Below are positions 1 to 64,000 of a stretch of DNA of 64,000 bases, piece after piece (positions within the stretch are counted from its first letter, which is position 1; each line of letters starts with the position of its first letter). This DNA comes from Mucilaginibacter inviolabilis (GTDB lineage: Bacteria; Bacteroidota; Bacteroidia; Sphingobacteriales; Sphingobacteriaceae). The position numbers and the translations under genes were made by a program. Below the pieces are notes generated by a model. It had not been told where the DNA came from, did not search any database, and worked only from the letters and a program-made list of their open reading frames with translations. The stretch covers positions 186,001-250,000 of the forward strand of contig NZ_JAANAT010000003.1 of NCBI RefSeq assembly GCF_011089895.1, written 5' to 3'.

Positions 1-504
1 GCCCTGTTTGGTGGCTTTGTACTCATCCGCAGCTATGAACCGCTGGATGTGGTGAGACTACCACATCCGAAAGATCTTTACTGCGCCATCGTATTTCCTG
101 ATGTGGATGTGCCTACCCGTGAAGCCCGCCAGATTATCCGCAAAAATATACAGATGAAGGACGCGGTGACCCAATGGGGCAACATTGCAGGCCTGGTAAG
201 CGGTTTATTTATGCAGGATATTGACCTGATAGGCCGCAGTATGAAAGATGTGCTGGTGGAGCCGGTACGTTCCATGCTGATACCCGATTTTTATAAAATG
301 CGCGAAATAGCCATGGGTATGGGAGCGGTAAGCTTCGGCATCTCCGGCTCTGGTCCGTCGGTTTTTGCATTCACTAAAGACGAGGAAACCGCCACGCTCA
401 TTACCCAAAAACTGCAGCAGCATTTAACCGGTTTAAAAATTGGCTCGAACACTTATGTGTCTACCATTAATGACGCAGGCCCGAAGGTAATAGCGAGATT
501 TTGA
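1..504 (+). CDS. thrB: Homoserine kinase, C-terminal part
   Basis: Homoserine kinase phosphorylates L-homoserine with ATP to O-phosphohomoserine, the substrate of threonine synthase, in the cytoplasm. The reading frame is open from base 1, so the N-terminal half (including the ATP-binding GHMP motif) lies outside the window; 167 residues are visible. The glycine-rich stretch SGSGPSVFAF near residue 100-110 of the visible part is the third conserved motif of GHMP kinases. Threonine synthase follows 165 bases downstream on the same strand, as in the usual thrA-thrB-thrC order, which supports the call. The gap to thrC holds dispersed repeats, so the two may be transcribed separately or as an operon interrupted by a hairpin. 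Confidence 0.93.
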   Translation, partial: ALFGGFVLIRSYEPLDVVRLPHPKDLYCAIVFPDVDVPTREARQIIRKNIQMKDAVTQWGNIAGLVSGLFMQDIDLIGRSMKDVLVEPVRSMLIPDFYKMREIAMGMGAVSFGISGSGPSVFAFTKDEETATLITQKLQQHLTGLKIGSNTYVSTINDAGPKVIARF

Positions 505-544
505 GGTTTAAGTCAAAAGTAAAAATTCAAAAGTCAAAAAAGGG

Positions 545-616
545 TGTCACCCTGAGCTTGTCGAAGGGCGTGCGCAGAGGCCTGCCCACCATGCTTCGAT
601 AAGTTCAGCATGACAA
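545..616. repeat. Dispersed palindromic repeat, TGTCA-CTGAGC family (R1), copy 1
   Basis: An imperfect inverted repeat with ends TGTCACCCTGAGCTTGTCGAAG and, in reverse, TTCGATAAGTTCAGCATGACA. Eight related copies occur elsewhere in the window at 2000, 8878, 30133, 39672, 49511, 54961, 55125 and 59119. Bases 634-668 just after it hold a word array (CCGAAATC repeated) that runs up to the thrC start codon. Confidence 0.75.
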
Positions 617-669
617 ATTAAAAAATTAAATAAATCCGAAATCGAACATCCGAATTCCGAAATCAAAAA

Positions 670-1980
670 ATGAAACTCTACAGTACCAATAACACCTTAT
701 CAGAAGTATCGTTCAAAGACGCGGTTTTTAACAGCATGCCGCAGGATAAAGGTTTGTATATGCCTTACAGCATTCCGCGTTTGAGCGATGATTTTATCAA
801 TAACCTGGATAAATACACTTTGCCCGAGATTGCGTTTGAAGTAGCAAAGAATCTTTTAGGTGACTCTATACCCGAAGCTGATCTGAAAGCCCTGATCGAT
901 GATGCCATCAACTTCCCGGCCCCTGTGGTAAAGCTGGATGATAACGTTCATGTGCTGGAGCTTTTCCATGGCCCGTCATTGGCGTTTAAAGATTTTGGTG
1001 CGCGTTTCATGAGCCGCGTAATGAGCTACTTTTTAGAGGAAGGCGAAAAACAACTGGATGTACTGGTGGCTACCAGCGGCGATACCGGCGGTGCTGTAGC
1101 ACTAGGCTTCCTGGGTGTGCCCAATACCCGGGTAACTATATTATACCCACAGGGCAAAGTAAGCGGTGTACAGGAGCAGCAATTAACCACCAACGGCCAG
1201 AACATCCGCGCGTTGGAGGTTGACGGTACGTTTGATGACTGCCAGGCCCTGGTGAAACAGGCATTTACTGATGCTGAGTTGAATGAAAAATTTCGTTTAA
1301 CATCGGCCAATTCCATCAATATCGCGCGCCTGGTGCCCCAAACTTTTTACTACTTTAATGCTTATGCACAATTATTGAGGCAAGGTGTTAAAAAAGTGAT
1401 ATTCTCGGTACCTAGCGGAAACTTTGGTAATATCGGTGCCGGTTTGCTGGCCTGGAAAATGGGTTTGCCGGTGGAGAAATTCATTGCAGCCACTAATGTT
1501 AATGATACCGTGCCGGAATTTTTAAAAACCGGGGTATATCAACCCAAGCCATCGGTGGCTACCCTATCCAACGCGATGGATGTGGGCAACCCAAGCAATT
1601 GGGTACGCATAGCTGATTTGTTTAAAAATGATACTGATGCCCTGAAAAAACTGGTTGTAGGCTTTAAATATAACGACGAGGAAACTGTTAAGGCGATTAA
1701 CTGGGTATTTGATACCTATGGCTATGTGGTTTGCCCACACACCGCGATTGCCTGGCAGGCATTGACCGATTATCAGCATGATCATGCCAGTGTGGATACT
1801 GCCGGTGTTTTCTTATCAACGGCACACCCCTGCAAGTTCCCGGATGTTTTCAGCGAAGCCATAACAGCAAAAATCGAGATACCAGGTCAGGTGAAAGAGC
1901 TGCAATCCAAAACAAAACTGGCCGTGCCGTTGAGTAAGGATTTCGTGGATTTTAAAGCGTATTTGTTAGGCGCTGAGTGA
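670..1980 (+). CDS. thrC: Threonine synthase
   Basis: Converts O-phospho-L-homoserine to L-threonine and phosphate with PLP as cofactor, the last step of threonine synthesis. The protein has 436 residues, the usual length of the bacterial and yeast-type enzyme. The PLP-lysine context HGPSLAFKDFGARF is near residue 100, the phosphate-binding motif ATSGDTGGAV near residue 135, and VPSGNFGNIGAG near residue 250. The start is an ATG directly after a CCGAAATC word array; the N-terminus MKLYSTNN is typical of the family. It is the last gene of a threonine cluster, with homoserine kinase upstream. Downstream is a dispersed palindrome at 2000-2078 that may end or stabilise the transcript. Confidence 0.96.
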   Translation: MKLYSTNNTLSEVSFKDAVFNSMPQDKGLYMPYSIPRLSDDFINNLDKYTLPEIAFEVAKNLLGDSIPEADLKALIDDAINFPAPVVKLDDNVHVLELFHGPSLAFKDFGARFMSRVMSYFLEEGEKQLDVLVATSGDTGGAVALGFLGVPNTRVTILYPQGKVSGVQEQQLTTNGQNIRALEVDGTFDDCQALVKQAFTDAELNEKFRLTSANSINIARLVPQTFYYFNAYAQLLRQGVKKVIFSVPSGNFGNIGAGLLAWKMGLPVEKFIAATNVNDTVPEFLKTGVYQPKPSVATLSNAMDVGNPSNWVRIADLFKNDTDALKKLVVGFKYNDEETVKAINWVFDTYGYVVCPHTAIAWQALTDYQHDHASVDTAGVFLSTAHPCKFPDVFSEAITAKIEIPGQVKELQSKTKLAVPLSKDFVDFKAYLLGAE

Positions 1981-1999
1981 ATACTCTGTCAAACCACTT

Positions 2000-2078
2000 T
2001 GTCATGCTGAACGAAGTGAAGCATCTATTAGGTGATTTGCATAGTTTGTTAGTAGATTCTTCGTTCCTCAGAATGACA
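2000..2078. repeat. R1 dispersed palindrome, copy 2
   Basis: Ends TGTCATGCTGAACGAAG and CTTCGTTCCTCAGAATGACA. The left arm matches the right arm of the copy at 30133 in reverse, and the right arm matches the one at 54961, so arms seem to be exchanged between copies. Confidence 0.75.
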
Positions 2079-2117
2079 AAGTTGTTATTGAAGAGCTTCT
2101 GTTGCTATATTTGATCA

Positions 2118-2480
2118 ATGAATATCAATAAAAAAGCAATCTTACTATTCTGTATAACCGCCCTGTTTTTTGCAGCTTGTAAACGCAATATAAAATTCGA
2201 TCGTGAAAATTGGGATTATGGCGATGGGTTGGAATTTCCCAACAGGGATAACATGCTTGACGACCTGCTGAAAAACTATAAACTTAAAGGGTTAAAATAC
2301 CAGGAAGTGATTCATCTGCTGCACCGCCCGCAGCTGAGCAATACCACCGAAATGGTGTATGATATTGATGAGATAAGCAAAAAGGGGAAGACTACCTATG
2401 TTAAAAAACTAATCCTTTCCCTCAAAGATTCGGTAGTTACCGATGTTAAAGTTTACGAACATGCTGATAAAAAGAAATGA
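2118..2480 (+). CDS. Small lipoprotein, possibly BamE/SmpA-like fold
   Basis: A 120-residue protein with a lipoprotein signal peptide: hydrophobic core ILLFCITALFFAAC, with Cys at about residue 21 followed by Lys-Arg. The stretch after it (MLDDLLKNYKLKGLKYQEVI, then LLHRP) resembles the helix-helix pattern of BamE/SmpA-type domains, where a short loop precedes LLGxP. That likeness is weak and is inference only. The gene overlaps the next gene by 4 bases (ATGA), so the two are probably translationally coupled. No specific function can be assigned. Confidence 0.7.
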   Translation: MNINKKAILLFCITALFFAACKRNIKFDRENWDYGDGLEFPNRDNMLDDLLKNYKLKGLKYQEVIHLLHRPQLSNTTEMVYDIDEISKKGKTTYVKKLILSLKDSVVTDVKVYEHADKKK

Positions 2481-3082
2481 TCGATACCATCATATTTGAT
2501 TTGGGTGCAGTGTTGATCGACTGGAACCCGCACTACATGTACCGTACGCTATTTACCGATGAACAGGAGATGAAAAATTTCCTGGCCACGGTTTGTACCT
2601 CCGATTGGAACGAAGAGCAGGATGCCGGTCGCTCTTTACAGGAAGGCACCGATTTGCTGGTAGCTCAACATCCGCAACATGAGGACCTTATCCGTGCGTT
2701 TTACGGACGTTGGGAAGAAATGCTGGGCGAAGCCTTTCATGATACAGTTGAGCTGTTCAGGAGGCTAAAAACAAGCGGCAAATACAAAATATACGCGCTC
2801 ACCAATTGGTCGGCCGAAACTTTTCCTATAGCATTGGAACGTTACGATTTTCTGGGCTGGTTTGATGGCATTGTGGTATCAGGAACAGAAAAAGTGCGCA
2901 AACCCGCGCCGGAATTTTATCAGATTCTGCTTGATCGTTATCAGGTTGACCCGCAGGCAGCTTTATTCATTGACGACAATTACCGCAATATATTAGCCGC
3001 CGAAAAGATAGGTATTAAAAGTATCCACTTTACTTCGGCCGGGGAATTGGAAAAGGAATTGGAAAGGTTGGGGTTGTTGTAG
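2477..3082 (+). CDS. HAD family hydrolase (YihX-like phosphatase)
   Basis: A 201-residue haloacid-dehalogenase superfamily protein, subfamily IA. Motif I is FDLGAVLID, with the nucleophile Asp at residue 8. The second acid is replaced by Gly, as in E. coli YihX (FDLGNV). ALTNWS near residue 110 is motif II, the Lys of motif III lies in EKVRKPAPEFY, and FIDDN near residue 165 is motif IV. It probably removes phosphate from a small sugar phosphate, but the substrate cannot be read from the sequence. The start overlaps the stop of the preceding lipoprotein gene (ATGA). A terminator at 3227-3259 follows, shared with the convergent sdhB. Confidence 0.88.
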   Translation: MIDTIIFDLGAVLIDWNPHYMYRTLFTDEQEMKNFLATVCTSDWNEEQDAGRSLQEGTDLLVAQHPQHEDLIRAFYGRWEEMLGEAFHDTVELFRRLKTSGKYKIYALTNWSAETFPIALERYDFLGWFDGIVVSGTEKVRKPAPEFYQILLDRYQVDPQAALFIDDNYRNILAAEKIGIKSIHFTSAGELEKELERLGLL

Positions 3083-3120
3083 AGCGGATCTACTTGAATG
3101 ACACTCATCAAAAAACAATA

Positions 3121-3211
3121 TGTCATTGCGAGGAGGAACGACGAAGCAATCTCTTAGCTATTCTTATTAAGGCGAACGTGAGGAGATTGCTGCGCTTCGC
3201 TCGCAATGACA
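3121..3211. repeat. Dispersed palindrome, TGTCATTGCGAGG family (R2), copy 1
   Basis: Inverted repeat with ends TGTCATTGCGAGGAGGAACG and CGCTTCGCTCGCAATGACA; internal words AAGCAATCTC and GAGATTGC pair. Other copies are at 19665, 38974 (degenerate), 41236 and 51247. Spurious small reading frames run through it; I do not call them genes. Confidence 0.75.
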
Positions 3212-3226
3212 TAATAAGTAAAAAAG

Positions 3227-3259
3227 AAAAAGGCTTTGGAAAATCTCCAAAGCCTTTTT
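3227..3259. terminator. Bidirectional intrinsic terminator
   Basis: AAAAAGGCTTTGGA, a short loop, then TCCAAAGCCTTTTT. The stem has A-runs on the left and T-runs on the right, placed between the convergent HAD gene and sdhB, so it can stop transcription from both sides. Confidence 0.85.
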
Positions 3260-3281
3260 ACATATTGTTCATTATCGCAAA

Positions 3282-4076
3282 TTAAGCGCCGCCGTGTTGT
3301 TCTTCGTGAATTTCTTCCTGGCGGAACAGTTTCGCGCTTAAAAAATCGTTGTTCATCCTTGCGATGTTGGTCAGCTTAATTTCCTTAGGGCATTCCGCTT
3401 CGCAGGCGCCGGTGTTGGTACAGTTACCAAAACCTTCTTCATCCATCTGGGCTACCATAGATTGTACACGACGGTAACGCTCTGGCTGACCTTGCGGCAA
3501 CAAACCTAACTGTGTAACCTTGGCTGATACAAAAAGCATAGCCGAAGCATTTTTACAAGCCGCAACGCAGGCGCCACAACCAATGCAGGTAGCCGAGTTA
3601 AAGGCCTCGTCAGCAATAACCTTAGGGATCGCTATCGCATTACCATCAGGTACACCACCAGTATTTACCGATACATAGCCACCAGCCTGCTGGATACGGT
3701 CGAACGCCGAACGATCAACCGCCAGATCTTTTACGATAGGAAACGCTGTTGCGCGCCAAGGCTCAATGGTAATGGTTTCACCATCATGAAAGCTGCGCAT
3801 GTGCAGCTGACAGGTGGTAATGGCGCGTTTAGGGCCATGCGGGTGACCGTTGATATATAAAGAGCACATACCGCAAATACCTTCGCGGCAATCGTGATCA
3901 AAGTGTATGGGCTCATCCCCCTTCAGGGTAAGGCCTTCGTTAACCACGTCAAGCATTTCCAGGAATGACATATCAGGCGAAATACCTTCGGCCTTGTAAG
4001 TCACAAATTTGCCCGCTGTTTGAGCGTTTTTCTGGCGCCATACTTTAAGCGTCAGGTTCATATTTCCGTTACTCAT
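3282..4076 (-). CDS. sdhB: Succinate dehydrogenase / fumarate reductase iron-sulfur subunit
   Basis: Iron-sulfur subunit of respiratory complex II, passing electrons from the flavoprotein to the quinone site at the inner membrane. The 264-residue protein carries the [2Fe-2S] motif CREGICGMC near residue 65 and two ferredoxin-like cysteine clusters: [12 protein letters not shown] near residue 155 and [12 protein letters not shown] near residue 220. It is the last gene of sdhC-sdhA-sdhB on the minus strand. The 134-base gap to sdhA is filled by a long word-array inverted repeat (4088-4210), so the amount of sdhB message could be affected by that hairpin. The tail ends in [11 protein letters not shown], and the terminator at 3227-3259 follows. 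Confidence 0.96.
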
Positions 4077-4087
4077 CTTTTTTGAGA

Positions 4088-4210
4088 TTTAGTATCAAGT
4101 ATATAGTATATGGTATCAAGTAGTTAGTATCAAGTATCATGACTTTTTGGAAAGTATCCTAAAACAGATGCAGCTGTCGTGATACTTGATACTAACTACT
4201 TGATACTATC
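4088..4210. repeat. Word-array inverted repeat (AGTATCAAGTA family), unit 1
   Basis: Fills the sdhA-sdhB gap. Positions 4114-4139 pair perfectly with 4180-4205 (26 bp), leaving a 40-base loop. The arms are made of the reiterated words TATCAAGTA and TAGTATCAAG. The loop shares GACTTTTT and GCAGCTGTCG with the unit at 17990-18083. The right arm ends next to the sdhA stop codon. Confidence 0.85.
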
Positions 4211-6145
4211 TTATGCGTAATTCCTTTGTGATAAATGTACCGATTCAAATACCAGTTGCTCTTTGTGCAGTTCTTCGGGTTGGTTTTCACCTTTAAACTC
4301 CCATGCTGCAACAAATGCAAAATTCTCGTCATCGCGCTTGGCTTCACCGCTTTCGGTTTGTGATTCTACCCGGAAGTGACCACCACATGATTCACGGCGC
4401 ATTAAAGCATCATCAATCATCAGTTCGCCCAGTTCAATAAAATCGGCAACACGGCCGGCTCTTTCCAGCGAAGCATTTACTTCTTCGTTTTCGCCAACAA
4501 CTTTGGCATTTTTCCAGAAATCTACCTTTAGTGCTTTTATCAGTCCTTTAGCTTTTATCAGCCCCTCTTCGGTACGGGCCATGCCGCAATATTCCCACAT
4601 AATGTGACCCAGATCGCGGTGGTAGGCTTCGGCCGTTTTGGTGCCTTTTAATGCCAGTAGTTTATTAACATGCTCAATAACCTCTTTTTTGGTTTGCTCA
4701 AAAGCAGGATGGCTGGTATCAACCTTTTTAGGACCGATAGTAGCCAGGTAATCACCAAGGGTATAAGGAATTACAAAGTAACCGTCTGATAAGCCCTGCA
4801 TTAAGGCAGACGCACCCAGGCGGTTAGCGCCGTGATCGCTGAAGTTACACTCGCCCAAAGCATAAAGCCCCGGTACATTGGTACTTAAATTATAATCAAC
4901 CCAAAGGCCGCCCATGGTATAGTGTACGGCCGGGTAAATACGCATCGGCTGTTTGTATGGGTTCTCGTCAGTGATCTGTATGTACATATCAAACAAGTTA
5001 CCATACTTGGCAGCTACGGTTTCTTCACCTAAACGTTTAATAGCATCGGCAAAGTCAAGGAATACAGCGAATCCTGACGTACCCACACCACGGCCGTCTT
5101 CCACCATTTCTTTGGCGTTACGTGAAGCCACATCGCGCGGAACCAGGTTACCGAAAGCAGGATATTTACGTTCCAGGAAGTAATCGCGGTCGTCTTCTTT
5201 AACCTGATCGGCCTTCAATGTGCCTTTGCGTAATTGCTCGGCAAGTTCTTTTGTTTTTGGAGCCCAAACCCTACCGTCGTTACGTAGCGACTCAGACATC
5301 AGCGTTAATTTCGACTGGTGATCGCCCGATACAGGGATACAGGTTGGGTGAATTTGGGTATAGCATGGATTGCCAAAGAAAGCACCGCGTTTGTGGGCTC
5401 TCCAGGCAGCGGTTACGTTTGAACCAATAGCATTGGTTGACAGGTAGAATACGTTACTGTAACCGCCTGTACATAATAATACCGCGTGACCTGCATGGGT
5501 TTCAATAGCGCCGGTAAGCATGTTACGGGTAACAATACCCTTGGCATGACCATCAATTACAACCACATCCAGCATTTCGGTACGGGTATACATTTTTACT
5601 TTACCGGCATGTATCTGGCGGTTTAAGGCCGAGTACGCACCCAATAGCAATTGCTGTCCTGTTTGGCCACGGGCATAAAACGTACGCGATACCTGCGAAC
5701 CTCCGAATGAACGGTTATCCAGCAAGCCGCCGTATTCGCGGGCAAAAGGAACACCCTGTGCCACGCACTGATCAATAATATTTACAGATACCTCGGCCAG
5801 GCGGTAAACGTTTCCCTCGCGGGCACGGTAATCGCCACCTTTAATGGTATCATAGAATAAGCGGTAAACGCTGTCGCCGTCGTTCTGGTAGTTTTTTGCC
5901 GCGTTGATACCACCCTGTGCAGCAATGGAGTGCGCACGGCGTGGACTATCCTGAAAGCAAAAAGATTTTACGTTATAACCCAGCTCGGCCAGTGAAGCCG
6001 CGGCCGATGCACCTGCCAAACCGGTACCTACAATAATAATATCGTATTTACGCTTGTTGGCCGGGTTAACCAGCTTCAGGTTAAATTTATGCTTGCTCCA
6101 TTTTTCGGCTAATGGGCCTTGAGGAATTTTAGCATCTAAACTCAT
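4211..6145 (-). CDS. sdhA: Succinate dehydrogenase / fumarate reductase flavoprotein subunit
   Basis: Catalytic subunit of complex II, oxidising succinate to fumarate with covalently bound FAD. The 644-residue protein has the N-terminal dinucleotide motif [20 protein letters not shown] near residue 38, and the FAD-linking His context [12 protein letters not shown] near residue 72. Substrate-site regions are HPTCIP near residue 265 and the HYTMGG motif near residue 410. It lies between sdhC and sdhB on the minus strand, in the order usual for Bacteroidota. It is flanked on both sides by hairpin repeats: 6173-6232 upstream, 4088-4210 downstream. Confidence 0.96.
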
Positions 6146-6172
6146 TTCTCGTATAATTTATATTAGTGAGTG

Positions 6173-6232
6173 AGCCCCCTAACCCCCTAAAGGGGGAACT
6201 TTCAAAGCTCCCCCTTTAGGGGGCTGGGGGGC
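6173..6232. repeat. C/G-rich inverted repeat (AGCCCCCTAACCCCCTAAAG family, R4)
   Basis: AGCCCCCTAACCCCCTAAAG plus GGGGAAC, then its near-complement ending GGGGGCTGGGGGGCT. It fills the sdhC-sdhA gap and ends directly at the sdhC stop codon (TAA read from 6235-6233). The same ends recur as separated inverted pairs at 41164/41391, 49407/49601 and 50393/50520. Confidence 0.85.
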
Positions 6233-7012
6233 TTATTTATGCATGAAAAAATAATACAATGGCATTAAGGCAAAACCTATAGGAATTATAACCGCAAAAA
6301 ACCATGCGCCAATACCATATACTATAGGTGTATATTTACGGTGTACCCATCCCAGCGTACGGAAAGCACTCTGGAAACCATGCAACAGGTGGAATGATAA
6401 CGCACCCATAGCAATTACATAGATCAATACATACCAAATGTTGCTAAAAGTATGCGCAACACGTGCGTGCAGATCTTTTACCCTTACTATCTCTACATTG
6501 TTTTCGGTAGAAACAGAGTGGTTGAAATCAGCAGATACCGGTGTATAGTCCGATACGGTAGTTTGGTCTGTAGCCAGGTCGGTGCGGTATTCCTTAAACG
6601 CAACTTCATGGGTGTATTTGTACTTGAACCAGAAATCGCCCATATGTATTACAATAAATACAAGCAGGATTGAACCCAGAAGCCCCATGTTTTTTGAAGA
6701 CCAGCTGGCATCTGATTTTGCCGCTACGGCGTAACCCACCGGCCGCGCTTTACGGTTTTTTACCGTTAAGATCAACGCGTATATGGCATGCACCGCTATC
6801 GACGCGTACAAGAGCCATGCTATTACCTCAATCGGTGGAAAATGTGTCAGGAAGTTTGCATACACATTAAAACCAAAACCATTATCGTCCTTAAACAACA
6901 GCAGGTTGCCCCCAAGGTGTACAATTAAAAAAGTACACAAAAACAAGCCTGTTAAAGCCATGATCAGCTTTTTTCCCAGTGATGAGTTAAAGGTTTGTTT
7001 AAATTCGCTCAT
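6233..7012 (-). CDS. sdhC: Succinate dehydrogenase cytochrome b subunit
   Basis: Membrane anchor of complex II, of the single-subunit b558 type that binds haem and quinone; 259 residues. Hydrophobic segments fit five transmembrane helices: about residues 16-33 (LIMALTGLFLCTFLIVHL), 62-80, 110-125, 190-210 and 230-255. Candidate haem ligands are the His residues in LIVHLGG, SIAVHA, FIVIHMGD and LLHGFQ. First gene of sdhCAB on the minus strand. Its C-terminus (FFMHK) and stop codon abut the C/G-rich repeat at 6173-6232. A TACTTTTG -7 box lies at 7035-7042 upstream. Confidence 0.94.
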   Translation of the reverse strand: MSEFKQTFNSSLGKKLIMALTGLFLCTFLIVHLGGNLLLFKDDNGFGFNVYANFLTHFPPIEVIAWLLYASIAVHAIYALILTVKNRKARPVGYAVAAKSDASWSSKNMGLLGSILLVFIVIHMGDFWFKYKYTHEVAFKEYRTDLATDQTTVSDYTPVSADFNHSVSTENNVEIVRVKDLHARVAHTFSNIWYVLIYVIAMGALSFHLLHGFQSAFRTLGWVHRKYTPIVYGIGAWFFAVIIPIGFALMPLYYFFMHK

Positions 7013-7034
7013 TATGAAATAGATTTATTTTAGG

Positions 7035-7042
7035 CAAAAGTA
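7035..7042 (-). promoter_or_regulatory. Likely sdhCAB promoter -7 box
   Basis: Read on the minus strand this is TACTTTTG, a full match to the Bacteroidota -7 consensus TAnnTTTG, placed so that transcription would begin about 18 bases before the sdhC ATG. A convincing TTTG -33 box at the normal distance is not visible. Confidence 0.55.
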
Positions 7043-7155
7043 TTTAATATATGCCAAAAGATAGAAATGCTTTCGGCTTATTGGAGGGGAAAAGTCTATT
7101 TAGAATCAATCTAAGAAATTACATTCAAATTACATAGAGAAGAAGCAAGAATTAA

Positions 7156-7275
7156 GAACAGGTATCTGACCTGAAAGGCGACGACTCACCCAACATGCTT
7201 AGTTGGAGTGTTGCCGAAATACCGCATTACGACCTGGTTGATGGCAATTGGTACATGATTGAGCGCGATATATAA
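7156..7275 (+). pseudogene. Possible C-terminal gene remnant
   Basis: An open frame after an in-frame stop reads EQVSDLKGDDSPNMLSWSVA, then EIPHYDLVDGNWYMIERDI and a stop. It lacks a usable start codon, yet reads like ordinary protein. It could be the eroded end of a lost gene. The length is too short to exclude chance, so confidence is low. I do not recognise the family. Confidence 0.25.
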
Positions 7276-7347
7276 ATAAGTAGTATATACCTAACCACTA
7301 AGCAATACTTAGCAAGGCACGTTAATCATTAGACAGTACCATGTCTT

Positions 7348-7800
7348 TTAATCTTTAGCTGGCGTTATCACATATAAGATCTTGCTGTTTGTTTTATCTT
7401 GGTAGTAAAGATCACCTGATTTATTCAATTCGTATTTTAAGGAGTCTGATCCAACTTTAATATAACTATGATTAAGTAGTGTTACATCTAACTTTGGAGT
7501 CAGATTATTTTCTTCCAAAAAGTGGTTTAGTTTTGAGAATTCTTCTTCCTTAAACTCAAGGTATCCTAATGGCTTCCAAAACAGCACAGTAGTAATCTTT
7601 CCGTTATTGTCGAATTTTTCTATGGTTTTTACCAGGTAGCTTTTGTGGTTATATTTAATTATACTGTCTGTCGGCATTAAAGTATAACCTTGTCTTATTA
7701 TTTTAATTGCGGTAACCCTTGTACGTACAATAATCTTTCTTTGAAAGCCGTTCGACCCCATCATGAGTGGCATTAATAATATTATGATCTTGGTTTTCAA
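7348..7800 (-). CDS. Hypothetical protein with N-terminal signal
   Basis: 150 residues, family not recognised. The N-terminus MKTKIIILLMPLMMGSNG looks like a short signal peptide, so it is probably exported. The rest is a mixed alpha/beta sequence rich in Lys and aromatic residues, with no cysteine and no motif I can name. Codon use is more AT-rich than in neighbouring genes, and the gene sits next to a possible gene remnant (7156-7275), so recent acquisition is possible. The PdeM-like gene starts the next unit upstream on the same strand, 38 bases away, and may be co-transcribed. Confidence 0.55.
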   Translation of the reverse strand: MKTKIIILLMPLMMGSNGFQRKIIVRTRVTAIKIIRQGYTLMPTDSIIKYNHKSYLVKTIEKFDNNGKITTVLFWKPLGYLEFKEEEFSKLNHFLEENNLTPKLDVTLLNHSYIKVGSDSLKYELNKSGDLYYQDKTNSKILYVITPAKD

Positions 7801-7838
7801 GGCTTTGCTGTTTTATTGCCTGGTACATATGTTTATCC

Positions 7839-8501
7839 TCATTCAATCGCCATCACCTTATCTTTCAAAACCGCAAATATCTTGTCGGTTTTTTGATTGC
7901 GGATGGCCACCTTACCCGTAAACTGCCCAAACGATGGTAGTACCGCCTGTTTACTTCCGAAAGCAAAGCAAGGCAGCGTAATGGATTGCCTGCCGCGGCC
8001 GCTTAAGTTAACTCCCGGGTGTATATGTCCGCAAAAAACATAGCCTCCTGCATTTGGTAATTGCTCATCGGCCAGCGGGTGGTGCTGCATTAAAAAAGGG
8101 TGTAATAACAATTCATCATGCAGCTCAATATCTAATTGCCGGTAGTGTTTGTCGGGAATGATATCATGGTTACCTCGTACCAAAATAATCTGCAAACCGG
8201 GAAACTGGCTTCGCCACAGGATAAACCAATCCCAATCGTTATTCATATCGCTGTGGAAAAGATCGCCCAGGAACAGTAGTTTTTGAGGTTGATATTCATG
8301 GATCAGATCAGACAGGTTAGCCAGGTCGCTTTGCTCCATATCCCGCGGAATGGCAATACCCGCTTTACGGAAATGCCCAACCTTACCAAAATGTACATCG
8401 GCAATAATGAGGGCTTTTTGCTGCTCCCAATAAATGGCTTTTTGTGGAAGTAACAACAGGTTTTGCCCGAGTAAAGTAAATGGAGTTGCCGCACTGATCA
8501 T
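7839..8501 (-). CDS. pdeM: PdeM-like metallophosphoesterase (ligase-associated DNA damage response endonuclease)
   Basis: 220-residue calcineurin-like phosphoesterase. The metal-binding motifs appear in order: ADVHFGK near residue 37, FLGDLFHSD near 80, VRGNHD near 110, HHPL near 140 and GHIHPG near 157. Length and motif set match PdeM, a small DNA-repair nuclease often encoded with a Lhr-type helicase and an ATP-dependent ligase; those partners are not in this window. The frame stays open upstream to 8633, but that extension is encoded by a dispersed repeat (GERGDERSD), so I place the start at the ATG at 8501, giving MISAATPF. Role in repair is family knowledge, not shown here. Confidence 0.85.
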   Translation of the reverse strand: MISAATPFTLLGQNLLLLPQKAIYWEQQKALIIADVHFGKVGHFRKAGIAIPRDMEQSDLANLSDLIHEYQPQKLLFLGDLFHSDMNNDWDWFILWRSQFPGLQIILVRGNHDIIPDKHYRQLDIELHDELLLHPFLMQHHPLADEQLPNAGGYVFCGHIHPGVNLSGRGRQSITLPCFAFGSKQAVLPSFGQFTGKVAIRNQKTDKIFAVLKDKVMAIE

Positions 8502-8532
8502 AAGGAAGGCAAAGTTAAAATTTATTTTTAGA

Positions 8533-8738
8533 GATGATTGTCGACTCACCCCGACATCGCTGCGCTCGTCACCCCTCTCTCCGCTTCGCGCATAGAAGAG
8601 TAAAAGAACAATGATTTTTGGAACAAAGAACAAGGACCGAATAAAAAAAATCTTTGTTCCTTACTCCAAAAATCCATACTTCCCTCTTTCCGCCTCAGGC
8701 GAAGAGAGGGTGGGCCAGCGAAGCGTAGACCGGGTGAG
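8533..8738. repeat. Composite inverted repeat with a nested word array
   Basis: Outer arms begin GACTCACCCCG and end CGGGTGAGTC, with CACCCCTCTCT pairing with AGAGAGGGTG. The loop (about 8596-8690) is itself a word-array inverted repeat, GGAACAAAGAACAAGG against CTTTGTTCCTTACTCC, of the family seen at 57.7 kb. This looks like one repeat inserted in another. Confidence 0.7.
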
Positions 8739-8748
8739 TCTACTATGC

Positions 8749-8850
8749 GATTTGACTTAAAGCAGGGAGGAGTACAGACGATAAGCATAACATATAAACA
8801 CACCCCTGCTACTACACAACCCCACGCGCCCCCTCTCAAGGGTAGTAGCC
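8749..8850. repeat. Divergent copy of the GCGATTCC/CCCCTCC repeat (R5)
   Basis: Shares with the copies at 31048 and 59215 the order GCGATT, then CACCCCTgCTACtACACAA, then ACGCGCCCC and CTCAAGGG. It is more diverged than the other two. Confidence 0.45.
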
Positions 8851-8877
8851 CATCATTAGACATTTGCCAAGAAAGGC

Positions 8878-8951
8878 TGTCATGCTGAGCTCCGTCGAAG
8901 CATGGTGGGCGGGCTTCTGCGCCCTACCCTTCGACGGAGCTCAGGGTGACA
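8878..8951. repeat. R1 dispersed palindrome, copy 3
   Basis: TGTCATGCTGAGCTCCGTCG pairs with CGACGGAGCTCAGGGTGACA; the loop holds GGTGGGCGGGC. Confidence 0.75.
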
Positions 8952-9123
8952 ACGCCCCTTTATGATATTATTGATCTATGTGTCTAACCATGGCTATTGC
9001 CCTCTCAAGAGGGGAATTGTAACCCACCAATCTTAATTTTTATTATTTAATGTTAAGCAATGTTAACAGAAAGTACGGGCAGATATTGATGTATTTACTT
9101 TTATCTTCATCAATCCATTAATC

Positions 9124-10740
9124 ATGAAAAGGAAACTTAAAATCGTATTTATCTTAATAACCATATCGTTAGCCGGCATCGTTATTTTTCAACTGTACTG
9201 GACTAGTAATGCTTATTCCATCAATAAAAAAATATTTGATGGCAAAGTAATAGTCGCTATGCAGCTTGCCATGGACCGTTGCAAAAAAGACTACTTTGAC
9301 TCGATTCGCACCGTATTGGTAAAGCGGCTTTCTGATCCCAGCAGCGTTATTACCATCGATACCCCTTCAAAAGCAAATACTCCAAACAACAACGCAAACC
9401 CGGTACTTAATATTAATTTCTCATTTCATGGCTCCGTAAATAGCAATCCGTTTCAAACAGACGCACATACCTATAACTATTACCGGGCTAATATCAATCA
9501 CAAAGCCACTGTTCCGGAGGTGCTAACGGAAATGTCTTTTTATGTTCCGACTTTAATGATGGAGCTCACCACATTTTTAGGTATCGACGACGCTATGCAT
9601 CCTTCATCGGAATTATCCACATTTATAAAAACGCATCCAGATATTCCTGGCAGTAAATGGCCGCTACCCAAAGAGGGCATTTATGCATTGCCCCCCAATT
9701 ATAAACAGACTGATAGTTTAAAACTAAGCCGGTATTTTACTGGAGAATTACATAAAATGAATATTGATGCGCCGTTTATTTTAAGCTTATCCAACAAAGG
9801 ACAGTCGCCGCAAGATTTCAATTTCCATGATGGCGAAACCAATGAAAACGTTTATCAATATCATGGCTTTATATTCCTTTTAACTCATTACACCCGGCAG
9901 GATGAATTTACGTTGTATGCAAAGGCAACAATCCGCAACCCGCAATATGCCATAATCAAAGGCATGATGATCACCCTGGTATTATCGGCATTCCTGGTAT
10001 TGTTCACCATTTATTGCTTTTATTATATCGTCCGAACCCTCAATCAGCAAAAAGTATTGGGCGAATTAAAAGACGATTTTATCAATAACATGACGCATGA
10101 ATTAAAAACGCCCATAGCTACCATTACCGTAGCTATTGAAGGATTGCAAAAATTCAATGCACAGAATGACCCCGAAAAAACGCAGCGCTATTTGCAAACT
10201 TCCAGAAACGAGCTGACCAAACTAAACGAATTGGTAAGTAAAGTGCTTGATGTGGCTGCCTTTGAACGTGATAAAATAACACTACTAAAAGAAAAGATAG
10301 CGGTTGATGCCCTGATGAACGAGCTGATAACTGCCGAAAAAGCCAAAGCCGGTAAAACAGTGATCGTCACTTATAATAATCGGGACCGGGTTGATTATAT
10401 AGTGGCCGATAAGCTGCACTTCGGTAACGCCATATTGAATATTTTAGACAATGCGGTTAAATATTCCAATGAGCCGGTTAATATCAGGATAGAGGTATAC
10501 CGGGATGGTCATATGGTTATATTTTCGATAAGCGATAATGGTATAGGCATCCCGGCTGCGCACCTGGGGCGCATTTTCGAAAAATTTCACCGGGTACCTA
10601 CCGGCAATGTGCATAATGTAAAAGGTACGGGGCTGGGTTTAAGTTATGTGAAGTATATTGCAGAAGCGCATGGTGGCCATGTGGCTGTAAACAGCGAAGT
10701 GAACACGGGTAGCCAGTTTATGATATCAATACCGATGTAA
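9124..10740 (+). CDS. Sensor histidine kinase (RprX-like)
   Basis: 538-residue membrane sensor kinase. A first transmembrane helix lies at about residues 8-26 and a second at about 282-305, enclosing a periplasmic domain of some 250 residues. The H-box NNMTHELKTPIATI near residue 325 carries the phospho-accepting His. The ATPase domain has the N-box LDNAVKYSNE near 440, G1 DNGIGIP near 475 and G2 GTGLGLSYVKYI near 505. The partner response regulator starts 1 base after its stop, so this is a two-gene operon. Overall layout resembles RprX of Bacteroides. The signal sensed is unknown. Confidence 0.93.
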   Translation: MKRKLKIVFILITISLAGIVIFQLYWTSNAYSINKKIFDGKVIVAMQLAMDRCKKDYFDSIRTVLVKRLSDPSSVITIDTPSKANTPNNNANPVLNINFSFHGSVNSNPFQTDAHTYNYYRANINHKATVPEVLTEMSFYVPTLMMELTTFLGIDDAMHPSSELSTFIKTHPDIPGSKWPLPKEGIYALPPNYKQTDSLKLSRYFTGELHKMNIDAPFILSLSNKGQSPQDFNFHDGETNENVYQYHGFIFLLTHYTRQDEFTLYAKATIRNPQYAIIKGMMITLVLSAFLVLFTIYCFYYIVRTLNQQKVLGELKDDFINNMTHELKTPIATITVAIEGLQKFNAQNDPEKTQRYLQTSRNELTKLNELVSKVLDVAAFERDKITLLKEKIAVDALMNELITAEKAKAGKTVIVTYNNRDRVDYIVADKLHFGNAILNILDNAVKYSNEPVNIRIEVYRDGHMVIFSISDNGIGIPAAHLGRIFEKFHRVPTGNVHNVKGTGLGLSYVKYIAEAHGGHVAVNSEVNTGSQFMISIPM

Positions 10741-10741
10741 C

Positions 10742-11431
10742 ATGAGTAAAATACGCTTATTGCTGGCCGAAGATGAACTGGCCCTGGCCCATATTGTGCG
10801 CGAAAGCCTGGAAGAGAGTAACTTTGAGGTAATACTTTGCGCCAATGGCGAACAAGCCTTACAAAAATATAAAAGCGATAAGCCCGATATTTTGGTACTG
10901 GATATTATGATGCCAAAACTAGACGGCTTTGAGGTAGCCCGCCGAATACGGGAAACAGATAAGATAATCCCAATCATATTTTTAACCGCGCGCTCACAGC
11001 CGAAGGATGTGGTAGCCGGGTTTGAGTCGGGAGCTAACGACTATTTAAAAAAACCTTTTAGTGTAGAGGAACTGGTGGTACGGGTTAAAGTATTGCTGAG
11101 CGATAACCGTTTGCTTAATACCGGCAAACCTGCGGGCGAAAGCCACCAGATAGGTAGCATCACTTTTAATCCGCTTAAAAACACCGTTCAGCAAGGTATC
11201 AATCAATGGCAATTAACTAGTCGCGAAAGTGATATTTTAAGATTATTGTGTAAGAACCAGCACCATATATTACCACGAAAAACGCTGCTGGAAACCATTT
11301 GGGGTGATGACAGCTTTTTTAACGCCCGGAGTTTGGATGTTTTTATCAGTAAACTCCGCGGGCATTTAAAAGCCGATCCCAATGTGCAGATCATTACTGT
11401 AAGAGGACATGGTTATAAATTGGTTTGGTGA
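10742..11431 (+). CDS. OmpR-family response regulator (RprY-like)
   Basis: 229 residues: a receiver domain with DE near residue 10-11, phospho-acceptor Asp in LVLDIMMPK near residue 54, Thr in FLTARS and Lys in YLKKPF, followed by a winged-helix DNA-binding domain from about residue 130 (LTSRESDILRLL, then TVRGHGYKLVW at the end). It acts as a transcription factor phosphorylated by the histidine kinase encoded immediately upstream, with a single base between the stop and this ATG. Targets are not visible. Confidence 0.94.
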   Translation: MSKIRLLLAEDELALAHIVRESLEESNFEVILCANGEQALQKYKSDKPDILVLDIMMPKLDGFEVARRIRETDKIIPIIFLTARSQPKDVVAGFESGANDYLKKPFSVEELVVRVKVLLSDNRLLNTGKPAGESHQIGSITFNPLKNTVQQGINQWQLTSRESDILRLLCKNQHHILPRKTLLETIWGDDSFFNARSLDVFISKLRGHLKADPNVQIITVRGHGYKLVW

Positions 11432-11459
11432 TTACGCTATAAGTAGAAGGTGGTTATTT

Positions 11460-11594
11460 GGGCTAAAGCCATCAAATGTTTCTAATGTCCGCCCCATAAA
11501 TGGGACGGCAATGAATGAAAAACTAATTGATTTATTCTTCATTGCCGTTGGTTTTAACCAACGGATTGCAAGGGTATAGCCATGGGCTTTAGCC
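11460..11594. repeat. 135-bp multi-hairpin dispersed repeat (R3), copy 1
   Basis: Ends GGCTAAAGCC and GGCTTTAGCC pair. Inside are a hairpin CGCCCCATAAATGGGACGG, the pair ACGGCAATGA and TCATTGCCGT, and a hairpin GTTGGTTTTAACCAACGG. A second copy with the same order of hairpins is at 26671-26802. It fills the space after the response regulator. Confidence 0.85.
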
Positions 11595-11715
11595 TAAATG
11601 AGCTATATATGATATGTTTTGATTCTTCCGAACATCTGTGATGATTTTATAAAGTTTTTCATCATACTGTTACGTCATGAATAAAATGGCCGTAATGGTT
11701 AAAAAAACTAAATTT

Positions 11716-12117
11716 ATGAAAACCCCTATTTTTTTTCTTTTACTTTCTGCTACACTAAGTTTTACTGCTTGTACTAAAGACAAAGCATCAGCACCCCCTA
11801 AAAAATTAGATGGAACGTATACCGGTGCGTTTACCTCTTCGGGCCCCGATGCAATTAAAACAACAGCCAATGTTGTTATTTCGGGTAAAACTTATCAGGG
11901 ATCATTGAATACCACTTTTGGTGTTTTAAGCAAAGGCAGCTATGTAGTTAATAATGATAACCAGGTAACTTTTACAGACAGCACTATACATACTGCTAAT
12001 TTTAACTGGGGCCTGTTACTTAACGGCAGCTATACCTCAACCATCAAAGGCGATAGTTTAATCCTGGTAAAAAAAGGCGCAGGATTTAGTTATACCTACA
12101 GGTTAAAAAAGCAATAA
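11716..12117 (+). CDS. Putative lipoprotein of unknown function
   Basis: 133 residues from the ATG at 11716. The frame is open 13 codons further upstream, but MKTPIFFLLLSATLSFTAC is a proper lipoprotein signal with Cys at about residue 19, so I chose this start. The mature part is rich in Thr, Ser, Gly and Asn, with alternating hydrophobic residues (YTGAFTSSG, VVISGKTYQGSL, YTSTIKGDSLILVKK) that suggest a small beta-sheet domain at the outer membrane. I do not recognise a specific family. It stands alone between repeat element R3 and element copy A (12145-12446). Confidence 0.7.
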   Translation: MKTPIFFLLLSATLSFTACTKDKASAPPKKLDGTYTGAFTSSGPDAIKTTANVVISGKTYQGSLNTTFGVLSKGSYVVNNDNQVTFTDSTIHTANFNWGLLLNGSYTSTIKGDSLILVKKGAGFSYTYRLKKQ

Positions 12118-12655
12118 TTGTTTTTTTAAGTGTTTAGGGCCGTAAACCCCGGGCATTTTTTGTATCTTTAAGTACATCCAACACCCAGCCCTGCTTACTT
12201 GAAAATTGTAAGCAGGGCTGTTTGGTTAAAGAGATAAAAAGGCTCAAAAACCGCCTGGTTGATGTGTAGTTGTTTGATAGTTAATCTTGTAGATCTTTTT
12301 AAAGCTTTTAAATTCCGTCCAAAATTTGTTAAAAAGTGTTAAAATCGATGTTTTTGAATAAGTTTTGAATCGTTTTTAATCAGTTTTTGCCCCTGTTTCG
12401 ATCAGAAAAGTGTTAAAATAAAACTTTAAAAAGTTTTTAAAAACCACAGGTGGTTTGAATTTTATAAGGTTAGTTTTTAGCCAGACGATAATGTGGTCCG
12501 CTATCCGGCATAGAAAATTCATTATTTGACATTAGTTTAAGTTTCTTATTACTTTTATATCAACCAATAATGGTTTTATAATCACCTGAAAACACTGTAC
12601 TATATTATTACAGAACGGGTGCATGAACACCGTAATTTTTAAATAAAACAACCCT
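12118..12655. other. 538-base gap holding copy A of the three-copy element
   Basis: Most of the gap is the conserved element at about 12145-12446. The last 200 bases before the crotonase gene are AT-rich, with no feature I can name beyond a likely promoter. Confidence 0.6.
12145..12446. repeat. Three-copy non-coding element, copy A
   Basis: A perfect 12-bp stem AGCCCTGCTTAC / GTAAGCAGGGCT (12187-12198 and 12208-12219) is followed by CTGTTTGGTT. After 105 bases comes the double box TGTTAAAAAGTGTTAAAA (21-base identical core 12325-12345), then 65 bases later TGTTAAAA (12411-12418) and TTTAAAAAGTTT (12425-12436). Copies B (21162-21454) and C (60225-60496) have the same parts at the same spacing. 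A TATCTTTA promoter-like box sits before the stem. Could be a small RNA gene, a leader, or a protein-binding locus. Confidence 0.75.
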
Positions 12656-13438
12656 ATGGAATTCCAAAATCTGCTGATAGAAAATAAAGAACGTATACAA
12701 TACATCATCATTAACCGCGAAAGCAAACTTAACGCGCTCAACCGGGATACCCTTGCCGAACTGCACGTGGCTTTTACGGCAGCTTTTAAAGATCCTGCTG
12801 TTGGTGGTATTATTATTACCGGAACCGGAGCCAAAGCCTTTGTAGCAGGTGCCGATATCAGTGAATTTGCCAGCTTGGGTGTCGACGAGGGTACAGCGCT
12901 TGCCCGCAAAGGACAAATAGAGGTATTTAACCTGATTGCCAATGGTAACAAACCCGTAATAGCGGCCATCAATGGCTTTGCATTGGGTGGCGGTTTGGAG
13001 CTGGCTATGGCCTGCCACATCCGTATTGCTTCGGAAACTGCCAAAATGGGTTTGCCCGAAGTAACTCTGGGCTTAATACCCGGTTATGGTGGTACCCAGC
13101 GCCTGGCCCAACTGATAGGAAAAGGCAAAGCGTTGGAAATGATATTGACAGCCGATATGATAACCGCCGTTGAAGCTCATCAATACGGCTTGGTTACGCA
13201 TGTGTTTTGTCCCGAAGATTTGTTGGTTAAAGCCGAAGAGTTATTGCAAAAAATATTGCTGAGGGCGCCATTGGCCCTTGCCGCTGCCATCCACTCCGTA
13301 AACGCCGGATTTACCGATGGGGTTGACGGTTACGGGGTCGAGATAGCCCAGTTTGGAAAATGCTTCGGCACCAAAGATTTTAAAGAAGGGGTTGCCGCCT
13401 TTTTAGAAAAACGCAAAGCCGTATTTAAAGGAGAATAG
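12656..13438 (+). CDS. Enoyl-CoA hydratase/isomerase family protein (crotonase)
   Basis: 260-residue crotonase-fold enzyme, probably hydrating 2-enoyl-CoA in beta-oxidation. The oxyanion-hole segments AFVAGADISEFASL (near residue 63) and GFALGGGLELAMACHIRIAS (near residue 105) are present, as are the catalytic Glu in LPEVTLGLIPGYGGTQRL (near residue 135) and the second Glu in the FALGGGLE segment. Both Glu positions fit a true hydratase. It stands alone; the upstream gap contains the three-copy element and the downstream one a 14-bp inverted repeat, so its regulation may be unusual. Substrate length cannot be deduced. Confidence 0.92.
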   Translation: MEFQNLLIENKERIQYIIINRESKLNALNRDTLAELHVAFTAAFKDPAVGGIIITGTGAKAFVAGADISEFASLGVDEGTALARKGQIEVFNLIANGNKPVIAAINGFALGGGLELAMACHIRIASETAKMGLPEVTLGLIPGYGGTQRLAQLIGKGKALEMILTADMITAVEAHQYGLVTHVFCPEDLLVKAEELLQKILLRAPLALAAAIHSVNAGFTDGVDGYGVEIAQFGKCFGTKDFKEGVAAFLEKRKAVFKGE

Positions 13439-13475
13439 CCCGGGCGCTTCTCTCCTCCTTTTATCTTCAGGTTTC

Positions 13476-13515
13476 CCTGTTAACAAAATACGCGTGTTAA
13501 AATTTTGTTAACAGG
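13476..13515. terminator. Hairpin after the crotonase gene
   Basis: CCTGTTAACAAAAT (13476-13489) pairs perfectly with ATTTTGTTAACAGG (13502-13515) across a 12-base loop, 37 bases after the crotonase stop. It lacks a clean T-run, so it may be a terminator or an operator. Confidence 0.5.
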
Positions 13516-13551
13516 ATTCCATTTTAGGCCTTTTTCGAAAACTGTGTATAT

Positions 13552-13615
13552 GCCCGCAAGTGATGAAAAGTTCTCTAAAGGCAAAAAACAGGCATAAAAC
13601 ATGCTTTTTGCGGGC
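13552..13615. other. Structured non-coding segment
   Basis: GCCCGCAA (13552-13559) pairs with TTGCGGGC (13608-13615). Inside, GCAAAAA, then GGCAT / ATGC and TTTTTGC, offer an alternative stem that uses the same TTTTTGC bases, so two mutually exclusive folds are possible. It lies about 220 bases before the outer-membrane protein start. Confidence 0.35.
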
Positions 13616-13832
13616 CGAAAAGCTATGTTAATTCTGTGTTAATTTGACACTAACCGGGGCGTCGAAAATCAATTTTACAATGGGCTGACCAAAATACCAA
13701 ATTGGTCAAAAAATAAATCATTGTTAATCAATCGATTAAATATTCGTGACTTTTGGATGAAAAATCATATGTGTTTCTGTGCTTTACTTTGCATTGTGTT
13801 TATAAAACATATATCAAAAACACACAATTGTT

Positions 13833-14438
13833 ATGAAAAATACATTTAAAATTTCGGCCCTTGTTTTAGCATTTGCAGGATTTGCATTTGGCGCTAAAGC
13901 ACAAACAACTACCCCAACTACAACTTCTACATCAACTACTACCAACAACGGTATCCGTTACAGCATTGGTGTTGACGCTGGTATCCCATTGGGTAACTTT
14001 AAAGATAACTACAAATGGAATTTAGGTGGTTCGGTACAAGCGGATATCCCGGTTATTTCAAATCAATTATTTGTTACTGTTAACGCAGGTTACAACAATA
14101 TCTTTGGCAAGAAAAATCAGGTAGGTCCTCTTGGTCAGTATGATGTTACAAACTTTCAATTGATCCCTGTAAAAGCTGGTTTAAAATACTTTATTATTCC
14201 AAACTTTTACGTACAAGGCGAAGCTGGTGCAGCATTCTTGTTAAACAAAAAAGATGTTGGTGTTAACAAATCAACCGCATTTGTTTATGCTCCGCAAGTA
14301 GGTGTTCAATTCCCTGTTAGCGCAAATGGTAACTTTATTGATGCTGGTATCCGTTATGAAGCAACTACAAAATATGCTACTGGTGTTGACCAAAGCAAAG
14401 TAAGCTTCTTAGGTCTGCGTGTAGCATACGGCTTTTAA
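13833..14438 (+). CDS. Outer-membrane beta-barrel protein (porin family)
   Basis: 201 residues with a clear signal peptide (MKNTFKISALVLAFAGFAFG, cleavage after AKAQ) and a low-complexity Thr-rich linker just after it (residues about 25-38). Then alternating amphipathic strands such as GIRYSIGVDAGIPLG, FVTVNAGYNNIF, VKAGLKYFIIPNFYVQGEAG and GVQFPVSANGNFIDAGIRY, ending in an aromatic residue (RVAYGF), as expected for a barrel inserted by the BAM complex. Codon use is strongly biased to a small set (GGT, GTT, AAC), which suggests high expression. A strong terminator follows at 14466-14495. The ligand is unknown. Confidence 0.85.
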   Translation: MKNTFKISALVLAFAGFAFGAKAQTTTPTTTSTSTTTNNGIRYSIGVDAGIPLGNFKDNYKWNLGGSVQADIPVISNQLFVTVNAGYNNIFGKKNQVGPLGQYDVTNFQLIPVKAGLKYFIIPNFYVQGEAGAAFLLNKKDVGVNKSTAFVYAPQVGVQFPVSANGNFIDAGIRYEATTKYATGVDQSKVSFLGLRVAYGF

Positions 14439-14465
14439 TATGGCCCTACATGTACCTAATTAACA

Positions 14466-14495
14466 AAAAGGGCAGCCAATTGGCTGCCCTTTTTG
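14466..14495. terminator. Intrinsic terminator
   Basis: AAAAAGGGCAGCCAA pairs with TTGGCTGCCCTTTTT immediately after the outer-membrane protein gene; a strong stem with a T-run. Confidence 0.9.
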
Positions 14496-14558
14496 TTTGT
14501 GCCTTTTTTGCGTTTAAAGGCCCGTTTTTAAATAAAGCTCCATAAATTAGCAACATTG

Positions 14559-14588
14559 TTTGTAACTTAAACGCGTTTAATACATTTA
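14559..14588 (+). promoter_or_regulatory. Promoter of the sigma-54 response regulator gene
   Basis: TTTG (14559-14562), 18 bases, then TACATTTA (14581-14588), a 7-of-8 match to TAnnTTTG. Transcription would start about 15 bases before the ATG. Confidence 0.6.
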
Positions 14589-14608
14589 CCGTTATCAGTA
14601 TTGCTCTT

Positions 14609-16030
14609 ATGAAGAAAATCCTCATCATTGATGATGAAGTTAATGTGGCTTTATTGCTATCTAAATTTTTAACCCGTAATGGCTTTGATGTAAGCACCGC
14701 ATCTAGCGGAACAAGCGGGATGGAAGCCCTTAAAAATGACGAGTTTAACCTGGTGCTATGTGATTTTAGGTTAGAAGATACCGATGGCCGCGAAATGCTC
14801 CGAAATATCAAAACTCAATATCCCAAAACCGGGGTTATTATTATTACGGGTTACTCGGATATTAAGATGGCTGTTGAGCTGATAAAAATGGGCGCGTATG
14901 ATTATATCACCAAGCCATTATATCCCGACGAAATATTAAATACCATTAATAAGGCTGTTGAAACGCACTACGCCCTGGTTGAAGATACCGGCGACGACGA
15001 TAATGTGGTTACCGAAAAATCAAAAAGCCGCGACAATAAAAAGTTAGTGTTTGCCAGCGAATTTGTTGCAGGCAGCAGCAAATCATCCAAAGAGTTACAA
15101 CGTCAGATAGAGTTGGTTGCTCCTACCAATTACAGCGTAATTATATTGGGCGAAAGCGGTACGGGTAAGGAGTCGGTAGCCAAAAGTATACATTTAAACA
15201 GCCAGCGGCATAACCAGCCATTTATTGCGATGGATTGCGGTTCCTTAACCAAGGAGTTGGCTGCCAGCGAGTTTTTTGGTCACGAAAAAGGATCGTTTAC
15301 CGGGGCATTATATACCAAAATAGGGCATTTTGAGATGGCCAATGGCGGTACTTTGTTTTTGGATGAAGTAGGCAACCTCTCCTACGAAATACAGGCCGCC
15401 CTGTTGCGCACCGTTCAGGAGCGTAAAGTAAAAAGGATAGGCAGCACCAAAGAGATTGATCTGGATGTACGCATTATTATAGCCACTAATGAAAGTTTGC
15501 AGGATGGCATATTAAAAGGCAAGTTCAGGGAAGATTTGTATCATCGGTTTAATGAATTTACCATATACATGCCGCCATTGCGCGAGCGGGGTAACGATAT
15601 TATGCTATTGGCCGAGCATTTTTTAAAAATAGCCAATAATGAGCTGGGGCGTAATGTAACCACGTTTGCCCCCGAAGTGATTGACTGTTTTATGAATTAC
15701 AGATGGCCGGGCAATATACGCGAGCTGAAAAATGTGATCAGGCGGGCAGCTTTGCTGGCAGAGGATAATGAGATCACGATGAAAGCATTGCCACTGGAGA
15801 TATCAAACTTTAAAGTGCCTTCATTTGAGCCGGCTTATAACCAGGTAAATGAAGCGCCTGAAGTAAAAGAACCACGGCATGATCTTAAAAACGCCGCCCT
15901 CGAAGCAGAATACGAAACCATTATTAAAGTTTTAAGAGAGGTGAACTTTAATAAAACCAAGGCGGCCGAAATATTAAATATCGACCGTAAAACCTTGTAT
16001 AATAAGATGAAGGCCATCAACCTGAAATAA
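14609..16030 (+). CDS. Sigma-54-dependent response regulator (NtrC family)
   Basis: 473 residues in three domains. Receiver about 1-120, with DDE at the N-terminus, phospho-acceptor Asp in VLCDFRLED and Lys in ITKPLYP. AAA+ sigma-54 activator domain about 150-385, with Walker A GESGTGKES, the sigma-54 contact loop GSFTGA (Ala to Ser at the second position of GAFTGA), Walker B TLFLDEVGNL and arginine region FREDLYHRF. C-terminal Fis-type helix-turn-helix ending KTLYNKMKAINLK. It would activate RpoN promoters after phosphorylation. No full kinase is adjacent; a 67-residue protein with a histidine helix follows after 1 base. Confidence 0.94.
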   Translation: MKKILIIDDEVNVALLLSKFLTRNGFDVSTASSGTSGMEALKNDEFNLVLCDFRLEDTDGREMLRNIKTQYPKTGVIIITGYSDIKMAVELIKMGAYDYITKPLYPDEILNTINKAVETHYALVEDTGDDDNVVTEKSKSRDNKKLVFASEFVAGSSKSSKELQRQIELVAPTNYSVIILGESGTGKESVAKSIHLNSQRHNQPFIAMDCGSLTKELAASEFFGHEKGSFTGALYTKIGHFEMANGGTLFLDEVGNLSYEIQAALLRTVQERKVKRIGSTKEIDLDVRIIIATNESLQDGILKGKFREDLYHRFNEFTIYMPPLRERGNDIMLLAEHFLKIANNELGRNVTTFAPEVIDCFMNYRWPGNIRELKNVIRRAALLAEDNEITMKALPLEISNFKVPSFEPAYNQVNEAPEVKEPRHDLKNAALEAEYETIIKVLREVNFNKTKAAEILNIDRKTLYNKMKAINLK

Positions 16031-16031
16031 A

Positions 16032-16235
16032 ATGGAAAATATACAAGCAAGGGGTAATAACGACAACTTGCGTAAGCTAAAGCATGATATTAAAAACCAG
16101 CTTTCCAATATTCATTTGGCGCTGGAGCAGCTGAAGTATGAGATCCCCGATCTTTCTGAAGATTGTTTATTTTATCTGGATACTATTTTAACAAGCTCAA
16201 CGCAGATAAACAATATACTAAACAGTACAGATTAG
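16032..16235 (+). CDS. Stand-alone histidine-kinase dimerisation (DHp-like) helix protein
   Basis: 67 residues, starting 1 base after the stop of the sigma-54 regulator. The stretch LRKLKHDIKNQLSNIHLALE (residues 13-32) looks like the H-box of HisKA domains (HDLKNPLxxI), with candidate phospho-His at residue 18. A second helix follows at about 40-64. No ATP-binding domain follows, so it could only pass phosphate or dimerise. It may be a phosphotransfer partner, or a titrator of the upstream response regulator, or a shrunken kinase. The family likeness is by eye. The coupling suggests equal expression with the regulator. Confidence 0.6.
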   Translation: MENIQARGNNDNLRKLKHDIKNQLSNIHLALEQLKYEIPDLSEDCLFYLDTILTSSTQINNILNSTD

Positions 16236-16254
16236 CTTTTTTTAGTATGAGGTA

Positions 16255-16391
16255 ACTGGCAACAAGTATCAAGATATTTGTAAATTGGTACACAATGCGC
16301 GGTATCCGAATGATAAAACATTATCCAAACAATTTTAGTGCGTATCTGTACAATTAAAGTCCTGATACCTGATACCCAAACCTGATACCCA
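16255..16391. repeat. Degenerate AGTATCAAG / CTGATACC word array
   Basis: CAAGTATCAAGATATT on the left and CCTGATACCTGATACCC then CCTGATACCC on the right, running up to the start codon at 16392. The words match the AGTATCAAGTA family but the arms no longer pair well. Confidence 0.5.
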
Positions 16392-17435
16392 ATGTCAATT
16401 TTTAACTATAAGCAACGTAATAACATTATCCTGGTAAGTATCATTGTACTGGGTTGTTTTTTGTTGTACGCACTAAGTGGTTTATTCAGTTCCATATTAG
16501 GGGCTATTGTATTGTTCACCATCTTCAGGCCACTGTATCTGTACCTGGTCGAAAAAAAAGGATGGAGCCGGGTAGCAGTGGCTTTGCTTATCATATTTTC
16601 TTCGCTGGTGGTTATTGTAATCCCCTTCCTGTTATTAAGTATCATGGTGGTGGGTAAAATATCCAGCATCAACATTAAATCGCTACCTATTGAGCAGTGG
16701 ACGTCTAAAATCGACGCGTTTGCGGCAGCCAATCTTAACCAGCCCCGTTTTGCCGAAAATACACTTCAAAAATTAGGCTCATTTGGTACCGAACTTTTTC
16801 CATCCATATTAAGCAGCGCGGCCAATATCATTATCACCTTATTGGTGCTGTACTTTTTGTTATACTTTATGCTCACGCAAATACGTGAATTTGAGGCCGG
16901 TTTATTAAAATATGCCCCATTTCGTGAACAGCATGCATTAAAATTTGCATCGGCCCTACGCGATTCTACCTATTCTAACGTTTTAGGACAGGGAATAATA
17001 GCCGTTATACAAGGCACGCTGCTGGCTATTGGCTTTTACCTGTTTGGAATACCCGATGCGGTGTTTTGGGGTGTAATAGGCGCTTTCATATCCTTTTTGC
17101 CGGTGGTAGGGGCGCCAACGCTTTCTATACCCGCCAGTATTTTGCTGTTTGCGCAGGGACATACATTAAAAGGAGTTTTGTTGCTGATTTATGGCCTGCT
17201 GGTTATTGGCAATATTGATAATGTTTTACGCATGATCATCAATAAGCGCATAGCCAATACACACCCAATTATATCTGTTGTAGGTGTATTTATCGGCTTG
17301 CCGCTTTTTGGGATATTAGGCCTTGTTTTCGGACCGGTATTATTGTCCTATTTTTTATTATTGCTGGAGATATACGAAACGAACAGAATGGCAGCCGACA
17401 GATTGGAACGGATACAGTCATCACCCGAAAACTGA
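16392..17435 (+). CDS. AI-2E family transporter (PerM/YdiK-like membrane protein)
   Basis: 347 residues with about eight hydrophobic segments (for example IILVSIIVLGCFLLYALSGL at 12-31, VAVALLIIFSSLVVIVIPFL near 57-76 and IIITLLVLYFLLYFML near 145). The conserved central region YSNVLGQGIIAVIQGTLLAIGFYLFGIP and WGVIGAFISFLPVVG near residues 190-240 is the signature of the AI-2E transporter/UPF0118 family. Members have been linked to autoinducer-2 export or Na+/H+ exchange, but the actual substrate is unknown here. The ATG directly follows a word array. It has no obvious operon partner; the YtxH gene begins 278 bases on. Confidence 0.88.
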   Translation: MSIFNYKQRNNIILVSIIVLGCFLLYALSGLFSSILGAIVLFTIFRPLYLYLVEKKGWSRVAVALLIIFSSLVVIVIPFLLLSIMVVGKISSINIKSLPIEQWTSKIDAFAAANLNQPRFAENTLQKLGSFGTELFPSILSSAANIIITLLVLYFLLYFMLTQIREFEAGLLKYAPFREQHALKFASALRDSTYSNVLGQGIIAVIQGTLLAIGFYLFGIPDAVFWGVIGAFISFLPVVGAPTLSIPASILLFAQGHTLKGVLLLIYGLLVIGNIDNVLRMIINKRIANTHPIISVVGVFIGLPLFGILGLVFGPVLLSYFLLLLEIYETNRMAADRLERIQSSPEN

Positions 17436-17713
17436 CAGTTTGAATTGAATAGTTTTGTGAACATCAAGCAAAACACTATTGGGAGTTAAAAAAATAAATT
17501 ATACAGAAATTGCAGAAAAATTGACCGATCTGTAATATTTGGCAGGATATTTAATCTATATATTGCGGTTCGGGTATAAGCGTATGGTGTGAGAGCCGGA
17601 GCGAGAGGTGCGAGATACCCAGATCAGGTAAAAGAAAATTGACAGTAGATTCAGACAACAGGCACTGAAAACTGGCTCTAAAAAAAGAATGTTCAACTTA
17701 AAATTATATTACA

Positions 17714-17980
17714 ATGAATGATAACACAAAAGTAGTTGTTGCATTGCTTGCAGGTTTGGCAGCAGGAGCAGCCCTGGGAATTTTGTTTGCGCCAGATAAA
17801 GGTAACGAAACACGCGACAAGCTAACTGAATCATTAAAAAACCTGGGCGAATCAATAAAAGATACAGCAGCAGCCGAAATTGATAACCTGGTTGGGTTAA
17901 AAGATAAGGTGGTTGAAAATATAAAATCAAAGATCAGAGGGGCCGAAGAAGAGTATCAGGACGATCTGGAACACGCTTAA
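17714..17980 (+). CDS. YtxH domain-containing protein
   Basis: 88 residues: an N-terminal glycine/alanine-rich transmembrane segment [21 protein letters not shown] (about 8-28), typical of YtxH proteins, then a charged amphipathic helix with the repeating pattern [20 protein letters not shown]. It is probably anchored in the inner membrane with the coiled helix in the cytoplasm, and is often linked to envelope stress. It heads a group of three codirectional small genes (17714, 18100, 18454). The gap to the second gene is filled by word-array unit 2. The 278 bases before it hold nothing I can name. Confidence 0.85.
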
Positions 17981-17989
17981 TTTATTTTT

Positions 17990-18083
17990 TAGTATCAAGT
18001 AGTTAGTATCAAGTATCAAGACTTTTTTTGTAAACGCCTTAAAGTGCAGCTGTCGTGATACTTGATACTAACTACTTGATTCC
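17990..18083. repeat. Word-array inverted repeat (AGTATCAAGTA family), unit 2
   Basis: 17994-18018 pairs perfectly with 18056-18080 (25 bp) around a 37-base loop. Stem and loop are close to unit 1 at 4088-4210; the loops share GACTTTTT and GCAGCTGTCG. It starts 10 bases after the YtxH stop and ends 16 bases before the next start. Confidence 0.85.
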
Positions 18084-18099
18084 CTATAAAACTACATCT

Positions 18100-18450
18100 A
18101 TGGAAGCCAAAAAAGAAACACCACCACCACTACCTCCCATTGTTGACCAGCTGAAGGAATATGCCGAAACGCGTTTTAAGCTTTTGAAATATGAGGCTAT
18201 TGAAGGTGGAACTTCAATTTTAGCCAGCATGATCACGGATGTTATTACCGCGGTAAGCATGGTGCTGGCTTTTATGTTTGCCAGTCTTACTTTAGCCTTT
18301 TATCTGGCTTACTTGTTAAATTCAGATTGGGAAGGCTTTGGCTGTGTAGCTCTTATTTATTTAATAATAGCCGTTGTTGTAAAGCTCAATAAAGAGCGTA
18401 TTGAAAAGCCGTTGATTAACCTTTTCATACAAAAACTGTTTAAAAAATAA
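18100..18450 (+). CDS. Phage holin-like family membrane protein
   Basis: 116 residues from the ATG at 18100. An upstream ATG at 18055 would add 15 residues encoded by the word-array repeat, so I reject it. The Pro-rich N-terminus (ETPPPLPPIVDQLKEYAETR) is followed by two hydrophobic segments, about 45-70 and 80-100, and a Lys-rich tail. This layout is that of the Holin-X/PF07332-type proteins found beside YtxH genes in Bacteroidota; despite the name, a lysis role is unlikely. Three bases separate it from the next gene, so they are co-transcribed. Confidence 0.75.
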   Translation: MEAKKETPPPLPPIVDQLKEYAETRFKLLKYEAIEGGTSILASMITDVITAVSMVLAFMFASLTLAFYLAYLLNSDWEGFGCVALIYLIIAVVVKLNKERIEKPLINLFIQKLFKK

Positions 18451-18453
18451 AGT

Positions 18454-18897
18454 ATGGACGTTTCAATAAAAAATATTACAGATCTGCAGGAAGAGATTGC
18501 GAGAATGCGCGTTATTGAATTACGGCAGGGCGAAGAACTGGCCAAACGTTTTAACAGCCCTTCGGCCATATTTGCCAGCTTGATGTCCTTACTTAATTCA
18601 GGTAACAGAGGCGATAGCGGGGATCATCCGGGTATTTTTAACCAGGACTTTTTTGGTCTGCTATCCAGAATAGTATTGCCGGTAACCTTAAATAAAACGC
18701 TGTTCAAACGCTCTAACTTCTTAGTCAAAACATTGGTTGGACTGGTATCACAAAAAGCATCCAACTATATTAGTGGCGATGCGATACATGGTTTATGGGA
18801 TAAGGTAAAGTCGGTAGTTCATTCGGTTATTACAAGTAAACCGGAAACTTCGCCTAAAAAAAGTATGCCCAATGTACCGCCGCCGGTGGTGATGTAA
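18454..18897 (+). CDS. Conserved hypothetical protein of the YtxH/holin-like cluster
   Basis: 147 residues, no recognised domain. An N-terminal predicted coiled segment (ITDLQEEIARMRVIELRQGE) is followed by FNSPSAIFASLMSLL, then RIVLPVTLNKTLFKRSNFLVKTLVGLVSQ, which may be membrane-associated, and a Pro-rich end (NVPPPVVM). It starts 3 bases after the holin-like gene. Its job is probably tied to the two upstream envelope proteins, but that rests only on gene order. Confidence 0.65.
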   Translation: MDVSIKNITDLQEEIARMRVIELRQGEELAKRFNSPSAIFASLMSLLNSGNRGDSGDHPGIFNQDFFGLLSRIVLPVTLNKTLFKRSNFLVKTLVGLVSQKASNYISGDAIHGLWDKVKSVVHSVITSKPETSPKKSMPNVPPPVVM

Positions 18898-18931
18898 CCT
18901 GCTGCCCGATCCTGTTAAAATATTCCAAATT

Positions 18932-18960
18932 TTCACAGTTTGTAGAAAAGCCTATTTTTG
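18932..18960 (+). promoter_or_regulatory. Promoter of trmB
   Basis: TATTTTTG at 18953-18960 fits TAnnTTTG fully; a weak TTTT lies 19 bases upstream. The predicted start of transcription is about 12 bases before the GTG start codon. Confidence 0.55.
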
Positions 18961-18976
18961 CACTTTATTTAAAAAA

Positions 18977-19627
18977 GTGGGAAAAGATAAATTAAAGCGC
19001 TTTGCTGAAATTGACACCTTTAGCAATGTATTACAATTGGATGCCGGCAAACCTTTTAAAGGCGAATGGAGTAAGGGTTTTTTTAAAAACAATAACCCGG
19101 TAGTGCTGGAGCTGGCCTGCGGTAAAGGTGAATACACAGTGAACCTGGCCACGCTGTTTCCCGATAAAAATTTTATTGGTATTGATTATAAAGGCAACCG
19201 CATTTGGCGCGGTGCCAAAACCGCGCTGGAAGAAAATGTACCCAATGTGGCCTTTTTGCGTATACAGATAGAAAACCTGCTGGATTATTTTGCCCCTGGC
19301 GAGATAGACGAGATCTGGATAACTTTTCCCGACCCGCAGCCCCAGCTGAGCCGCGAAAAAAAGCGCCTTACCTCTCCCCGTTTTTTGGATAAGTATATCG
19401 AAATATTAAAACCGGGCGGTTGTGTAAACTTAAAAACTGATAACGACGGCTTACATGCCTACACAGCCGAAAAGATAGAAGAGCTAAAACTCAAACTCCA
19501 CATCAGAACCGAAGATCTGTATCATTCGCCTTATGCCGATGAGGTGCTATCCATTAAAACTTATTACGAAAAAAAATATTTAAAGGATAATAAGAACATT
19601 AACTACCTTAAGTTCTCATTTGCATAG
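18977..19627 (+). CDS. trmB: tRNA (guanine-N7)-methyltransferase
   Basis: Methylates G46 of tRNAs using S-adenosylmethionine. The 216-residue protein has SAM motif I LELACGKGEYTVNLA near residue 45, the motif FIGIDYKGNRIWRGAK near 65, and the family signature IDEIWITFPDPQPQ near residue 112, followed by KKRLTSPRFLDKY. The start codon is GTG (VGKDKLKRFAE), with no better ATG upstream. A Bacteroidota promoter lies just before it. The gene is monocistronic, with an R2 palindrome downstream at 19665. Confidence 0.95.
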   Translation: MGKDKLKRFAEIDTFSNVLQLDAGKPFKGEWSKGFFKNNNPVVLELACGKGEYTVNLATLFPDKNFIGIDYKGNRIWRGAKTALEENVPNVAFLRIQIENLLDYFAPGEIDEIWITFPDPQPQLSREKKRLTSPRFLDKYIEILKPGGCVNLKTDNDGLHAYTAEKIEELKLKLHIRTEDLYHSPYADEVLSIKTYYEKKYLKDNKNINYLKFSFA

Positions 19628-19664
19628 GTAGGAAAGTTAAGATTATTTGATAATATAAAAAATG

Positions 19665-19753
19665 TGTCATTGCGAGGAGGAACGACGAAGCAATCTCGTA
19701 GCTATTCTTCCCGAAGAGAACGCGAGGAGATTGCTTCGTGCCTCGCAATGACA
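19665..19753. repeat. R2 dispersed palindrome, copy 2
   Basis: TGTCATTGCGAGGAGGAACG pairs with the right end CGTGCCTCGCAATGACA; inner AAGCAATCTC pairs with GAGATTGCTT. An open frame through it joins the next gene in frame but is not a real N-terminus. Confidence 0.75.
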
Positions 19754-19813
19754 TGCGGTTGTAAATCAGATCTTAGCTTTAAGCCTTATGCTTTGAGTTT
19801 TAAGCTTTTTATC

Positions 19814-20146
19814 ATGGACGATATTAATTTCTTCGATAAAGTATACCAGGTAGTCCGGCTTATTCCGGTGGGAAGGGTAACCTCTTTTGGTGCTATTGCA
19901 AGCTACCTGGGCACCAAAGGCTCATCGCGTATGGTGGGCTATGCGCTGCAAGCTACGGCTAAAGTAGTACCCAAAGTGCCCGCGCACCGGGTAGTGAACC
20001 GCCAGGGCTTGCTTACGGCTAAGTTTCATTTCGGCGGCAACCTCATGGCCGAACTGCTGGAAAGCGAAGGCGTAAAAGTAAAAGACGACCAAGTGCAGGA
20101 GTTTAAAACCGTATACTGGGATCCGAGCATCGAACTGGCCTTATAA
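19814..20146 (+). CDS. Alkyltransferase-like protein (ATL, MGMT family)
   Basis: 110 residues from the ATG at 19814; the 50 codons open upstream come from an R2 repeat and a word array and are rejected. The fold is that of the O6-alkylguanine-DNA alkyltransferase C-terminal domain: VYQVVRLIPVGRVTSFGAIA, then GSSRMVGYALQA. The active-site motif is PAHRVV instead of PCHRVV: the acceptor Cys is Ala, so it cannot take up alkyl groups. ATL proteins of this kind bind alkylated bases and hand them to nucleotide excision repair (family knowledge). Neighbours are unrelated. Confidence 0.9.
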   Translation: MDDINFFDKVYQVVRLIPVGRVTSFGAIASYLGTKGSSRMVGYALQATAKVVPKVPAHRVVNRQGLLTAKFHFGGNLMAELLESEGVKVKDDQVQEFKTVYWDPSIELAL

Positions 20147-20169
20147 TTTAAAATCAATATTAGTTTTTT

Positions 20170-20697
20170 ATGATACCCCTGAATGTTTTATTTTACATCG
20201 TATTTTTTTTACGATTGATCACCATTTTTATTTCGGCACGAAATGAAAAAAAATTAAAAAAGCTGGGCGCTGTGGAATATGGCAAATCCAATTCAACTGT
20301 ATTGGTATTATTCCATTTTGCCTATTACGCTGCCTGCCTGGTTGAAGGTTATACCAAAGGAGCTTTTTATACCGACAACCTCACTACCTATGGGCTCATT
20401 ATTTATATTGCAGCTATAGCAGTGCTTTATTATGTTATTTACGCCATCAGGCATGTATGGACAGTTAAGCTGATCATTGCACCAAAGCAATATCATGTCT
20501 TGAATACCAACGCGCTGTTCAGGTTTGTAAAGCATCCCAATTATTTCCTGAATATTATACCCGAGCTTATTGGTATAGCGCTTGTTTTTCATGCCTGGTT
20601 TACTTTGATCATAGGCTTCCCGATTTATCTTATCCCGCTGATCATCCGGATAAGACAGGAGGAAAAAGTGATGAAAGAGCACTTTGAGCAATACTAA
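20170..20697 (+). CDS. Isoprenylcysteine carboxyl methyltransferase-like membrane protein
   Basis: 175 residues with about five hydrophobic segments (LNVLFYIVFFLRLITIFISA near 4-23, then near 42-60, 72-95, 118-150). The C-terminal signature FVKHPNYFLNIIPELIGIAL, then RIRQEEKVMKEHF, is that of ICMT/PEMT-type membrane methyltransferases, where His, Asn and the Arg-x-x-x-E segment bind SAM. The natural substrate in bacteria is unknown. It starts 23 bases after the ATL gene, so the two may share a transcript. Confidence 0.82.
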   Translation: MIPLNVLFYIVFFLRLITIFISARNEKKLKKLGAVEYGKSNSTVLVLFHFAYYAACLVEGYTKGAFYTDNLTTYGLIIYIAAIAVLYYVIYAIRHVWTVKLIIAPKQYHVLNTNALFRFVKHPNYFLNIIPELIGIALVFHAWFTLIIGFPIYLIPLIIRIRQEEKVMKEHFEQY

Positions 20698-20715
20698 AGA
20701 GTAAAAGCTAAGCTG

Positions 20716-21075
20716 CTACAGCAGCTGTAGCAGTTCCATCCGGTTGCCAAAAGGATCGATGAAAGCAAAGCGTTCCCGGCCGGTAATCAAGGGCTCTTCC
20801 ATGATTTCCAATCCCTGTTTTTCCAGGTATATGCGCGCGGCCTGCACATCGCCCACTTCAAAAGCCGTATGCCTGATAGAACGGGGATGACTTTCCTCTA
20901 CCCCTATATGCAGCTCGATATCCGCTATCCTGAACCAATACCCTGCCGACGAAAATACTCCCGGGCGTTCCGTTAGCTCGAGCCCGATAATATTGGTATA
21001 AAACAACCGGGCCTCTTCCAGTCTGTCTGGTGGAACGCAAATGTGTATATGGTCGGTTCGCTTAAAGTTGATCAT
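20716..21075 (-). CDS. VOC family protein (glyoxalase/bleomycin-resistance fold)
   Basis: 119 residues with two beta-alpha-beta-beta-beta units. The candidate metal ligands of a vicinal-oxygen-chelate enzyme are His in TDHIHICVP near residue 10, His/Glu in IELHIGVEE near residue 56, His in RHTAFEVGD near 69, and Glu in NRMELLQL near the end. Small stand-alone members may be lyases, dioxygenases or binding proteins, and the substrate cannot be told. It is convergent with the ICMT-like gene and divergent from the AhpD-like gene. Element copy B lies in its upstream region. Confidence 0.82.
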   Translation of the reverse strand: MINFKRTDHIHICVPPDRLEEARLFYTNIIGLELTERPGVFSSAGYWFRIADIELHIGVEESHPRSIRHTAFEVGDVQAARIYLEKQGLEIMEEPLITGRERFAFIDPFGNRMELLQLL

Positions 21076-21490
21076 GAACAGAGGATAAATTCAGCAGTAA
21101 AATTAGGATAAAGCAAACAATAAAAAATGCCGATAACTCCATTATTATAAAGTAAAAAGTATTTGTATTTGCTAATTAGTTTAGTAAATTTGTGTAGATA
21201 ACAGCCCGGTCTTTTTTTATAAAGCCGGGCTGTTTAGTTGAAAGAAAAAGATAACAAAAAACGACTGTTTGGTGTGCAAGCGCCTTACAGCCAATTATTT
21301 GTTACTTTTTAAACCTTTCAAAACACATCAAGAATTTGTTAAAAAGTGTTAAAATAGATGTTTTTGAATAGTTTTTGGATGGTTTTTGACCCGGTTTTGC
21401 CTCCTTTTTGGCTCAAAAAGTGTTAAAATTATACCTTTAAAAAGTTTTTTAGACATCATCTAATTCAATAACTCAATAATTAAAACTCCC
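21076..21490. other. 415-base divergent gap holding copy B of the three-copy element
   Basis: The gap between the VOC and AhpD-like genes is mostly the element at 21162-21454, including the best promoter match of the three copies. The last 36 bases are a short CTAATTCAATAA word stretch before the GTG start. Confidence 0.6.
21162..21454 (+). repeat. Three-copy non-coding element, copy B, with promoter
   Basis: Starts with a consensus promoter, TTTG (21162-21165), 19 bases, TAAATTTG (21185-21192). The stem AGCCCGG / CCGGGCT (21203-21231) begins about 10 bases later and is followed by CTGTTTAGTT. Then come the double box (core 21335-21355), a third TGTTAAAA at 21421-21428 (65 bases on) and TTTAAAAAGTTT at 21436-21447. 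The promoter position means the stem would lie at the very 5' end of a transcript. No forward gene ends before it, so the stem is not simply the terminator of an upstream gene. Confidence 0.75.
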
Positions 21491-21838
21491 GTGGGAAAAC
21501 TCGTAGAAGAATTTGACGCCTATCGTACCAAGATGAACGACAGGGTCATGAAAACCGCCAACACCAATATTAAACGCTTTTTCGCGCTGGATACCACCAG
21601 CTATGCCGATGGTGCATTAGATGTTAAAACCAAAGAAATGCTGGGTCTGGTAGCCAGTATGGTTCTCCGTTGCGACGATTGTATCAAATATCACCTGGGC
21701 AAGTGCCATGCAGCCGGCGTAAACAGCGATGAACTGAACGAGGTATTTATGATAGCCAATCTGGTAGGCGGCTCCATCGTGATTCCCCATTACCGCAGGG
21801 CTGTGGAGTATTGGGATGAGCTGATGAATGAGGCTTAA
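21491..21838 (+). CDS. Carboxymuconolactone decarboxylase / AhpD-like protein
   Basis: 115 residues of the CMD/AhpD-like fold. The active-site motif CDDCIKYHLGKC (near residue 58) contains the CxxC-x-x-x-H pattern of AhpD-like peroxidase partners rather than that of true carboxymuconolactone decarboxylases, so a redox role is likely (inference). The start codon is GTG (VGKLVEEFDAYRTKMN); no ATG lies upstream in frame. The long upstream region is element copy B, whose promoter at 21162-21192 would give a leader of about 290 bases. Confidence 0.87.
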   Translation: MGKLVEEFDAYRTKMNDRVMKTANTNIKRFFALDTTSYADGALDVKTKEMLGLVASMVLRCDDCIKYHLGKCHAAGVNSDELNEVFMIANLVGGSIVIPHYRRAVEYWDELMNEA

Positions 21839-21955
21839 CAGGCTTTAAGTTCTAAGGTATTATCAACAATTTACGCGGATGGAGTAACAGATTGATTTAG
21901 ATGTAATAAAATAGCCATACATACGTATATTTAATATCCTAAATCAACCTGAGCC

Positions 21956-22588
21956 ATGTATAAGTCTAAATTATCCCGGAATGTGTTCCCTGTTGATGTG
22001 CTGCCAATCGTCAATATCTTGCTCATATTAGTAATGTTAAGATTTTTTATGAGCGGAAGGCCTGTGGTTAGGTGCCCTATAGATATTAACCCACCATTAA
22101 CATCTTCAAATCTAATAGCAGATAGTTTTGTTAATGATGGAGCCACTATATTGATAGCACAAGGGAAAGTGATGCTGGAGCTTCCAGACAGCAGCCTGAG
22201 GGAGCAAACATTAAAACAAATAGGAATCCGGTACGGCATTTCTTTTTCATCTGCCGAAATGTCAAAATTTGGAACGACTGATGTAATTGGTAGCCCTGTT
22301 CATGAGCTTAAAAATTATATCAAAAGCTATTATGATCCTCAGAGTTACTATACACAGAAAGGCATAAGTATTGATACCGTAAGTAACGAGTTGTTTAACT
22401 GGCTATATGCGGCAAGAAAGGCTTATGCGACACAGCATGGTAGTCCTATGAGAATCAATATAAAAGCTGATAAAAACACAAGCTACACATTGATAAAACA
22501 GGTAATAAATGTTCTGCAAAGTCAAAAAATAAACAAGTTTTCACTGATTACACTGGTTGCAAGGTCTAAATACACTGATTATGAATGA
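21956..22588 (+). CDS. ExbD/TolR-like protein lacking the membrane aspartate
   Basis: 210 residues. One N-terminal transmembrane segment (about 15-33) and a large periplasmic domain with an ExbD-like end (PMRINIKADKNTSYTLIKQV and VLQSQKINKFSLITLV near 160-200). The membrane motif VDVLPIVNILLIL aligns with E. coli ExbD INVTPFIDVMLVL, but the proton-pathway Asp is Asn at residue 20. No ExbB or TonB gene is beside it. So it may not couple to proton flow. It overlaps the tag gene by 8 bases, so they are probably co-expressed. Confidence 0.72.
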   Translation: MYKSKLSRNVFPVDVLPIVNILLILVMLRFFMSGRPVVRCPIDINPPLTSSNLIADSFVNDGATILIAQGKVMLELPDSSLREQTLKQIGIRYGISFSSAEMSKFGTTDVIGSPVHELKNYIKSYYDPQSYYTQKGISIDTVSNELFNWLYAARKAYATQHGSPMRINIKADKNTSYTLIKQVINVLQSQKINKFSLITLVARSKYTDYE

Positions 22589-23141
22589 TATCGACTTAAA
22601 ACGCTGCACCTGGGCCGGCACCGATCCTTTGTACATGAAATATCATGACGAAGAATGGGGAAAAGAAGTTCATAATGATAAGATACTGTTTGAGTTTTTG
22701 ATACTGGAATCGGCACAGGCAGGTTTAAGCTGGATCACTATTTTACGCCGCCGCGAAAACTATTGCAAAGCTTTTGCCGGGTTCGACGTAAAAAAAGTAG
22801 CCGCCTTTACCGATGCCGATGTGGAGCGCCTGATGCAGGATGCCGGTATTATCCGTAACCGCTTAAAAATTCTGACTGCCATCACCAATGCACAGTTGTT
22901 TATCAAAGTGCAGCAGGAGTTTGGCTCGTTTGATAAATACCTCTATAGTTTTATGCCCGATGGCAAACCGATCATCAATCACCCGGAACGGGGTGTACCT
23001 GCCAGTACACCCATATCTGATGCCATTAGTAAGGATATGAAAAAACGCGGCTTTAAATTTTTTGGTACTACCATATGCTATGCGTATATGCAGGCAACGG
23101 GTATGGTGAACGATCACCTGGCCAGCTGCGATTTTAGATAG
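22581..23141 (+). CDS. tag: DNA-3-methyladenine glycosylase I
   Basis: Removes 3-methyladenine from alkylated DNA as the first step of base excision repair. 186 residues from the ATG at 22581, which overlaps the end of the ExbD-like gene; the frame is open 8 codons further, but MNDIDLKRCTWAG matches the family start. All four zinc ligands of Tag are in place: Cys in KRCTWAG, His in MKYHDEEWG, and His and Cys in VNDHLASC near the end. EEWG and QAGLSWITILRRRE are also diagnostic. Together with polA next to it, this gives a small repair neighbourhood. Confidence 0.95.
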   Translation: MNDIDLKRCTWAGTDPLYMKYHDEEWGKEVHNDKILFEFLILESAQAGLSWITILRRRENYCKAFAGFDVKKVAAFTDADVERLMQDAGIIRNRLKILTAITNAQLFIKVQQEFGSFDKYLYSFMPDGKPIINHPERGVPASTPISDAISKDMKKRGFKFFGTTICYAYMQATGMVNDHLASCDFR

Positions 23142-23142
23142 C

Positions 23143-23360
23143 ACTAATTACACGAATGGCATCGAATTACAATAAGCACAAATTTTACTAATACCATCGA
23201 ATTGCACGAATTAATTATAGAGTCTATAAATAGCTTCTTTGTGGCTATAAATACTATTTTTGCATAGAGCCATTATATTGTAAAGCCACTAAGCATTCGT
23301 GTAATCTGAAAAGAAATTCGTGTAATTAGTGGCAATATAAATTGGTGCAATTAGTGTAAA
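23143..23360. repeat. Word-array inverted repeat (CACTAATTACACGAAT family)
   Basis: Fills the tag-polA gap. CACTAATTACACGAAT on the left is the exact complement of ATTCGTGTAATTAGTG on the right; further related words (CATCGAATTACA, TTGCACGAATTA, GGTGCAATTAGTGT) surround them. A TATTTTTG box inside, near 23257-23264, may be the polA promoter, which would place half of the array in the polA leader. Confidence 0.75.
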
Positions 23361-23366
23361 ATATCA

Positions 23367-26174
23367 ATGAAAAAACTATTTCTTTTGGATGGCATGGCCC
23401 TTATTTACCGGGCGCATTTTGCTTTAAGTAAAAGTCCGCGGTTTACGTCGAATGGGCTCAACACTTCGGCTGTAATGGGTTTTACCAATACCCTGTTGGA
23501 TGTTTTGAAAAAAGAAAAACCAACACATATGGCCGTGGTATTTGATACCGAAGCGCCAACCGAACGGCATACCGATTATGAAGCCTATAAGGCCCATCGC
23601 GAGGCCATGCCCGAGGATTTGTCCAAAGCTCTTCCCTACGTGATCAAAGTGATACTGGGTTTCAATATTCCGGTGATTACTGCTGATGGTTATGAGGCCG
23701 ATGATATCATTGGCACCCTGGCCAAAAAAGCCGAACAAAAAGGTTACCAGGTGTATTGCATGACTCCTGATAAAGATTTCGCGCAGCTGGTATCCGAAAA
23801 CATCCGCATTTACAAACCTGCCCGCATGGGTAACGAAATGGAAGTGCTCGGTGTTAAAGAAGTGCTGGAAAAGTGGGAAATTGAACGCGTAGAACAAGTT
23901 ATTGATATCCTGGGTTTATGGGGCGATGCTGTTGATAATATCCCAGGTATCCCCGGTATCGGCGAAAAAACTGCTAAGGCCCTGATCAAACAATATGGCT
24001 CGATGGAAGAGATCATTGCCCATAGTCATGAGCTAAAAGGTAAACAGCGCGAAAACGTAGAACAATATGCAGAGCAAGGGTTGCTTTCTAAAAAACTGGC
24101 TACCATACTGCTCAACGTTCCGGTAGAGCTGGACGAAGAAGGCCTGCAAATGGGTGAACCAAGCAAAGACCTGCTGGAACCGCTTTTTGCTGAACTGGAA
24201 TTCCGCACCTTAGGTCGCCGGGTTTTTGGCGACGACTTCAGCGTTACCGAGATGAAAGCCGTATCGGTACAAACCGATTTGTTTGGCGATCCGGTGGCCA
24301 CTGCCCGCACTACCATGACGGTTGATGTGGAAGATATTTACGAACCACCCGTTACCGCCGCTAAAAATATTGACAATGTACCGCATGAATATCACCTGGC
24401 CGATACGCCAGAGAAACGAGCGGAACTGATATCGCTATTGCTTAAACAACAAACCATTTGTTTTGATACCGAAACCACCGGCACCGATGCTAATTATTGC
24501 GAGCTGGTAGGCTTGTCATTCGCGGTAAAACCGGGCGAGGCCTGGTATGTGCCCGTTCCGGACAATCAGGATGAGGCTAAAAGTATCGCGACTGAATTTA
24601 AGCCGGTACTGGAAAATGAAGGCATCAGCAAAATAGGGCAAAACATCAAGTTTGATATCCTGATACTCAAATGGTACGGCGTTGAAGTAAAGGGTGCTCT
24701 GTTTGATACCATGATGGCCCACTATGTAATCGATCCGGATACACGTCATGGTATGGATATCCTTTCGGAAAATTACCTGGGTTATAAACCGGTCTCCATC
24801 ACTACGCTTATTGGTCCTAAAGGTAAAAACCAGGGCAATATGCGCGATGTAGAGATAGAAAAGATTAAAGAATACGCCGCCGAGGATGCCGACATTACCC
24901 TGCAGCTTAAAGATATTTTTGAGCCGAAATTAAAGCAGGTAGAAAGCGAAAAACTCATCAACGAAATTGAGCATCCGCTGATATATGTACTGGCCGATAT
25001 GGAGTTTGAGGGCGTAAAGATCGACCATGATACACTGCGCGAATTCTCTAAACAACTGGAAACCGATATTGCCGGTTTTGAAAAAACAGTATATGAAAAA
25101 GCGGGTGTACGTTTCAATATCGCGTCGCCAAAACAACTGGGCGAGGTGCTGTTTGAAAAACTGATGCTTGATCCCAAAGCCAAAAAAACCAAAACGGGCC
25201 AATACCAAACCGGCGAAGATGTGCTATTATCCCTTGCTGCCAAAAGTGATATTGTGAGAGACATCCTGGACTTTCGCCAGCTGCAAAAATTAAAGTCGAC
25301 TTACGTAGATGCATTGCCAACTATGGTTAATCCCAAGACCGGGCGTGTGCATACTTCTTATAACCAGGCGGTGGCTGCAACCGGGCGTCTAAGCAGCGTG
25401 AACCCCAATTTACAAAATATCCCTATCCGTACCGAGCGCGGACGCGAGGTGCGTAAAGCTTTTATCCCACGCGATAATGGGCACAGCATTGTATCGGCGG
25501 ATTACTCGCAGATAGAGCTGCGCATTATTGCCGAGATCAGTAAAGATCCTAACATGATGCAGGCCTTTATTGACAATCTGGATATCCACACTGCTACGGC
25601 TGCCAATGTATACGGCATAGCTCTGGATGAAGTAACCAGCGATCAGCGCCGTAATGCCAAGGCGGTAAACTTTGGTATCATCTACGGGCAATCGGCATTT
25701 GGTTTATCACAAAATCTGGGCATCCCGCGTAAAGAGGCTGCAGATATTATTGAACAGTATTTTGCGCAGTTCCCAGGGATCAAACAATACATGACCGACA
25801 CCATGAATTTTGCCCGCGAAAACGGTTATGTAACTACGCTGATGGGCCGCCGCAGATATCTGCGCGATATCAATTCGGCCAATGCTACCGTACGCGGCTT
25901 TGCCGAACGAAATGCCATCAACGCTCCGATACAAGGTTCGGCGGCGGATATGATCAAAATTGCCATGATCAACATTCACCGGGAAATAAAGGCCCAAAAA
26001 TTGGAAGCCAAAATGACCATGCAGGTGCATGACGAGTTGGTGTTTGATGTGCCCAATCACGAAATTGAGCTGATAAAACCCATCATTATGCACAACATGA
26101 AAACCGCCATCAAAACCGAAGTGCCTATTATGGTGGAGATTGGCACGGGGTTGAACTGGTTGGAAGCGCATTGA
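23367..26174 (+). CDS. polA: DNA polymerase I
   Basis: 935 residues, full length. The N-terminal 5'-nuclease domain (about 1-290) has FDTEAPTERHTDYEAYKAHR and GDAVDNIPGIPGIGEKTAKAL. The 3'-5' exonuclease domain (about 345-520) is intact: FDTETTG, the NIKFD motif in IGQNIKFDILIL, and YAAEDAD. The polymerase domain has SADYSQIELRIIA (motif A), RRNAKAVNFGIIYGQSAFGL (motif B) and MQVHDELVFD (motif C). It therefore keeps proofreading, unlike some bacterial Pol I. It fills gaps in repair and removes Okazaki primers. The upstream gap is a word-array inverted repeat. Confidence 0.97.
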   Translation: MKKLFLLDGMALIYRAHFALSKSPRFTSNGLNTSAVMGFTNTLLDVLKKEKPTHMAVVFDTEAPTERHTDYEAYKAHREAMPEDLSKALPYVIKVILGFNIPVITADGYEADDIIGTLAKKAEQKGYQVYCMTPDKDFAQLVSENIRIYKPARMGNEMEVLGVKEVLEKWEIERVEQVIDILGLWGDAVDNIPGIPGIGEKTAKALIKQYGSMEEIIAHSHELKGKQRENVEQYAEQGLLSKKLATILLNVPVELDEEGLQMGEPSKDLLEPLFAELEFRTLGRRVFGDDFSVTEMKAVSVQTDLFGDPVATARTTMTVDVEDIYEPPVTAAKNIDNVPHEYHLADTPEKRAELISLLLKQQTICFDTETTGTDANYCELVGLSFAVKPGEAWYVPVPDNQDEAKSIATEFKPVLENEGISKIGQNIKFDILILKWYGVEVKGALFDTMMAHYVIDPDTRHGMDILSENYLGYKPVSITTLIGPKGKNQGNMRDVEIEKIKEYAAEDADITLQLKDIFEPKLKQVESEKLINEIEHPLIYVLADMEFEGVKIDHDTLREFSKQLETDIAGFEKTVYEKAGVRFNIASPKQLGEVLFEKLMLDPKAKKTKTGQYQTGEDVLLSLAAKSDIVRDILDFRQLQKLKSTYVDALPTMVNPKTGRVHTSYNQAVAATGRLSSVNPNLQNIPIRTERGREVRKAFIPRDNGHSIVSADYSQIELRIIAEISKDPNMMQAFIDNLDIHTATAANVYGIALDEVTSDQRRNAKAVNFGIIYGQSAFGLSQNLGIPRKEAADIIEQYFAQFPGIKQYMTDTMNFARENGYVTTLMGRRRYLRDINSANATVRGFAERNAINAPIQGSAADMIKIAMINIHREIKAQKLEAKMTMQVHDELVFDVPNHEIELIKPIIMHNMKTAIKTEVPIMVEIGTGLNWLEAH

Positions 26175-26233
26175 TAGAGAGAGTCAATAGCAAAGAATCA
26201 AAATAAGCCACTGCGAATTAACGAAGATTTAAA

Positions 26234-26611
26234 ATGGTTAATTTAATTGAATTCACTTTGAAGTCAGACCGAGGAGAACGGTTTTTGTTTATTAGTCCGG
26301 TATTGATGCAATCCAAGGAAATGCCTTCATTGCTACCTCCTATCAAGGCATATGTATACGAGGATTTAATAAAAGAGGATTTTTGGGCACATTTGGGAGA
26401 TAAAAAAAGCGAAATTCCTAAAGAGTTTGAAAGAAAGGAACTGGTTATTAAACATGATCAGGATTTTGAAAAGGCGTATCTGGGTTATTTAGTTTTGAGC
26501 GATGGTGAAAGCACGCTATGGCAATGGGAAGATAATGTAACAGGGCTTAATAAAGGCGATATTGAAAAAATAGAAGCATTTTTAAATAATTACAAGAAAA
26601 ATAAAAATTGA
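26234..26611 (+). CDS. Hypothetical protein
   Basis: 125 residues, acidic, no signal peptide and no membrane segment. The sequence FTLKSDRGERFLFISPVLMQ, then FERKELVIKHDQDFEKAYLG and GESTLWQWEDNVTGLNKGDI, has no motif I recognise. It lies 59 bases after polA on the same strand and before a multi-hairpin repeat; codon use is more AT-rich than in polA. It could be an accessory gene such as an orphan immunity-type protein, but there is no positive evidence for that. Confidence 0.55.
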   Translation: MVNLIEFTLKSDRGERFLFISPVLMQSKEMPSLLPPIKAYVYEDLIKEDFWAHLGDKKSEIPKEFERKELVIKHDQDFEKAYLGYLVLSDGESTLWQWEDNVTGLNKGDIEKIEAFLNNYKKNKN

Positions 26612-27133
26612 TCTTTAGTTTCCAGCTGTGACTCGGCCCCAGCCCATAGTTGTTCGGAAGATTATTTGGGGGGCTAAAGCCAGGAAATACGACTACTATC
26701 CGTCCCATAAATGGGACGGCAATGAATGAGGAGAGTAATTTGTCTTTCATTGCCGTTGGTTTTAACCAACGGGCCGTAAAGAAGCAGTTATTGGCTTTAG
26801 CCTAATTCTCCCGCAGTCGCTCGACTCCAGCCGGATGACCATTATTAACCAGTCTCCGGCCGCAGTTGCCTGGCCGTCCCATGTGCTGACGACAATTTAT
26901 TTACGAATAAGATAAAATATAAGAACTTTTATAATCATAAAGCTTGCTTAGTGTATTCGGCGGTACAACCTGGTATTGGCTGTTTTCTGCGTTTTTGGTG
27001 CAAATACCGCAAAGTAAGGCTCAAAACCTTAATAAGTTTTTTACAATAATCTGTCTAAATTTCAAAAACTATATTAATTCATATAGGTTTCTCTTTTAGC
27101 AATCTTTGCTTAAATTGAACCAATAAAACCTTA
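26612..27133. other. 522-base gap before glgA
   Basis: Holds the R3 repeat copy 2 (26671-26802), a GC-rich stretch at about 26815-26890 with CCGCAGTCGCTCGACTCC and CCGGCCGCAGTTGCCTGGCC that I cannot assign, and an AT-rich region before glgA that must contain its promoter. No gene is supported. Confidence 0.5.
26671..26802. repeat. Multi-hairpin dispersed repeat (R3), copy 2
   Basis: Same arrangement as 11460-11594: GGCTAAAGCC end, hairpin CCGTCCCATAAATGGGACGG, ACGGCAATGAATGA pairing with TCATTGCCGT, hairpin GTTGGTTTTAACCAACGG, GGCTTTAGCC end. Loops between the stems differ. Confidence 0.85.
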
Positions 27134-28567
27134 ATGAAAATATACCATCTGAGTGCCGAATGTTATCCCGTTGCCAAGGTTGGCGGGCTTGCTGATGTGG
27201 TTGGCGCATTGCCCAAATACCAGAATCAGGCGGGTTTGCAGGCTGCCGTTGTCATGCCTTTTTATGATCGCAAGTTCACCCGCGAAAACGAGTTTGACGT
27301 GGTTTTCAGCGCGGCTACGCTATTGGGCACCCGCAGGCTTTTTTTTGAGATACTAAAAGAAAAAACCGATAAGCTGGGCTTTGAACTATACCTGGTAAAA
27401 ATCCCCGGACTCATCGATCGCGAAAATATATACAGCTATCCGGATGAGCGGGAGCAGTTTATCGCTTTTCAGCTGGCTTTTTTAGATTGGATAAGTTATA
27501 GCGGCCAAACACCCGATGTGATCCATTGTCATGATCATCACTCGGGGTTGGTGCCCTTCCTGTTGTACCATTCTAAGTTATATCAACGATTGGCTAATAC
27601 GCCTACTGTATTCACTATCCATAACGGGCAATATCATGGTGCTTTTGGTTGGGACAACCTCTCCTATCTGCCCGAGATCGACCTGACAAAAACAGGTTTG
27701 CTGGATTGGGCCGGCGGCATTAACCCACTGGCAGCGGCTGTAAAATGCTGCTGGAAATATACTACCGTATCGCCCACTTATCTGCATGAGCTTACGGTAA
27801 ACTCCAACGGGCTGGAGTATCTGTTCTGGACAGAAAGAGAGAAAGGTTATGGCATTATCAACGGTATTGATACCGATGTATGGAATCCGCAAACAGATGC
27901 CATGATAGCCACAAAATTTACGGCCAGGCAAATAGCTAAAGGAAAACAAGCCAATAAAGCTGTGATCTGCGAGCGCTTTGCGCTGAATGCTGCTAAACCT
28001 CTTTTTGTATTTATAGGTCGTTTAGTAGTTGAAAAAGGCGCCGATCTGCTGCCAGAGGCCATTGAACGGAGCATTACAGAGAATGAGGGACAAGCTAACT
28101 TCCTGATCCTGGGTTCGGGTGATAAAGAAATGGAAACCGCCCTGCTGGAACTGAAAGAAAAATACCCGGAACAATGCAATGTATTTATTGGTTATGATGA
28201 AGCATTGGCTCACCTCATTTACGCCGGTGCCGATTTTTTACTGATGCCTTCGCGTGTTGAGCCATGCGGCCTTAACCAATTATACTCCCTAAGATATGGC
28301 ACAATGCCGCTGGTTAGAAGCACCGGCGGATTGATAGACTCAGTTATTGATTTTGGCGACGAAGGTGGTTACGGCATCCGGTTTAATAATGCCAGTGTTG
28401 ATGATATCTGCCATGCCATTGCCCGTGCTAATACCCTTTATCAAAATACAACACAATTGCAGCAATTGCGCAAACGCATGATGGCGCTCGATTTTTCGTG
28501 GGACCGTTCGGCAAAAGAATATATTGATCTGTATGAAAGTTTAAACCCTACGAGATATGACATCTAA
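27134..28567 (+). CDS. glgA: Glycogen synthase
   Basis: Transfers glucose from ADP-glucose (or UDP-glucose) to growing glycogen; glycosyltransferase family 5. 477 residues. The N-terminal sugar-nucleotide motif KVGGLADVVGALP is at residues 15-27, HNGQYHG near 160 and GIDTDVWNP near 240. The C-terminal domain has FIGRLVVEKGADLL near 298, and PSRVEPCGLNQLYSLRYGT with RSTGGLIDSV near 375-400. Its last 11 bases overlap the start of glgC, so the two glycogen genes form a tight operon. Both enzymes of ADP-glucose-based glycogen synthesis are therefore made together. Confidence 0.95.
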   Translation: MKIYHLSAECYPVAKVGGLADVVGALPKYQNQAGLQAAVVMPFYDRKFTRENEFDVVFSAATLLGTRRLFFEILKEKTDKLGFELYLVKIPGLIDRENIYSYPDEREQFIAFQLAFLDWISYSGQTPDVIHCHDHHSGLVPFLLYHSKLYQRLANTPTVFTIHNGQYHGAFGWDNLSYLPEIDLTKTGLLDWAGGINPLAAAVKCCWKYTTVSPTYLHELTVNSNGLEYLFWTEREKGYGIINGIDTDVWNPQTDAMIATKFTARQIAKGKQANKAVICERFALNAAKPLFVFIGRLVVEKGADLLPEAIERSITENEGQANFLILGSGDKEMETALLELKEKYPEQCNVFIGYDEALAHLIYAGADFLLMPSRVEPCGLNQLYSLRYGTMPLVRSTGGLIDSVIDFGDEGGYGIRFNNASVDDICHAIARANTLYQNTTQLQQLRKRMMALDFSWDRSAKEYIDLYESLNPTRYDI

Positions 28568-29819
28568 AGTAATTTCCATTGTACTTGGCGGTGGCCAGGG
28601 CAGTCGTTTATCCCCCCTTACGGCAACACGCTCCAAGCCCGCAGTTCCTATTGCCGGTAAATACCGGTTGGTTGATATTCCTATTTCCAACTGCCTGCAT
28701 TCGGGTATTACACGTATTTATGTATTAACGCAGTTTAACTCGGCATCGTTAAATAAGCACATCAAAAACACCTATCACTTTAGCAGCTTTAGTGATGCTT
28801 TTGTTGATATTTTGGCAGCTGAGCAAACACCAACCAGCGGAGCCTGGTTTCAGGGTACTGCCGATGCGGTAAGGCAAAGCCTGCACCATTTATCGGTTCA
28901 TGAATTTGATTATGTGCTGATCCTTTCGGGCGACCAGCTGTACCAGATGGATTTTGAAGAAATGATCAATCACCATATCGATACGGGTGCCGAAATTTCT
29001 ATCGCTACTATTCCGGTTGATGCTGCCGATGTTCCGGGTTTTGGCATCTTAAAAACGGATGAGAACAGCATGGTTACCGCCTTTGTTGAAAAACCAAAAT
29101 CGGATTTTGAAAGCTGGGCATCAGATGTAAGTGATGAAATGAAAGCCGAAGGACGGGTTTACCTGGCCTCGATGGGTATTTATATATTTAACCGTAAGCT
29201 TTTGTATGAACTGCTGGAAGGGAACGACCGTACCGATTTTGGGAAAGAGATCATCCCGCAGTCCATCGCTGATCATAAAGTGGCCAGTTTCCAGTATGAA
29301 GGTTATTGGACAGATATCGGTACCATTCCATCGTTTTTTGAGGCCAACCTGGGTTTAACAGATGATATCCCTAAGTTTAATCTGTTTGGCGAAAATCACA
29401 TATACACCCGTGCGCGCATGTTGCCGCCATCAAAAATATCGGGCACAACGATGGAAAAATCCATTATTGCCGATGGTTGTATTATTAATGCCAAACGGAT
29501 CACCCGTTCGCTCATTGGTATCCGGACGCGTATAGGTGTAGAAACCATTATTGAAAACTGTTATGTGATGGGTAACGATAGCTATCAGACCCTGGAGCAA
29601 ATTGCCGAGCTGAAGTTGGATCATTCGCCTATAATGGGTATTGGCGAACACTGCCAGATCAGGAATGCCATTATTGATAAAAATACCTACATCGGTAACA
29701 ATGTTAAAATAAACATGGGTAAAACACTGCCCGACGGTGATTTTGACACCCATACCGTACAGGATGGCATCGTAGTGATCAAAAAACGCGCGGTTATACC
29801 CGATGGAACAGTTATTTAA
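28557..29819 (+). CDS. glgC: Glucose-1-phosphate adenylyltransferase
   Basis: Makes ADP-glucose from ATP and glucose 1-phosphate, the rate-setting step of bacterial glycogen synthesis. 420 residues. The nucleotidyltransferase domain opens with VLGGGQGSRLSPLTATRSKP and AGKYRLVDIPISNC; ILSGDQLYQMD near residue 125 binds the substrate, and VEKPK near 180 carries the G1P-binding Lys. The C-terminal left-handed beta-helix (about 310-420) shows hexapeptide repeats such as IADGCIINA and IGNNVKINMG. It overlaps glgA by 11 bases. Confidence 0.95.
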   Translation: MTSKVISIVLGGGQGSRLSPLTATRSKPAVPIAGKYRLVDIPISNCLHSGITRIYVLTQFNSASLNKHIKNTYHFSSFSDAFVDILAAEQTPTSGAWFQGTADAVRQSLHHLSVHEFDYVLILSGDQLYQMDFEEMINHHIDTGAEISIATIPVDAADVPGFGILKTDENSMVTAFVEKPKSDFESWASDVSDEMKAEGRVYLASMGIYIFNRKLLYELLEGNDRTDFGKEIIPQSIADHKVASFQYEGYWTDIGTIPSFFEANLGLTDDIPKFNLFGENHIYTRARMLPPSKISGTTMEKSIIADGCIINAKRITRSLIGIRTRIGVETIIENCYVMGNDSYQTLEQIAELKLDHSPIMGIGEHCQIRNAIIDKNTYIGNNVKINMGKTLPDGDFDTHTVQDGIVVIKKRAVIPDGTVI

Positions 29820-29888
29820 CTAAAACTTAATACAAACATTTCATATTTAATTTGTTATAAATAAAATAACCATTTAAACGGAACAAGT

Positions 29889-30065
29889 ATGAAAAAAGCA
29901 ATTTGTATGATCGCTTTAGCTGCGATCTCTGCCAGCACTGTTTTTGCGTATGCCCCAGTAAAGAAAACCGATGGTACCGTACAAACGGATACTACTAAAA
30001 CCAAGAAAAAGTGGAAAAACAAAAAGAAGAAAGATTCCACTAAAAAAGATACCACAAAAATGTAG
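29889..30065 (+). CDS. Small secreted lysine-rich peptide
   Basis: 58 codons: signal peptide MKKAICMIALAAISASTVFA, then a mature part of some 38 residues made almost only of Lys, Thr, Asp and Trp (TDTTKTKKKWKNKKKKDSTK). No domain known to me. The reading frame is bounded by a good ATG and by a terminator 18 bases after its stop, so it is very likely a real gene, possibly expressed at a high level. The strong positive charge could fit binding to DNA, polyphosphate or lipopolysaccharide; this is speculation. It follows glgC by 69 bases. Confidence 0.72.
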   Translation: MKKAICMIALAAISASTVFAYAPVKKTDGTVQTDTTKTKKKWKNKKKKDSTKKDTTKM

Positions 30066-30082
30066 TGATCTTTTTTCATCAA

Positions 30083-30119
30083 CAAAAAGGCCTCCTGAAA
30101 ACATCGGGAGGCCTTTTTG
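30083..30119 (+). terminator. Intrinsic terminator
   Basis: AAAAAGGCCTCC and GGGAGGCCTTTTTGT form a strong stem with T-run, directly after the Lys-rich peptide gene. Confidence 0.9.
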
Positions 30120-30132
30120 TATTTAAGAATCT

Positions 30133-30210
30133 TGTCATCCTGAGGAACGAAGGATCTAGTCGCAAATATGCATGGCGCAGATCAGATGCTTCACTTCGTT
30201 CAGCATGACA
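30133..30210. repeat. R1 dispersed palindrome, copy 4
   Basis: TGTCATCCTGAGGAACGAAG on the left; CTTCACTTCGTTCAGCATGA plus CA on the right. Each arm matches arms of other copies better than they match each other. Confidence 0.75.
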
Positions 30211-30221
30211 ATAAAAAAAGC

Positions 30222-30902
30222 TTACAACTCTATAGTTTCACCAACCGCGGGCAATTTAAGGTTAAGCCCAGCTTTAACAAATTTCTCAGCTACCTCATCT
30301 TTGGCAATCTTAATTGCCGGGAACGAATCATAGTGCATACCAATAATGTTTTTGCAATTAATAAATCCTGCTGCTTTGATGGCGTCATCGGCACCCATAG
30401 TATAGTTATCGCCCAGGGGTAAATAAGCCCAGTCCAGGTTATCGTCGGCCAGTAATTTCATATCATAGGTAAGCGCGGTATCGCCGGCAAAGTATATGTT
30501 TTTACCTTCGTTGGTGTAAATCACAAATCCTGCAGGGTTACCACCCGGTGCGCCATCGGGCATGGTGCTGGAGTGGATAGCATTTACCATCTTAACCCGA
30601 CCGAATTCAAAGTTAAAGCCGCCGCCAATATTCATACCATGTACATTGTCGATGCCTTTGCTGCCAAGCCAGTTAGCGATTTCGGCTATACAGATCACCT
30701 TGGCTCCGCTGTTTTTTTGCACCTCGATCAGGTCGGCCACGTGGTCGCCATGACCGTGCGATACCAAAATATAGTCGGGCTTGATGGTATTGATATCGAT
30801 ATGTTTGGCCAGTGCATTATGGGTGATAAAAGGATCAAAAAGTAGTTTTTTGCCGCCGGTTTCTATCTCAATGGTCGATTGTCCGTAATAGGTAGTTTTC
30901 AT
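30222..30902 (-). CDS. UPF0173 metal-dependent hydrolase
   Basis: 226 residues, metallo-beta-lactamase fold. The metal-binding motif is SHGHGDHVADL near residue 50, with further His/Asp ligands in MNAIHSS-type and FAGDTALTYDM segments (near 110 and 138) and MHYDSFP near 192. The protein matches the UPF0173/YtkL family, thought to be metal-dependent hydrolases of unknown substrate. It is a single gene facing the R1 repeat and the end of the Lys-rich peptide gene. Confidence 0.9.
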   Translation of the reverse strand: MKTTYYGQSTIEIETGGKKLLFDPFITHNALAKHIDINTIKPDYILVSHGHGDHVADLIEVQKNSGAKVICIAEIANWLGSKGIDNVHGMNIGGGFNFEFGRVKMVNAIHSSTMPDGAPGGNPAGFVIYTNEGKNIYFAGDTALTYDMKLLADDNLDWAYLPLGDNYTMGADDAIKAAGFINCKNIIGMHYDSFPAIKIAKDEVAEKFVKAGLNLKLPAVGETIEL

Positions 30903-31047
30903 TTTTTTGTTATTTGTTTTGATGGATCAAAGCTAAATACTTATAACTAAATGTTGCAACGCATAAGTATCTCGTGGCAGAAAAGTTACAAAGACGGATT
31001 GCCTTTGGGGCAGTGCGAGGTAGGATTGAATTTGAAAGCATGGGAGA

Positions 31048-31160
31048 GTGCGATTCCCTCCCTCGGGAGGGGAAGGGAGGGGTTTATTCGTAAGACAGGT
31101 AGCAAAGAACCCCTACCAGCTACAACACTATCCATCGCGCCCCTCCCCAAGGAGGGAATT
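31048..31160. repeat. GCGATTCC/CCCCTCC dispersed repeat (R5), copy 1
   Basis: GTGCGATTCCCTCCCTCGGG, then AGGGAGGGGTTTATTCG, then CCCCTACCAGCTACAACACT and ATCCATCGCGCCCCTCC ending GGAGGGAATT. The copy at 59215-59334 is closely similar in order and words. Confidence 0.8.
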
Positions 31161-31199
31161 TAGCTGCAAATAAATAGACTATGAAAAGACATTCAGTCC

Positions 31200-31229
31200 C
31201 CTCAGGGTCTCTCGCAGAGGACCCTGAGG
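31200..31229. repeat. CCTCAGGGTC hairpin (R6), copy 1
   Basis: CCTCAGGGTC and GACCCTGAGG pair around TCTCGCAGAG. The related hairpin at 58985-59014 (CCTCCGGGTC / GACCCGGAGG) is best aligned in reverse orientation and keeps the pairing by a matched base change on both arms. Confidence 0.65.
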
Positions 31230-31236
31230 CATACAG

Positions 31237-31354
31237 AAAAGTGGGTTTACATAAAAATACCCTATTTTGAGATAAATTGTATTTAAATAATTGATTATCA
31301 ATTAAATATAAAAATGTTAACCCTGAAAAGTGTAAACCATGTAAACCCACTTTT
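31237..31354. repeat. Perfect 16-bp inverted repeat around an AT-rich loop
   Basis: AAAAGTGGGTTTACAT (31237-31252) and ATGTAAACCCACTTTT (31339-31354) are exact complements with an 86-base, very AT-rich loop. It lies just after the ybaB stop codon on the minus strand and may act as a long terminator. Confidence 0.7.
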
Positions 31355-31360
31355 GGGGGT

Positions 31361-31666
31361 TTATTGGCCAAACATGCCACCGAGGTTGCCTAACATACTC
31401 TTGGTCACGGCGGCCATTTCGCTCTGGCTTATATTTTCGGCTTGTTCCATAGCCTTGTTAATGGCTACTGCCAGAAGTTCTTCAATCTCTTCCTTATCAG
31501 CGTCGGCAAAGAAAGCACTATCGATATGGATGGATTGCACTACTTTGTTGGCATTTGCAGTAACGGTGATCTTACCGCCCTCAGCCACACCGGATACGAT
31601 GATCCCGTCCAGACGTTTTTTTACTTCACCAGCCTTTTGCTGGGCTTCCATGAGTTTATCAAACAT
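31361..31666 (-). CDS. YbaB/EbfC family nucleoid-associated protein
   Basis: 101 residues. Small homodimeric DNA-binding protein of the YbaB/EbfC family, which binds DNA and affects expression. Typical features are the N-terminal helix MFDKLMEAQQKAGEVKKRLD, the central beta-sheet VSGVAEGGKITVTANANKVV, and the C-terminal helix ELLAVAINKAMEQAENISQS with a Gly/Met-rich end (MLGNLGGMFGQ). In many bacteria it sits by dnaX-recR; here it stands alone between a serine hydrolase and inverted repeats. Confidence 0.92.
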   Translation of the reverse strand: MFDKLMEAQQKAGEVKKRLDGIIVSGVAEGGKITVTANANKVVQSIHIDSAFFADADKEEIEELLAVAINKAMEQAENISQSEMAAVTKSMLGNLGGMFGQ

Positions 31667-31676
31667 GATATTTAGA

Positions 31677-31783
31677 ATTAAGTGAGTGGTTGATTATGTT
31701 GATTGGGGGAGTAGTTGGTTGAGTTGATAGCGTTTTACAAAAAAAACCATTCACTTATTCAACTCAATCAACCACTCATTAAA
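31677..31783. repeat. Word-array inverted repeat (GAGTGGTTGATT family)
   Basis: Left AGTGAGTGGTTGATTATG and GTAGTTGGTTGAGTTGATAG; right CCATTCACTTATTCAACTCA and ATCAACCACTCATT. Words of the form GGTTGATT and GTTGAGTT recur in both arms. It fills the space between the ybaB start and the serine hydrolase stop. Confidence 0.75.
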
Positions 31784-31785
31784 AA

Positions 31786-33015
31786 TTAATCATCATTGGT
31801 ATCCCCGTTGCCGCTATAAGCACTTTTACGCACTATAGGCATGCCGGCGGCCTTAAACAGATCATCCAGTTTTAACAAGCTGCCATTGGCTAAATTAGTT
31901 AACAATACGATGGTGATATCGTTTTTCATGTCGCGCAAATAAATGTGCCTGAAGCCATGCCACCAGCCGGTGTGGTAAATTACCTCCTGCCCCGGCGCGG
32001 TGAATGTGCGCCAGCCATAACCATAGCTAAAGTGCCCGTGTACCATAGGGTTACGCGGCACATAAGCCGAATCGAGCGTGGCCTGTTTTAATAAACGACC
32101 GGCCCGTAAAGCACGGTCAAATAAAAACAGGTCGCCCACGGTGCTGTAAATGCCTTTATCACCTACGGGGCCATCCAGGAAGTTTTGTGCTACAGAATAC
32201 CGCCATTGCCCGCGATCGTGCCCTACTACATCAACCGGGATCTTATCATATACGGCTTTGGAATATACGTGAGTATGCACCATGCTGGCTGGGGCAAACA
32301 CATTCTGCTTCATGAAATCGGCATAGCTCATACCGCTTATCTTTTCAATAATGGCTCCCAGCACCATAAAGTTGGAGTTGTTGTATAAAAAACGTTTGTT
32401 GGGTACGTTGAACGGGCGTGGTTTATAGTCGGCTATCATTTTCATAGCCTCGGCATTGGTAAGGCCTTTCTTTTGGTTCAGGTGCTGGCTGCGGTATATA
32501 TCGTCAATAAAATATACATAGTTCATCATACCCGATCGGTGAGTAAGCAGCAGGCGTATGGTAACCCCATTGTATGGAAAGTCGGGAAAAAACTTTTTTA
32601 CATCATCGTCAAGGGTGAGTTTGCCACGTTCCATCAGCATTAAAATGGCGGTGGAGGTCATGGTTTTGGTAACCGATGCGAGTTCAAATTGAGAGCTTAA
32701 TTTCAGACTGTCGCGGTGCAGGTAATCGGCCCAGCCTATCGCGTTTTCGTATACTATCTTGCCCTTTTTGGCCACCAGCACATTGCCATTAAAGCCCCGG
32801 GTACGATGAAGTTCTTTCATCACCTCGTCAATCTTTTTATCGGCGTTTTTAGGGTTGTAGGCCAGCAGGGTGACAGTATCTAAGGGTTTGCTTTCGGCGG
32901 GACTTAAACTTTTATTTTTATCGTTGCTTTTTGACGAACAGGACGTTAATATCAGCAGGGCGGCAGTAAGGGGTAAAATGCTTTGGTACACTAATCTCAT
33001 AAATAAATTTCTCAA
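31786..33015 (-). CDS. Serine hydrolase, beta-lactamase/class C-like lipoprotein
   Basis: 409 residues. A lipoprotein signal (LPLTAALLILTSCSS, Cys near residue 26) puts it in the cell envelope. The catalytic SxxK motif is in ELASVTKTMTSTAI near residue 112, the YxN motif in LYNNSNFM near residue 205, and a third-box-like HTGWW motif near 337. It belongs to the large family that includes AmpC, D-aminopeptidases and esterases; actual substrates range widely, so resistance should not be assumed. Single gene, divergent from the TPR proteins. Confidence 0.88.
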   Translation of the reverse strand: MRNLFMRLVYQSILPLTAALLILTSCSSKSNDKNKSLSPAESKPLDTVTLLAYNPKNADKKIDEVMKELHRTRGFNGNVLVAKKGKIVYENAIGWADYLHRDSLKLSSQFELASVTKTMTSTAILMLMERGKLTLDDDVKKFFPDFPYNGVTIRLLLTHRSGMMNYVYFIDDIYRSQHLNQKKGLTNAEAMKMIADYKPRPFNVPNKRFLYNNSNFMVLGAIIEKISGMSYADFMKQNVFAPASMVHTHVYSKAVYDKIPVDVVGHDRGQWRYSVAQNFLDGPVGDKGIYSTVGDLFLFDRALRAGRLLKQATLDSAYVPRNPMVHGHFSYGYGWRTFTAPGQEVIYHTGWWHGFRHIYLRDMKNDITIVLLTNLANGSLLKLDDLFKAAGMPIVRKSAYSGNGDTNDD

Positions 33016-33108
33016 CTTAAACGAATGCGAAAATTAGAAATTATAACGCAGGTATGAATTAAAGTTTTTAATTTTTTCGTTTAGATAATACTCTTTGTAT
33101 GTTTAGCT

Positions 33109-34113
33109 ATGGATTTAGGTAAAAAACTCAAACTCATTATTTCCTTTTTGTTGTTTTCGATTGCTGCATATGCGCAAAATACGGATGTGAGCGCCTTGAT
33201 TAAGGAAGGAATTGAGCTTAACAATGCGCGTAATTTTGCGGGTGCTATCGAAAAATATAAACAAGCCCTAACCTCCGATCCGGAAAATGCCCAGGCCAAT
33301 TACCAGATAGCGTTTTCATTATTTTCATCGGGAAAGGGTGCGGATGGAATTCCGTATTTGGATAAAGTGGTTAAAACGAGTAACAATTTTACCGGACCTG
33401 CTTACGAGCTTTTAGGGAGTATTTATGATGCTGCCAAACAGCCCCAACAGGCCATTGATGCCTACAAAGCCGGAATAAAAATAAAGCCGGATTATCAACC
33501 TTTGTATTTTAACATCGGGCTGGCCTATTTCCGCGCAGCTAAATATGCTGATGCGGAATTGGCTGCCACTGAAGCAATCAAACTTGATCCAAAACATGCC
33601 AATAGCCAGCGTTTATATGCTTTGGTTTGTTTCCACCAAAACAAACGGGCTCCCGCCCTGCTGGCTCTTTGCAATTTTTTACTGCTGGAACCCGATGGGC
33701 CACGGTCTGCCGAGGCCTATACCAATATGCAAAGTATTTTAAAAGGAGGCGCATTAAAAATTGACGGCAAAACAGGCGTTGATAACATGGCTTTAAATAA
33801 AGCTATATCCATCGCGGCAGCCACTACCGATAACAGAAAATACGCGTCCCCTGCTGATTTGCTGGCTGCCCAGTTGAAGGCGATATTTACAGCCATAGGC
33901 CAATTATCAGAAAAACAAAGCAACAATGATTTTTTTCGGAATTATTATGCCGCATTCTTTTACAAACTGGCACAAACAGAACACATACCCGCTTTTGCCC
34001 GGCTGATGGACATGAGCGCTAATAAAGCTGCTGATACGCAATGGCTGCAACAGAATGAAGATAAACGCAAGTCATTGGAAGTGTGGGTGGCAGGAGCAGA
34101 AAGAAAATATTAA
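33109..34113 (+). CDS. Secreted TPR-repeat protein, first of a tandem pair
   Basis: 334 residues. Signal peptide about 1-22 (IISFLLFSIAAYAQ). At least four tetratricopeptide repeats follow at about 27-175: IKEGIELNNARNFAGAIEKY, ALTSDPENAQANYQIAFSLF, YELLGSIYDAAKQPQQAIDA and YFNIGLAYFRAAKYADAELA. The C-terminal half has no recognised domain. The next gene (34153) encodes a protein of the same layout and length with shared blocks (AIKLDPKHA, SSQR/NSQR, LLLEP), so the pair comes from a tandem duplication. TPR proteins act as docking scaffolds; partner unknown. Confidence 0.82.
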   Translation: MDLGKKLKLIISFLLFSIAAYAQNTDVSALIKEGIELNNARNFAGAIEKYKQALTSDPENAQANYQIAFSLFSSGKGADGIPYLDKVVKTSNNFTGPAYELLGSIYDAAKQPQQAIDAYKAGIKIKPDYQPLYFNIGLAYFRAAKYADAELAATEAIKLDPKHANSQRLYALVCFHQNKRAPALLALCNFLLLEPDGPRSAEAYTNMQSILKGGALKIDGKTGVDNMALNKAISIAAATTDNRKYASPADLLAAQLKAIFTAIGQLSEKQSNNDFFRNYYAAFFYKLAQTEHIPAFARLMDMSANKAADTQWLQQNEDKRKSLEVWVAGAERKY

Positions 34114-34152
34114 ATCACTTCCTTTTTCAATTTTCAGTATTTAAATTTAAAC

Positions 34153-35175
34153 ATGAAAACCTATCACAAAATTTCATTCTCCTTACTGCTTTCTGTTTTT
34201 TCATATGTTGCTTTTGCCCAGACTAAGGATGATGCCAAAACGCTGGTGAAACAAGGGGTAGCCCTGAACGATGCAGGAAAGTATGACGAGGCAATTGCTA
34301 AATATAACGAAGCAATAAAAGCCGATGCCAATTATTCAACCGCTTACTATGAAATGGGCTATACTTTGTTTAATACAGGAAAAGGTAAAAGCGCGCTGCC
34401 TTATTTAGAAAAAGTACTGAAACTCGATCCCAAATCGGGTGGCGCATATGATATGATGGGCAGTATTTATGACGACGATAAGCAGACGGATAAGGCCATA
34501 GAATATTTTCAACAGGGGATAAAGGTTGACCCTGGGTATCAGCGGCTGTATTACAACCTGGCCATTATGTATTACCGGCTGGGAAAATATCCCGAGTCGG
34601 AAGCCAACGCAGTTAGTGCCATTAAGCTTGATCCTAAACATGCCAGTAGTCAAAGAATATATGCCATGGCTACCTATAGTGAAGATAAACGGGGTATATC
34701 ACTCTTGGCCTGGAGCAGTTTTTTATTGCTGGAGCCGCAAACCAAGCGCTCGGCAGATGCATTAGGTTACATCAAATATCTGCTGAATTATGGTATTAAG
34801 CGCGATTCGAGTAAGAATGTGCAATTGAACCTTTCATCGGGTGCTTCTGAGGCGGGTAATATGGCATTATCCATCTCGGTACTGGCAGCAACGGTGGATA
34901 AAAAGGGCCTTACAGGTATTGATTCGCTTAAATTGGAACTAAAAAATGTTTATAGCGTAGCAGGGACCTTTAATACAAACAAGCAAGACGATTTTTATTC
35001 CCACTTTTATGCCGATTACTTCGCGAAGCTGGCATCAACCGATAATATGGATGCATTTATCCGTCTGATTAGTTTAACTGCTTACCGGGACGAGAACATA
35101 CAGTGGTTCAAGGACAATAATGCCAAATTATCTGCTTTAGAGGCTTGGGTTGGAAGCACCAAAAGGGGTTTTTGA
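34153..35175 (+). CDS. Secreted TPR-repeat protein, second of a tandem pair
   Basis: 340 residues, paralogue of the preceding gene with 39 bases between them. Signal peptide MKTYHKISFSLLLSVFSYVA, cleavage near AFAQ. Repeats at about 25-180: LVKQGVALNDAGKYDEAIAK, STAYYEMGYTLFNTGKGKSA, AYDMMGSIYDDDKQTDKAIE, YYNLAIMYYRLGKYPESEAN. As in the first copy, the last 140 residues form a separate unassigned domain (for example YSHFYADYFAKLASTDNMDA). The two probably have related or paired roles in the envelope. A small membrane protein gene starts 4 bases after its stop. Confidence 0.82.
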   Translation: MKTYHKISFSLLLSVFSYVAFAQTKDDAKTLVKQGVALNDAGKYDEAIAKYNEAIKADANYSTAYYEMGYTLFNTGKGKSALPYLEKVLKLDPKSGGAYDMMGSIYDDDKQTDKAIEYFQQGIKVDPGYQRLYYNLAIMYYRLGKYPESEANAVSAIKLDPKHASSQRIYAMATYSEDKRGISLLAWSSFLLLEPQTKRSADALGYIKYLLNYGIKRDSSKNVQLNLSSGASEAGNMALSISVLAATVDKKGLTGIDSLKLELKNVYSVAGTFNTNKQDDFYSHFYADYFAKLASTDNMDAFIRLISLTAYRDENIQWFKDNNAKLSALEAWVGSTKRGF

Positions 35176-35179
35176 ACCT

Positions 35180-35467
35180 ATGAAGATAACCGACCGGATG
35201 TTTACCATAACGATTATTATTTTGTCAGTACTCCTGTTGGTTTTTGGCTTTGGTTGGGTTAACAGTGATGTGAGCTATAAATATGAGATACAGGATACCC
35301 TTGTTGCCAGAAAAGCTTTAGATGAACACCAAAGAGATATCATACATGGTATTATCTTTTGTAAGATAGCAGCAGTAAGCAGCTTTGTTTTATTAATACT
35401 AACACTAGTTATACATGAGCTTGAGCCTACGTTTAAAGGTCGGGTCCAATACGTTAAGAAAAAGTAG
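35180..35467 (+). CDS. Small membrane protein of unknown function
   Basis: 95 residues from the ATG at 35180; an in-frame ATG at 35150 lies inside the upstream gene and is less likely. Two hydrophobic segments, about 8-27 (TITIIILSVLLLVFGFGW) and 63-80 (FCKIAAVSSFVLLILTLVIH), with a charged loop between them. No recognised family. It follows the second TPR gene by 4 bases, so it is in the same operon and could be the membrane partner of the TPR proteins (inference). Confidence 0.65.
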   Translation: MKITDRMFTITIIILSVLLLVFGFGWVNSDVSYKYEIQDTLVARKALDEHQRDIIHGIIFCKIAAVSSFVLLILTLVIHELEPTFKGRVQYVKKK

Positions 35468-35480
35468 TTCTTGATCTTTC

Positions 35481-35513
35481 AGACTTACGAAGTTTTTAAA
35501 ACTTCGTAAGTCT
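35481..35513. terminator. Perfect palindrome, probable terminator
   Basis: AGACTTACGAAGTTTT, one T, then AAAACTTCGTAAGTCT: 16 bp of perfect pairing, 13 bases after the stop of the small membrane protein gene. With its symmetrical form it would fold on either strand. Confidence 0.7.
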
Positions 35514-35583
35514 CCCTAAAGGAGCGTCTACCCTTGTATTAAAAAGATTACGCTTAGCCGTTCCCTTACTTCATATAAAACCA

Positions 35584-35591
35584 TAACTTTG
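35584..35591 (+). promoter_or_regulatory. fumC promoter -7 box
   Basis: TAACTTTG matches TAnnTTTG exactly, 24 bases before the fumC ATG. The -33 region (TTCC at the right distance) is weak. Confidence 0.5.
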
Positions 35592-35615
35592 CCCTGCTAA
35601 AATTTTAATACTACC

Positions 35616-37013
35616 ATGAGTTTCAGAACCGAACACGATACCATGGGCGAGGTACAGGTACCTGCCGATAAATACTGGGGAGCACAAACAGAGCGTTCAC
35701 GCAATAACTTTAAAATTGGTCCGGAGGCATCGATGCCTAAAGAGATCATTGATGCGTTTGCTTATCTGAAAAAAGCTGCTGCTTATACCAATACCGACCT
35801 AGGTGTACTGCCTGCCGAAAAACGCGACCTGATAGCACAGGTTTGTGATGAGATATTAACCGGCGCTTTGGCCAGTGAATTTCCGCTGGTGATATGGCAA
35901 ACCGGCTCGGGCACACAATCAAACATGAATGTGAACGAGGTGGTGGCTAATCGCGCGCACGTATTGCAAGGCAATAAACTGGGCGAAGGCAAAACTTTCA
36001 TCCACCCTAATGATGATGTGAATAAATCGCAATCATCAAACGATACCTACCCAACCGCTATGCACATCGCGGCATACAAAATACTGATCGATGTAACCAT
36101 CCCCGGTATTGAAAAACTGCGCGATACGCTGCAAGCTAAAGTAGAGGCGTTTAAAAACGTGGTAAAAATTGGTCGTACCCACCTGATGGATGCTACACCG
36201 CTGACACTGGGTCAGGAGTTTTCTGGTTATGTATCACAATTGAATCACGGCTTAAAAGCGCTGCGCAATACATTGGATCACCTGTCTGAATTGGCTTTGG
36301 GTGGTACCGCAGTAGGTACTGGCATCAACACCCCAAAAGGATATGATGTAAAAGTGGCCGAATACATTGCCAAATTTACCAACTTGCCATTTATCACTGC
36401 CGAAAATAAATTTGAAGCCCTTGCTGCTCATGACGCTATTGTGGAAAGCCATGGTGCGTTGAAACAGATCGCGGTATCCTTAATGAAAATAGCTAACGAT
36501 ATCCGGATGCTGGCTTCTGGTCCGCGTTCTGGTATTGGTGAGATTCACATCCCTGATAACGAGCCGGGATCGTCTATCATGCCGGGTAAGGTTAATCCAA
36601 CCCAAAACGAAGCGGTTACCATGGTGGCTGCCCAGGTAATGGGTAACGATGTGGCTATCTCCATCGGCGGATCAAACGGACATTACGAACTGAATGTATT
36701 TAAACCGGTAATGGCAGCCAACTTTTTGCAGTCGGCCCGTTTAATTGGCGATGCTTGCGTTTCTTTTAACGATCATTGTGCGGTAGGTATCGAACCTAAC
36801 TACGAAGGCATCAAAAAACACCTGGAAAATTCACTGATGCTGGTTACCGCGCTTAACCCGCACATCGGTTACGAAAATGCGGCCAAAATTGCCAAGACAG
36901 CCCTGAAAGAAGGTACATCACTACGTGAAGCCGCCATAGGCCTGGGTTTGTTAACCAACGAGCAGTTTGACCAATGGGTACGCCCCGAAGATATGATAGG
37001 TTCTTTAAAATAA
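35616..37013 (+). CDS. fumC: Fumarate hydratase class II
   Basis: Interconverts fumarate and malate in the TCA cycle without an iron-sulfur cluster. 465 residues, the normal length of the class II homotetramer. Landmarks: [14 protein letters not shown] near residue 98, [20 protein letters not shown] near 128, [20 protein letters not shown] near 185, and the superfamily signature [15 protein letters not shown] near 318. It may be confused with aspartase, but HPNDDVN and the [11 protein letters not shown] context fit fumarase. Works with sdhCAB found earlier in the window. Single gene. Confidence 0.95.
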
Positions 37014-37060
37014 AGAGCCTCACCCCCAACCCCTCTCCTGAAGGAGAGGGGCTTTTAGTT
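37014..37060. repeat. CACCCCCAACCCCTCTCC repeat, terminator-like
   Basis: After the fumC stop: CTCACCCCCAACCCCTCTCC, TGAAG, GGAGAGGGGCTTTTAGTTT. CCCCTCTCC pairs with GGAGAGGGG and a T-rich tail follows, so it can work as a terminator. Confidence 0.7.
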
Positions 37061-37078
37061 TATAGCGAATAGTATTTT

Positions 37079-37618
37079 ATGTCAAAGCCCTTTAGCTTTA
37101 ATTTTTTATCTCTCCTTAAAAAAGGAGCTTTTGCCTTTTACCTTTTACCTTTCGCCCTTTTTATAAGCTCCTGTACCATGAATCCGGATAAGCAAAAGCC
37201 CGGCGAAAAGTATGTGCAAGGCGAATGGCGGCAGGACTCCGTACCGGCGCAAAAGCGACTGGTTTCCTACTCGCTTTATGATCTTAAATTCAGCTGCGAT
37301 TCTTTCTTCGTGAAGATCAGCTCCTATAGCAAAGTAAACTATGGTGCCGATAGCTGTATGGCTAGTGGTCACTGGGCCGAATACATCAAAGGAACCTACA
37401 CCCAAAGGCAGGACACCCTGCACCTAAAAGGTGAATTTTGTAATGCCGATGGCAGTTATAAAGATGAGAAAGGTTGTTTCCGCTCCGGCGATTATGAAGA
37501 ATACTTTAAGGTTAAACAAAAAACCGACTCACTTATCCAATTTGCCAGCACATCCAACGTTATACCCATCAACGCCCATTTAATTAAACGAACAAGTTGC
37601 ACACCAAAACCATTGTAA
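37079..37618 (+). CDS. Putative lipoprotein with a repeat-derived signal peptide
   Basis: 179 residues. Signal peptide with Cys at about residue 32 (LLPFALFISSCTMNP), so an outer-membrane lipoprotein is likely. Bases 37129-37161, which encode AFAFYLLPFAL, consist of the words CCTTTTACC and CCTTTCGCC, the same words as the inverted repeat at 38420-38511. The signal peptide appears to have been made from an intergenic repeat. The mature domain, with many aromatic residues and six Cys (for example KFSCDSFF, YGADSCMASGHW), is not recognised. Its end overlaps the in-frame upstream extension of the nuclease gene. Confidence 0.7.
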   Translation: MSKPFSFNFLSLLKKGAFAFYLLPFALFISSCTMNPDKQKPGEKYVQGEWRQDSVPAQKRLVSYSLYDLKFSCDSFFVKISSYSKVNYGADSCMASGHWAEYIKGTYTQRQDTLHLKGEFCNADGSYKDEKGCFRSGDYEEYFKVKQKTDSLIQFASTSNVIPINAHLIKRTSCTPKPL

Positions 37619-37620
37619 CA

Positions 37621-38415
37621 ATGAAAATCCAATTTTTCAAAAAGATCATTCTGCTTATTGCCGTATTTTATATCCCATTACAAAGTATGGCCTGGGGACC
37701 TACCGGTCACCGTGTTTGCGGACAAATAGCTGATAGTTATTTAACGCCTAAAGCGCGCAAGGCTATACAAGGAATTTTAGGCTACGAGTCAATCGCCATT
37801 GGCAGTAACTGGGCCGATTTTATTAAATCAGATCCGGCCTACAATTACCTTTACACCTGGCATTTTATCGATCTGGATAAGGCCTTTACCTATCCCGAGC
37901 TACAGGCTTATTTAAAAGCAGATACCGCTGTTGATGCCTATACCAAAATGAATTTTTTGATAGCGGAACTAAAGAAGCCAAGCTTAAGCAAGGCCAATAA
38001 ACTGGTTTACCTGCATATGCTGATCCATATTGTAGAGGACGTACATCAGCCGCTGCACACCGGTCATACCGGTGATAAAGGAGGCAATGATGTTAAAGTG
38101 CAGTGGTTTGGTAAAGAAAGCAACCTGCACTCGGTTTGGGATAGCGGCCTGATTGATTTTCAGCAACTGAGCTATACCGAATATGCGGCTATGATTAATC
38201 ATACTACGGCAACCGAGCGTGCCAAATTGCAAAGTGACCCCATAAGCGAATGGTTGTTTGAGAGTAATCAGCTGGCCGAAAAACTATATGCTGATACTAA
38301 AACAGGAGACAGCCTGAGCTATAAATACAACTTTAAATATATCGATATACTGAATCATCAAATGCTGAAAGCAGGCGTACGTCTTGCAGGCATATTGAAT
38401 AAGATATTTGGATAG
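37621..38415 (+). CDS. S1/P1 nuclease family protein
   Basis: 264 residues from the ATG at 37621, two bases after the stop of the lipoprotein gene; the frame is open 8 codons upstream, but that would overlap the previous gene. Signal peptide about 1-24, cleaved so that the mature enzyme begins WGPTGHRV; Trp1 and His are zinc ligands in this family. Other ligands are NWADFIK near residue 62, LHMLIHIVEDVHQPLH near 130, GDKGGNDVKVQW near 157 and NLHSVWDSGLI near 178. It degrades single-stranded nucleic acids outside the cytoplasm, for nutrient scavenging. Confidence 0.92.
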   Translation: MKIQFFKKIILLIAVFYIPLQSMAWGPTGHRVCGQIADSYLTPKARKAIQGILGYESIAIGSNWADFIKSDPAYNYLYTWHFIDLDKAFTYPELQAYLKADTAVDAYTKMNFLIAELKKPSLSKANKLVYLHMLIHIVEDVHQPLHTGHTGDKGGNDVKVQWFGKESNLHSVWDSGLIDFQQLSYTEYAAMINHTTATERAKLQSDPISEWLFESNQLAEKLYADTKTGDSLSYKYNFKYIDILNHQMLKAGVRLAGILNKIFG

Positions 38416-38419
38416 TTTT

Positions 38420-38511
38420 TTTGAGGTGAAGGGTTAAGGGCGAAAGGTAAAAGGCTTTTAAAAGTCAGACAAAACCTTTCACCTTTAACCTTTCGCCTTT
38501 TACCTCTTCTC
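38420..38511. repeat. Word-array inverted repeat (GGTAAAAGGCGAAAGG family)
   Basis: Left words GGTGAA, GGTTAA, GGCGAA, GGTAAA; right words TTTCACC, TTTAACC, TTTCGCC, TTTTACC. The right words are the complements of the left ones in the same order, not the mirrored order of a simple hairpin. It spans from just after the nuclease stop to just before the phosphatase start. Confidence 0.75.
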
Positions 38512-38521
38512 ACTTTAAAAA

Positions 38522-38965
38522 ATGAAAATACTAATGGTTTGCTTGGGCAATATATGCCGGTCGCCGCTGGCGGAAGGGATCATGCAGCACCTGAGTGATG
38601 AGCAGGGTTTAAACTGGACGGTCGATTCGGCCGGTACCGGTAACTGGCATGTAGGCGAAGGGCCTGACAAGCGTTCTGTCCGTGCCGCGCGTAATCATGG
38701 TGTCGACATCAGCAAGCAGGTTTGTCGCCAGTTTAAAGCAAAAGATTTTGAGCGTTTCGACCACATTTTTGTGATGGATAAAAACAACCTGAACGATGTG
38801 CTGAACCTTGCCCGCAACGATGAGGAAGCTCGAAAGGTAAAACTGTTACTAGGCGATAAAATAGTGCCCGATCCTTATTATGATGATACCCAGTTTGAAC
38901 CAGTTTTTGAACTGATTGAAGGTGGTTGCAAGGATATTATTAAAGAGCTGAGGGATATAAGCTAA
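38522..38965 (+). CDS. Low-molecular-weight protein-tyrosine phosphatase
   Basis: 147 residues. The P-loop VCLGNICRSPLAEG starts at residue 6 (nucleophile Cys7, Arg13), and the general-acid Asp lies in VPDPYYDD near residue 120. Both are in the right place, so the enzyme should be active on phosphotyrosine or small aryl phosphates. No tyrosine kinase or capsule gene lies beside it. The upstream gap is a word-array repeat. Confidence 0.94.
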   Translation: MKILMVCLGNICRSPLAEGIMQHLSDEQGLNWTVDSAGTGNWHVGEGPDKRSVRAARNHGVDISKQVCRQFKAKDFERFDHIFVMDKNNLNDVLNLARNDEEARKVKLLLGDKIVPDPYYDDTQFEPVFELIEGGCKDIIKELRDIS

Positions 38966-38973
38966 AATACATG

Positions 38974-39063
38974 CGTCATTGCGAGGTACGAAGCAATCTC
39001 TATACTGTACAGAGCGAAATGGTACATTATCTTAATCTTCCTGTGTAGAGATTGGCAATGATG
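38974..39063. repeat. R2 dispersed palindrome, copy 3 (degenerate)
   Basis: CGTCATTGCGAGGTACGAAG plus CAATCTC at the left; GAGATTGGCAATGATG at the right. Arms are shortened and mutated compared with the other copies. Confidence 0.5.
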
Positions 39064-39082
39064 TGATGGTGAAAATAGCAGG

Positions 39083-39592
39083 CTAAAAAGCACTTTTACT
39101 TACCTTAAAAAACGGAAGATCATCCCCATGCCAAAAAGCACGGCCGTGCGGCTGAAAACCAGCTTTTGATAAAACCTTTTGGGAAGCTCTGTTTTCTGGA
39201 TGCGTAACGGCACAAATTTCTTTAAGCCCAATTTCATTTAATCCGTACCATACCAATGCCTGAGCAAGCTCTGTAGCAATACCCGAACCCCAGTATTTAA
39301 GGTGCAGGCGATAACCCAGTTCAATGCTGTTACGGTCAAATTCGCTGTAGTCTAATATGCAAACACCTATAAAATCATTATCAGCAAGATTAAAAATGCC
39401 CCAGCGGCCCATGCCTGTTTTCTTTTGATAATCTTTCAATGTATCCTTAAAAACTTTTTTGCTTTCCTGCGCGGTGCGTTTTTTTACGTAGCGGGTTAAT
39501 CGCGCATCGGCATCCAGATCGAGTAAAAGGGTTTCGTCCTCAGGTATAAATTCACGTATCAGCAAGCGCGGCGTTTGGGTAATAATGTTCAT
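39083..39592 (-). CDS. GNAT family N-acetyltransferase (RimJ/RimL-like)
   Basis: 169 residues from the ATG at 39592 (MNIITQTPRLLIREFIPEDE); the frame is open 17 codons upstream but that N-terminus looks less natural. The opening TPRLLIREF, the central ELGYRLHLKYWGSGIATELAQ with the acetyl-CoA loop (WGSGIA), and the end VLSKAGFQPHGRAFWHGDD are characteristic of the RimJ/RimL acetyltransferase subgroup. The substrate, protein N-terminus or small molecule, is unknown. Single gene, divergent from hisS. Confidence 0.88.
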   Translation of the reverse strand: MNIITQTPRLLIREFIPEDETLLLDLDADARLTRYVKKRTAQESKKVFKDTLKDYQKKTGMGRWGIFNLADNDFIGVCILDYSEFDRNSIELGYRLHLKYWGSGIATELAQALVWYGLNEIGLKEICAVTHPENRASQKVLSKAGFQPHGRAFWHGDDLPFFKVSKSAF

Positions 39593-39671
39593 GGTTCTCA
39601 AAAATATATTTTTCTGCAAACGCTTGGGTAAAAAGAGTGTCATATAAGTTAATACGGGGCTCTTAGAACTA

Positions 39672-39760
39672 TGTCATCCTGAACCTGTTTCAGGATGACA
39701 TAAGATGAGTCGCTCGCATAAAGCCTGTATGTGGGATGCTGAAACAAGTTCAGCATGACG
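39672..39760. repeat. R1 dispersed palindrome, copy 5
   Basis: TGTCATCCTGAACCTGTTTC pairs at short range with CAGGATGACA, and the right end is GAAACAAGTTCAGCATGACG, so the left half alone forms a complete small hairpin inside the larger one. Confidence 0.7.
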
Positions 39761-39765
39761 GAATG

Positions 39766-39794
39766 TTCGTATAATTTGCTTTTTTGTACATTTG
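39766..39794 (+). promoter_or_regulatory. hisS promoter, apparently leaderless
   Basis: TTCG at 39766-39769, 17 bases, then TACATTTG (39787-39794), a full -7 match. Only 4 bases separate it from the hisS ATG at 39799, so transcription would begin at or next to the start codon. Confidence 0.5.
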
Positions 39795-39798
39795 CCGC

Positions 39799-41181
39799 AT
39801 GGCATCCATCAAACCATCCGTACCCAAAGGCACCCGCGATTTTTCACCAACCGAAATGGTGAAACGTAATTATATTTTTGATACCATTAAAAGCGTGTTC
39901 CGTAAATACGGCTATCAGCAGATAGAAACGCCGACTATGGAAAACTCATCAACCTTATTGGGTAAATACGGTGAAGAGGGTGATAAGCTCATCTTCAAGA
40001 TCCTGAATAGTGGGGATTATCTGGCCAAGGTAAATCCCGAAAAACTAACATCGCTTAATTCAAACGCGGTAGCTTCGGACATCTCCGAAAAAGCCCTCCG
40101 TTATGACCTTACCGTGCCATTTGCTCGCTACGTAGTACAGCACCAGAACGAGATCACTTTCCCGTTCAAGCGTTTCCAGGTGCAGCCGGTTTGGCGTGCC
40201 GACAGACCGCAGCGCGGCCGTTACCGTGAATTTTACCAATGCGATGCTGACGTGGTAGGTTCTGATTCTTTATTGAATGAGGCGGAGTTTGTGATGATCT
40301 ACGACGAAGCTTTGAGCAAGTTGGGTTTGAAAGATTTCAGCATTAAAATTAATAATAGAAAAATTCTATCAGGCATCGCGCAAATTATAGATAAAGCTGA
40401 TAATATCATTGATTTAACTGTAGCCATAGATAAACTGGATAAGATCGGACTGGATGGGGTGATCAAAGAATTACTGGAACGCGGCTTTACCGAGGCTGAT
40501 ATCGACAAAATAAAGCCGGTTATTTTATTGGAGGGATCCAATGCCGAAAAGTTGCAAAGCCTGCGCCAGGCCCTGGCTTCATCAGAAGTTGGATTAAAGG
40601 GATGCGACGAAATTGAAACGGTATTTAGCTATATCGAAAAGTGCCCGCTGCAAACCGCTAAACTGGAACTGGACATTACTCTGGCCCGCGGACTAAACTA
40701 TTATACCGGCGCCATATTCGAAGTAAAAACCAATGAAGTGGCCATGGGCAGCATCGGTGGTGGCGGTCGCTATGATGATCTGACGGGTATGTTTGGCCTT
40801 AAAGGGTTAACCGGTGTAGGTATATCTTTTGGTGCCGACCGTATTTATGATGTGCTGGAAGAATTGAACTTATTCCCGGCTGCATCCAATCAAAGCACGC
40901 AGGTATTGATCTGTAATTTCGATAAAGAAGGCGAGTTATATGGCCTGCCCCTGTTGCAACAATTGCGTCGGCAAAATATCAATGCCGAGCTTTACCCTGC
41001 CGGTGCCAAGATCAAAAAACAAATGGAATACGCTAATAATAAAAATATTCCCTATACGGTAGTGATCGGCAGTGAAGAGATACAAAGCGGTTTGCTGGCT
41101 TTCAAAAACATGGAAACCGGTGAGCAGGAGAAATTGAGTGCTGAGGATATCGTGAAAAGGGTGAGCCCCCTAGCCCGCTAA
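39799..41181 (+). CDS. hisS: Histidine-tRNA ligase
   Basis: Charges tRNA-His with histidine. 460 residues from the ATG at 39799. Class II motifs: RGTRDF-type opening [11 protein letters not shown], motif 2 [20 protein letters not shown] near residue 130, the histidine-binding [15 protein letters not shown] near residue 298, and motif 3 [15 protein letters not shown] near 340. The C-terminal anticodon-binding domain starts near 365. The last codons (SPLAR and stop) are encoded by a copy of the AGCCCCCTAGCCCGCTAA repeat, so the native end of the protein has probably been replaced. The promoter suggests a leaderless message. Confidence 0.96.
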
Positions 41182-41235
41182 AGGGGGAACTCTAAGCCTG
41201 TTGCTTTGCAGTTACGGTACTTGTTAGATTTACTA

Positions 41236-41319
41236 TGCCATTGCGAGCGTAGCGCGACAATCTCATCACAAGTAGATGTACGCGAGGAGATTGCCACGTC
41301 GTTCCTCCTCGCAATGACA
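41236..41319. repeat. R2 dispersed palindrome, copy 4
   Basis: TGCCATTGCGAGCGTAGCGC and the right end CGTTCCTCCTCGCAATGACA; CAATCTC pairs with GAGATTG inside. Confidence 0.75.
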
Positions 41320-41343
41320 TGATGAGTATTATAGAATAAAACA

Positions 41344-41377
41344 AAAAGGCCATCACTTTCAAATAGTGATGGCCTTT
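41344..41377. terminator. Bidirectional intrinsic terminator
   Basis: AAAAAGGCCATCACT, loop TTCAAAT, AGTGATGGCCTTT, lying between the convergent hisS and porX genes. Confidence 0.88.
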
Positions 41378-41421
41378 ATATTTTTCAAAAGTTCCCCCTT
41401 TAGGGGGCTAGGGGGCTTCTA

Positions 41422-42975
41422 TTATTTCGGCCCGTAAGTAACCACCGGGATGATCATCTCTTCCAATGAAATACCACCGTGTTGGAAAGTTTCATTATAA
41501 AAATTCACAAAGTGATTATAGTTGTTCGGGTATACAAAATAGCTGTCTTCCTTGGCAAATACAAAGCTCGAACTTAGGTGCAGCTTAGGCAACATGGCAT
41601 CGTGCGGATTGCGAATATGGAATACTTCCTTGGCATTATAATTCAGGTTTTTGCCTTGTTTATAACGCAGGTTGGTATTGGTATTACGATCGCCCACAAT
41701 TTTGCTTGGGTTTTTAACACGGATGGTACCATGATCGGTAGTGATCACTACGCGAACCTGTTTTTGGGCCAGAAATTTCAACAGATCAAACAGTGGAGAG
41801 TGCTCAAACCAGGACAGAGTTAATGAACGGTAAGCGGCATCGTCGCTGGCCAGTTCGCGGATCATCTGCATGTCGGTACGAGCGTGGGATAGCATATCCA
41901 CAAAGTTATACACCACCACATTCAGCTCATTGTTCATGAGATTGCTTACCGATTCATTCAGTGCACGGCCCTCGTCAATATTTAATATTTTATGGTAAGA
42001 GTATTTACACTCTTTACGCAGTACACGTTTCAGGTGGTCGGCAATAAATTCCGATTCATATAAATTTTTACCTCCTTCATCCTCGTCATTCTGCCACATG
42101 GTTGGGTAACGTTTTTCCATCTCCAAAGGCATCAGGCCCGAGAATATGGAGTTACGGGCGTATTGCGTAGCGGTAGGCAAAATACTGTAATAAGTATCCT
42201 CCTCTTCCATCCTGAAGTACTCAGATATAATTGGGTTGATCACCTTAAACTGATCATACCTCAGGTTATCTATCAGGATAAAGAACAGCGGGCCATTACC
42301 ATCCAGTTTTGGGAATACCTTCTTTTTAAATAACTGCGGCGAACTGGTTGGCGCAAATTCCGGGTTCTTGATCCAGTTTAAATAATTACGTTCCACAAAC
42401 TTGCAGAATTGTACGTTGGCTTCGGCTTTTTGCAGGGTCAATATCTCATGCATGCCGGCATCTTCCAGTTTTTCCAGCTCCAGCTCCCAGTATATGAGCT
42501 TTTTATAAACATCAACCCATTCCTGGTGGCTCAGGTTATCGTTAAGCGTCATACCCAGCGTACGGAAATCCATCTGGTAAGCCATGGTTGTTTTTTCGGT
42601 AACCAGGCGTTTGTTTTCAGTCAGCTTTTTAATGGTGAGCAAAATTTGCTTGGGATGCACCGGTTTAATCAGGTAATCATCAATCTTGGAACCGATGGCA
42701 TCTTCCATCAGGTATTCTTCCTCGTTCTTGGTGATCAGCACAATCGGTACATCATTGTTCAGGTTTTTGATCTGTTGCAGGGTTTCCAGACCGGTTAAGC
42801 CCGGCATATTTTCGTCCAGGAAAACCAGGTCGAAATAGTGCTGTTTAAAAGCATCAACGGCGTCGTTGCCATTGGTTACGGTAGTTACTTTGTATCCCTT
42901 TTCGTTCAGAAAAAGTATATGTGGCTTTAAAAGGTCAATTTCATCATCGGCCCATAAAATGGTGGTGTCTTGCAT
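41422..42975 (-). CDS. porX: PorX-type response regulator with PglZ domain (type IX secretion regulator)
   Basis: 517 residues. Receiver domain about 1-120 with DDE at residues 11-13, phospho-Asp in LVFLDENMPGL near residue 55 and Lys in YLIKPVHP near 105. A helical linker follows, then a PglZ/alkaline-phosphatase-like domain from about 205: FFILIDNLRYDQFK, TQYARNSIFSGLMPLEM, VVYNFVDMLSHARTD and VVITTDHGTIRVKNP. This is the layout of PorX, which with the kinase PorY and sigma factor SigP controls type IX secretion genes and cleaves cyclic oligonucleotides in some species (family knowledge). No secretion genes are in the window. Confidence 0.93.
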   Translation of the reverse strand: MQDTTILWADDEIDLLKPHILFLNEKGYKVTTVTNGNDAVDAFKQHYFDLVFLDENMPGLTGLETLQQIKNLNNDVPIVLITKNEEEYLMEDAIGSKIDDYLIKPVHPKQILLTIKKLTENKRLVTEKTTMAYQMDFRTLGMTLNDNLSHQEWVDVYKKLIYWELELEKLEDAGMHEILTLQKAEANVQFCKFVERNYLNWIKNPEFAPTSSPQLFKKKVFPKLDGNGPLFFILIDNLRYDQFKVINPIISEYFRMEEEDTYYSILPTATQYARNSIFSGLMPLEMEKRYPTMWQNDEDEGGKNLYESEFIADHLKRVLRKECKYSYHKILNIDEGRALNESVSNLMNNELNVVVYNFVDMLSHARTDMQMIRELASDDAAYRSLTLSWFEHSPLFDLLKFLAQKQVRVVITTDHGTIRVKNPSKIVGDRNTNTNLRYKQGKNLNYNAKEVFHIRNPHDAMLPKLHLSSSFVFAKEDSYFVYPNNYNHFVNFYNETFQHGGISLEEMIIPVVTYGPK

Positions 42976-42995
42976 AGTATATGTAGATTAAAAAA

Positions 42996-43105
42996 GCTGT
43001 CTGAATCAGGATTAACAGGATTTAAAGATTTGCTGAATTAAGCAGTTAAGTTAATGATACTTTTATTCTGTTAATTCATAAATTCAGAAAATTCTGATTC
43101 AGTCA
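42996..43105. repeat. Word-array inverted repeat (CTGAATCAGGATTAACAG family)
   Basis: CTGAATCAGGATTAACAGG at the left and AATTCTGATTCAG at the right, with further words GCTGAATTAAG, TTCTGTTAATTCA and AATTCAGAAAATT between. It occupies the divergent gap between porX and the HD gene. Confidence 0.7.
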
Positions 43106-43220
43106 TTAAACCTCAAAGGGACTGATTTGTTGTTAATAAGTAAAGGTATTAACAAAAATTAACAAACATCATGCGCTTATTTTACCTTTGTTTTACATTT
43201 TTGCATCGTAAAGAACCAAG

Positions 43221-44447
43221 TTGAATAAAAAGAAAATTATAAACGATCCTGTTTATGGCTTTATCAGCATCCCTACCGAGCTGGTATTTGACCTCATCGA
43301 ACACCCCTATTTTCAGCGGTTAAGATATATTAAGCAGTTGGGCATGACGCACCTGGTTTACCCGGGAGCCTTACATACCCGTTTTCATCACGCGCTGGGC
43401 GCTATGCATCTGATGGCTATGGCCATTGAAACGCTGCGCAACAAGGGGCACCACATTAATCACCAAGAAGAAGAAGCTTTAACCATAGCTATATTATTGC
43501 ATGATATTGGTCATGGGCCGTTCTCGCACGCGCTGGAGCGTACCATTATAGCCGGTGTTGCGCATGAAGATATATCGGCCATGCTGATGAACAAACTAAA
43601 CGAGCAGTTTGGCGGTGGTTTAACTATGGCTATTGATATATTTAACGATACTTATCCCCGCCGGTTTTTGCATCAGCTGGTATCGAGCCAGCTGGATATG
43701 GACAGGCTGGATTACCTGAATCGTGATAGTTTTTTTACAGGAGTATCTGAGGGGGTGATCAGTTCAGACCGCATCATCAAGATGCTGAACGTAAAGGACG
43801 ATCATGTGGTAGTAGAAGCCAAGGGGATTTATTCTATCGAAAAGTTTTTGATTGCACGCAGGCTCATGTACTGGCAGGTTTACTTGCATAAAACGGTAAT
43901 TTCGGGCGAAGAGTTATTGGTAAAAGTATTCAAGCGCGGGCGCGAGTTGATATTACAGGGCGAAGATCTGTTTGCCACACCGGCGCTGAAGCATTTTATC
44001 CAGAGTAAGATCAGCCGGGAGGTTTTTAAGCAGGAGGATCATCACCTGGAAATTTTTGCGAGTTTGGATGATGCCGATATTATGTCGGCGGTAAAGGTTT
44101 GGGCAAACCACCCGGATTTTTTACTGTCAACCTTGGCTAAAAATCTGGTTCAGCGGAATCTTTATCATGTAGATATCACCAATGAAGAACCGGATGCTGC
44201 ATTTGTTGCCGAGCTAACCAAAAAGGCAATGAAGAAATATAATATCAGCGAGCAGGATGCCTCCTATTTTGTTTTTACCACCTCTATACGTAACAATGCT
44301 TATACGGCGGGTGATGGTAATATAGGTATCCTGATGAAAAATGGAGAGGTGTATGATATAACCAAGGCCAGCGATAACTCCAACCTGGAAGCGCTGATTA
44401 AAACGGTTAAAAAACATATTACCTGTTATAGTAAAGATTTGTTGTAA
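43221..44447 (+). CDS. HD domain phosphohydrolase (dGTPase-like)
   Basis: 408 residues; the start is a TTG (LNKKKIINDPVYGFI), with no ATG or GTG nearby. The HD metal site is complete: HTRFHHALGAMHL near residue 58, ILLHDIGHGPFSHALE near 92, and Asp in QLDMDRLDYLNRDSFF near 158. It belongs to the YdhJ/SAMHD1-like group that removes triphosphate from dNTPs or related nucleotides. A TACCTTTG box at 43183-43190 is a good -7 promoter match. Substrate not determinable. Single gene, divergent from porX. Confidence 0.9.
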   Translation: MNKKKIINDPVYGFISIPTELVFDLIEHPYFQRLRYIKQLGMTHLVYPGALHTRFHHALGAMHLMAMAIETLRNKGHHINHQEEEALTIAILLHDIGHGPFSHALERTIIAGVAHEDISAMLMNKLNEQFGGGLTMAIDIFNDTYPRRFLHQLVSSQLDMDRLDYLNRDSFFTGVSEGVISSDRIIKMLNVKDDHVVVEAKGIYSIEKFLIARRLMYWQVYLHKTVISGEELLVKVFKRGRELILQGEDLFATPALKHFIQSKISREVFKQEDHHLEIFASLDDADIMSAVKVWANHPDFLLSTLAKNLVQRNLYHVDITNEEPDAAFVAELTKKAMKKYNISEQDASYFVFTTSIRNNAYTAGDGNIGILMKNGEVYDITKASDNSNLEALIKTVKKHITCYSKDLL

Positions 44448-44595
44448 GGGTAAATGACGGGCAAGGTGTCATACAGATATAGTAATAGGTTGCTGGTTTT
44501 GAGTAATGAATTTTGTAAATAGATGCCTTGAAAATGAAGAATTTATTAAGAGAGACCTCAAAACGGATAACTCACTACTAACAACTAATTAATAA

Positions 44596-44626
44596 TTTGC
44601 TGCTTTAATTTTAACATTTAAATTTG
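44596..44626 (+). promoter_or_regulatory. Consensus promoter of lpxD, apparently leaderless
   Basis: TTTG (44596-44599), exactly 19 bases, TAAATTTG (44619-44626): a perfect Bacteroidota promoter. The lpxD ATG lies at 44630, only 3 bases beyond the -7 box, so the message should begin at the start codon. Confidence 0.75.
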
Positions 44627-44629
44627 TCG

Positions 44630-45673
44630 ATGCAATTTAGTGCCCAGGAAATAAGTTTATTGCTCAACGGAACTGTTGAAGGTGATGCTTTTGTGAAGGT
44701 TGATAAGTTGGCTAAGATAGAAGACGGCGATGCCGGAAGTCTGACGTTTCTGGCCAATCCAAAATACGAACAGTTTTTATATACCACCAACGCTTCGGTG
44801 GTTATCATCAATCAGGATCAGCAGCTTACAGCGCCTGTAAAGGCCACTTTAATACGCGTTGAAAATGCTTACAGCGCGTTCACCGTTCTGCTTGAACAAT
44901 ATAACACGCTAAAATTGAACAAAAAAGGCATTGAAGAGCCTTGCTTTATACACCCCACAGCTCAGGTTGGCGCCGACCCTTATATAGGTGCTTTCGCCTA
45001 CATTGGTAGCAATGTAAAAGTTGGGGATAATTGCAAAATATATCCAAATGTTAACATTGGCGATAATGTGACTATCGGCAATAATGTTACCTTGTTTTCT
45101 GGCGCCACCATTTATTTTGATTGTGTAATTGGTAATAACGTTACCATACATGCAGGAGCCGTAATTGGCAGCGATGGTTTTGGTTTTGCCCCCAACCCCG
45201 ACGGTACTTACACCAAGATCGCACAGATTGGCAATGTAGTTATCGGGGATGATGTGGAGGTTGGAGCCAATACCGCTATTGATAGGGCCACTATGGGCTC
45301 AACCGTTATAGGCAAAGGGGTGAAGATTGATAACCTGGTGCAAATAGCGCACAATGTTGAGGTAGACGCGCATACGGTTATTGCCGGGCAGGCGGGTATA
45401 TCAGGTAGTACTAAGATTGGTAAAAACGCTGTTATAGGCGGCCAGGTGGGTATTGCCGGCCACTTGAATATTGCTAATGGCTCACAGCTATCGGCACAAA
45501 CGGGTATCAATAGTTCTATTACTGAAGAGGGCAAGGTTTGGGGCGGTACGCCTTATATGCCTTATAAAGATTATCTTCGCGCGCATTCCAAACTAAGGAA
45601 ACTACCTGAGCTGGACCGTAAGGTATACGAACTTGAAAAATTAATTGAAGAACTGAGAAAGGAAGGTCATTAG
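44630..45673 (+). CDS. lpxD: UDP-3-O-(3-hydroxyacyl)glucosamine N-acyltransferase
   Basis: Third step of lipid A synthesis: adds a hydroxyacyl chain from ACP to the 2-amino group of the UDP-glucosamine derivative. 347 residues from the ATG at 44630; the TTG at 44624 overlaps the promoter and is rejected. N-terminal uridine-binding domain to about residue 100, then a left-handed beta-helix of hexapeptide repeats ([34 protein letters not shown]). The catalytic His is in [13 protein letters not shown] near 240. The end is a helical ACP-binding tail. It is first in an lpxD-lpxC/fabZ-lpxA cluster. Confidence 0.95.
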
Positions 45674-45762
45674 TTCACTGGTTCATTGGGTCATTGGATT
45701 TACCAGTGAGTTAATGAACTATCTACCAATGAACAATTGAACTAATGAACAACTGAACGTTG
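45672..45762. repeat. Word-array inverted repeat (GTTCATTGG family)
   Basis: Left TAGTTCACTGGTTCATTGGG; right ACCAATGAACAATTGAACTA and ATGAACAACTGAAC. It begins at the lpxD stop codon and ends 5 bases before the lpxC/fabZ start. Confidence 0.75.
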
Positions 45763-45767
45763 CAAAT

Positions 45768-47177
45768 ATGAATGTAAAACAAAGAACTATTAAAGCGCCG
45801 GTATCGGTTTCGGGTACAGGCTTACACACTGGTCAGCGTGTAACCATGACCTTTAACCCGGCGGCAGAAAACCATGGCTATAAATTCAGAAGAATTGACA
45901 TGCCGGGTGCGCCGATTATTGATGCCGATGTGGATAATGTGACCGATACTTCACGCGGTACCACCATTTCACAGAACGGAGCTACCGTAAACACGGTTGA
46001 ACATGTGCTGGCGGCGCTGGTGGGTATGGAGATAGATAATGTGCTGATAGACATGGATGGTCCCGAAACCCCTATCATGGACGGCAGCTCCATACAGTTT
46101 GTAGATGTGATCATGGAAACCGGCTTGGTTGAACAGGATGCCGACCGTGAATACTACCACATACCTTATAATATACATTACTCCGAAGCCGACCGTAAAG
46201 TAGAGATGGTGGCAATGCCGCTTGATGATTACCGCTTTACCTGTATGGTCGACTATAACTCACAGGTATTGGGTAGCCAGCATGCCAGTATATCAACCAT
46301 TGCCGAATTTAAAAAGGAAATAGCCTCTTGCCGTACCTTTTGCTTTTTGCATGAACTGGAAATGTTGCTAAAGCACGACCTAATTAAAGGCGGCGATTTG
46401 AACAACGCCATTGTAGTGGTGGATAAAGAGGTGGATGAAGACGAACTGGCGCACCTGGCCAAACTATTTAACCGTAAGGATATTAAAGTAGCGCCTCAGG
46501 GAATTTTAAATAACATTGAACTCCGCCATCAGAATGAGCCAGCAAGGCACAAACTGCTGGATATGATAGGCGATCTGGCCCTGGTTGGTGTTCCGCTGAA
46601 GGGACATATCATGGCCGCAAGACCTGGGCATGCCGCTAACGTAGCTTTTGCTAAAAAGATAAAAGCGCTTATCAAAAAAGAAAAAAGCCGCAAACATGTA
46701 AAAGTGTATGATCCTAATATGACGCCGGTATATGATACCGTGCAAATCATGAAAATATTGCCTCACAGGCAGCCTATGCTCATGGTTGATAAAATATTGG
46801 AATTATCAAAAAGCCATGTGGTAGGATTAAAGAATGTAACTATGAACGAAGATCTGTTCATGGGGCACTTCCCCGGTTCGCCGCTTTTCCCGGGTGTATT
46901 GCAGATAGAGGCTATGGCACAAACCGGAGGCATTCTGGTATTGAATACCGTGCCTGATCCAGAGAATTATATTACTCTTTTCCTGAAAATAGAGAACGCC
47001 CGCTTTAAAGATAAGGTTGTACCTGGCGATACCATCATATTCCATTGCAGCCTGGTAGCTCCTATCAGACGTGGGATTGCCCAAATGAAAGGTATTGGTA
47101 TGGTTGGCTCACGTATTGTGGTAGAAGCCGAACTGATGGCGCAAATTGTAAAAGTTAATAAATCTAACGAAGCATGA
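45768..47177 (+). CDS. lpxC/fabZ: Bifunctional UDP-3-O-acyl-N-acetylglucosamine deacetylase / 3-hydroxyacyl-ACP dehydratase
   Basis: 469 residues in two fused enzymes, as usual in Bacteroidota. LpxC part about 1-310: SGTGLHTGQRVTMTF at the start, zinc ligands in NTVEHVLAAL (His near 78), DLIKGGDLNNAIVV, and RHKLLDMIGDLAL (His near 263), deacetylating the first committed lipid A precursor. FabZ part about 320-469: HRQPMLMVDKI, catalytic His in MGHFPGSPLFPGVLQIEAMA near 365, dehydrating 3-hydroxyacyl-ACP. The fusion links phospholipid and lipid A supply. Its stop overlaps the lpxA start by 4 bases. Confidence 0.95.
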   Translation: MNVKQRTIKAPVSVSGTGLHTGQRVTMTFNPAAENHGYKFRRIDMPGAPIIDADVDNVTDTSRGTTISQNGATVNTVEHVLAALVGMEIDNVLIDMDGPETPIMDGSSIQFVDVIMETGLVEQDADREYYHIPYNIHYSEADRKVEMVAMPLDDYRFTCMVDYNSQVLGSQHASISTIAEFKKEIASCRTFCFLHELEMLLKHDLIKGGDLNNAIVVVDKEVDEDELAHLAKLFNRKDIKVAPQGILNNIELRHQNEPARHKLLDMIGDLALVGVPLKGHIMAARPGHAANVAFAKKIKALIKKEKSRKHVKVYDPNMTPVYDTVQIMKILPHRQPMLMVDKILELSKSHVVGLKNVTMNEDLFMGHFPGSPLFPGVLQIEAMAQTGGILVLNTVPDPENYITLFLKIENARFKDKVVPGDTIIFHCSLVAPIRRGIAQMKGIGMVGSRIVVEAELMAQIVKVNKSNEA

Positions 47178-47959
47178 TCCAACCCTTAGCATACATACAC
47201 CCGCAGGCCAAAATAGCCGACAACGTGGTGATAGAGCCTTTTGTGACCATCCATAAGGATGTGGAAATTGGCGAAGGTACCTGGATCGGCTCCAACTCCG
47301 TAATTATGGATGGTGCCCGCATCGGTAAAAACTGCCGCATATTTCCTGGCGCGGTAGTATCTGCCCCACCGCAGGATCTGAAATATAAAGGCGAGCAAAG
47401 TACGGTATCCATTGGTGACAACACGACCATACGCGAGTGTGTTACCCTTAACCGCGGTACCGCGCTGGACAAAAACACCACTACTATTGGCAGTAATTGC
47501 TTGCTGATGGCCTATGTACACGTAGCGCACGATTGTGTTATCGGCGATAATGTGATTATTGCCAACTCGGTACAATTAGCCGGGCACATCAATATTTATG
47601 ATTATGCTTTTGTGGGTGGTTCATCAGCTGTGCACCAGTTTGTAGAGATCGGCGCGCATAGCATGATATCTGGCGGATCGCTGGTGCGTAAGGACGTTCC
47701 TCCGTTTACCAAGGCAGGTCGCGAGCCTTTATCCTACGTAGGTATCAACTCCGTTGGTTTACGCCGCAGAGGCTTTTCGGCAGCAACTATTAACGAGATC
47801 CAGGAGATCTACAGGATCATATTCCTTAAAAAATATAATGTGAGCAAAGCCCTTGATATTATCGAGGCCGAGTTTACCCCAAGCATTGAACGCGACGAGA
47901 TCATTAACTTTTTGCAAAACTCGCAAAGAGGTATCATGAAGGGCTTCGGGAATACGTGA
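47174..47959 (+). CDS. lpxA: Acyl-ACP:UDP-N-acetylglucosamine O-acyltransferase
   Basis: First enzyme of lipid A synthesis. 261 residues, trimeric left-handed beta-helix: IHPQAKIADNVVIEPFVTIH, then IGEGTWIGSNSVIMDGARIG, the catalytic His in LMAYVHVAHDCVIGDNV near residue 120, and HINIYDYAFVGGSSAVHQF near 145. The C-terminal helical part (GINSVGLRRRGFSAATINEI onward) is typical. Its ATG overlaps the lpxC/fabZ stop (ATGA), so translation is coupled. Acyl-chain choice cannot be read by eye. Confidence 0.95.
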   Translation: MIQPLAYIHPQAKIADNVVIEPFVTIHKDVEIGEGTWIGSNSVIMDGARIGKNCRIFPGAVVSAPPQDLKYKGEQSTVSIGDNTTIRECVTLNRGTALDKNTTTIGSNCLLMAYVHVAHDCVIGDNVIIANSVQLAGHINIYDYAFVGGSSAVHQFVEIGAHSMISGGSLVRKDVPPFTKAGREPLSYVGINSVGLRRRGFSAATINEIQEIYRIIFLKKYNVSKALDIIEAEFTPSIERDEIINFLQNSQRGIMKGFGNT

Positions 47960-48072
47960 TAGTTCATGGTTAATGGTTCATAGTAAGAAGAATTGCATTG
48001 AGTATAAATCAGGGGATTTTCTATGAACTATGAACTATCAACCATAAGCCTTCTTATGAACCATTATCTATA
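47960..48072. repeat. Word-array inverted repeat (GTTCATAG / CTATGAAC family), unit 1
   Basis: Left ATAGTTCATGGTTAATGGTT; right CTATGAACTATGAACTATCA, ACCATAAGCCTTCTTATGAA, CCATTATC. It begins right after the lpxA stop and ends 8 bases before the ABC ATPase start. The same family recurs at 51717-51840. Confidence 0.75.
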
Positions 48073-48079
48073 AGCTAAA

Positions 48080-48700
48080 ATGAACATCACCCTTCAAAAC
48101 ATTGGCCGCAGATTTAACCGCGACTGGATTTTCAGAGGGGTTGATTATACTTTTAAAAGCGGTGGCGCTTATGCTATTTTAGGGCCAAATGGTTCGGGCA
48201 AATCAACCCTGCTGCAGGTTTTAAATGCCAGTCTTACACCTTCCGCGGGTACTATCAACTATACGTTTCAGGGTAAACCAATTGAGGCAACAGAGGTATT
48301 TACCCACTTGAGTCTTGCCGCGCCCTACCTGGAACTGATAGAAGAGTTTACGCTCACAGAGATGGTCGATTTTCATTTTAAGTTTAAACAATACAAACCA
48401 GGTATCGATAAAAAGGAACTGATAGGTTTGTTAAGCTTAGCCAAAAGCGAAAACAAGCTGATCAGGTATTTTTCATCGGGTATGAAACAACGGCTGAAGC
48501 TGATACTGGCCTTTTGTGCCGATACACCTATCCTCATGCTCGACGAGCCTACCTCCAATCTGGATATCCAGGGAGTAGATTGGTACCTGGGCCTGGTAGA
48601 ACAGTTTGCACACAATCGCCTTACCATCATCTGTTCCAACCAGGAGCATGAATACAGCTTTTGTAAAGAACACCTGAGCATTTCGGATTATAAGGTATAG
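48080..48700 (+). CDS. ABC transporter ATP-binding protein
   Basis: 206 residues, a single nucleotide-binding domain. Walker A GPNGSGKST near residue 35, Q-loop region near 80 (replaced by SLAAPYLELIEEFTLTE), signature FSSGMKQRLKLILAF near 133 (SSGM in place of LSGGQ), Walker B PILMLDEPTSN near 151 and the switch region IICSNQEHE near 180, where the usual His is not obvious. No permease gene is beside it, so the partner is encoded elsewhere; lipid or peptide transport is possible. It sits between lpxA and efp, each boundary marked by a word array. Confidence 0.88.
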   Translation: MNITLQNIGRRFNRDWIFRGVDYTFKSGGAYAILGPNGSGKSTLLQVLNASLTPSAGTINYTFQGKPIEATEVFTHLSLAAPYLELIEEFTLTEMVDFHFKFKQYKPGIDKKELIGLLSLAKSENKLIRYFSSGMKQRLKLILAFCADTPILMLDEPTSNLDIQGVDWYLGLVEQFAHNRLTIICSNQEHEYSFCKEHLSISDYKV

Positions 48701-48805
48701 AGATATGAGATGTTAGATATGAGATTTGAGACGGGTGATTATCAAATATTTACTCGCCTGTTTTTATAAAAAAATCTCAAATCTCATATCTGACATCTCA
48801 AATCT
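48701..48805. repeat. Word-array inverted repeat (GAGATTTGAGATAT family)
   Basis: 48701-48731 pairs with 48775-48805 over 31 positions with two exceptions, one of which is a possible U-G pair. The arms reiterate AGATATGAGAT and AGATTTGAGA. The left arm begins at the base after the ABC ATPase stop codon, and the right arm ends 6 bases before the efp promoter box TAATTTTG (48812-48819). Confidence 0.85.
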
Positions 48806-48811
48806 AATCCC

Positions 48812-48819
48812 TAATTTTG
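48812..48819 (+). promoter_or_regulatory. efp promoter -7 box
   Basis: TAATTTTG, full match to TAnnTTTG, 18 bases before the efp ATG. The -33 position falls in the right arm of the inverted repeat and has no TTTG. Confidence 0.55.
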
Positions 48820-48837
48820 CGGCCTCAATATTTTTTT

Positions 48838-49401
48838 ATGGCTAAAGCATCAGATGTTAAAAATGGAAATGTGCTTCGCTTTAACGGCGAATTAGTGCAG
48901 GTTGAAGAGTTTTTACACCGTACACCAGGCAACTTACGGGCATTTTACCAGGCCCGTATGCGTAACGTAAAATCAGGCAAATTGGTTGAATACCGTTTCC
49001 GTACCGACGAAGAGGTAGATATTGCCCGTGTTGAAACAAGTGATTATCAATATTTATATGACGAGGGTGAAGCATTGGTAGTGATGGATAATACTACTTA
49101 TGATCAGCACAGCATCCCCAAAAAATTATTTGGTCCTGCGGTTAAGTTTTTAAAAGAAGGTATGAACGTGATTGTGGCCTTTGAAAGCGAAGAACCGATC
49201 ATGGGCTCTATTCCTGGTTCAGCCGAGCTGGAAATCACCTACACCGAACCAGCTGTTAAAGGCGATACCTCAAGCGGCGCGCTAAAAAATGCTACCGTTG
49301 AAACCGGTGCCGAGATCCGTGTTCCTTTATTCATTAACATTGGCGATAAAGTAAAGGTGGATACTGCTACAGGTACTTACGTAGAGCGTGTGAAAGCATA
49401 A
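48838..49401 (+). CDS. efp: Elongation factor P
   Basis: Helps the ribosome through runs of prolines. 187 residues from the ATG at 48838 (MAKASDVKNGNVLRFNGELV); an in-frame TTG at 48817 overlaps the promoter box and is rejected. The tip loop that receives a modification in other bacteria is EFLHRTPGNLRAFYQARMRN: the usual Lys-34 region reads TPGNLRA, without Lys, so the EpmA-type lysylation is unlikely. ERVKA closes the protein. The signature SAELEITYTEPAVKGDTSSG is present near 140. A strong terminator follows at 49464-49500. Confidence 0.95.
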   Translation: MAKASDVKNGNVLRFNGELVQVEEFLHRTPGNLRAFYQARMRNVKSGKLVEYRFRTDEEVDIARVETSDYQYLYDEGEALVVMDNTTYDQHSIPKKLFGPAVKFLKEGMNVIVAFESEEPIMGSIPGSAELEITYTEPAVKGDTSSGALKNATVETGAEIRVPLFINIGDKVKVDTATGTYVERVKA

Positions 49402-49406
49402 AGCAG

Positions 49407-49437
49407 AGCCCCCTAGCCCCCTGAAGGGGGAACTTTT
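49407..49437. repeat. R4 repeat, left partner of 49601-49624
   Basis: AGCCCCCTAGCCCCCTGAAG then GGGGAACTTTT, 5 bases after the efp stop. Its reverse-complement partner GGCCCCCTTCAGGAGCCCGG (degenerate) stands next to the xth stop at 49601-49624. The pair brackets a terminator and an R1 palindrome. Confidence 0.7.
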
Positions 49438-49463
49438 GAATTGCATATTACATTTTCATTATA

Positions 49464-49500
49464 AAAGAAAGAGGCGCCATTTGGCGCCTCTTTCTTTTTT
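49464..49500. terminator. Intrinsic terminator
   Basis: AAAGAAAGAGGCGCC, loop ATTT, GGCGCCTCTTTCTTTTTT: a long perfect stem with T-run, usable from both sides between efp and xth. Confidence 0.92.
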
Positions 49501-49510
49501 ATATACCACT

Positions 49511-49590
49511 TGTCATCCTGAGCGATAGCGAAGGATCTTCTTCGAGAGGCATATCTGCAAATAGATTCTTCGCTATCGCTCAGAATGACA
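49511..49590. repeat. R1 dispersed palindrome, copy 6
   Basis: TGTCATCCTGAGCGATAGCG and CGCTATCGCTCAGAATGACA: here both arms carry the same GCGATAGCG module and pair well. Confidence 0.8.
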
Positions 49591-49624
49591 ACTTATTTTT
49601 GGCCCCCTTCAGGAGCCCGGGAGC

Positions 49625-50392
49625 CTAAAACTCCAGTTCCAGCAACACCGGGCAATGATCAGAGTGCTTAGCTTCGGGCAAAATGGCGGCACGTTTAATG
49701 TTGGCTTCCAGTTCGGTGCTGGCCATAGCATAATCAATGCGCCAACCTAAGTTTTTACCTCTTGCACCAGCTCTGAAGCTCCACCAGGTATAGTTATGTG
49801 GTTCTTTGTTCAGGTGACGGAAAGTATCGATAAATCCGCCTTCAATAAACTTCTCCATCCATTCGCGTTCTTCGGGCAAAAAGCCGGAGGAGTTGGCGTT
49901 TGATTTGGGGTTGTGGATATCAATCGGTCGGTGGCAGATATTATAATCGCCGCATACCACCAGTTTGGGATATTGGCTTTTGAGCAGCGTAAGGTATTTG
50001 CCAAATTCATCTAAGAAGCGATATTTAAACACCTGGCGCTCATCGCCACTCGATCCCGAGGGAAAGTAAACGCTCATGACAGATACTTCGTCAAAATCAA
50101 TACGGATACAACGGCCCTCACGGTCAAAATCGGGGATACCGCAACCGTATTCAATATGTTTTGGTGTTTGCTTGCTAAAAATGGCGGTACCGCTGTAACC
50201 CTTCTTTTCGGCCGGGAACCAGTAGTGTTTGTACCCCAGCTGATCTACCAGGCCAAGATCGGTCAATACATCAGGCGTAGCTTTAATTTCCTGCAGGCAA
50301 ACCACATCGGCATCAGTAGCCTGTAACCAGGCCAGCCAGTTTTTGTTGATAGCCGAGCGGATACCATTAACGTTATAGGTAATTATTTTCAT
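49625..50392 (-). CDS. xth: Exodeoxyribonuclease III
   Basis: AP endonuclease and 3'-repair exonuclease of base excision repair. 255 residues. Motifs in order: TYNVNGIRSAINK, CLQEIKAT (metal-binding Glu near 35), KKGYSGTAIFSK, SVYFPSG, VVCGDYNICHRPIDI (Asp/Asn near 150), RAGARGKNLGWRIDYAMAS, and catalytic HSDHCPVLLEL near the end. The ATG touches an R4 repeat directly (next base upstream is the repeat), so nothing but repeat is available for translation initiation signals. The stop also borders a degenerate R4 copy. Confidence 0.95.
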   Translation of the reverse strand: MKIITYNVNGIRSAINKNWLAWLQATDADVVCLQEIKATPDVLTDLGLVDQLGYKHYWFPAEKKGYSGTAIFSKQTPKHIEYGCGIPDFDREGRCIRIDFDEVSVMSVYFPSGSSGDERQVFKYRFLDEFGKYLTLLKSQYPKLVVCGDYNICHRPIDIHNPKSNANSSGFLPEEREWMEKFIEGGFIDTFRHLNKEPHNYTWWSFRAGARGKNLGWRIDYAMASTELEANIKRAAILPEAKHSDHCPVLLELEF

Positions 50393-50545
50393 GCCCCCTA
50401 ACCCCCTAAAGGGGGAATTTTTGTTTTTAGGTTTTACTTGTGATTAATTGTATGCAATATTAAATATATCAGGTAGTATTTTTTGCTTCTGATCCAATTT
50501 TACGCCCTGGTGATAAGCACTCCCCCTTCAGGGGGCCGGGGGGCT
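50393..50545. repeat. R4 inverted pair filling the xth-cyclophilin gap
   Basis: GCCCCCTAACCCCCTAAAGG (50393-50417) and, about 100 bases on, its complement CCCCCTTCAGGGGGCCGGGG (50520-50545). The right copy lies inside the end of the cyclophilin gene and supplies its last residues (SPPAP) and stop. Confidence 0.8.
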
Positions 50546-51226
50546 TAGAATTTTATCCAATTGGCTGCATTCTTTTTTGCTGAGCACTTCTATGGTCATG
50601 GGTACATCTGTTAACGGCCGGTCACATTCATCTTTTTTTACCGCAGCAATGCGGTCGACCATATCAAGGCCCGAAACCACTTCACCATAAACGGTATAAT
50701 TTTGGTCGAGATGCGGTACCCCTCCTACAGATTTGTACCATTCCCTTTGCCATGCTGGTATCTTACGGCCTTTCAAGCGGGTTTTCTCCAGCGTATCCAG
50801 CTTGCCATCGGTAAAACGCTTGCCTTCTGTGATATAGAACTGACACCCGCTTGATGCTTTTTGTGGATTTTCGTCGCGTGCCGCAGCCAGTACGCCCCGC
50901 TTGTGGAACAGGCTATCCCTGAACTCGGCAGGTACGGTGTAACCCACATCCCCATCGCCCAGTTCCAACCCGGGTATCGCCTTTTTAGAATCAGGATCGC
51001 CGCCCTGGATCATAAAGTTCTGTATCACCCGGTGAAATAAAGTACCGTTATAAAACCCTTTTTTGGCTAGCTTGATAAAATTATCACGATGCAGTGGAGT
51101 TTCATTATACAGGCGGATAATACAATCGCCATAACTGGTTCTGATGCGCACGTATTGGTTTTTGGGTGGCCCGGCAAAAGCCGCGACACTTAGCAGAAGT
51201 AGGGTTATAGTAAAGAGTTTCTTCAT
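50528..51226 (-). CDS. Cyclophilin-type peptidyl-prolyl cis-trans isomerase, secreted
   Basis: 232 residues with a signal peptide (FTITLLLLSVAAFAGPP). Cyclophilin signatures: TPLHRDNFIKLAKKGFYNGT, FHRVIQNFMIQGGDP near 65-80, GVLAAARDENPQKASSGCQFYI near 110-130, and YTVYGEVVSGLDMVDRI near 180. It should help fold proteins in the periplasm. The last codons, SPPAP and stop, are encoded by an R4 repeat, so the original C-terminus has been altered. An extended loop of about 30 residues (DGKLDTLEKTRLKGRKIPAW) is common in Bacteroidota members. Confidence 0.93.
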   Translation of the reverse strand: MKKLFTITLLLLSVAAFAGPPKNQYVRIRTSYGDCIIRLYNETPLHRDNFIKLAKKGFYNGTLFHRVIQNFMIQGGDPDSKKAIPGLELGDGDVGYTVPAEFRDSLFHKRGVLAAARDENPQKASSGCQFYITEGKRFTDGKLDTLEKTRLKGRKIPAWQREWYKSVGGVPHLDQNYTVYGEVVSGLDMVDRIAAVKKDECDRPLTDVPMTIEVLSKKECSQLDKILSPPAP

Positions 51227-51246
51227 GTTTTATCATTTATAAGATA

Positions 51247-51328
51247 TGTCATTGCGAGCGCAGCGTGGCAATCTCCTCGCGTTTATACTCATGAGGAGAT
51301 TGCTTCGTCGTTCCTCCTCGCAATGACA
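51247..51328. repeat. R2 dispersed palindrome, copy 5
   Basis: TGTCATTGCGAGCGCAGCGT and CGTTCCTCCTCGCAATGACA; inner CAATCTCCTCGCG pairs with GAGGAGATTG. Confidence 0.78.
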
Positions 51329-51350
51329 TGAGATCATGTGTTCTATCTAG

Positions 51351-51698
51351 TTAATTCCCCTCCAGTTCCTCAAAATAATTGATCATCAGCGATTTGAGGA
51401 TCATCTCCTGCTCCAGTAAGGTATAATTAGGTATCACTTTAACTCTTTTCCAATGCGGCCAGCCATCCTGGTCAAGGCCTTCCAGTTCATAAAAACCCAG
51501 CATACTAAAAAGGCGGCAGTTGGCAATATGCATCAGCTCTTCCTTTTGGCGCTTGCTGAATTTGCGTGGGCCCTGACCAAGTTCCTGCACGCCAATTAAA
51601 AACAGCATCACTTTCAGATCGGGTTTTTCGTTATCAAAATCCTGGGCAATACGTTGCTGCAGCGCATCCCATTTCACATTAATTTCGGCAGGTGTCAT
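51351..51698 (-). CDS. Conserved hypothetical protein
   Basis: 115 residues, mostly helical and charged, without signal peptide or membrane segment: MTPAEINVKWDALQQRIAQD, MLFLIGVQELGQGPRKFSKR, IANCRLFSMLGFYELEGLDQ, LLEQEMILKSLMINYFEELE. I recognise it as the type of small uncharacterised protein shared among Bacteroidota, but know no function. It is separated from the cyclophilin gene by an R2 palindrome and diverges from the metal-ligand-rich gene at 51934. Confidence 0.7.
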   Translation of the reverse strand: MTPAEINVKWDALQQRIAQDFDNEKPDLKVMLFLIGVQELGQGPRKFSKRQKEELMHIANCRLFSMLGFYELEGLDQDGWPHWKRVKVIPNYTLLEQEMILKSLMINYFEELEGN

Positions 51699-51716
51699 GG
51701 CGGTAAAGATAAGAAT

Positions 51717-51840
51717 AGTTCATAGTTGATGGTTCATAGATCATAGTAAAAGAGCAACAGCAAATAGTATGCATGAGTTTAGAAGATCAATGAGCTATAA
51801 CTTCTTACCATGAACTATTATCTATGAACCATAAACCACA
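51717..51840. repeat. Word-array inverted repeat (GTTCATAG / CTATGAAC family), unit 2
   Basis: Left AATAGTTCATAGTTGATGGT and TCATAGATCATAG; right ACCATGAACTATTATCTATG and AACCATAAACC. It lies between divergent genes, so these arrays are not limited to operon gaps. Confidence 0.75.
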
Positions 51841-51897
51841 TTGTGTGCGATTATCATTAATGTTACAATGTTGCATTATTTTTAACATTTTATTAAC

Positions 51898-51905
51898 TAC
51901 TTTTG
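51898..51905 (+). promoter_or_regulatory. Promoter -7 box of the 51934 gene
   Basis: TACTTTTG, full match to TAnnTTTG, 28 bases before the GTG start at 51934. The -33 box is unclear. Confidence 0.5.
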
Positions 51906-51933
51906 CATAGTCTTTGTAAAAAGACATATAAGG

Positions 51934-52263
51934 GTGAAAAAAAACAAGTTACATATCCTATACTCCTGGCTATTGCTCATTTGCTTTATAGCCGGGCAAT
52001 ATGTTGTTTATACTCACCAGCACCTGCTTGCCAAAACAACCGGAACGGTTTATGCCGCCCATCACCATCAGCCGCAACAACAAACCGTTAAGGAAAAATG
52101 TTACCTGTGCGATGCCATGCATCACCAGGCTGCCGTTATTGACCAGGCATTTTATTTAGTACCCCAAATAGCTACCCTGCATTTTTTTAAAGCCAGCGAC
52201 TATAATTTTGTGAGCATAGCGCTTGTTCTGGCTGCTGGCCGTGCCCCGCCGGTACTTTCATAA
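51934..52263 (+). CDS. Small membrane-anchored His/Cys-rich protein
   Basis: 109 residues with a GTG start (VKKNKLHILYSWLLLICFIA). One N-terminal hydrophobic segment (about 8-24), then a stretch full of metal ligands: THQHLL, AAHHHQPQQQ, KCYLCDAMHHQA (CxxC plus His pairs) at residues about 27-70. A second weak hydrophobic stretch ends the protein. The pattern suggests binding of copper, zinc or haem outside the cytoplasm. It is followed after 67 bases by a TonB-dependent receptor, so the two may form a metal-uptake unit. It resembles DUF2946-type proteins in size and layout, but I cannot confirm the family. Confidence 0.65.
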   Translation: MKKNKLHILYSWLLLICFIAGQYVVYTHQHLLAKTTGTVYAAHHHQPQQQTVKEKCYLCDAMHHQAAVIDQAFYLVPQIATLHFFKASDYNFVSIALVLAAGRAPPVLS

Positions 52264-52330
52264 TATTAGTTTTTTCGTGCAACATAGCACCACCTCGTGT
52301 GGTATTTATTGATCCCCAAATTTTTTTATT

Positions 52331-54847
52331 ATGAAATTAAAGCTAATTAGTAGCTTATTATTGCTTGTTATAGGTTTTTCTGCTTTTGCCAATGCCCATA
52401 TAATTACTACAAAAAACGCAGCTGTTGAAGAGGCGGTAGGCACTTTAACCGGTACCGTTACCGATAAAGCCGATGGCAAACCCGTTATTGGCGCTACCGT
52501 AAGTATCCCCGATCTGCATGCCGGTGCCATTACCGATGTAAATGGTAAATATGTTTTAAATCATGTGCCCAGAGGGGTTTACCTGGTACAGGTAAGCTAT
52601 TTGGGATATGCCACCTTTAACCAAAAGGTTGATCTTTCCAAAACTTCTGTATTTGATGTGAAACTGCAGGCATCCTCATTGGAGGCCGGCGAAGTAGTGG
52701 TAACCGGTGTAAGCAAGGCTACCGAAATAAAACGCAGCCCCGTGCCTATGATAGCTGTAGGCAAAACCTACCTGGAACAGCGTGCAGCCTCAGGTAATAT
52801 TATCGATCAGATTGCTACCCTGCCGGGTGTAAGCGCGGTTACTACCGGTCCAAACGTATCCAAGCCATTTATACATGGTTTGGGCTATAACCGGGTAATT
52901 ACCTTACAGGACGGTATACGCCAGGAAGGCCAGCAATGGGGCGATGAGCATGGCATCGAAGTGGATCAAAACTCCATCGACCGAGTAGAGATAATCAAAG
53001 GTCCGGCCAGTTTAACTTATGGCTCCGATGCTATCGGTGGTGTAGTTAACCTGATTACACCAGCTCCTGTTCCCGAAGGTAAAATACTGGGTTCGGTACA
53101 GGGTATTTATGGCACCAACCAGGGTTTACTCAATGGATCGTTCAGGTTACAGGGTAATCAGAACGGCCTGGTTTGGGGAACAGTAATATCGGCTAAAGAA
53201 GCCAAAAACTATCAGAATCAGCGCGATGGCCGTGTATATGCCACAGGTTATCAGGAAAAAGACGCCCGTGTAATGGTTGGTCTCAACAAATCATGGGGCT
53301 ACTCTTATTTACATGCTTCTGTTTTTGATGATAAGCAGGATATCCCGGATGGCAGCCGCGATTCACTTACCCGTAAATTCACCAAACAAATAAGCGAAGA
53401 CGGTGCCACTGCTATCGTTCCGGAATCTGAACTCAACTCCTACCGCATCCCGACCCTACATCAACGCGTTCAGCTTTACCGTATCTATAACAACAGTAAC
53501 TTTATTTTAGGCGGCGGTAACCTGTTGGTTAACCTGGGCTACCAGTACAGCCACAGGCGCGAATATACCCATCCGGAGTATGGCGATATCCCGGGCCTGA
53601 ATTTGCATTTGGCCACTTATACTTATGATGTTAAATATAACTTTAACATCGGCAATGATTATGAAACCACATTTGGTGTAAATGGTCAATATGGTAAAAA
53701 TACAATAGATGGCGCTACCGATTTCCCTATCCCCGCCTATCATCAGTTTGATATCGGGCCTTTCTTTGTGATAAAGAAAAGCTTTGGCAAACTGGATCTT
53801 TCTGCCGGTGCGCGTTTTGACTCGCGTTCCTTCACGGGTAATGCTGCTTATGTAGATACTATTGGTGGCCCGCATGGTTTTCCGCAATTGTATACAGGTC
53901 CAAATCCTACCACGGCGCCAAATGTTAAATCACAATTTGATGCCCTTAGCAAAACGTTTACTGGTTTTTCAGGAAGTTTTGGTGCAACCTATAATGTATC
54001 CGACCAGTTTTTGGTTAAGGCTAACCTGGCCCGTGGCTTCAGGGCGCCAAGTATTGCTGAGTTATCAGCTAATGGCCCAGACCCAGGTTCGCAGATCTAT
54101 CACGTGGGCGACAAAAACTTCAAGCCGGAGTTTAGTTTTCAACAGGATATCGGCGCGTTCTTAACACTGCCTAATATCTCGGCCAGTGTGGAATTATTTA
54201 ATAATGAGATCTCTAATTACATATTCCAGCAGCAGCAATTGAATCCTGATGGCAGCCCGGTTATCACCCAGGGTTACAATACCTTTACCTATGTACAAAG
54301 CAAAGCCCGCATATACGGTGGCGAGGTTAATGTTGATTTGCATCCATTGCCATGGCTGCACTTTGAAAACTCACTGAGCTTAACTTATGGCGAAAATAAA
54401 GGAACCGGTGGTCCGGTGGCTGATAGCTTAAAATATTTACCATTCATTCCACCACTGCATACGCACTCTGAACTGCGCGGAACTTTTAACGGTGGCTTTG
54501 GCGACTTTAAAAATCTGTATGTTTTTGTTGGTTTTGACCATTATAATGCCCAGAACCGTTTCTTTGCCGCGTACGGTACCGAAACAGCAACCGCCGGATA
54601 CAATTTGCTAAGCGCAGGTTTTGGCGGTAACATTGTTAATAAATCCGGTCAGCCGGTGCTTAAACTATTTATCGAAGGCACCAACCTGGCCAACGTAAAT
54701 TACCAATCAAACATGAGCAGGTTGAAATATTTTGGCAATCCTACTGCCCCCGATGGTATTAATCATGGCATTTATAATATGGGCCGCAATATCAGCTTTA
54801 AGGTGGTTGTGCCGTTTGGTTTCAACACCGGTAAAAAATCATCATAA
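52331..54847 (+). CDS. TonB-dependent receptor with carboxypeptidase-like N-terminal domain
   Basis: 838 residues, outer-membrane active transporter. Signal peptide about 1-22. A carboxypeptidase-D regulatory-like domain at about 33-120 (LTGTVTDKADGKPVIGATVS, ITDVNGKYVLNHVPRGVYLV). The plug follows at about 125-250: VVVTGVSKATEIKRSPVPMI (TonB-box region), PFIHGLGYNRVITLQDGIRQ, EGQQWGDEHGIEVDQNSIDR and IKGPASLTYGSDAIGGVVNL. Then a 22-strand barrel ending FKVVVPFGFNTGKKSS. The plug wording and the metal-ligand-rich protein upstream suggest a metal or metal-chelate substrate (inference). No SusD partner is present, so glycan uptake is unlikely. Confidence 0.9.
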   Translation: MKLKLISSLLLLVIGFSAFANAHIITTKNAAVEEAVGTLTGTVTDKADGKPVIGATVSIPDLHAGAITDVNGKYVLNHVPRGVYLVQVSYLGYATFNQKVDLSKTSVFDVKLQASSLEAGEVVVTGVSKATEIKRSPVPMIAVGKTYLEQRAASGNIIDQIATLPGVSAVTTGPNVSKPFIHGLGYNRVITLQDGIRQEGQQWGDEHGIEVDQNSIDRVEIIKGPASLTYGSDAIGGVVNLITPAPVPEGKILGSVQGIYGTNQGLLNGSFRLQGNQNGLVWGTVISAKEAKNYQNQRDGRVYATGYQEKDARVMVGLNKSWGYSYLHASVFDDKQDIPDGSRDSLTRKFTKQISEDGATAIVPESELNSYRIPTLHQRVQLYRIYNNSNFILGGGNLLVNLGYQYSHRREYTHPEYGDIPGLNLHLATYTYDVKYNFNIGNDYETTFGVNGQYGKNTIDGATDFPIPAYHQFDIGPFFVIKKSFGKLDLSAGARFDSRSFTGNAAYVDTIGGPHGFPQLYTGPNPTTAPNVKSQFDALSKTFTGFSGSFGATYNVSDQFLVKANLARGFRAPSIAELSANGPDPGSQIYHVGDKNFKPEFSFQQDIGAFLTLPNISASVELFNNEISNYIFQQQQLNPDGSPVITQGYNTFTYVQSKARIYGGEVNVDLHPLPWLHFENSLSLTYGENKGTGGPVADSLKYLPFIPPLHTHSELRGTFNGGFGDFKNLYVFVGFDHYNAQNRFFAAYGTETATAGYNLLSAGFGGNIVNKSGQPVLKLFIEGTNLANVNYQSNMSRLKYFGNPTAPDGINHGIYNMGRNISFKVVVPFGFNTGKKSS

Positions 54848-54870
54848 GTTACTATTATCCCTAATTAATG

Positions 54871-54905
54871 AAAAGGTCCTGCTTGCAAAGCCGGGCCTTT
54901 TTTGT
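54871..54905 (+). terminator. Intrinsic terminator
   Basis: AAAAGGTCCTGC, TTGCAAA, GCCGGGCCTTTTTTG: an imperfect stem with a T-run, 24 bases after the TonB receptor stop. Confidence 0.75.
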
Positions 54906-54960
54906 TTATAGGTGACTCATCCCACCTGCGTTTTGGAAACCGGGAATACAAAAACAAATT

Positions 54961-55039
54961 TGTCATTCTGAGCATAGCGAAGAATCTATTATCCAGTATG
55001 CAAAGCTTACGAATAGATCCTTCGTTCCTCAGGATGACA
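54961..55039. repeat. R1 dispersed palindrome, copy 7
   Basis: TGTCATTCTGAGCATAGCGA and CCTTCGTTCCTCAGGATGAC plus A; arms carry different modules, so pairing is best at the ends only. Confidence 0.75.
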
Positions 55040-55124
55040 AATTTTTATTTGCTTTTTTCTTTTTGGCCATTTGATGATTTACAAGGTCAAAGGATTTAAG
55101 TATTTTTGGAGAAGAAAACCTCTT

Positions 55125-55202
55125 TGTCATGCTGAACGGAGTGAAGCATCTATTATACAATAGGCAATCTGGAGAATAGATCCTTCGTTCCTCAGGATGA
55201 CA
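55125..55202. repeat. R1 dispersed palindrome, copy 8, overlapping the tsaE start
   Basis: TGTCATGCTGAACGGAGTGA and CCTTCGTTCCTCAGGATGAC plus A. Its right arm is identical to that of copy 7, 160 bases away. The final GGATGACA contains the ATG at 55197 that begins the tsaE reading frame. Confidence 0.78.
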
Positions 55203-55640
55203 AATATTTTAAATAATCAAAACGTGTTAATAACTGTTCAATCACTGGCAGATCTGCCTGCCGCCGCCGAAACGATCATTGCTCATGCAGCCAATAACAG
55301 GATCTTTCTTTTTTATGGCGATATGGGCGCCGGCAAAACAACCCTGATCAAAAGCCTGTGCAGCTTTTTAGGCACTGCCGATGCCGTTACCAGTCCTACG
55401 TTTGCTATTGTGAACGAATATCAGGGGCCAAAGGATAAAATATATCATTTTGATTTTTATCGGCTTAAAGATCAAACAGAAGCGCTGGATATGGGTTATG
55501 AAGAATACTTTTATGCAGGTGCTTATTGCTTTATTGAATGGCCCGAAAAGATACCCGATCTGCTGCCAGATCATTATACCCGCATCAGTATAAAAGCCGT
55601 AAATGATGGTTCACGGGAGATTACGGTTGAAAATTTTTAG
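55197..55640 (+). CDS. tsaE: tRNA threonylcarbamoyladenosine biosynthesis ATPase
   Basis: ATPase of the TsaBDE complex that makes t6A37 in ANN-decoding tRNAs. 147 residues from the ATG at 55197. Walker A FYGDMGAGKTTLIK near residue 41, then VTSPTFAIVNEY near 68, YHFDFYRL near 83 and FIEWPEKIPDLLPD near 110, all diagnostic. The ATG is part of an R1 repeat end (GGATGACA), so the first codons (MTN) come from the repeat; a GTG at 55224 is the alternative start. Alanine dehydrogenase follows. Confidence 0.93.
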   Translation: MTNILNNQNVLITVQSLADLPAAAETIIAHAANNRIFLFYGDMGAGKTTLIKSLCSFLGTADAVTSPTFAIVNEYQGPKDKIYHFDFYRLKDQTEALDMGYEEYFYAGAYCFIEWPEKIPDLLPDHYTRISIKAVNDGSREITVENF

Positions 55641-55645
55641 TAAAG

Positions 55646-55685
55646 CCCGGGAGCAAGGATTTTTGGAGCAAGGAATAAGGATTCA
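55646..55685. repeat. Half word array (GGAGCAAGGAT family)
   Basis: GGAGCAAGGATTTTTGGAGC then AAGGAATAAGG; no matching right arm nearby. Nearly identical to the complement of the right arm at 57760-57800. A further AT-rich word stretch (CACTAATTCAATAATT) follows at 55690-55735. Confidence 0.65.
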
Positions 55686-55766
55686 CTAAATCGCCAAATC
55701 AATAATTAATCCAAATCACTAATTCAATAATTATATTTATCTTCATCAGCCACAATTTAAAACATC

Positions 55767-56996
55767 ATGAGTTCAGGGATATACAGTGGGTTTTCGGACG
55801 TTGCCAAGCAGGCAATGATGCAGCCTCAGGAGTCGATGCTGGAGGTTAAAAGCAAAAAGAACAAGTTATACATCGGCATTCCAAAAGAGGTTTCTTTCCA
55901 GGAAAACCGCATACCCTTAACTCCGCTGTCGGTAGCTTTATTGGTTAATAACGGGCACGATGTTATTTTAGAAAGTAACGCCGGCCAGGCAGCCAATTTT
56001 TCTGATAAGGATTATAGCGAACAGGGCGCCCGTATTGTTTACGATACCAAATCTGTTTATCATGATGCCGATATCATCATTAAAATAGCCCCTCCGGTAA
56101 TGCCCGAAATTGAGTTGATGAAGCCTGGGCAAATATTGATATCAGCCTTGCAATTGGCTACGCTCAAGGCCGAATGCCTGCACGCGCTGATGGCTAAAAA
56201 AATTACCGCGCTCAGCTTTGAACATTTACGCGATGAGGGTAATACCTTGAGTGTAGTACGTGCTATGAGCGAAATTGTTGGCGCCACATCCATATTGATA
56301 GCGGCCGAATATTTAAGCAACGTATTTGATGGCAAAGGCCTGATGCTGGGCGGCATTACCGGTGTACCCCCTACCGAAATTGTGATCCTGGGAGCCGGCA
56401 CCGTTGGCGAATATGCTGCCCGTACCGCTATATCCCTGGGGGCCGAAGTGAAAGTTTTTGATCCATCCATATACAAGCTTCGCCGCCTGCAGAATAATAT
56501 AGGCAGCCGGGTTTTTACCTCGGTAGTGCAGCCCATTGTGCTCGAGAAAGCCATTACCACCTGCGATGTAGCCATAGGCGCCATGCGGGCCGAAGACGGG
56601 CGCAGCCCATGTATTATTTCCGAAGCAACGGTAAGTCGCATGAAACGCGATTCGGTGATTATCGATGTCAGTATCGATCAGGGCGGTTGTTTTGAAACAT
56701 CTGAGGTTACCAATCATACCCACCCGGTTTTCCGCAAACACGATGTTATCCACTATTGCGTACCCAATATAGCCTCGCGTGTAGCCCGTACAGCTACTTA
56801 CGCACTTACCAACATATTTGCCCCCATACTGCTGGATATCGGCGATCAGGGCGGTATTAAAAACGTAATATGGCAAAAATCGGGTGTGCGTAACGCGGTA
56901 TATATTTATCATGGGCATTTAACCAATAAACATATCGGCGAACGTTTTACCATCCCCTGTAAAGACCTGGACCTGCTTATCGTGTCGCACCGGTAA
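55767..56996 (+). CDS. ald: Alanine dehydrogenase
   Basis: NAD-dependent interconversion of alanine and pyruvate plus ammonia. 409 residues, slightly longer than the usual 370 because of a 30-residue N-terminal extension (MSSGIYSGFSDVAKQAMMQP). Family landmarks: IGIPKEVSFQENRIPLTPLS near residue 35, the NAD-binding VILGAGTVGEYAARTAISLG near 210, VDVSIDQGGCFETSE near 295 and HYCVPNIASRVARTATYALT near 330. The catalytic His and Lys lie in FEHLRDEGN and EVSFQENR segments. It follows tsaE and precedes a D-Ala-D-Ala dipeptidase by 10 bases, which would release alanine for it. Confidence 0.92.
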   Translation: MSSGIYSGFSDVAKQAMMQPQESMLEVKSKKNKLYIGIPKEVSFQENRIPLTPLSVALLVNNGHDVILESNAGQAANFSDKDYSEQGARIVYDTKSVYHDADIIIKIAPPVMPEIELMKPGQILISALQLATLKAECLHALMAKKITALSFEHLRDEGNTLSVVRAMSEIVGATSILIAAEYLSNVFDGKGLMLGGITGVPPTEIVILGAGTVGEYAARTAISLGAEVKVFDPSIYKLRRLQNNIGSRVFTSVVQPIVLEKAITTCDVAIGAMRAEDGRSPCIISEATVSRMKRDSVIIDVSIDQGGCFETSEVTNHTHPVFRKHDVIHYCVPNIASRVARTATYALTNIFAPILLDIGDQGGIKNVIWQKSGVRNAVYIYHGHLTNKHIGERFTIPCKDLDLLIVSHR

Positions 56997-57006
56997 ACCC
57001 TATCCT

Positions 57007-57687
57007 ATGCCTCGATATATCATGGTACTGTTTTTTGTTTTGGCTGGTATCAACGCCAGCGCGCAACATTATAAGTACATTGATAGTACCAAAATAAGCG
57101 GCATGGCCAGGTATAAAAAGCAGGTCAAAGCCAACCCCGATAAACAGCTGGTCGAGATTAAGCGATACATTCCACAGATCGCGCTGGACATCCGTTACGC
57201 TACCACCAACAACTTTATGCACAGGCGCATGTATCAGCAGGCTAAGGCCTATGCCCGCCTGCCCGTAGTAAAAGCGCTGCAACAGGTAGAAGCCGACCTG
57301 CAAACCCGTGGTCTAGGCCTGAAAATTTATGATGCTTATAGACCCTATTCGGTTACGGTTAAATTTTATGAGATGACCACAGATACCAATTTTGTGGCCA
57401 ATCCGCGAAGAGGTTCCAAACATAACCGAGGATGTGCCGTGGATCTGAGCCTGATTGACCTGAAAACAGGAAAAGAGCTGGATATGCCTACTCCGTTTGA
57501 CAGCTTTAGCAAAAAGGCCGCAGCCAGTTATCCCACCCTCAGCAAAAAACAATTGGATAATCGCGAATTATTAAAAACAATAATGCAGGCGCATGGCTTT
57601 ACCGTATTGAAAACCGAATGGTGGCATTATGATTTTAACGGCTGGGCGAACTACGAATTGTTGGACGTGCCGTTTTCGGGGATTTAG
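57007..57687 (+). CDS. D-alanyl-D-alanine dipeptidase (VanX/DdpX family)
   Basis: 226 residues, M15 metallopeptidase that cleaves D-Ala-D-Ala. Signal peptide about 1-20 (MVLFFVLAGINASAQ), so it acts in the periplasm. The zinc site is SKHNRGCAVDLSLID near residue 137 (SxHxxGxAxD) and ETEWWHYDFNGW near residue 200 (ExxWH, His ligand and Glu base). RYATTNNFMHRRMY near 70 and YDAYRPYSVTVKFYE near 105 complete the VanX pattern. Together with alanine dehydrogenase 10 bases upstream it may recycle cell-wall alanine; vancomycin resistance is not implied without vanA/vanH. Confidence 0.92.
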   Translation: MPRYIMVLFFVLAGINASAQHYKYIDSTKISGMARYKKQVKANPDKQLVEIKRYIPQIALDIRYATTNNFMHRRMYQQAKAYARLPVVKALQQVEADLQTRGLGLKIYDAYRPYSVTVKFYEMTTDTNFVANPRRGSKHNRGCAVDLSLIDLKTGKELDMPTPFDSFSKKAAASYPTLSKKQLDNRELLKTIMQAHGFTVLKTEWWHYDFNGWANYELLDVPFSGI

Positions 57688-57800
57688 GTTTTTGGAACAA
57701 GGATTTGGGGGAGTAAGGAGCAAGGATTTTTGGAGCAAAGATAAAGAGTAAAGGTTTTTTCAGTCCTTATTCCTTGCTCCAAAAATCTTTGCTCCAAAGA
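57688..57800. repeat. Word-array inverted repeat (GGAGCAAGGAT family), unit 1
   Basis: Left GGAGCAAGGATTTTTGGAGC and AAAGATAAAG; right CCTTATTCCTTGCTCCAAAA plus ATCTTTGCTCC. Starts at the stop codon of the dipeptidase gene. A second unit of the family follows at 57866-57950. Confidence 0.75.
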
Positions 57801-57865
57801 AGGCATTAAAATTGCTAAACATTGGTTCGATACATCAAAATTAGATAGACACGAATAAAATTTTG

Positions 57866-57950
57866 AGCAGGGTAATAAGAATTTGGAGCAACAAGTAAAG
57901 AATTTGATAGTCCTTGCTCCTTGTTCCCAAAAATCTTGCTCCCTAACAGA
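57866..57950. repeat. Word-array inverted repeat (GGAGCAAGGAT family), unit 2
   Basis: Left GAATTTGGAGCAACAAGTAA; right TCCTTGCTCCTTGTTCCCAA plus AAATCTTGCTCCC. Ends 18 bases before the YihY start. Confidence 0.7.
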
Positions 57951-57968
57951 TCAATTAAATAAGCGCTA

Positions 57969-58958
57969 ATGAAATTTTTCAGTAAAGAATATTTAAAACG
58001 ATTGTGGAAAATACTGGTAGCTACTTTTAGTGGCTTCATCAACGATAATGGTTTAAAACTGAGCGCGTCCCTGGCGTATTACACCATTTTTTCCATAGCG
58101 CCGCTGCTGTTTCTGCTTATTGCTGTGGTTGGTTTAATTCCTATTGCCAAAACAGATACGCTGTACCAGCAAATTGGTACCTATGTGGGTGCAAATGCAG
58201 CCAATCAAATACACAGTACGGTGGCAAGCCTTAAACTGAATGGTAAAAGCGGGTTTGGTTTTGCGGTAGGTATTGTAACCTTGCTGGTGGGTGCCAGCAG
58301 TATATTTGTGGAGATACAGGACTCGTTAAACATCATATGGCGTGTTAAAGCAAAACCCAAAAGCGGTTGGATTAAACTGCTCCGCAACCGTTTTGTGTCA
58401 TTTTCATTGATCATCAGTTTAGGTTTTTTATTACTGGCGTCTTTGCTGGTTAACTTTATTATAGATGCAGTTGGTGCAAAAATAGAAGAGCTTTTACCTG
58501 CTCTAAAGCTTACAAAGCTATTGGTACAGGGTGTTAACCTGGGCGTAACGCTGTTGGTGATATCGGTTTTATTCGGTATTATATTTAAATTTTTGCCCGA
58601 TGTAAAAATCAAGTGGAAGGATGTACGCACGGGTGCATTTTTTACCGCGCTGTTGTTTATGCTGGGACAATATCTGATAGGTTTATATATCCAATATACA
58701 GCACAAGGATCGGTGTACGGAGCCGCGGGCTCACTTATTGTTATCCTGGTGTGGATCTATTATACATCGGCCATATTATACATTGGCGCAGAGTTTACGC
58801 AGGTTTATGCCGAAGCCAGCGGCAGCCACATTGAACCTGCAGAATATGCCGTACATGTACAGCAAACCGAAGTGGAACGTCATGTGAAAAAATTGCCGGC
58901 TCAAAATCCAGAGCTGGTGAAGGAGAGCAAGAATCTGGAGAGCAAAGAACAAGGATAA
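57969..58958 (+). CDS. YihY/virulence factor BrkB family membrane protein
   Basis: 329 residues with six hydrophobic segments (about 36-60, 97-120, 138-165, 183-205, 218-240, 250-270). Family landmarks: NGLKLSASLAYYTIFSIAPL at 24-43, VGASSIFVEIQDSLNIIWRV near 98, KFLPDVKIKWKDVRTGAFFT near 200, GSLIVILVWIYYTSAILYIG and AEFTQVYA near 255. Function unknown, and despite the old name it is not a ribonuclease. The last 13 residues (VKESKNLESKEQG) and stop are encoded by the word array GGAGAGCAAGAATCTGGAGA, so the C-terminus is repeat-derived. Confidence 0.88.
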   Translation: MKFFSKEYLKRLWKILVATFSGFINDNGLKLSASLAYYTIFSIAPLLFLLIAVVGLIPIAKTDTLYQQIGTYVGANAANQIHSTVASLKLNGKSGFGFAVGIVTLLVGASSIFVEIQDSLNIIWRVKAKPKSGWIKLLRNRFVSFSLIISLGFLLLASLLVNFIIDAVGAKIEELLPALKLTKLLVQGVNLGVTLLVISVLFGIIFKFLPDVKIKWKDVRTGAFFTALLFMLGQYLIGLYIQYTAQGSVYGAAGSLIVILVWIYYTSAILYIGAEFTQVYAEASGSHIEPAEYAVHVQQTEVERHVKKLPAQNPELVKESKNLESKEQG

Positions 58959-59070
58959 GGACTTTTGGAGCAAGGGTAAGGCAACCTCCGGGTCCCTTTT
59001 AGGAGACCCGGAGGGGACGGAAGGACTTTTGCAGCAAGGATTTGGGGAACAAGGACAAAAATAAGGCACA
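58917..59070. repeat. Word array (GGAGCAAGGAT family) with an inserted hairpin
   Basis: GGAGAGCAAGAATCTGGAGA, GCAAAGAACAAGGATAAGGA, CTTTTGGAGCAAGGGTAAGG, then the R6 hairpin at 58985-59014, then CTTTTGCAGCAAGGATTTGG and GGAACAAGGACAAAAATAAG. All words run in one direction; the array starts inside the YihY gene. Confidence 0.7.
58985..59014. repeat. CCTCCGGGTC hairpin (R6), copy 2
   Basis: CCTCCGGGTC pairs with GACCCGGAGG around CCTTTTAGGA; compare 31200-31229. Confidence 0.65.
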
Positions 59071-59118
59071 AGCCCATAGTAATTTTTCTTCCCCGTCAGC
59101 AGAAAACGTAAAAAGGGC

Positions 59119-59191
59119 TGTCATCCTGAGCTTGTCGAAGGATCGCATGCAGAGGCCTGCCCACCATGCTTCGACGGAGCTCAGCATGACA
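59119..59191. repeat. R1 dispersed palindrome, copy 9
   Basis: TGTCATCCTGAGCTTGTCGA left; CGACGGAGCTCAGCATGACA right; loop GCAGAGGCCTGCCCACCATG is shared with copy 1 at 545-616. Confidence 0.78.
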
Positions 59192-59214
59192 TCCATCAAA
59201 AGGGCCGCGGCCTT

Positions 59215-59334
59215 GTGCGATTCCTTCCCTCGGGAAGGGGAGGAAGGGGTTTATGGAACAAGGTAATCATCGCACGTAGAAACCCCTCCCTGCCATTACA
59301 CCTATCCAACGCACCCCTCCCGTGGGGAGGGAAT
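59215..59334. repeat. GCGATTCC/CCCCTCC dispersed repeat (R5), copy 2
   Basis: GTGCGATTCCTTCCCTCGGG, AGGAAGGGGTTTATGG, then AACCCCTCCCTGCCATTACA, CCTATCCAACGCACCCCTCC, GGGGAGGGAATT. Parallel to 31048-31160 along its whole length. Confidence 0.8.
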
Positions 59335-59484
59335 TAAAAATCTTTTGCTTTTATCATATAATCACCATGACATGCCCTCTTGAATCTTGATTCTTATCTC
59401 TTGATTCTATCTCCCCCTCAAAACCCTTCACACTATATTCACATTTTATTCGTAAATTCGTATATTAATTTATTTTAATACAAC

Positions 59485-60216
59485 ATGGAAACTAAAGATC
59501 CTGAATACGTTTATAAAAACGTAATACAATTAAATGAAACAGACGCATCACGTAAATTCATAGCCAATGTGTTTTTATGGATGTTTGTAGCCCTGGGGCT
59601 TTCGGCCTTTTGCGCGTTTCTGTTTTCACAAAACCAGGCATTATACAATATGCTTAGAGATCCTATTACAGGTGGCAACACTGGTTTGGGTACTATAGTA
59701 ATGTTTGCTCCCCTTGCCTTTGTGTTAATTATTTCATTTGGTTTTAACCGTTTGTCATATGGGGTTGCAGCGCTTTTGTTTATCGCCTTTTCGGCAGTTA
59801 TGGGTATAAGTTTGAGTTACATACTCAAAATTTACACCGAAGGCTCGGTACTTGGCGTATTTTTAACTACTTCGGCGGTGTTTGGAATAATGGCTGTTGC
59901 CGGTTACACTACCAAAACGGATTTGACCAAGTTTGGGTCGATTATGATGATGGGCCTTTTCGGTATTATCATCGCGTCAGTTATTAACATGTTTATGCGT
60001 AGCAGTCAGCTGGAATATATCATTAGTTACATTGGTATTGCAGTTTTTGTAGGCTTAACAGCCTATGATGTGCAGAAGTTAAAACGCATAGGCGCTGGTA
60101 TTGAATATGGCGATGGTTCGGCCGGTAAAATGGCCCTTCTGGGTGGCTTAACCTTATATCTTGATTTCATCAACCTTTTCCTGATGATCCTGCGTTTATT
60201 CGGCAGAAGAAGATAA
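59485..60216 (+). CDS. Bax inhibitor-1/YccA family membrane protein
   Basis: 243 residues with seven hydrophobic segments: about 28-48, 63-85, 88-108, 115-135, 143-163, 170-190 and 212-235. The N-terminal motif RKFIANVFLWMFVALGLSAF and the closing LYLDFINLFLMILRLFGRRR match the YccA/YbhL branch of the TMBIM (Bax inhibitor-1) family, pH-sensitive calcium-leak or protease-regulating membrane proteins. The role in this organism is unknown. Element copy C begins about 10 bases after its stop; the stem-loop there may also end this transcript. Confidence 0.9.
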   Translation: METKDPEYVYKNVIQLNETDASRKFIANVFLWMFVALGLSAFCAFLFSQNQALYNMLRDPITGGNTGLGTIVMFAPLAFVLIISFGFNRLSYGVAALLFIAFSAVMGISLSYILKIYTEGSVLGVFLTTSAVFGIMAVAGYTTKTDLTKFGSIMMMGLFGIIIASVINMFMRSSQLEYIISYIGIAVFVGLTAYDVQKLKRIGAGIEYGDGSAGKMALLGGLTLYLDFINLFLMILRLFGRRR

Positions 60217-60224
60217 TAAACAAA

Positions 60225-60496
60225 AAAGGTATTTTTATACGTAACAGGCCGGTTCTCTGCAAAGAGAACCGGCCTGTTTAGTTAAGGTACAAGCAGGAAA
60301 AAAACAAGTTGAATTTTATGCAGGTATTTGATAGTTATCGGGTTAATACTTTTTAAACTTTTCAAAACGTGTAAGCAATTTGTTAAAAAGTGTTAAAATG
60401 GCATTAAAACTTTAGCGAAGCGCCCCCAAAGCAAGCGGTTTTACCCCAGTTTTGGCTGAAAAAATGTTAAAATTCAAGGTTTAAAAAGTTTCTCCG
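60225..60496. repeat. Three-copy non-coding element, copy C
   Basis: Stem AACAGGCCGGTTCTCT / AGAGAACCGGCCTGTT (60243-60258 and 60263-60278, 16 bp perfect), followed by TAGTT. After 100 bases the double box TGTTAAAAAGTGTTAAAA (core 60379-60399), 65 bases later TGTTAAAA (60465-60472), then TTTAAAAAGTTT (60480-60491). TGATAGTT and CTTTTTAAACTTTTCAAAAC in the middle also match copies A or B. The stem sequence differs from copies A and B, yet pairs perfectly. Confidence 0.75.
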
Positions 60497-60639
60497 GGTT
60501 GTCAATGTAAGGAGTTTTAGTCACATAACTCATCAGTATCTCACTCCAAATATTCATGTAATTGTAAACACGTATCCTGTACCCTATTGATGAGGGTAAA
60601 ACTATTGCATATTACAGCTTTATTATGCACCTTTGCATT

Positions 60640-60749
60640 GCTTATAGAGAAAGGCGGAGGGATTAGACCCTGCGATGTCTTAGCAACCTGTACTTCACAA
60701 GGTGCTACATTCTACTCAACTAATACACAATAGGTTGGGAAAGATAAGC
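60640..60749 (+). ncRNA. SAM-I riboswitch aptamer
   Basis: All core parts of the S-box are seen in order: P1 strand GCTTATAGAG, AAAGGCGGAGGGATTAGACC, CTGCGATGTCTTAGCAACCT (the GATG...GCAACC core), GGTGCTACATTC, and closing strand GGGAAAGATAAGC. CTTAT (60641-60645) pairs with ATAAG (60744-60748). It precedes metH, whose product makes methionine, the SAM precursor, so SAM binding should lower metH expression. Confidence 0.93.
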
Positions 60750-60785
60750 GAAAGTCAGTCATATACCCGACTTTTCGAGATAAGC
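60749..60785 (+). promoter_or_regulatory. Likely riboswitch expression platform
   Basis: The closing P1 bases AGATAAGC (60742-60749) are repeated exactly at 60778-60785, and the bases between (CGAAAGTC and GACTTTTCG) form a hairpin. The second copy could compete for the P1 5' strand. A T-run (60789-60795) follows. The exact switching mechanism is inference. Confidence 0.5.
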
Positions 60786-60794
60786 TGTATTTTT

Positions 60795-60910
60795 TAGTAT
60801 CAAGTAGCTAGTATCAGGTAGCAAGACAGTTTCTGTCTTTATACCCGCTATACTACCTTCAAGCGCTGAATTTTCGGTACTTGATACTTGATACTAGCTA
60901 CTTGATACCA
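60795..60910. repeat. Word-array inverted repeat (AGTATCAAGTA family), unit 3
   Basis: 60797-60816 pairs perfectly with 60889-60908 (20 bp). Compared with units 1 and 2 the stem has GTAGCTAGTA instead of GTAGTTAGTA, with the matching change on the other arm. The loop is unlike that of units 1 and 2. It ends 2 bases before the metH ATG. Confidence 0.82.
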
Positions 60911-60912
60911 AC

Positions 60913-63900
60913 ATGGATATTAGAAAAGAACTAGAGAAACGCATACTGGTAATTGACGGGGCAATGGGTACCATGATACAACGGTACCAATTAACCGAGC
61001 AGGATTTTCGTGGGGAGCGTTTTAAAGATCACAACTCCGATCTGCAGGGAAATAACGACCTGCTGAACATTACACGCCCCGATATTATAAAGGCTATACA
61101 TGCCGAATACCTGGATGCCGGTGCCGATATCATTGAAACCAATACTTTCAGCACACAAGTAATTTCCCTGGCCGATTATAAGCTGGAAGAGCTGGCCTAC
61201 GAGCTAAGCTATGAAGGTGCACGCCTGGCCCGCGAAGTTGCCGAAGAATATACCACCAAAAATCCGGCTAAGCCCCGTTTTGTGGCTGGTGCTGTTGGGC
61301 CAACCAACCGTACGGCGTCATTATCACCAGATGTAAATGACCCGGGTTATCGCGCGGTAACATTTGATGATCTGGCCGAAGCTTATTATGACCAGGTACG
61401 TGGTTTGGTTGATGGAGGATCGGATTTATTGCTTGTAGAAACCATATTTGATACACTGAACGCCAAAGCGGCTCTGTTTGCTATCAATCGCTATGCAAAT
61501 GAATCTGGCAAGCATCTGCCTATCATGATCTCGGGTACCATTACCGATGCTTCAGGTCGTACCCTATCAGGTCAAACGGTAGAGGCTTTCTGGAATTCGG
61601 TACGCCATGCCAACCTGCTTTCGGTAGGACTGAACTGTGCTTTGGGTGCCAAAGAGATGCGCCCTCACCTGGCCGAGCTTTCCGAAAAAGCGGATGTGTT
61701 TATATCAGCCTATCCCAATGCCGGCTTACCTAATGAGTTTGGGCAATATGACGAAACCGCTCACGAAACCGCCCATCAGCTGGATGATTTTATAAAAGCC
61801 GGATTGGTGAATATTGTAGGCGGTTGTTGTGGTACTACGCCCGAACATATTAAATGCATTGCCGAAAAGGCCGCTAAATATTCGCCAAGAATAGTTCCAT
61901 CGGTTGAACCAAATCTACGTTTGAGCGGATTGGAAGCTGTTACCATAACCCCCGAAAGCATTTTTGTGAACGTGGGTGAGCGTACCAACATCACCGGGTC
62001 GCCCAAGTTCTCCAAGTTGATCCTGGCCGAAGATTATGAAGCTGCTCTGGCCGTGGCCTTGCAGCAGGTAGAAGGGGGTGCCCAGGTGATCGACATTAAC
62101 ATGGATGAGGGCATGATCGATTCGGAAGCAGTGATGGTGAAATTCCTGAACCTGGTAGCTTCCGAACCCGATATTGCCAAGCTGCCCATCATGATCGATT
62201 CCTCAAAATGGACGGTTATCGAAGCCGGATTAAAATGTATCCAGGGCAAGGGCATCGTGAATTCTATCTCCCTGAAAGAAGGCGAGGATAAGTTTAAAGA
62301 GCACGCCCGCAAAATATTAAGCTATGGCGCGGCCACAGTAGTAATGGCCTTTGACGAAACCGGTCAGGCCGACTCGCTGCAGCGCCGCATCGAGATCTGT
62401 AAACGCTCCTATGATATCCTGGTTAATGAAGTGGGTTTCCCGCCTCAGGACATCATATTCGATCCCAATATATTAACCGTAGCCACCGGCCTCGAAGAAC
62501 ATAATAATTACGCGGTGGATTTTATTGAAGCTACCCGCTGGATAAAACAAAACCTGCCGCATGCCAAAGTAAGCGGCGGGGTAAGTAATATCTCCTTCTC
62601 CTTCAGGGGCAACAATGTGGTGCGCGAGGCTATGCACTCCGCATTTTTATACCACGCCATCAGGGCGGGTATGGACATGGGCATTGTGAATGCCGGTATG
62701 CTGGAGGTTTATCAGGAAATTGATAAAACCCTGTTGGAACTGGTTGAGGATGTGCTGCTGAATCGTCGCGATGATGCTACCGAACGCCTGGTAGAATATG
62801 CCGATACCATCAAAAGTAAAGGAAAAGAGGTGGTGCGCGACGAAGAGTGGCGCAAAGGTACCGTTCAGGAACGACTTTCACACGCATTAGTAAAGGGCAT
62901 CATTGAATATCTGGACGCTGATGTGGAAGAGGCCAGGCAAACTTACAGCAAGCCGCTGGAGGTGATAGAAGGCCCGTTGATGGATGGCATGAACATCGTA
63001 GGCGACTTGTTTGGGGCCGGTAAAATGTTTTTACCCCAGGTAGTAAAATCGGCCCGTGTAATGAAAAAAGCGGTGGCCTATCTGCTGCCATTTATCGAGC
63101 TCGAAAAACAAAGGGTTATTGATGCCGGTGAAGATTCCAGCGGAAACCGGGCCAATGCCGGTAAAATATTAATGGCCACCGTTAAAGGCGATGTGCATGA
63201 TATCGGCAAAAATATTGTAGGTGTAGTTTTGGCCTGTAATAACTTCGAGATCATTGACCTGGGCGTAATGGTGCCAGCGCAAAAGATCATTGAAGAAGCC
63301 AAAGCGCAGAATGTAGATATTATAGGGCTAAGCGGACTGATCACTCCTTCGCTCGACGAAATGGTGCACTTTGCCAAGGAAATGGAGCGTAACGGTTTTA
63401 CTATTCCGTTAATTGTGGGTGGTGCCACCACATCGCGTATCCATGCCGCTGTGAAAATCGACCCGAATTATTCAGGCCCGGTAATCCATGGTATAGATGC
63501 TTCACGAAGTGTGACGATGTGCAGTAACTTAATGAGTAAGGATAACCGCGATGCCTACATCCAAAGTATAAAAGACGAGTATGCCAAAGCCCGCGAAGCA
63601 CATCTGAACAAAAAATCAGATAAGCGGTTTGTGACTATTGATGATGCCCGCAAATCAAAATTCCAGATCAGTCTGGATGGTGACGTAGCTATAAAACCAA
63701 CGTTTACCGGCACCAAAGTATTTGAATCGTACCCGCTGGAAGAGTTGGTGCCCTATATCGACTGGACACCGTTTTTCCATACCTGGGAGTTGCGCGGCAG
63801 CTACCCTAAAATATTTACCGATAAGTTTATAGGCGATGAAGCTAAAAAACTGTATGATGATGCACAGGAATTGCTGAAAAGAATTGTAGATCAGAAACTG

Positions 63901-64000
63901 CTGAGAGCCTGTGGAGTGATTGGTTTTTGGCCAGCTAACAGTGTGGGCGACGATATTGAGTTGTACACCGACGAAAGCCGTACACAATTGTTAACCCGCA
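60913..64000 (+). CDS. metH: Cobalamin-dependent methionine synthase (partial at window end)
   Basis: Makes methionine from homocysteine and methyl-tetrahydrofolate using methylcobalamin. 1029 codons are visible and the frame runs off the window. Homocysteine domain about 1-325 with zinc ligands Cys242 (VGLNCALG) and Cys305/Cys306 (GGCCGTTP); folate domain about 350-610 ([36 protein letters not shown]); B12 cap and binding domain about 640-890 with the cobalt-binding His762 in [10 protein letters not shown]. The beginning of the SAM-dependent activation domain follows ([17 protein letters not shown]). The ATG at 60913 stands 2 bases beyond a word-array hairpin and downstream of a SAM-I riboswitch. 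Confidence 0.96.

Follow-up and report, generated by a model that had tools for sequence, protein, structure and literature searches.

The genome of the soil bacterium Mucilaginibacter inviolabilis carries at least 108 scattered, intergenic and non-coding copies of an element which, in most cases, joins a Bacteroidetes-type promoter sequence, a hairpin just behind it whose stem changes in sequence but keeps pairing, often an IHF-like box, and a frame of 138-140 bp that is closed by inverted boxes (CTTTTTAA ... TTAAAAAG) and filled with A- and T-tracts phased at 10.78 bp. Three close relatives have similar numbers, and at least three more species have diverged versions. As frame length and helical phase are kept while much of the remaining sequence drifts, DNA geometry seems to be the selected property, and we tentatively regard the element as a putative chromosomal DNA-wrapping site, perhaps for DNA gyrase, although this reading is inferred from sequence alone and a small-RNA role for promoter and hairpin is not excluded.

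The analysis started from a window of 64,000 nucleotides (assembly GCF_011089895.1, contig NZ_JAANAT010000003.1, positions 186,001 to 250,000), in which a sequence-only reading had noticed three precisely spaced copies (A, B and C) of a non-coding element. This observation held, and the family proved larger than was seen at first. All three copies are present, with the following parts (window coordinates):

12163..12170 (+), copy A, -7 promoter box TATCTTTA
12186..12220 (+), copy A, hairpin CAGCCCTGCTTAC / loop of 9 / GTAAGCAGGGCTG
12295..12433 (+), copy A, phased-tract frame, CTTTTTAA ... TTAAAAAG (139 bp)
12327..12344 (+), copy A, core TGTTAAAAAGTGTTAAAA
12411..12418 (+), copy A, second TGTTAAAA box
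21185..21192 (+), copy B, -7 box TAAATTTG, with a -33 TTTG at 21162-21165
21200..21234 (+), copy B, hairpin AACAGCCCGGT / loop of 13 / GCCGGGCTGTT
21305..21444 (+), copy B, phased-tract frame (140 bp)
21337..21354 (+), copy B, core
21421..21428 (+), copy B, second TGTTAAAA box
60230..60237 (+), copy C, -7-like box TATTTTTA, without a clear -33
60243..60278 (+), copy C, hairpin AACAGGCCGGTTCTCT / GCAA / AGAGAACCGGCCTGTT
60349..60488 (+), copy C, phased-tract frame (140 bp)
60381..60398 (+), copy C, core
60465..60472 (+), copy C, second TGTTAAAA box

The core TGTTAAAAAGTGTTAAAA is exact in all three copies, and at up to 3 mismatches the window gives four matches, the fourth lying inside copy B, against 0.31 expected from shuffles. 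Together with the copy numbers described below, this rejects chance or artefact. The hairpin ends 102-106 bp before the core, and the second TGTTAAAA lies 84 bp from the core start in all three copies. However, the spacing of exactly 65 bases that had been read as invariant is only one of two main spacings family-wide, as of 102 core hits in the window's own genome (G000; 7.15 Mb, 13 contigs) 56 have the second box at +73 and 41 at +84, with one each at +62 and +83 and three without it. Furthermore, the "perfect promoter" ascribed to copy B (21162-21192) is partly native to ahpD, since the stretch just before and into its -7 box (TGCTAATT..TTTAGTA) is also found upstream of ahpD in species that lack the element, so that here the element sits directly behind or in a native promoter.

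Anatomy and helical phasing

From its 5' end the element begins with a promoter-like sequence, recognised by consensus match only. Over 89 of the 102 G000 core hits, aligned on a GTA..TT box whose letters are fixed by the search itself (the 13 hits without it were left out), the consensus is TT(G) at -23 followed by TTTTCGTAT(A/C)TTT(A/G), with TTG standing exactly at -23 in 24 of 89; this resembles the Bacteroidetes -33/-7 promoter. The pattern TTCGTAT[AC]TTT[AG] occurs 35 times inside elements and not once outside them in the retrieved G000 loci (1.69 million strand-bases).

The stem of the hairpin mostly starts 9-24 nt after the first base of the -7 box, and we read the family hairpin in 59 of 66 copies. 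RNAalifold was applied to an alignment of 45 sequences, namely every second of 96 listed copies less loci L022, L040 and L059, which lack a recognisable family hairpin, so that the hairpin statistics refer to hairpin-bearing copies. It predicts only 13 base pairs, 10 of them with changes on both sides, and no structure in the rest of the element. In 28 of 36 ortholog pairs (the other 8 lacked two recognised stems), 330 base pairs are unchanged, 22 changed on one side, 17 changed on both sides with pairing kept, and 13 are broken. Hairpin and frame can occur apart: L145, the metH locus of the relative G069, has kept promoter and hairpin and lost the frame, while L022, L039, L040 and L068 show the reverse, a frame without the family hairpin. 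An IHF-like box, WATCAANNNNTTR, is present in 39 of 96 copies against 0.004 expected per 45 bp.

The frame measures 139 bp in 69, 140 bp in 26 and 138 bp in 1 of the 96 (of 102) G000 core hits that have both boxes within 136-142 bp. Inside it the core stands in one of two registers: in 54 core hits it starts 41-43 bp after the left box start, with the second TGTTAAAA at +73 and the end box at +89, whereas in 42 others these values are 31-32, +83/84 and +99/100, and six of 102 fit neither fully. The registers thus differ by 10-11 bp, one helical turn, while the total from box start to box start stays 131 plus or minus 1. Runs of four or more A or T recur with a period of 10.775 bp (bootstrap sd 0.008), with a power at the peak of 6.0 against 0.49 (sd 0.05) in 20 sets of dinucleotide shuffles. 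A wedge model predicts strong curvature, with end-to-end ratios of 0.555 (sd 0.079) for 168-bp segments against 0.851 in shuffles and 0.889 in the window, a summed bend of about 249 degrees, and a right-handed path in 91 of 96. This curvature is not exclusive to the element, as window segments at about 55081-55131, 44291-44321 and 22411-22431 are nearly as curved in the model.

In 36 ortholog pairs (18 G022 and 18 G144 elements against G000; three second core hits inside one element and two elements with only weak left-flank matches, L127 and one of L133, were left out) mismatch rates rise and fall with the helical turn, from about 0-11% at tract centres (for example -27 to -24, -17 to -15, +58 to +60, +69 to +70 and +86 to +92) up to 47% between them; the core itself shows no change because copies were selected by it. 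In other species the interior is replaced. Of 20 loci from the five genomes G042, G085, G103, G053 and G060, 18 have both boxes by a relaxed pattern and 16 of those a frame of 137-139 bp, the others measuring 134 and 132 bp, and over 17 of the loci the period is 10.58 bp with a power of 4.4 against 0.78 in shuffles. The three G103 copies read have no GTTAAAA core, only phased A- and T-tracts. L192 of G060 lacks the frame boxes by our patterns but has A-tracts phased at 10.81 bp, while L191 of G053 keeps the boxes without an obvious phased interior.

Distribution, genomic setting and history

In G000 the core has 107 places at up to one mismatch. From 100 listed places we removed three without the rest of the element and added 11 found through the end box with a diverged core, giving at least 108 elements; a few copies may be missing, which could touch the spacing test below. 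Among 149 genomes of the genus, four have many cores (WTTTGTTAAAAAGTGTTAAAA at up to one mismatch): G000 with 103, G022 (Mucilaginibacter sp. SG564) with 77, G069 (inferred to be M. lappiensis) with 110 and G144 (sp. OK268) with 127, whereas all others have 0-3. The same four score highest for the metH-region DNA. An RNA-model search with a sequence-only profile from 45 copies found diverged full-length elements in G042 (M. aquaedulcis CECT 8102), G085 and G103 (sp. SP1R1), and a few matches in G053 and G060. In total 32 of 149 genomes have some match at E up to 0.001, but outside these nine genomes the matches are short or weak (E above 1e-6), and since only 12 candidates were scored per genome, copy numbers outside the four-species group are lower bounds. 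The hairpin pattern alone occurs in 7 of 149 genomes.

For gene context, with genes taken as simple ORF choices and not from an annotation, 95 copies had usable neighbours (L047, L060, L095 and L122 were left out of context, alignment and orientation counts, as was one copy overlapped by an ORF from context). With the element strand as plus, the left and right genes are ++ in 43, -+ in 23, +- in 17 and -- in 12. These classes resemble other intergenic gaps in the same loci (++ 133, -- 88, -+ 78, +- 57), so gene ends are not preferred, but copies tend to point the way their neighbours do. The downstream gene is co-directional in 66 of 95, whereas 29 are followed by a gene on the opposite strand, in 28 of those with its stop codon 89-184 bp from the core.

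Copies rarely lie within 20 kb of each other: leaving out L047, L060 and L095, gaps under 20 kb are 9 of 101 against 26.8% expected (0 of 20000 simulations as low), and none is under 5 kb (p 0.0002). Overall spacing is not regular, however (coefficient of variation 0.93, p 0.30), and only short gaps are depleted. In G144 such gaps are 15.1% against 26.5% (p 0.002) and in G022 14.0% against 19.8% (p 0.14), from incomplete lists (100 of 127 G144 places, contigs with one hit left out). With replichores inferred from GC skew, 61 of 89 copies against 282 of 542 genes lie on the leading strand (p 0.002), although between oppositely oriented genes alone the bias is not significant (25 of 39, p 0.11). 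Likewise, 72 of 100 copies on G000 contigs C1-C5 have positive skew on their own strand, more than genes do.

The family is old, mostly stationary and maintained. Of 44 distinct G022/G144 elements examined, 36 have a retrieved G000 element at the same place, 26 by both flanks and 10 by one flank only, while the other 8 may match G000 copies that were not retrieved. In all 10 one-sided pairs (L074, L075, L079, L123, L124, L128, L133, L135 and L140 with two copies) the flank conserved within 1.2 kb is the one downstream of the element. No two of 96 G000 copies exceed 86% identity, and the median nearest neighbour is 81%, about the same as orthologs, giving no sign of recent copying. At the metH locus, 13 of the 14 element-free loci whose Bax1-I-metH gap could be read, G042 and G103 among them, have an ordinary hairpin with a T-run where G000, G022 and G144 have the element. 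At the ahpD locus 7 of 14 genomes could be read: the element precedes ahpD in G022, G069, G144 and G042, as in G000, while G056 (inferred to be M. flavus), G053 and G020 lack it and share the TGCTAATT..TTTAGTA-like stretch of the copy B promoter.

A putative DNA-wrapping site and its alternatives

The sequence-only reading had proposed a small RNA family, a shared 5' leader or a chromosomal binding locus for an unknown protein, with a stand-alone function favoured, and this interpretation is partly supported. Further copies in relatives, a covarying stem, constrained spacing and the stand-alone character, some of which had been named in advance as tests, were all found, whereas the helical phasing, the fixed frame and the genome-wide copy number had been missed. 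A shared 5' leader fails as a general account, given the 29 of 95 copies followed by an opposing gene. A binding locus is favoured, because spacing is quantised by the helical turn and the tracts are conserved, and a small RNA stays possible for promoter plus hairpin.

We consider that each full copy may be a chromosomal DNA-wrapping (bending) site with its own transcription start, with a probability of about 0.4. What the computation shows is the 138-140 bp frame with its inverted boxes, phased tracts and predicted curvature, the retention of length and phasing across copies and species while the bases between tracts drift, and the promoter-like sequence and pairing hairpin that precede it. 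In contrast, protein binding, gyrase cleavage and transcription are inferred, as is the proposal that a protein complex wrapping about 140 bp binds the frame by shape, which would explain the quantised spacing, fixed frame, tract-wise conservation and interior replacement together. The best candidate is DNA gyrase, whose E. coli motif is about 130 bp with a GC rhythm of 10.75 bp and whose sites are enriched downstream of transcription and in BIME-2 (PMC6379681), against 139 bp and 10.78 bp here. The right-handed modelled path is also the sense in which gyrase wraps DNA. In this view, transcription from the adjoining promoter would push positive supercoils into the site and so load gyrase there, while the 5' hairpin would limit or stabilise that short transcript, and about 108 such sites would act as fixed supercoil sinks or domain markers.

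Several findings speak against gyrase. Mirror symmetry of GC about the frame centre (r 0.49 over 69 bp arms, 0.36 over 55) is no better than at centres 10-11 bp away (0.41-0.47), so that the dyad symmetry of the gyrase motif is not shown. The well-kept core (diverged in 11 of the 108 listed copies) suggests a sequence-reading protein, which gyrase is not known to be. A-tract phasing of about 10-11 bp occurs in many genomes (PMC3940949), so the period alone does not single out gyrase, and promoter and hairpin are not needed for a bare wrapping site. The unphased interior of L191, the irregular overall spacing with only weak depletion of short gaps in G022, and the lack of preference for gene ends also count against this model. 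A more speculative and rather unlikely extension is a hard-wired, self-loading topological device, in which a dedicated promoter would drive RNA polymerase towards an adjoining 139-bp shape-coded wrapping cassette, conserved by length and helical phase and not by sequence, and spaced so that each large stretch of chromosome has its own gyrase (or nucleosome-like) anchor.

The main alternative, though doubtful, is a site for an architectural or sequence-specific nucleoid protein other than gyrase, such as an HU/IHF relative or an unknown protein reading TGTTAAAA on one helix face, that marks plectoneme tips or chromosome domains. The strongly kept TGTTAAAAAGTGTTAAAA with further GTTAAAA boxes in 10-11 bp steps, the IHF-type consensus and the orientation bias with replication favour it. 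However, the coreless G103 copies indicate that one fixed recognition sequence cannot be the whole function, the replication bias is not significant between oppositely oriented genes, and no candidate protein was identified.

Less likely still is a multi-copy small RNA family (or leader RNA where a gene follows), in which the promoter would make an RNA of up to about 270 nt beginning with the hairpin. The promoter consensus, with TT(G) 23 bp before TATATTTR, the compensated stem and the 66 of 95 co-directional downstream genes are consistent with it. On the other hand, no structure is predicted beyond the hairpin, an intrinsic terminator at the 3' end is not evident by eye, and the 11-bp quantised spacing and conserved tracts speak for double-stranded DNA. 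At gathering scores the only Rfam match in the window is a SAM riboswitch (RF00162, 67.3 bits) at 60639-60750, outside the element between copy C and metH, and copy A gives five hits far below their gathering scores. Coding capacity is little, the longest complete ORF inside 102 G000 copies having a median of 27 aa and a maximum of 49, and a coding element was rejected.

An old non-autonomous mobile element (MITE or Correia-like) whose copies are relics, the exclusion of close neighbours being target immunity, is improbable, for although copy number, intergenic placing, inverted boxes inside, and presence in one part of the genus with absence at the same site in others would fit, there is no sign of recent copying, most elements examined are at shared places, and tract-wise conservation and hairpin compensation in place are not expected of relics. 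By eye, the consensus begins with a promoter and ends with TTTAAAAAGTTTT without an inverted complement at the outer ends, and at two loci compared by eye with element-free species, with approximate boundaries, no target-site duplication was recognised.

No description of this repeat was recognised in a literature search limited to open-licence papers. REP/BIME repeats of E. coli are likewise present in about 100 or more intergenic copies with a pairing stem, but are regularly spaced REPs in alternating orientation (PMC2817692), whereas here there is one predicted hairpin per copy, a promoter and a 139-bp phased frame of fixed length, and clusters of alternating palindromic units were not found, the consensus fold of 45 copies having one conserved hairpin; gyrase cleavage sites are enriched in BIME-2 (PMC6379681). 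IHF sites occur in some BIMEs. Correia/NEMIS elements of Neisseria are also short, mostly intergenic repeats with an IHF site and putative promoters, but are 105-155 bp MITEs with terminal inverted repeats (PMC2229807), whereas the present element has no outer inverted repeats, has the phased frame and shows no recent copies. Compared with the E. coli gyrase motif, which is degenerate and spread over thousands of sites, and with the strong gyrase site of phage Mu, the present element would be a discrete repeated cassette with a promoter and a hairpin. Intrinsically curved A-tract clusters of bacterial genomes share the phasing with the helix (PMC3940949), but here it belongs to a defined, homologous, fixed-length family with tract-wise conservation, and not to a diffuse genome statistic. 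We regard the element as a dispersed intergenic repeat with an unusual shape-coded module. Phased bent DNA has long been suspected of organising bacterial nucleoids, usually as a diffuse statistical signal, whereas here evolution supplies internal controls (two registers one turn apart, a fixed frame, and interiors replaced between species), which makes the question of whether chromosomes carry purpose-built wrapping or supercoil-sink sites directly testable in a culturable soil genus.

Two further sequences may be mentioned. At window positions 54960-55203 a different repeat consists of two inverted-repeat units (TTGTCATTCTGAGC..AGATCCTTCGTTCCTCAGGATGACAAA and a similar one) with a modelled strongly curved stretch beside them. 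Furthermore, L060 and L095 contain, around position 4000, atypical arrays of TGTTAAAA boxes in pairs on both sides of a T-tract stretch, without the family promoter or hairpin, which are possible relatives or ancestors of the frame.
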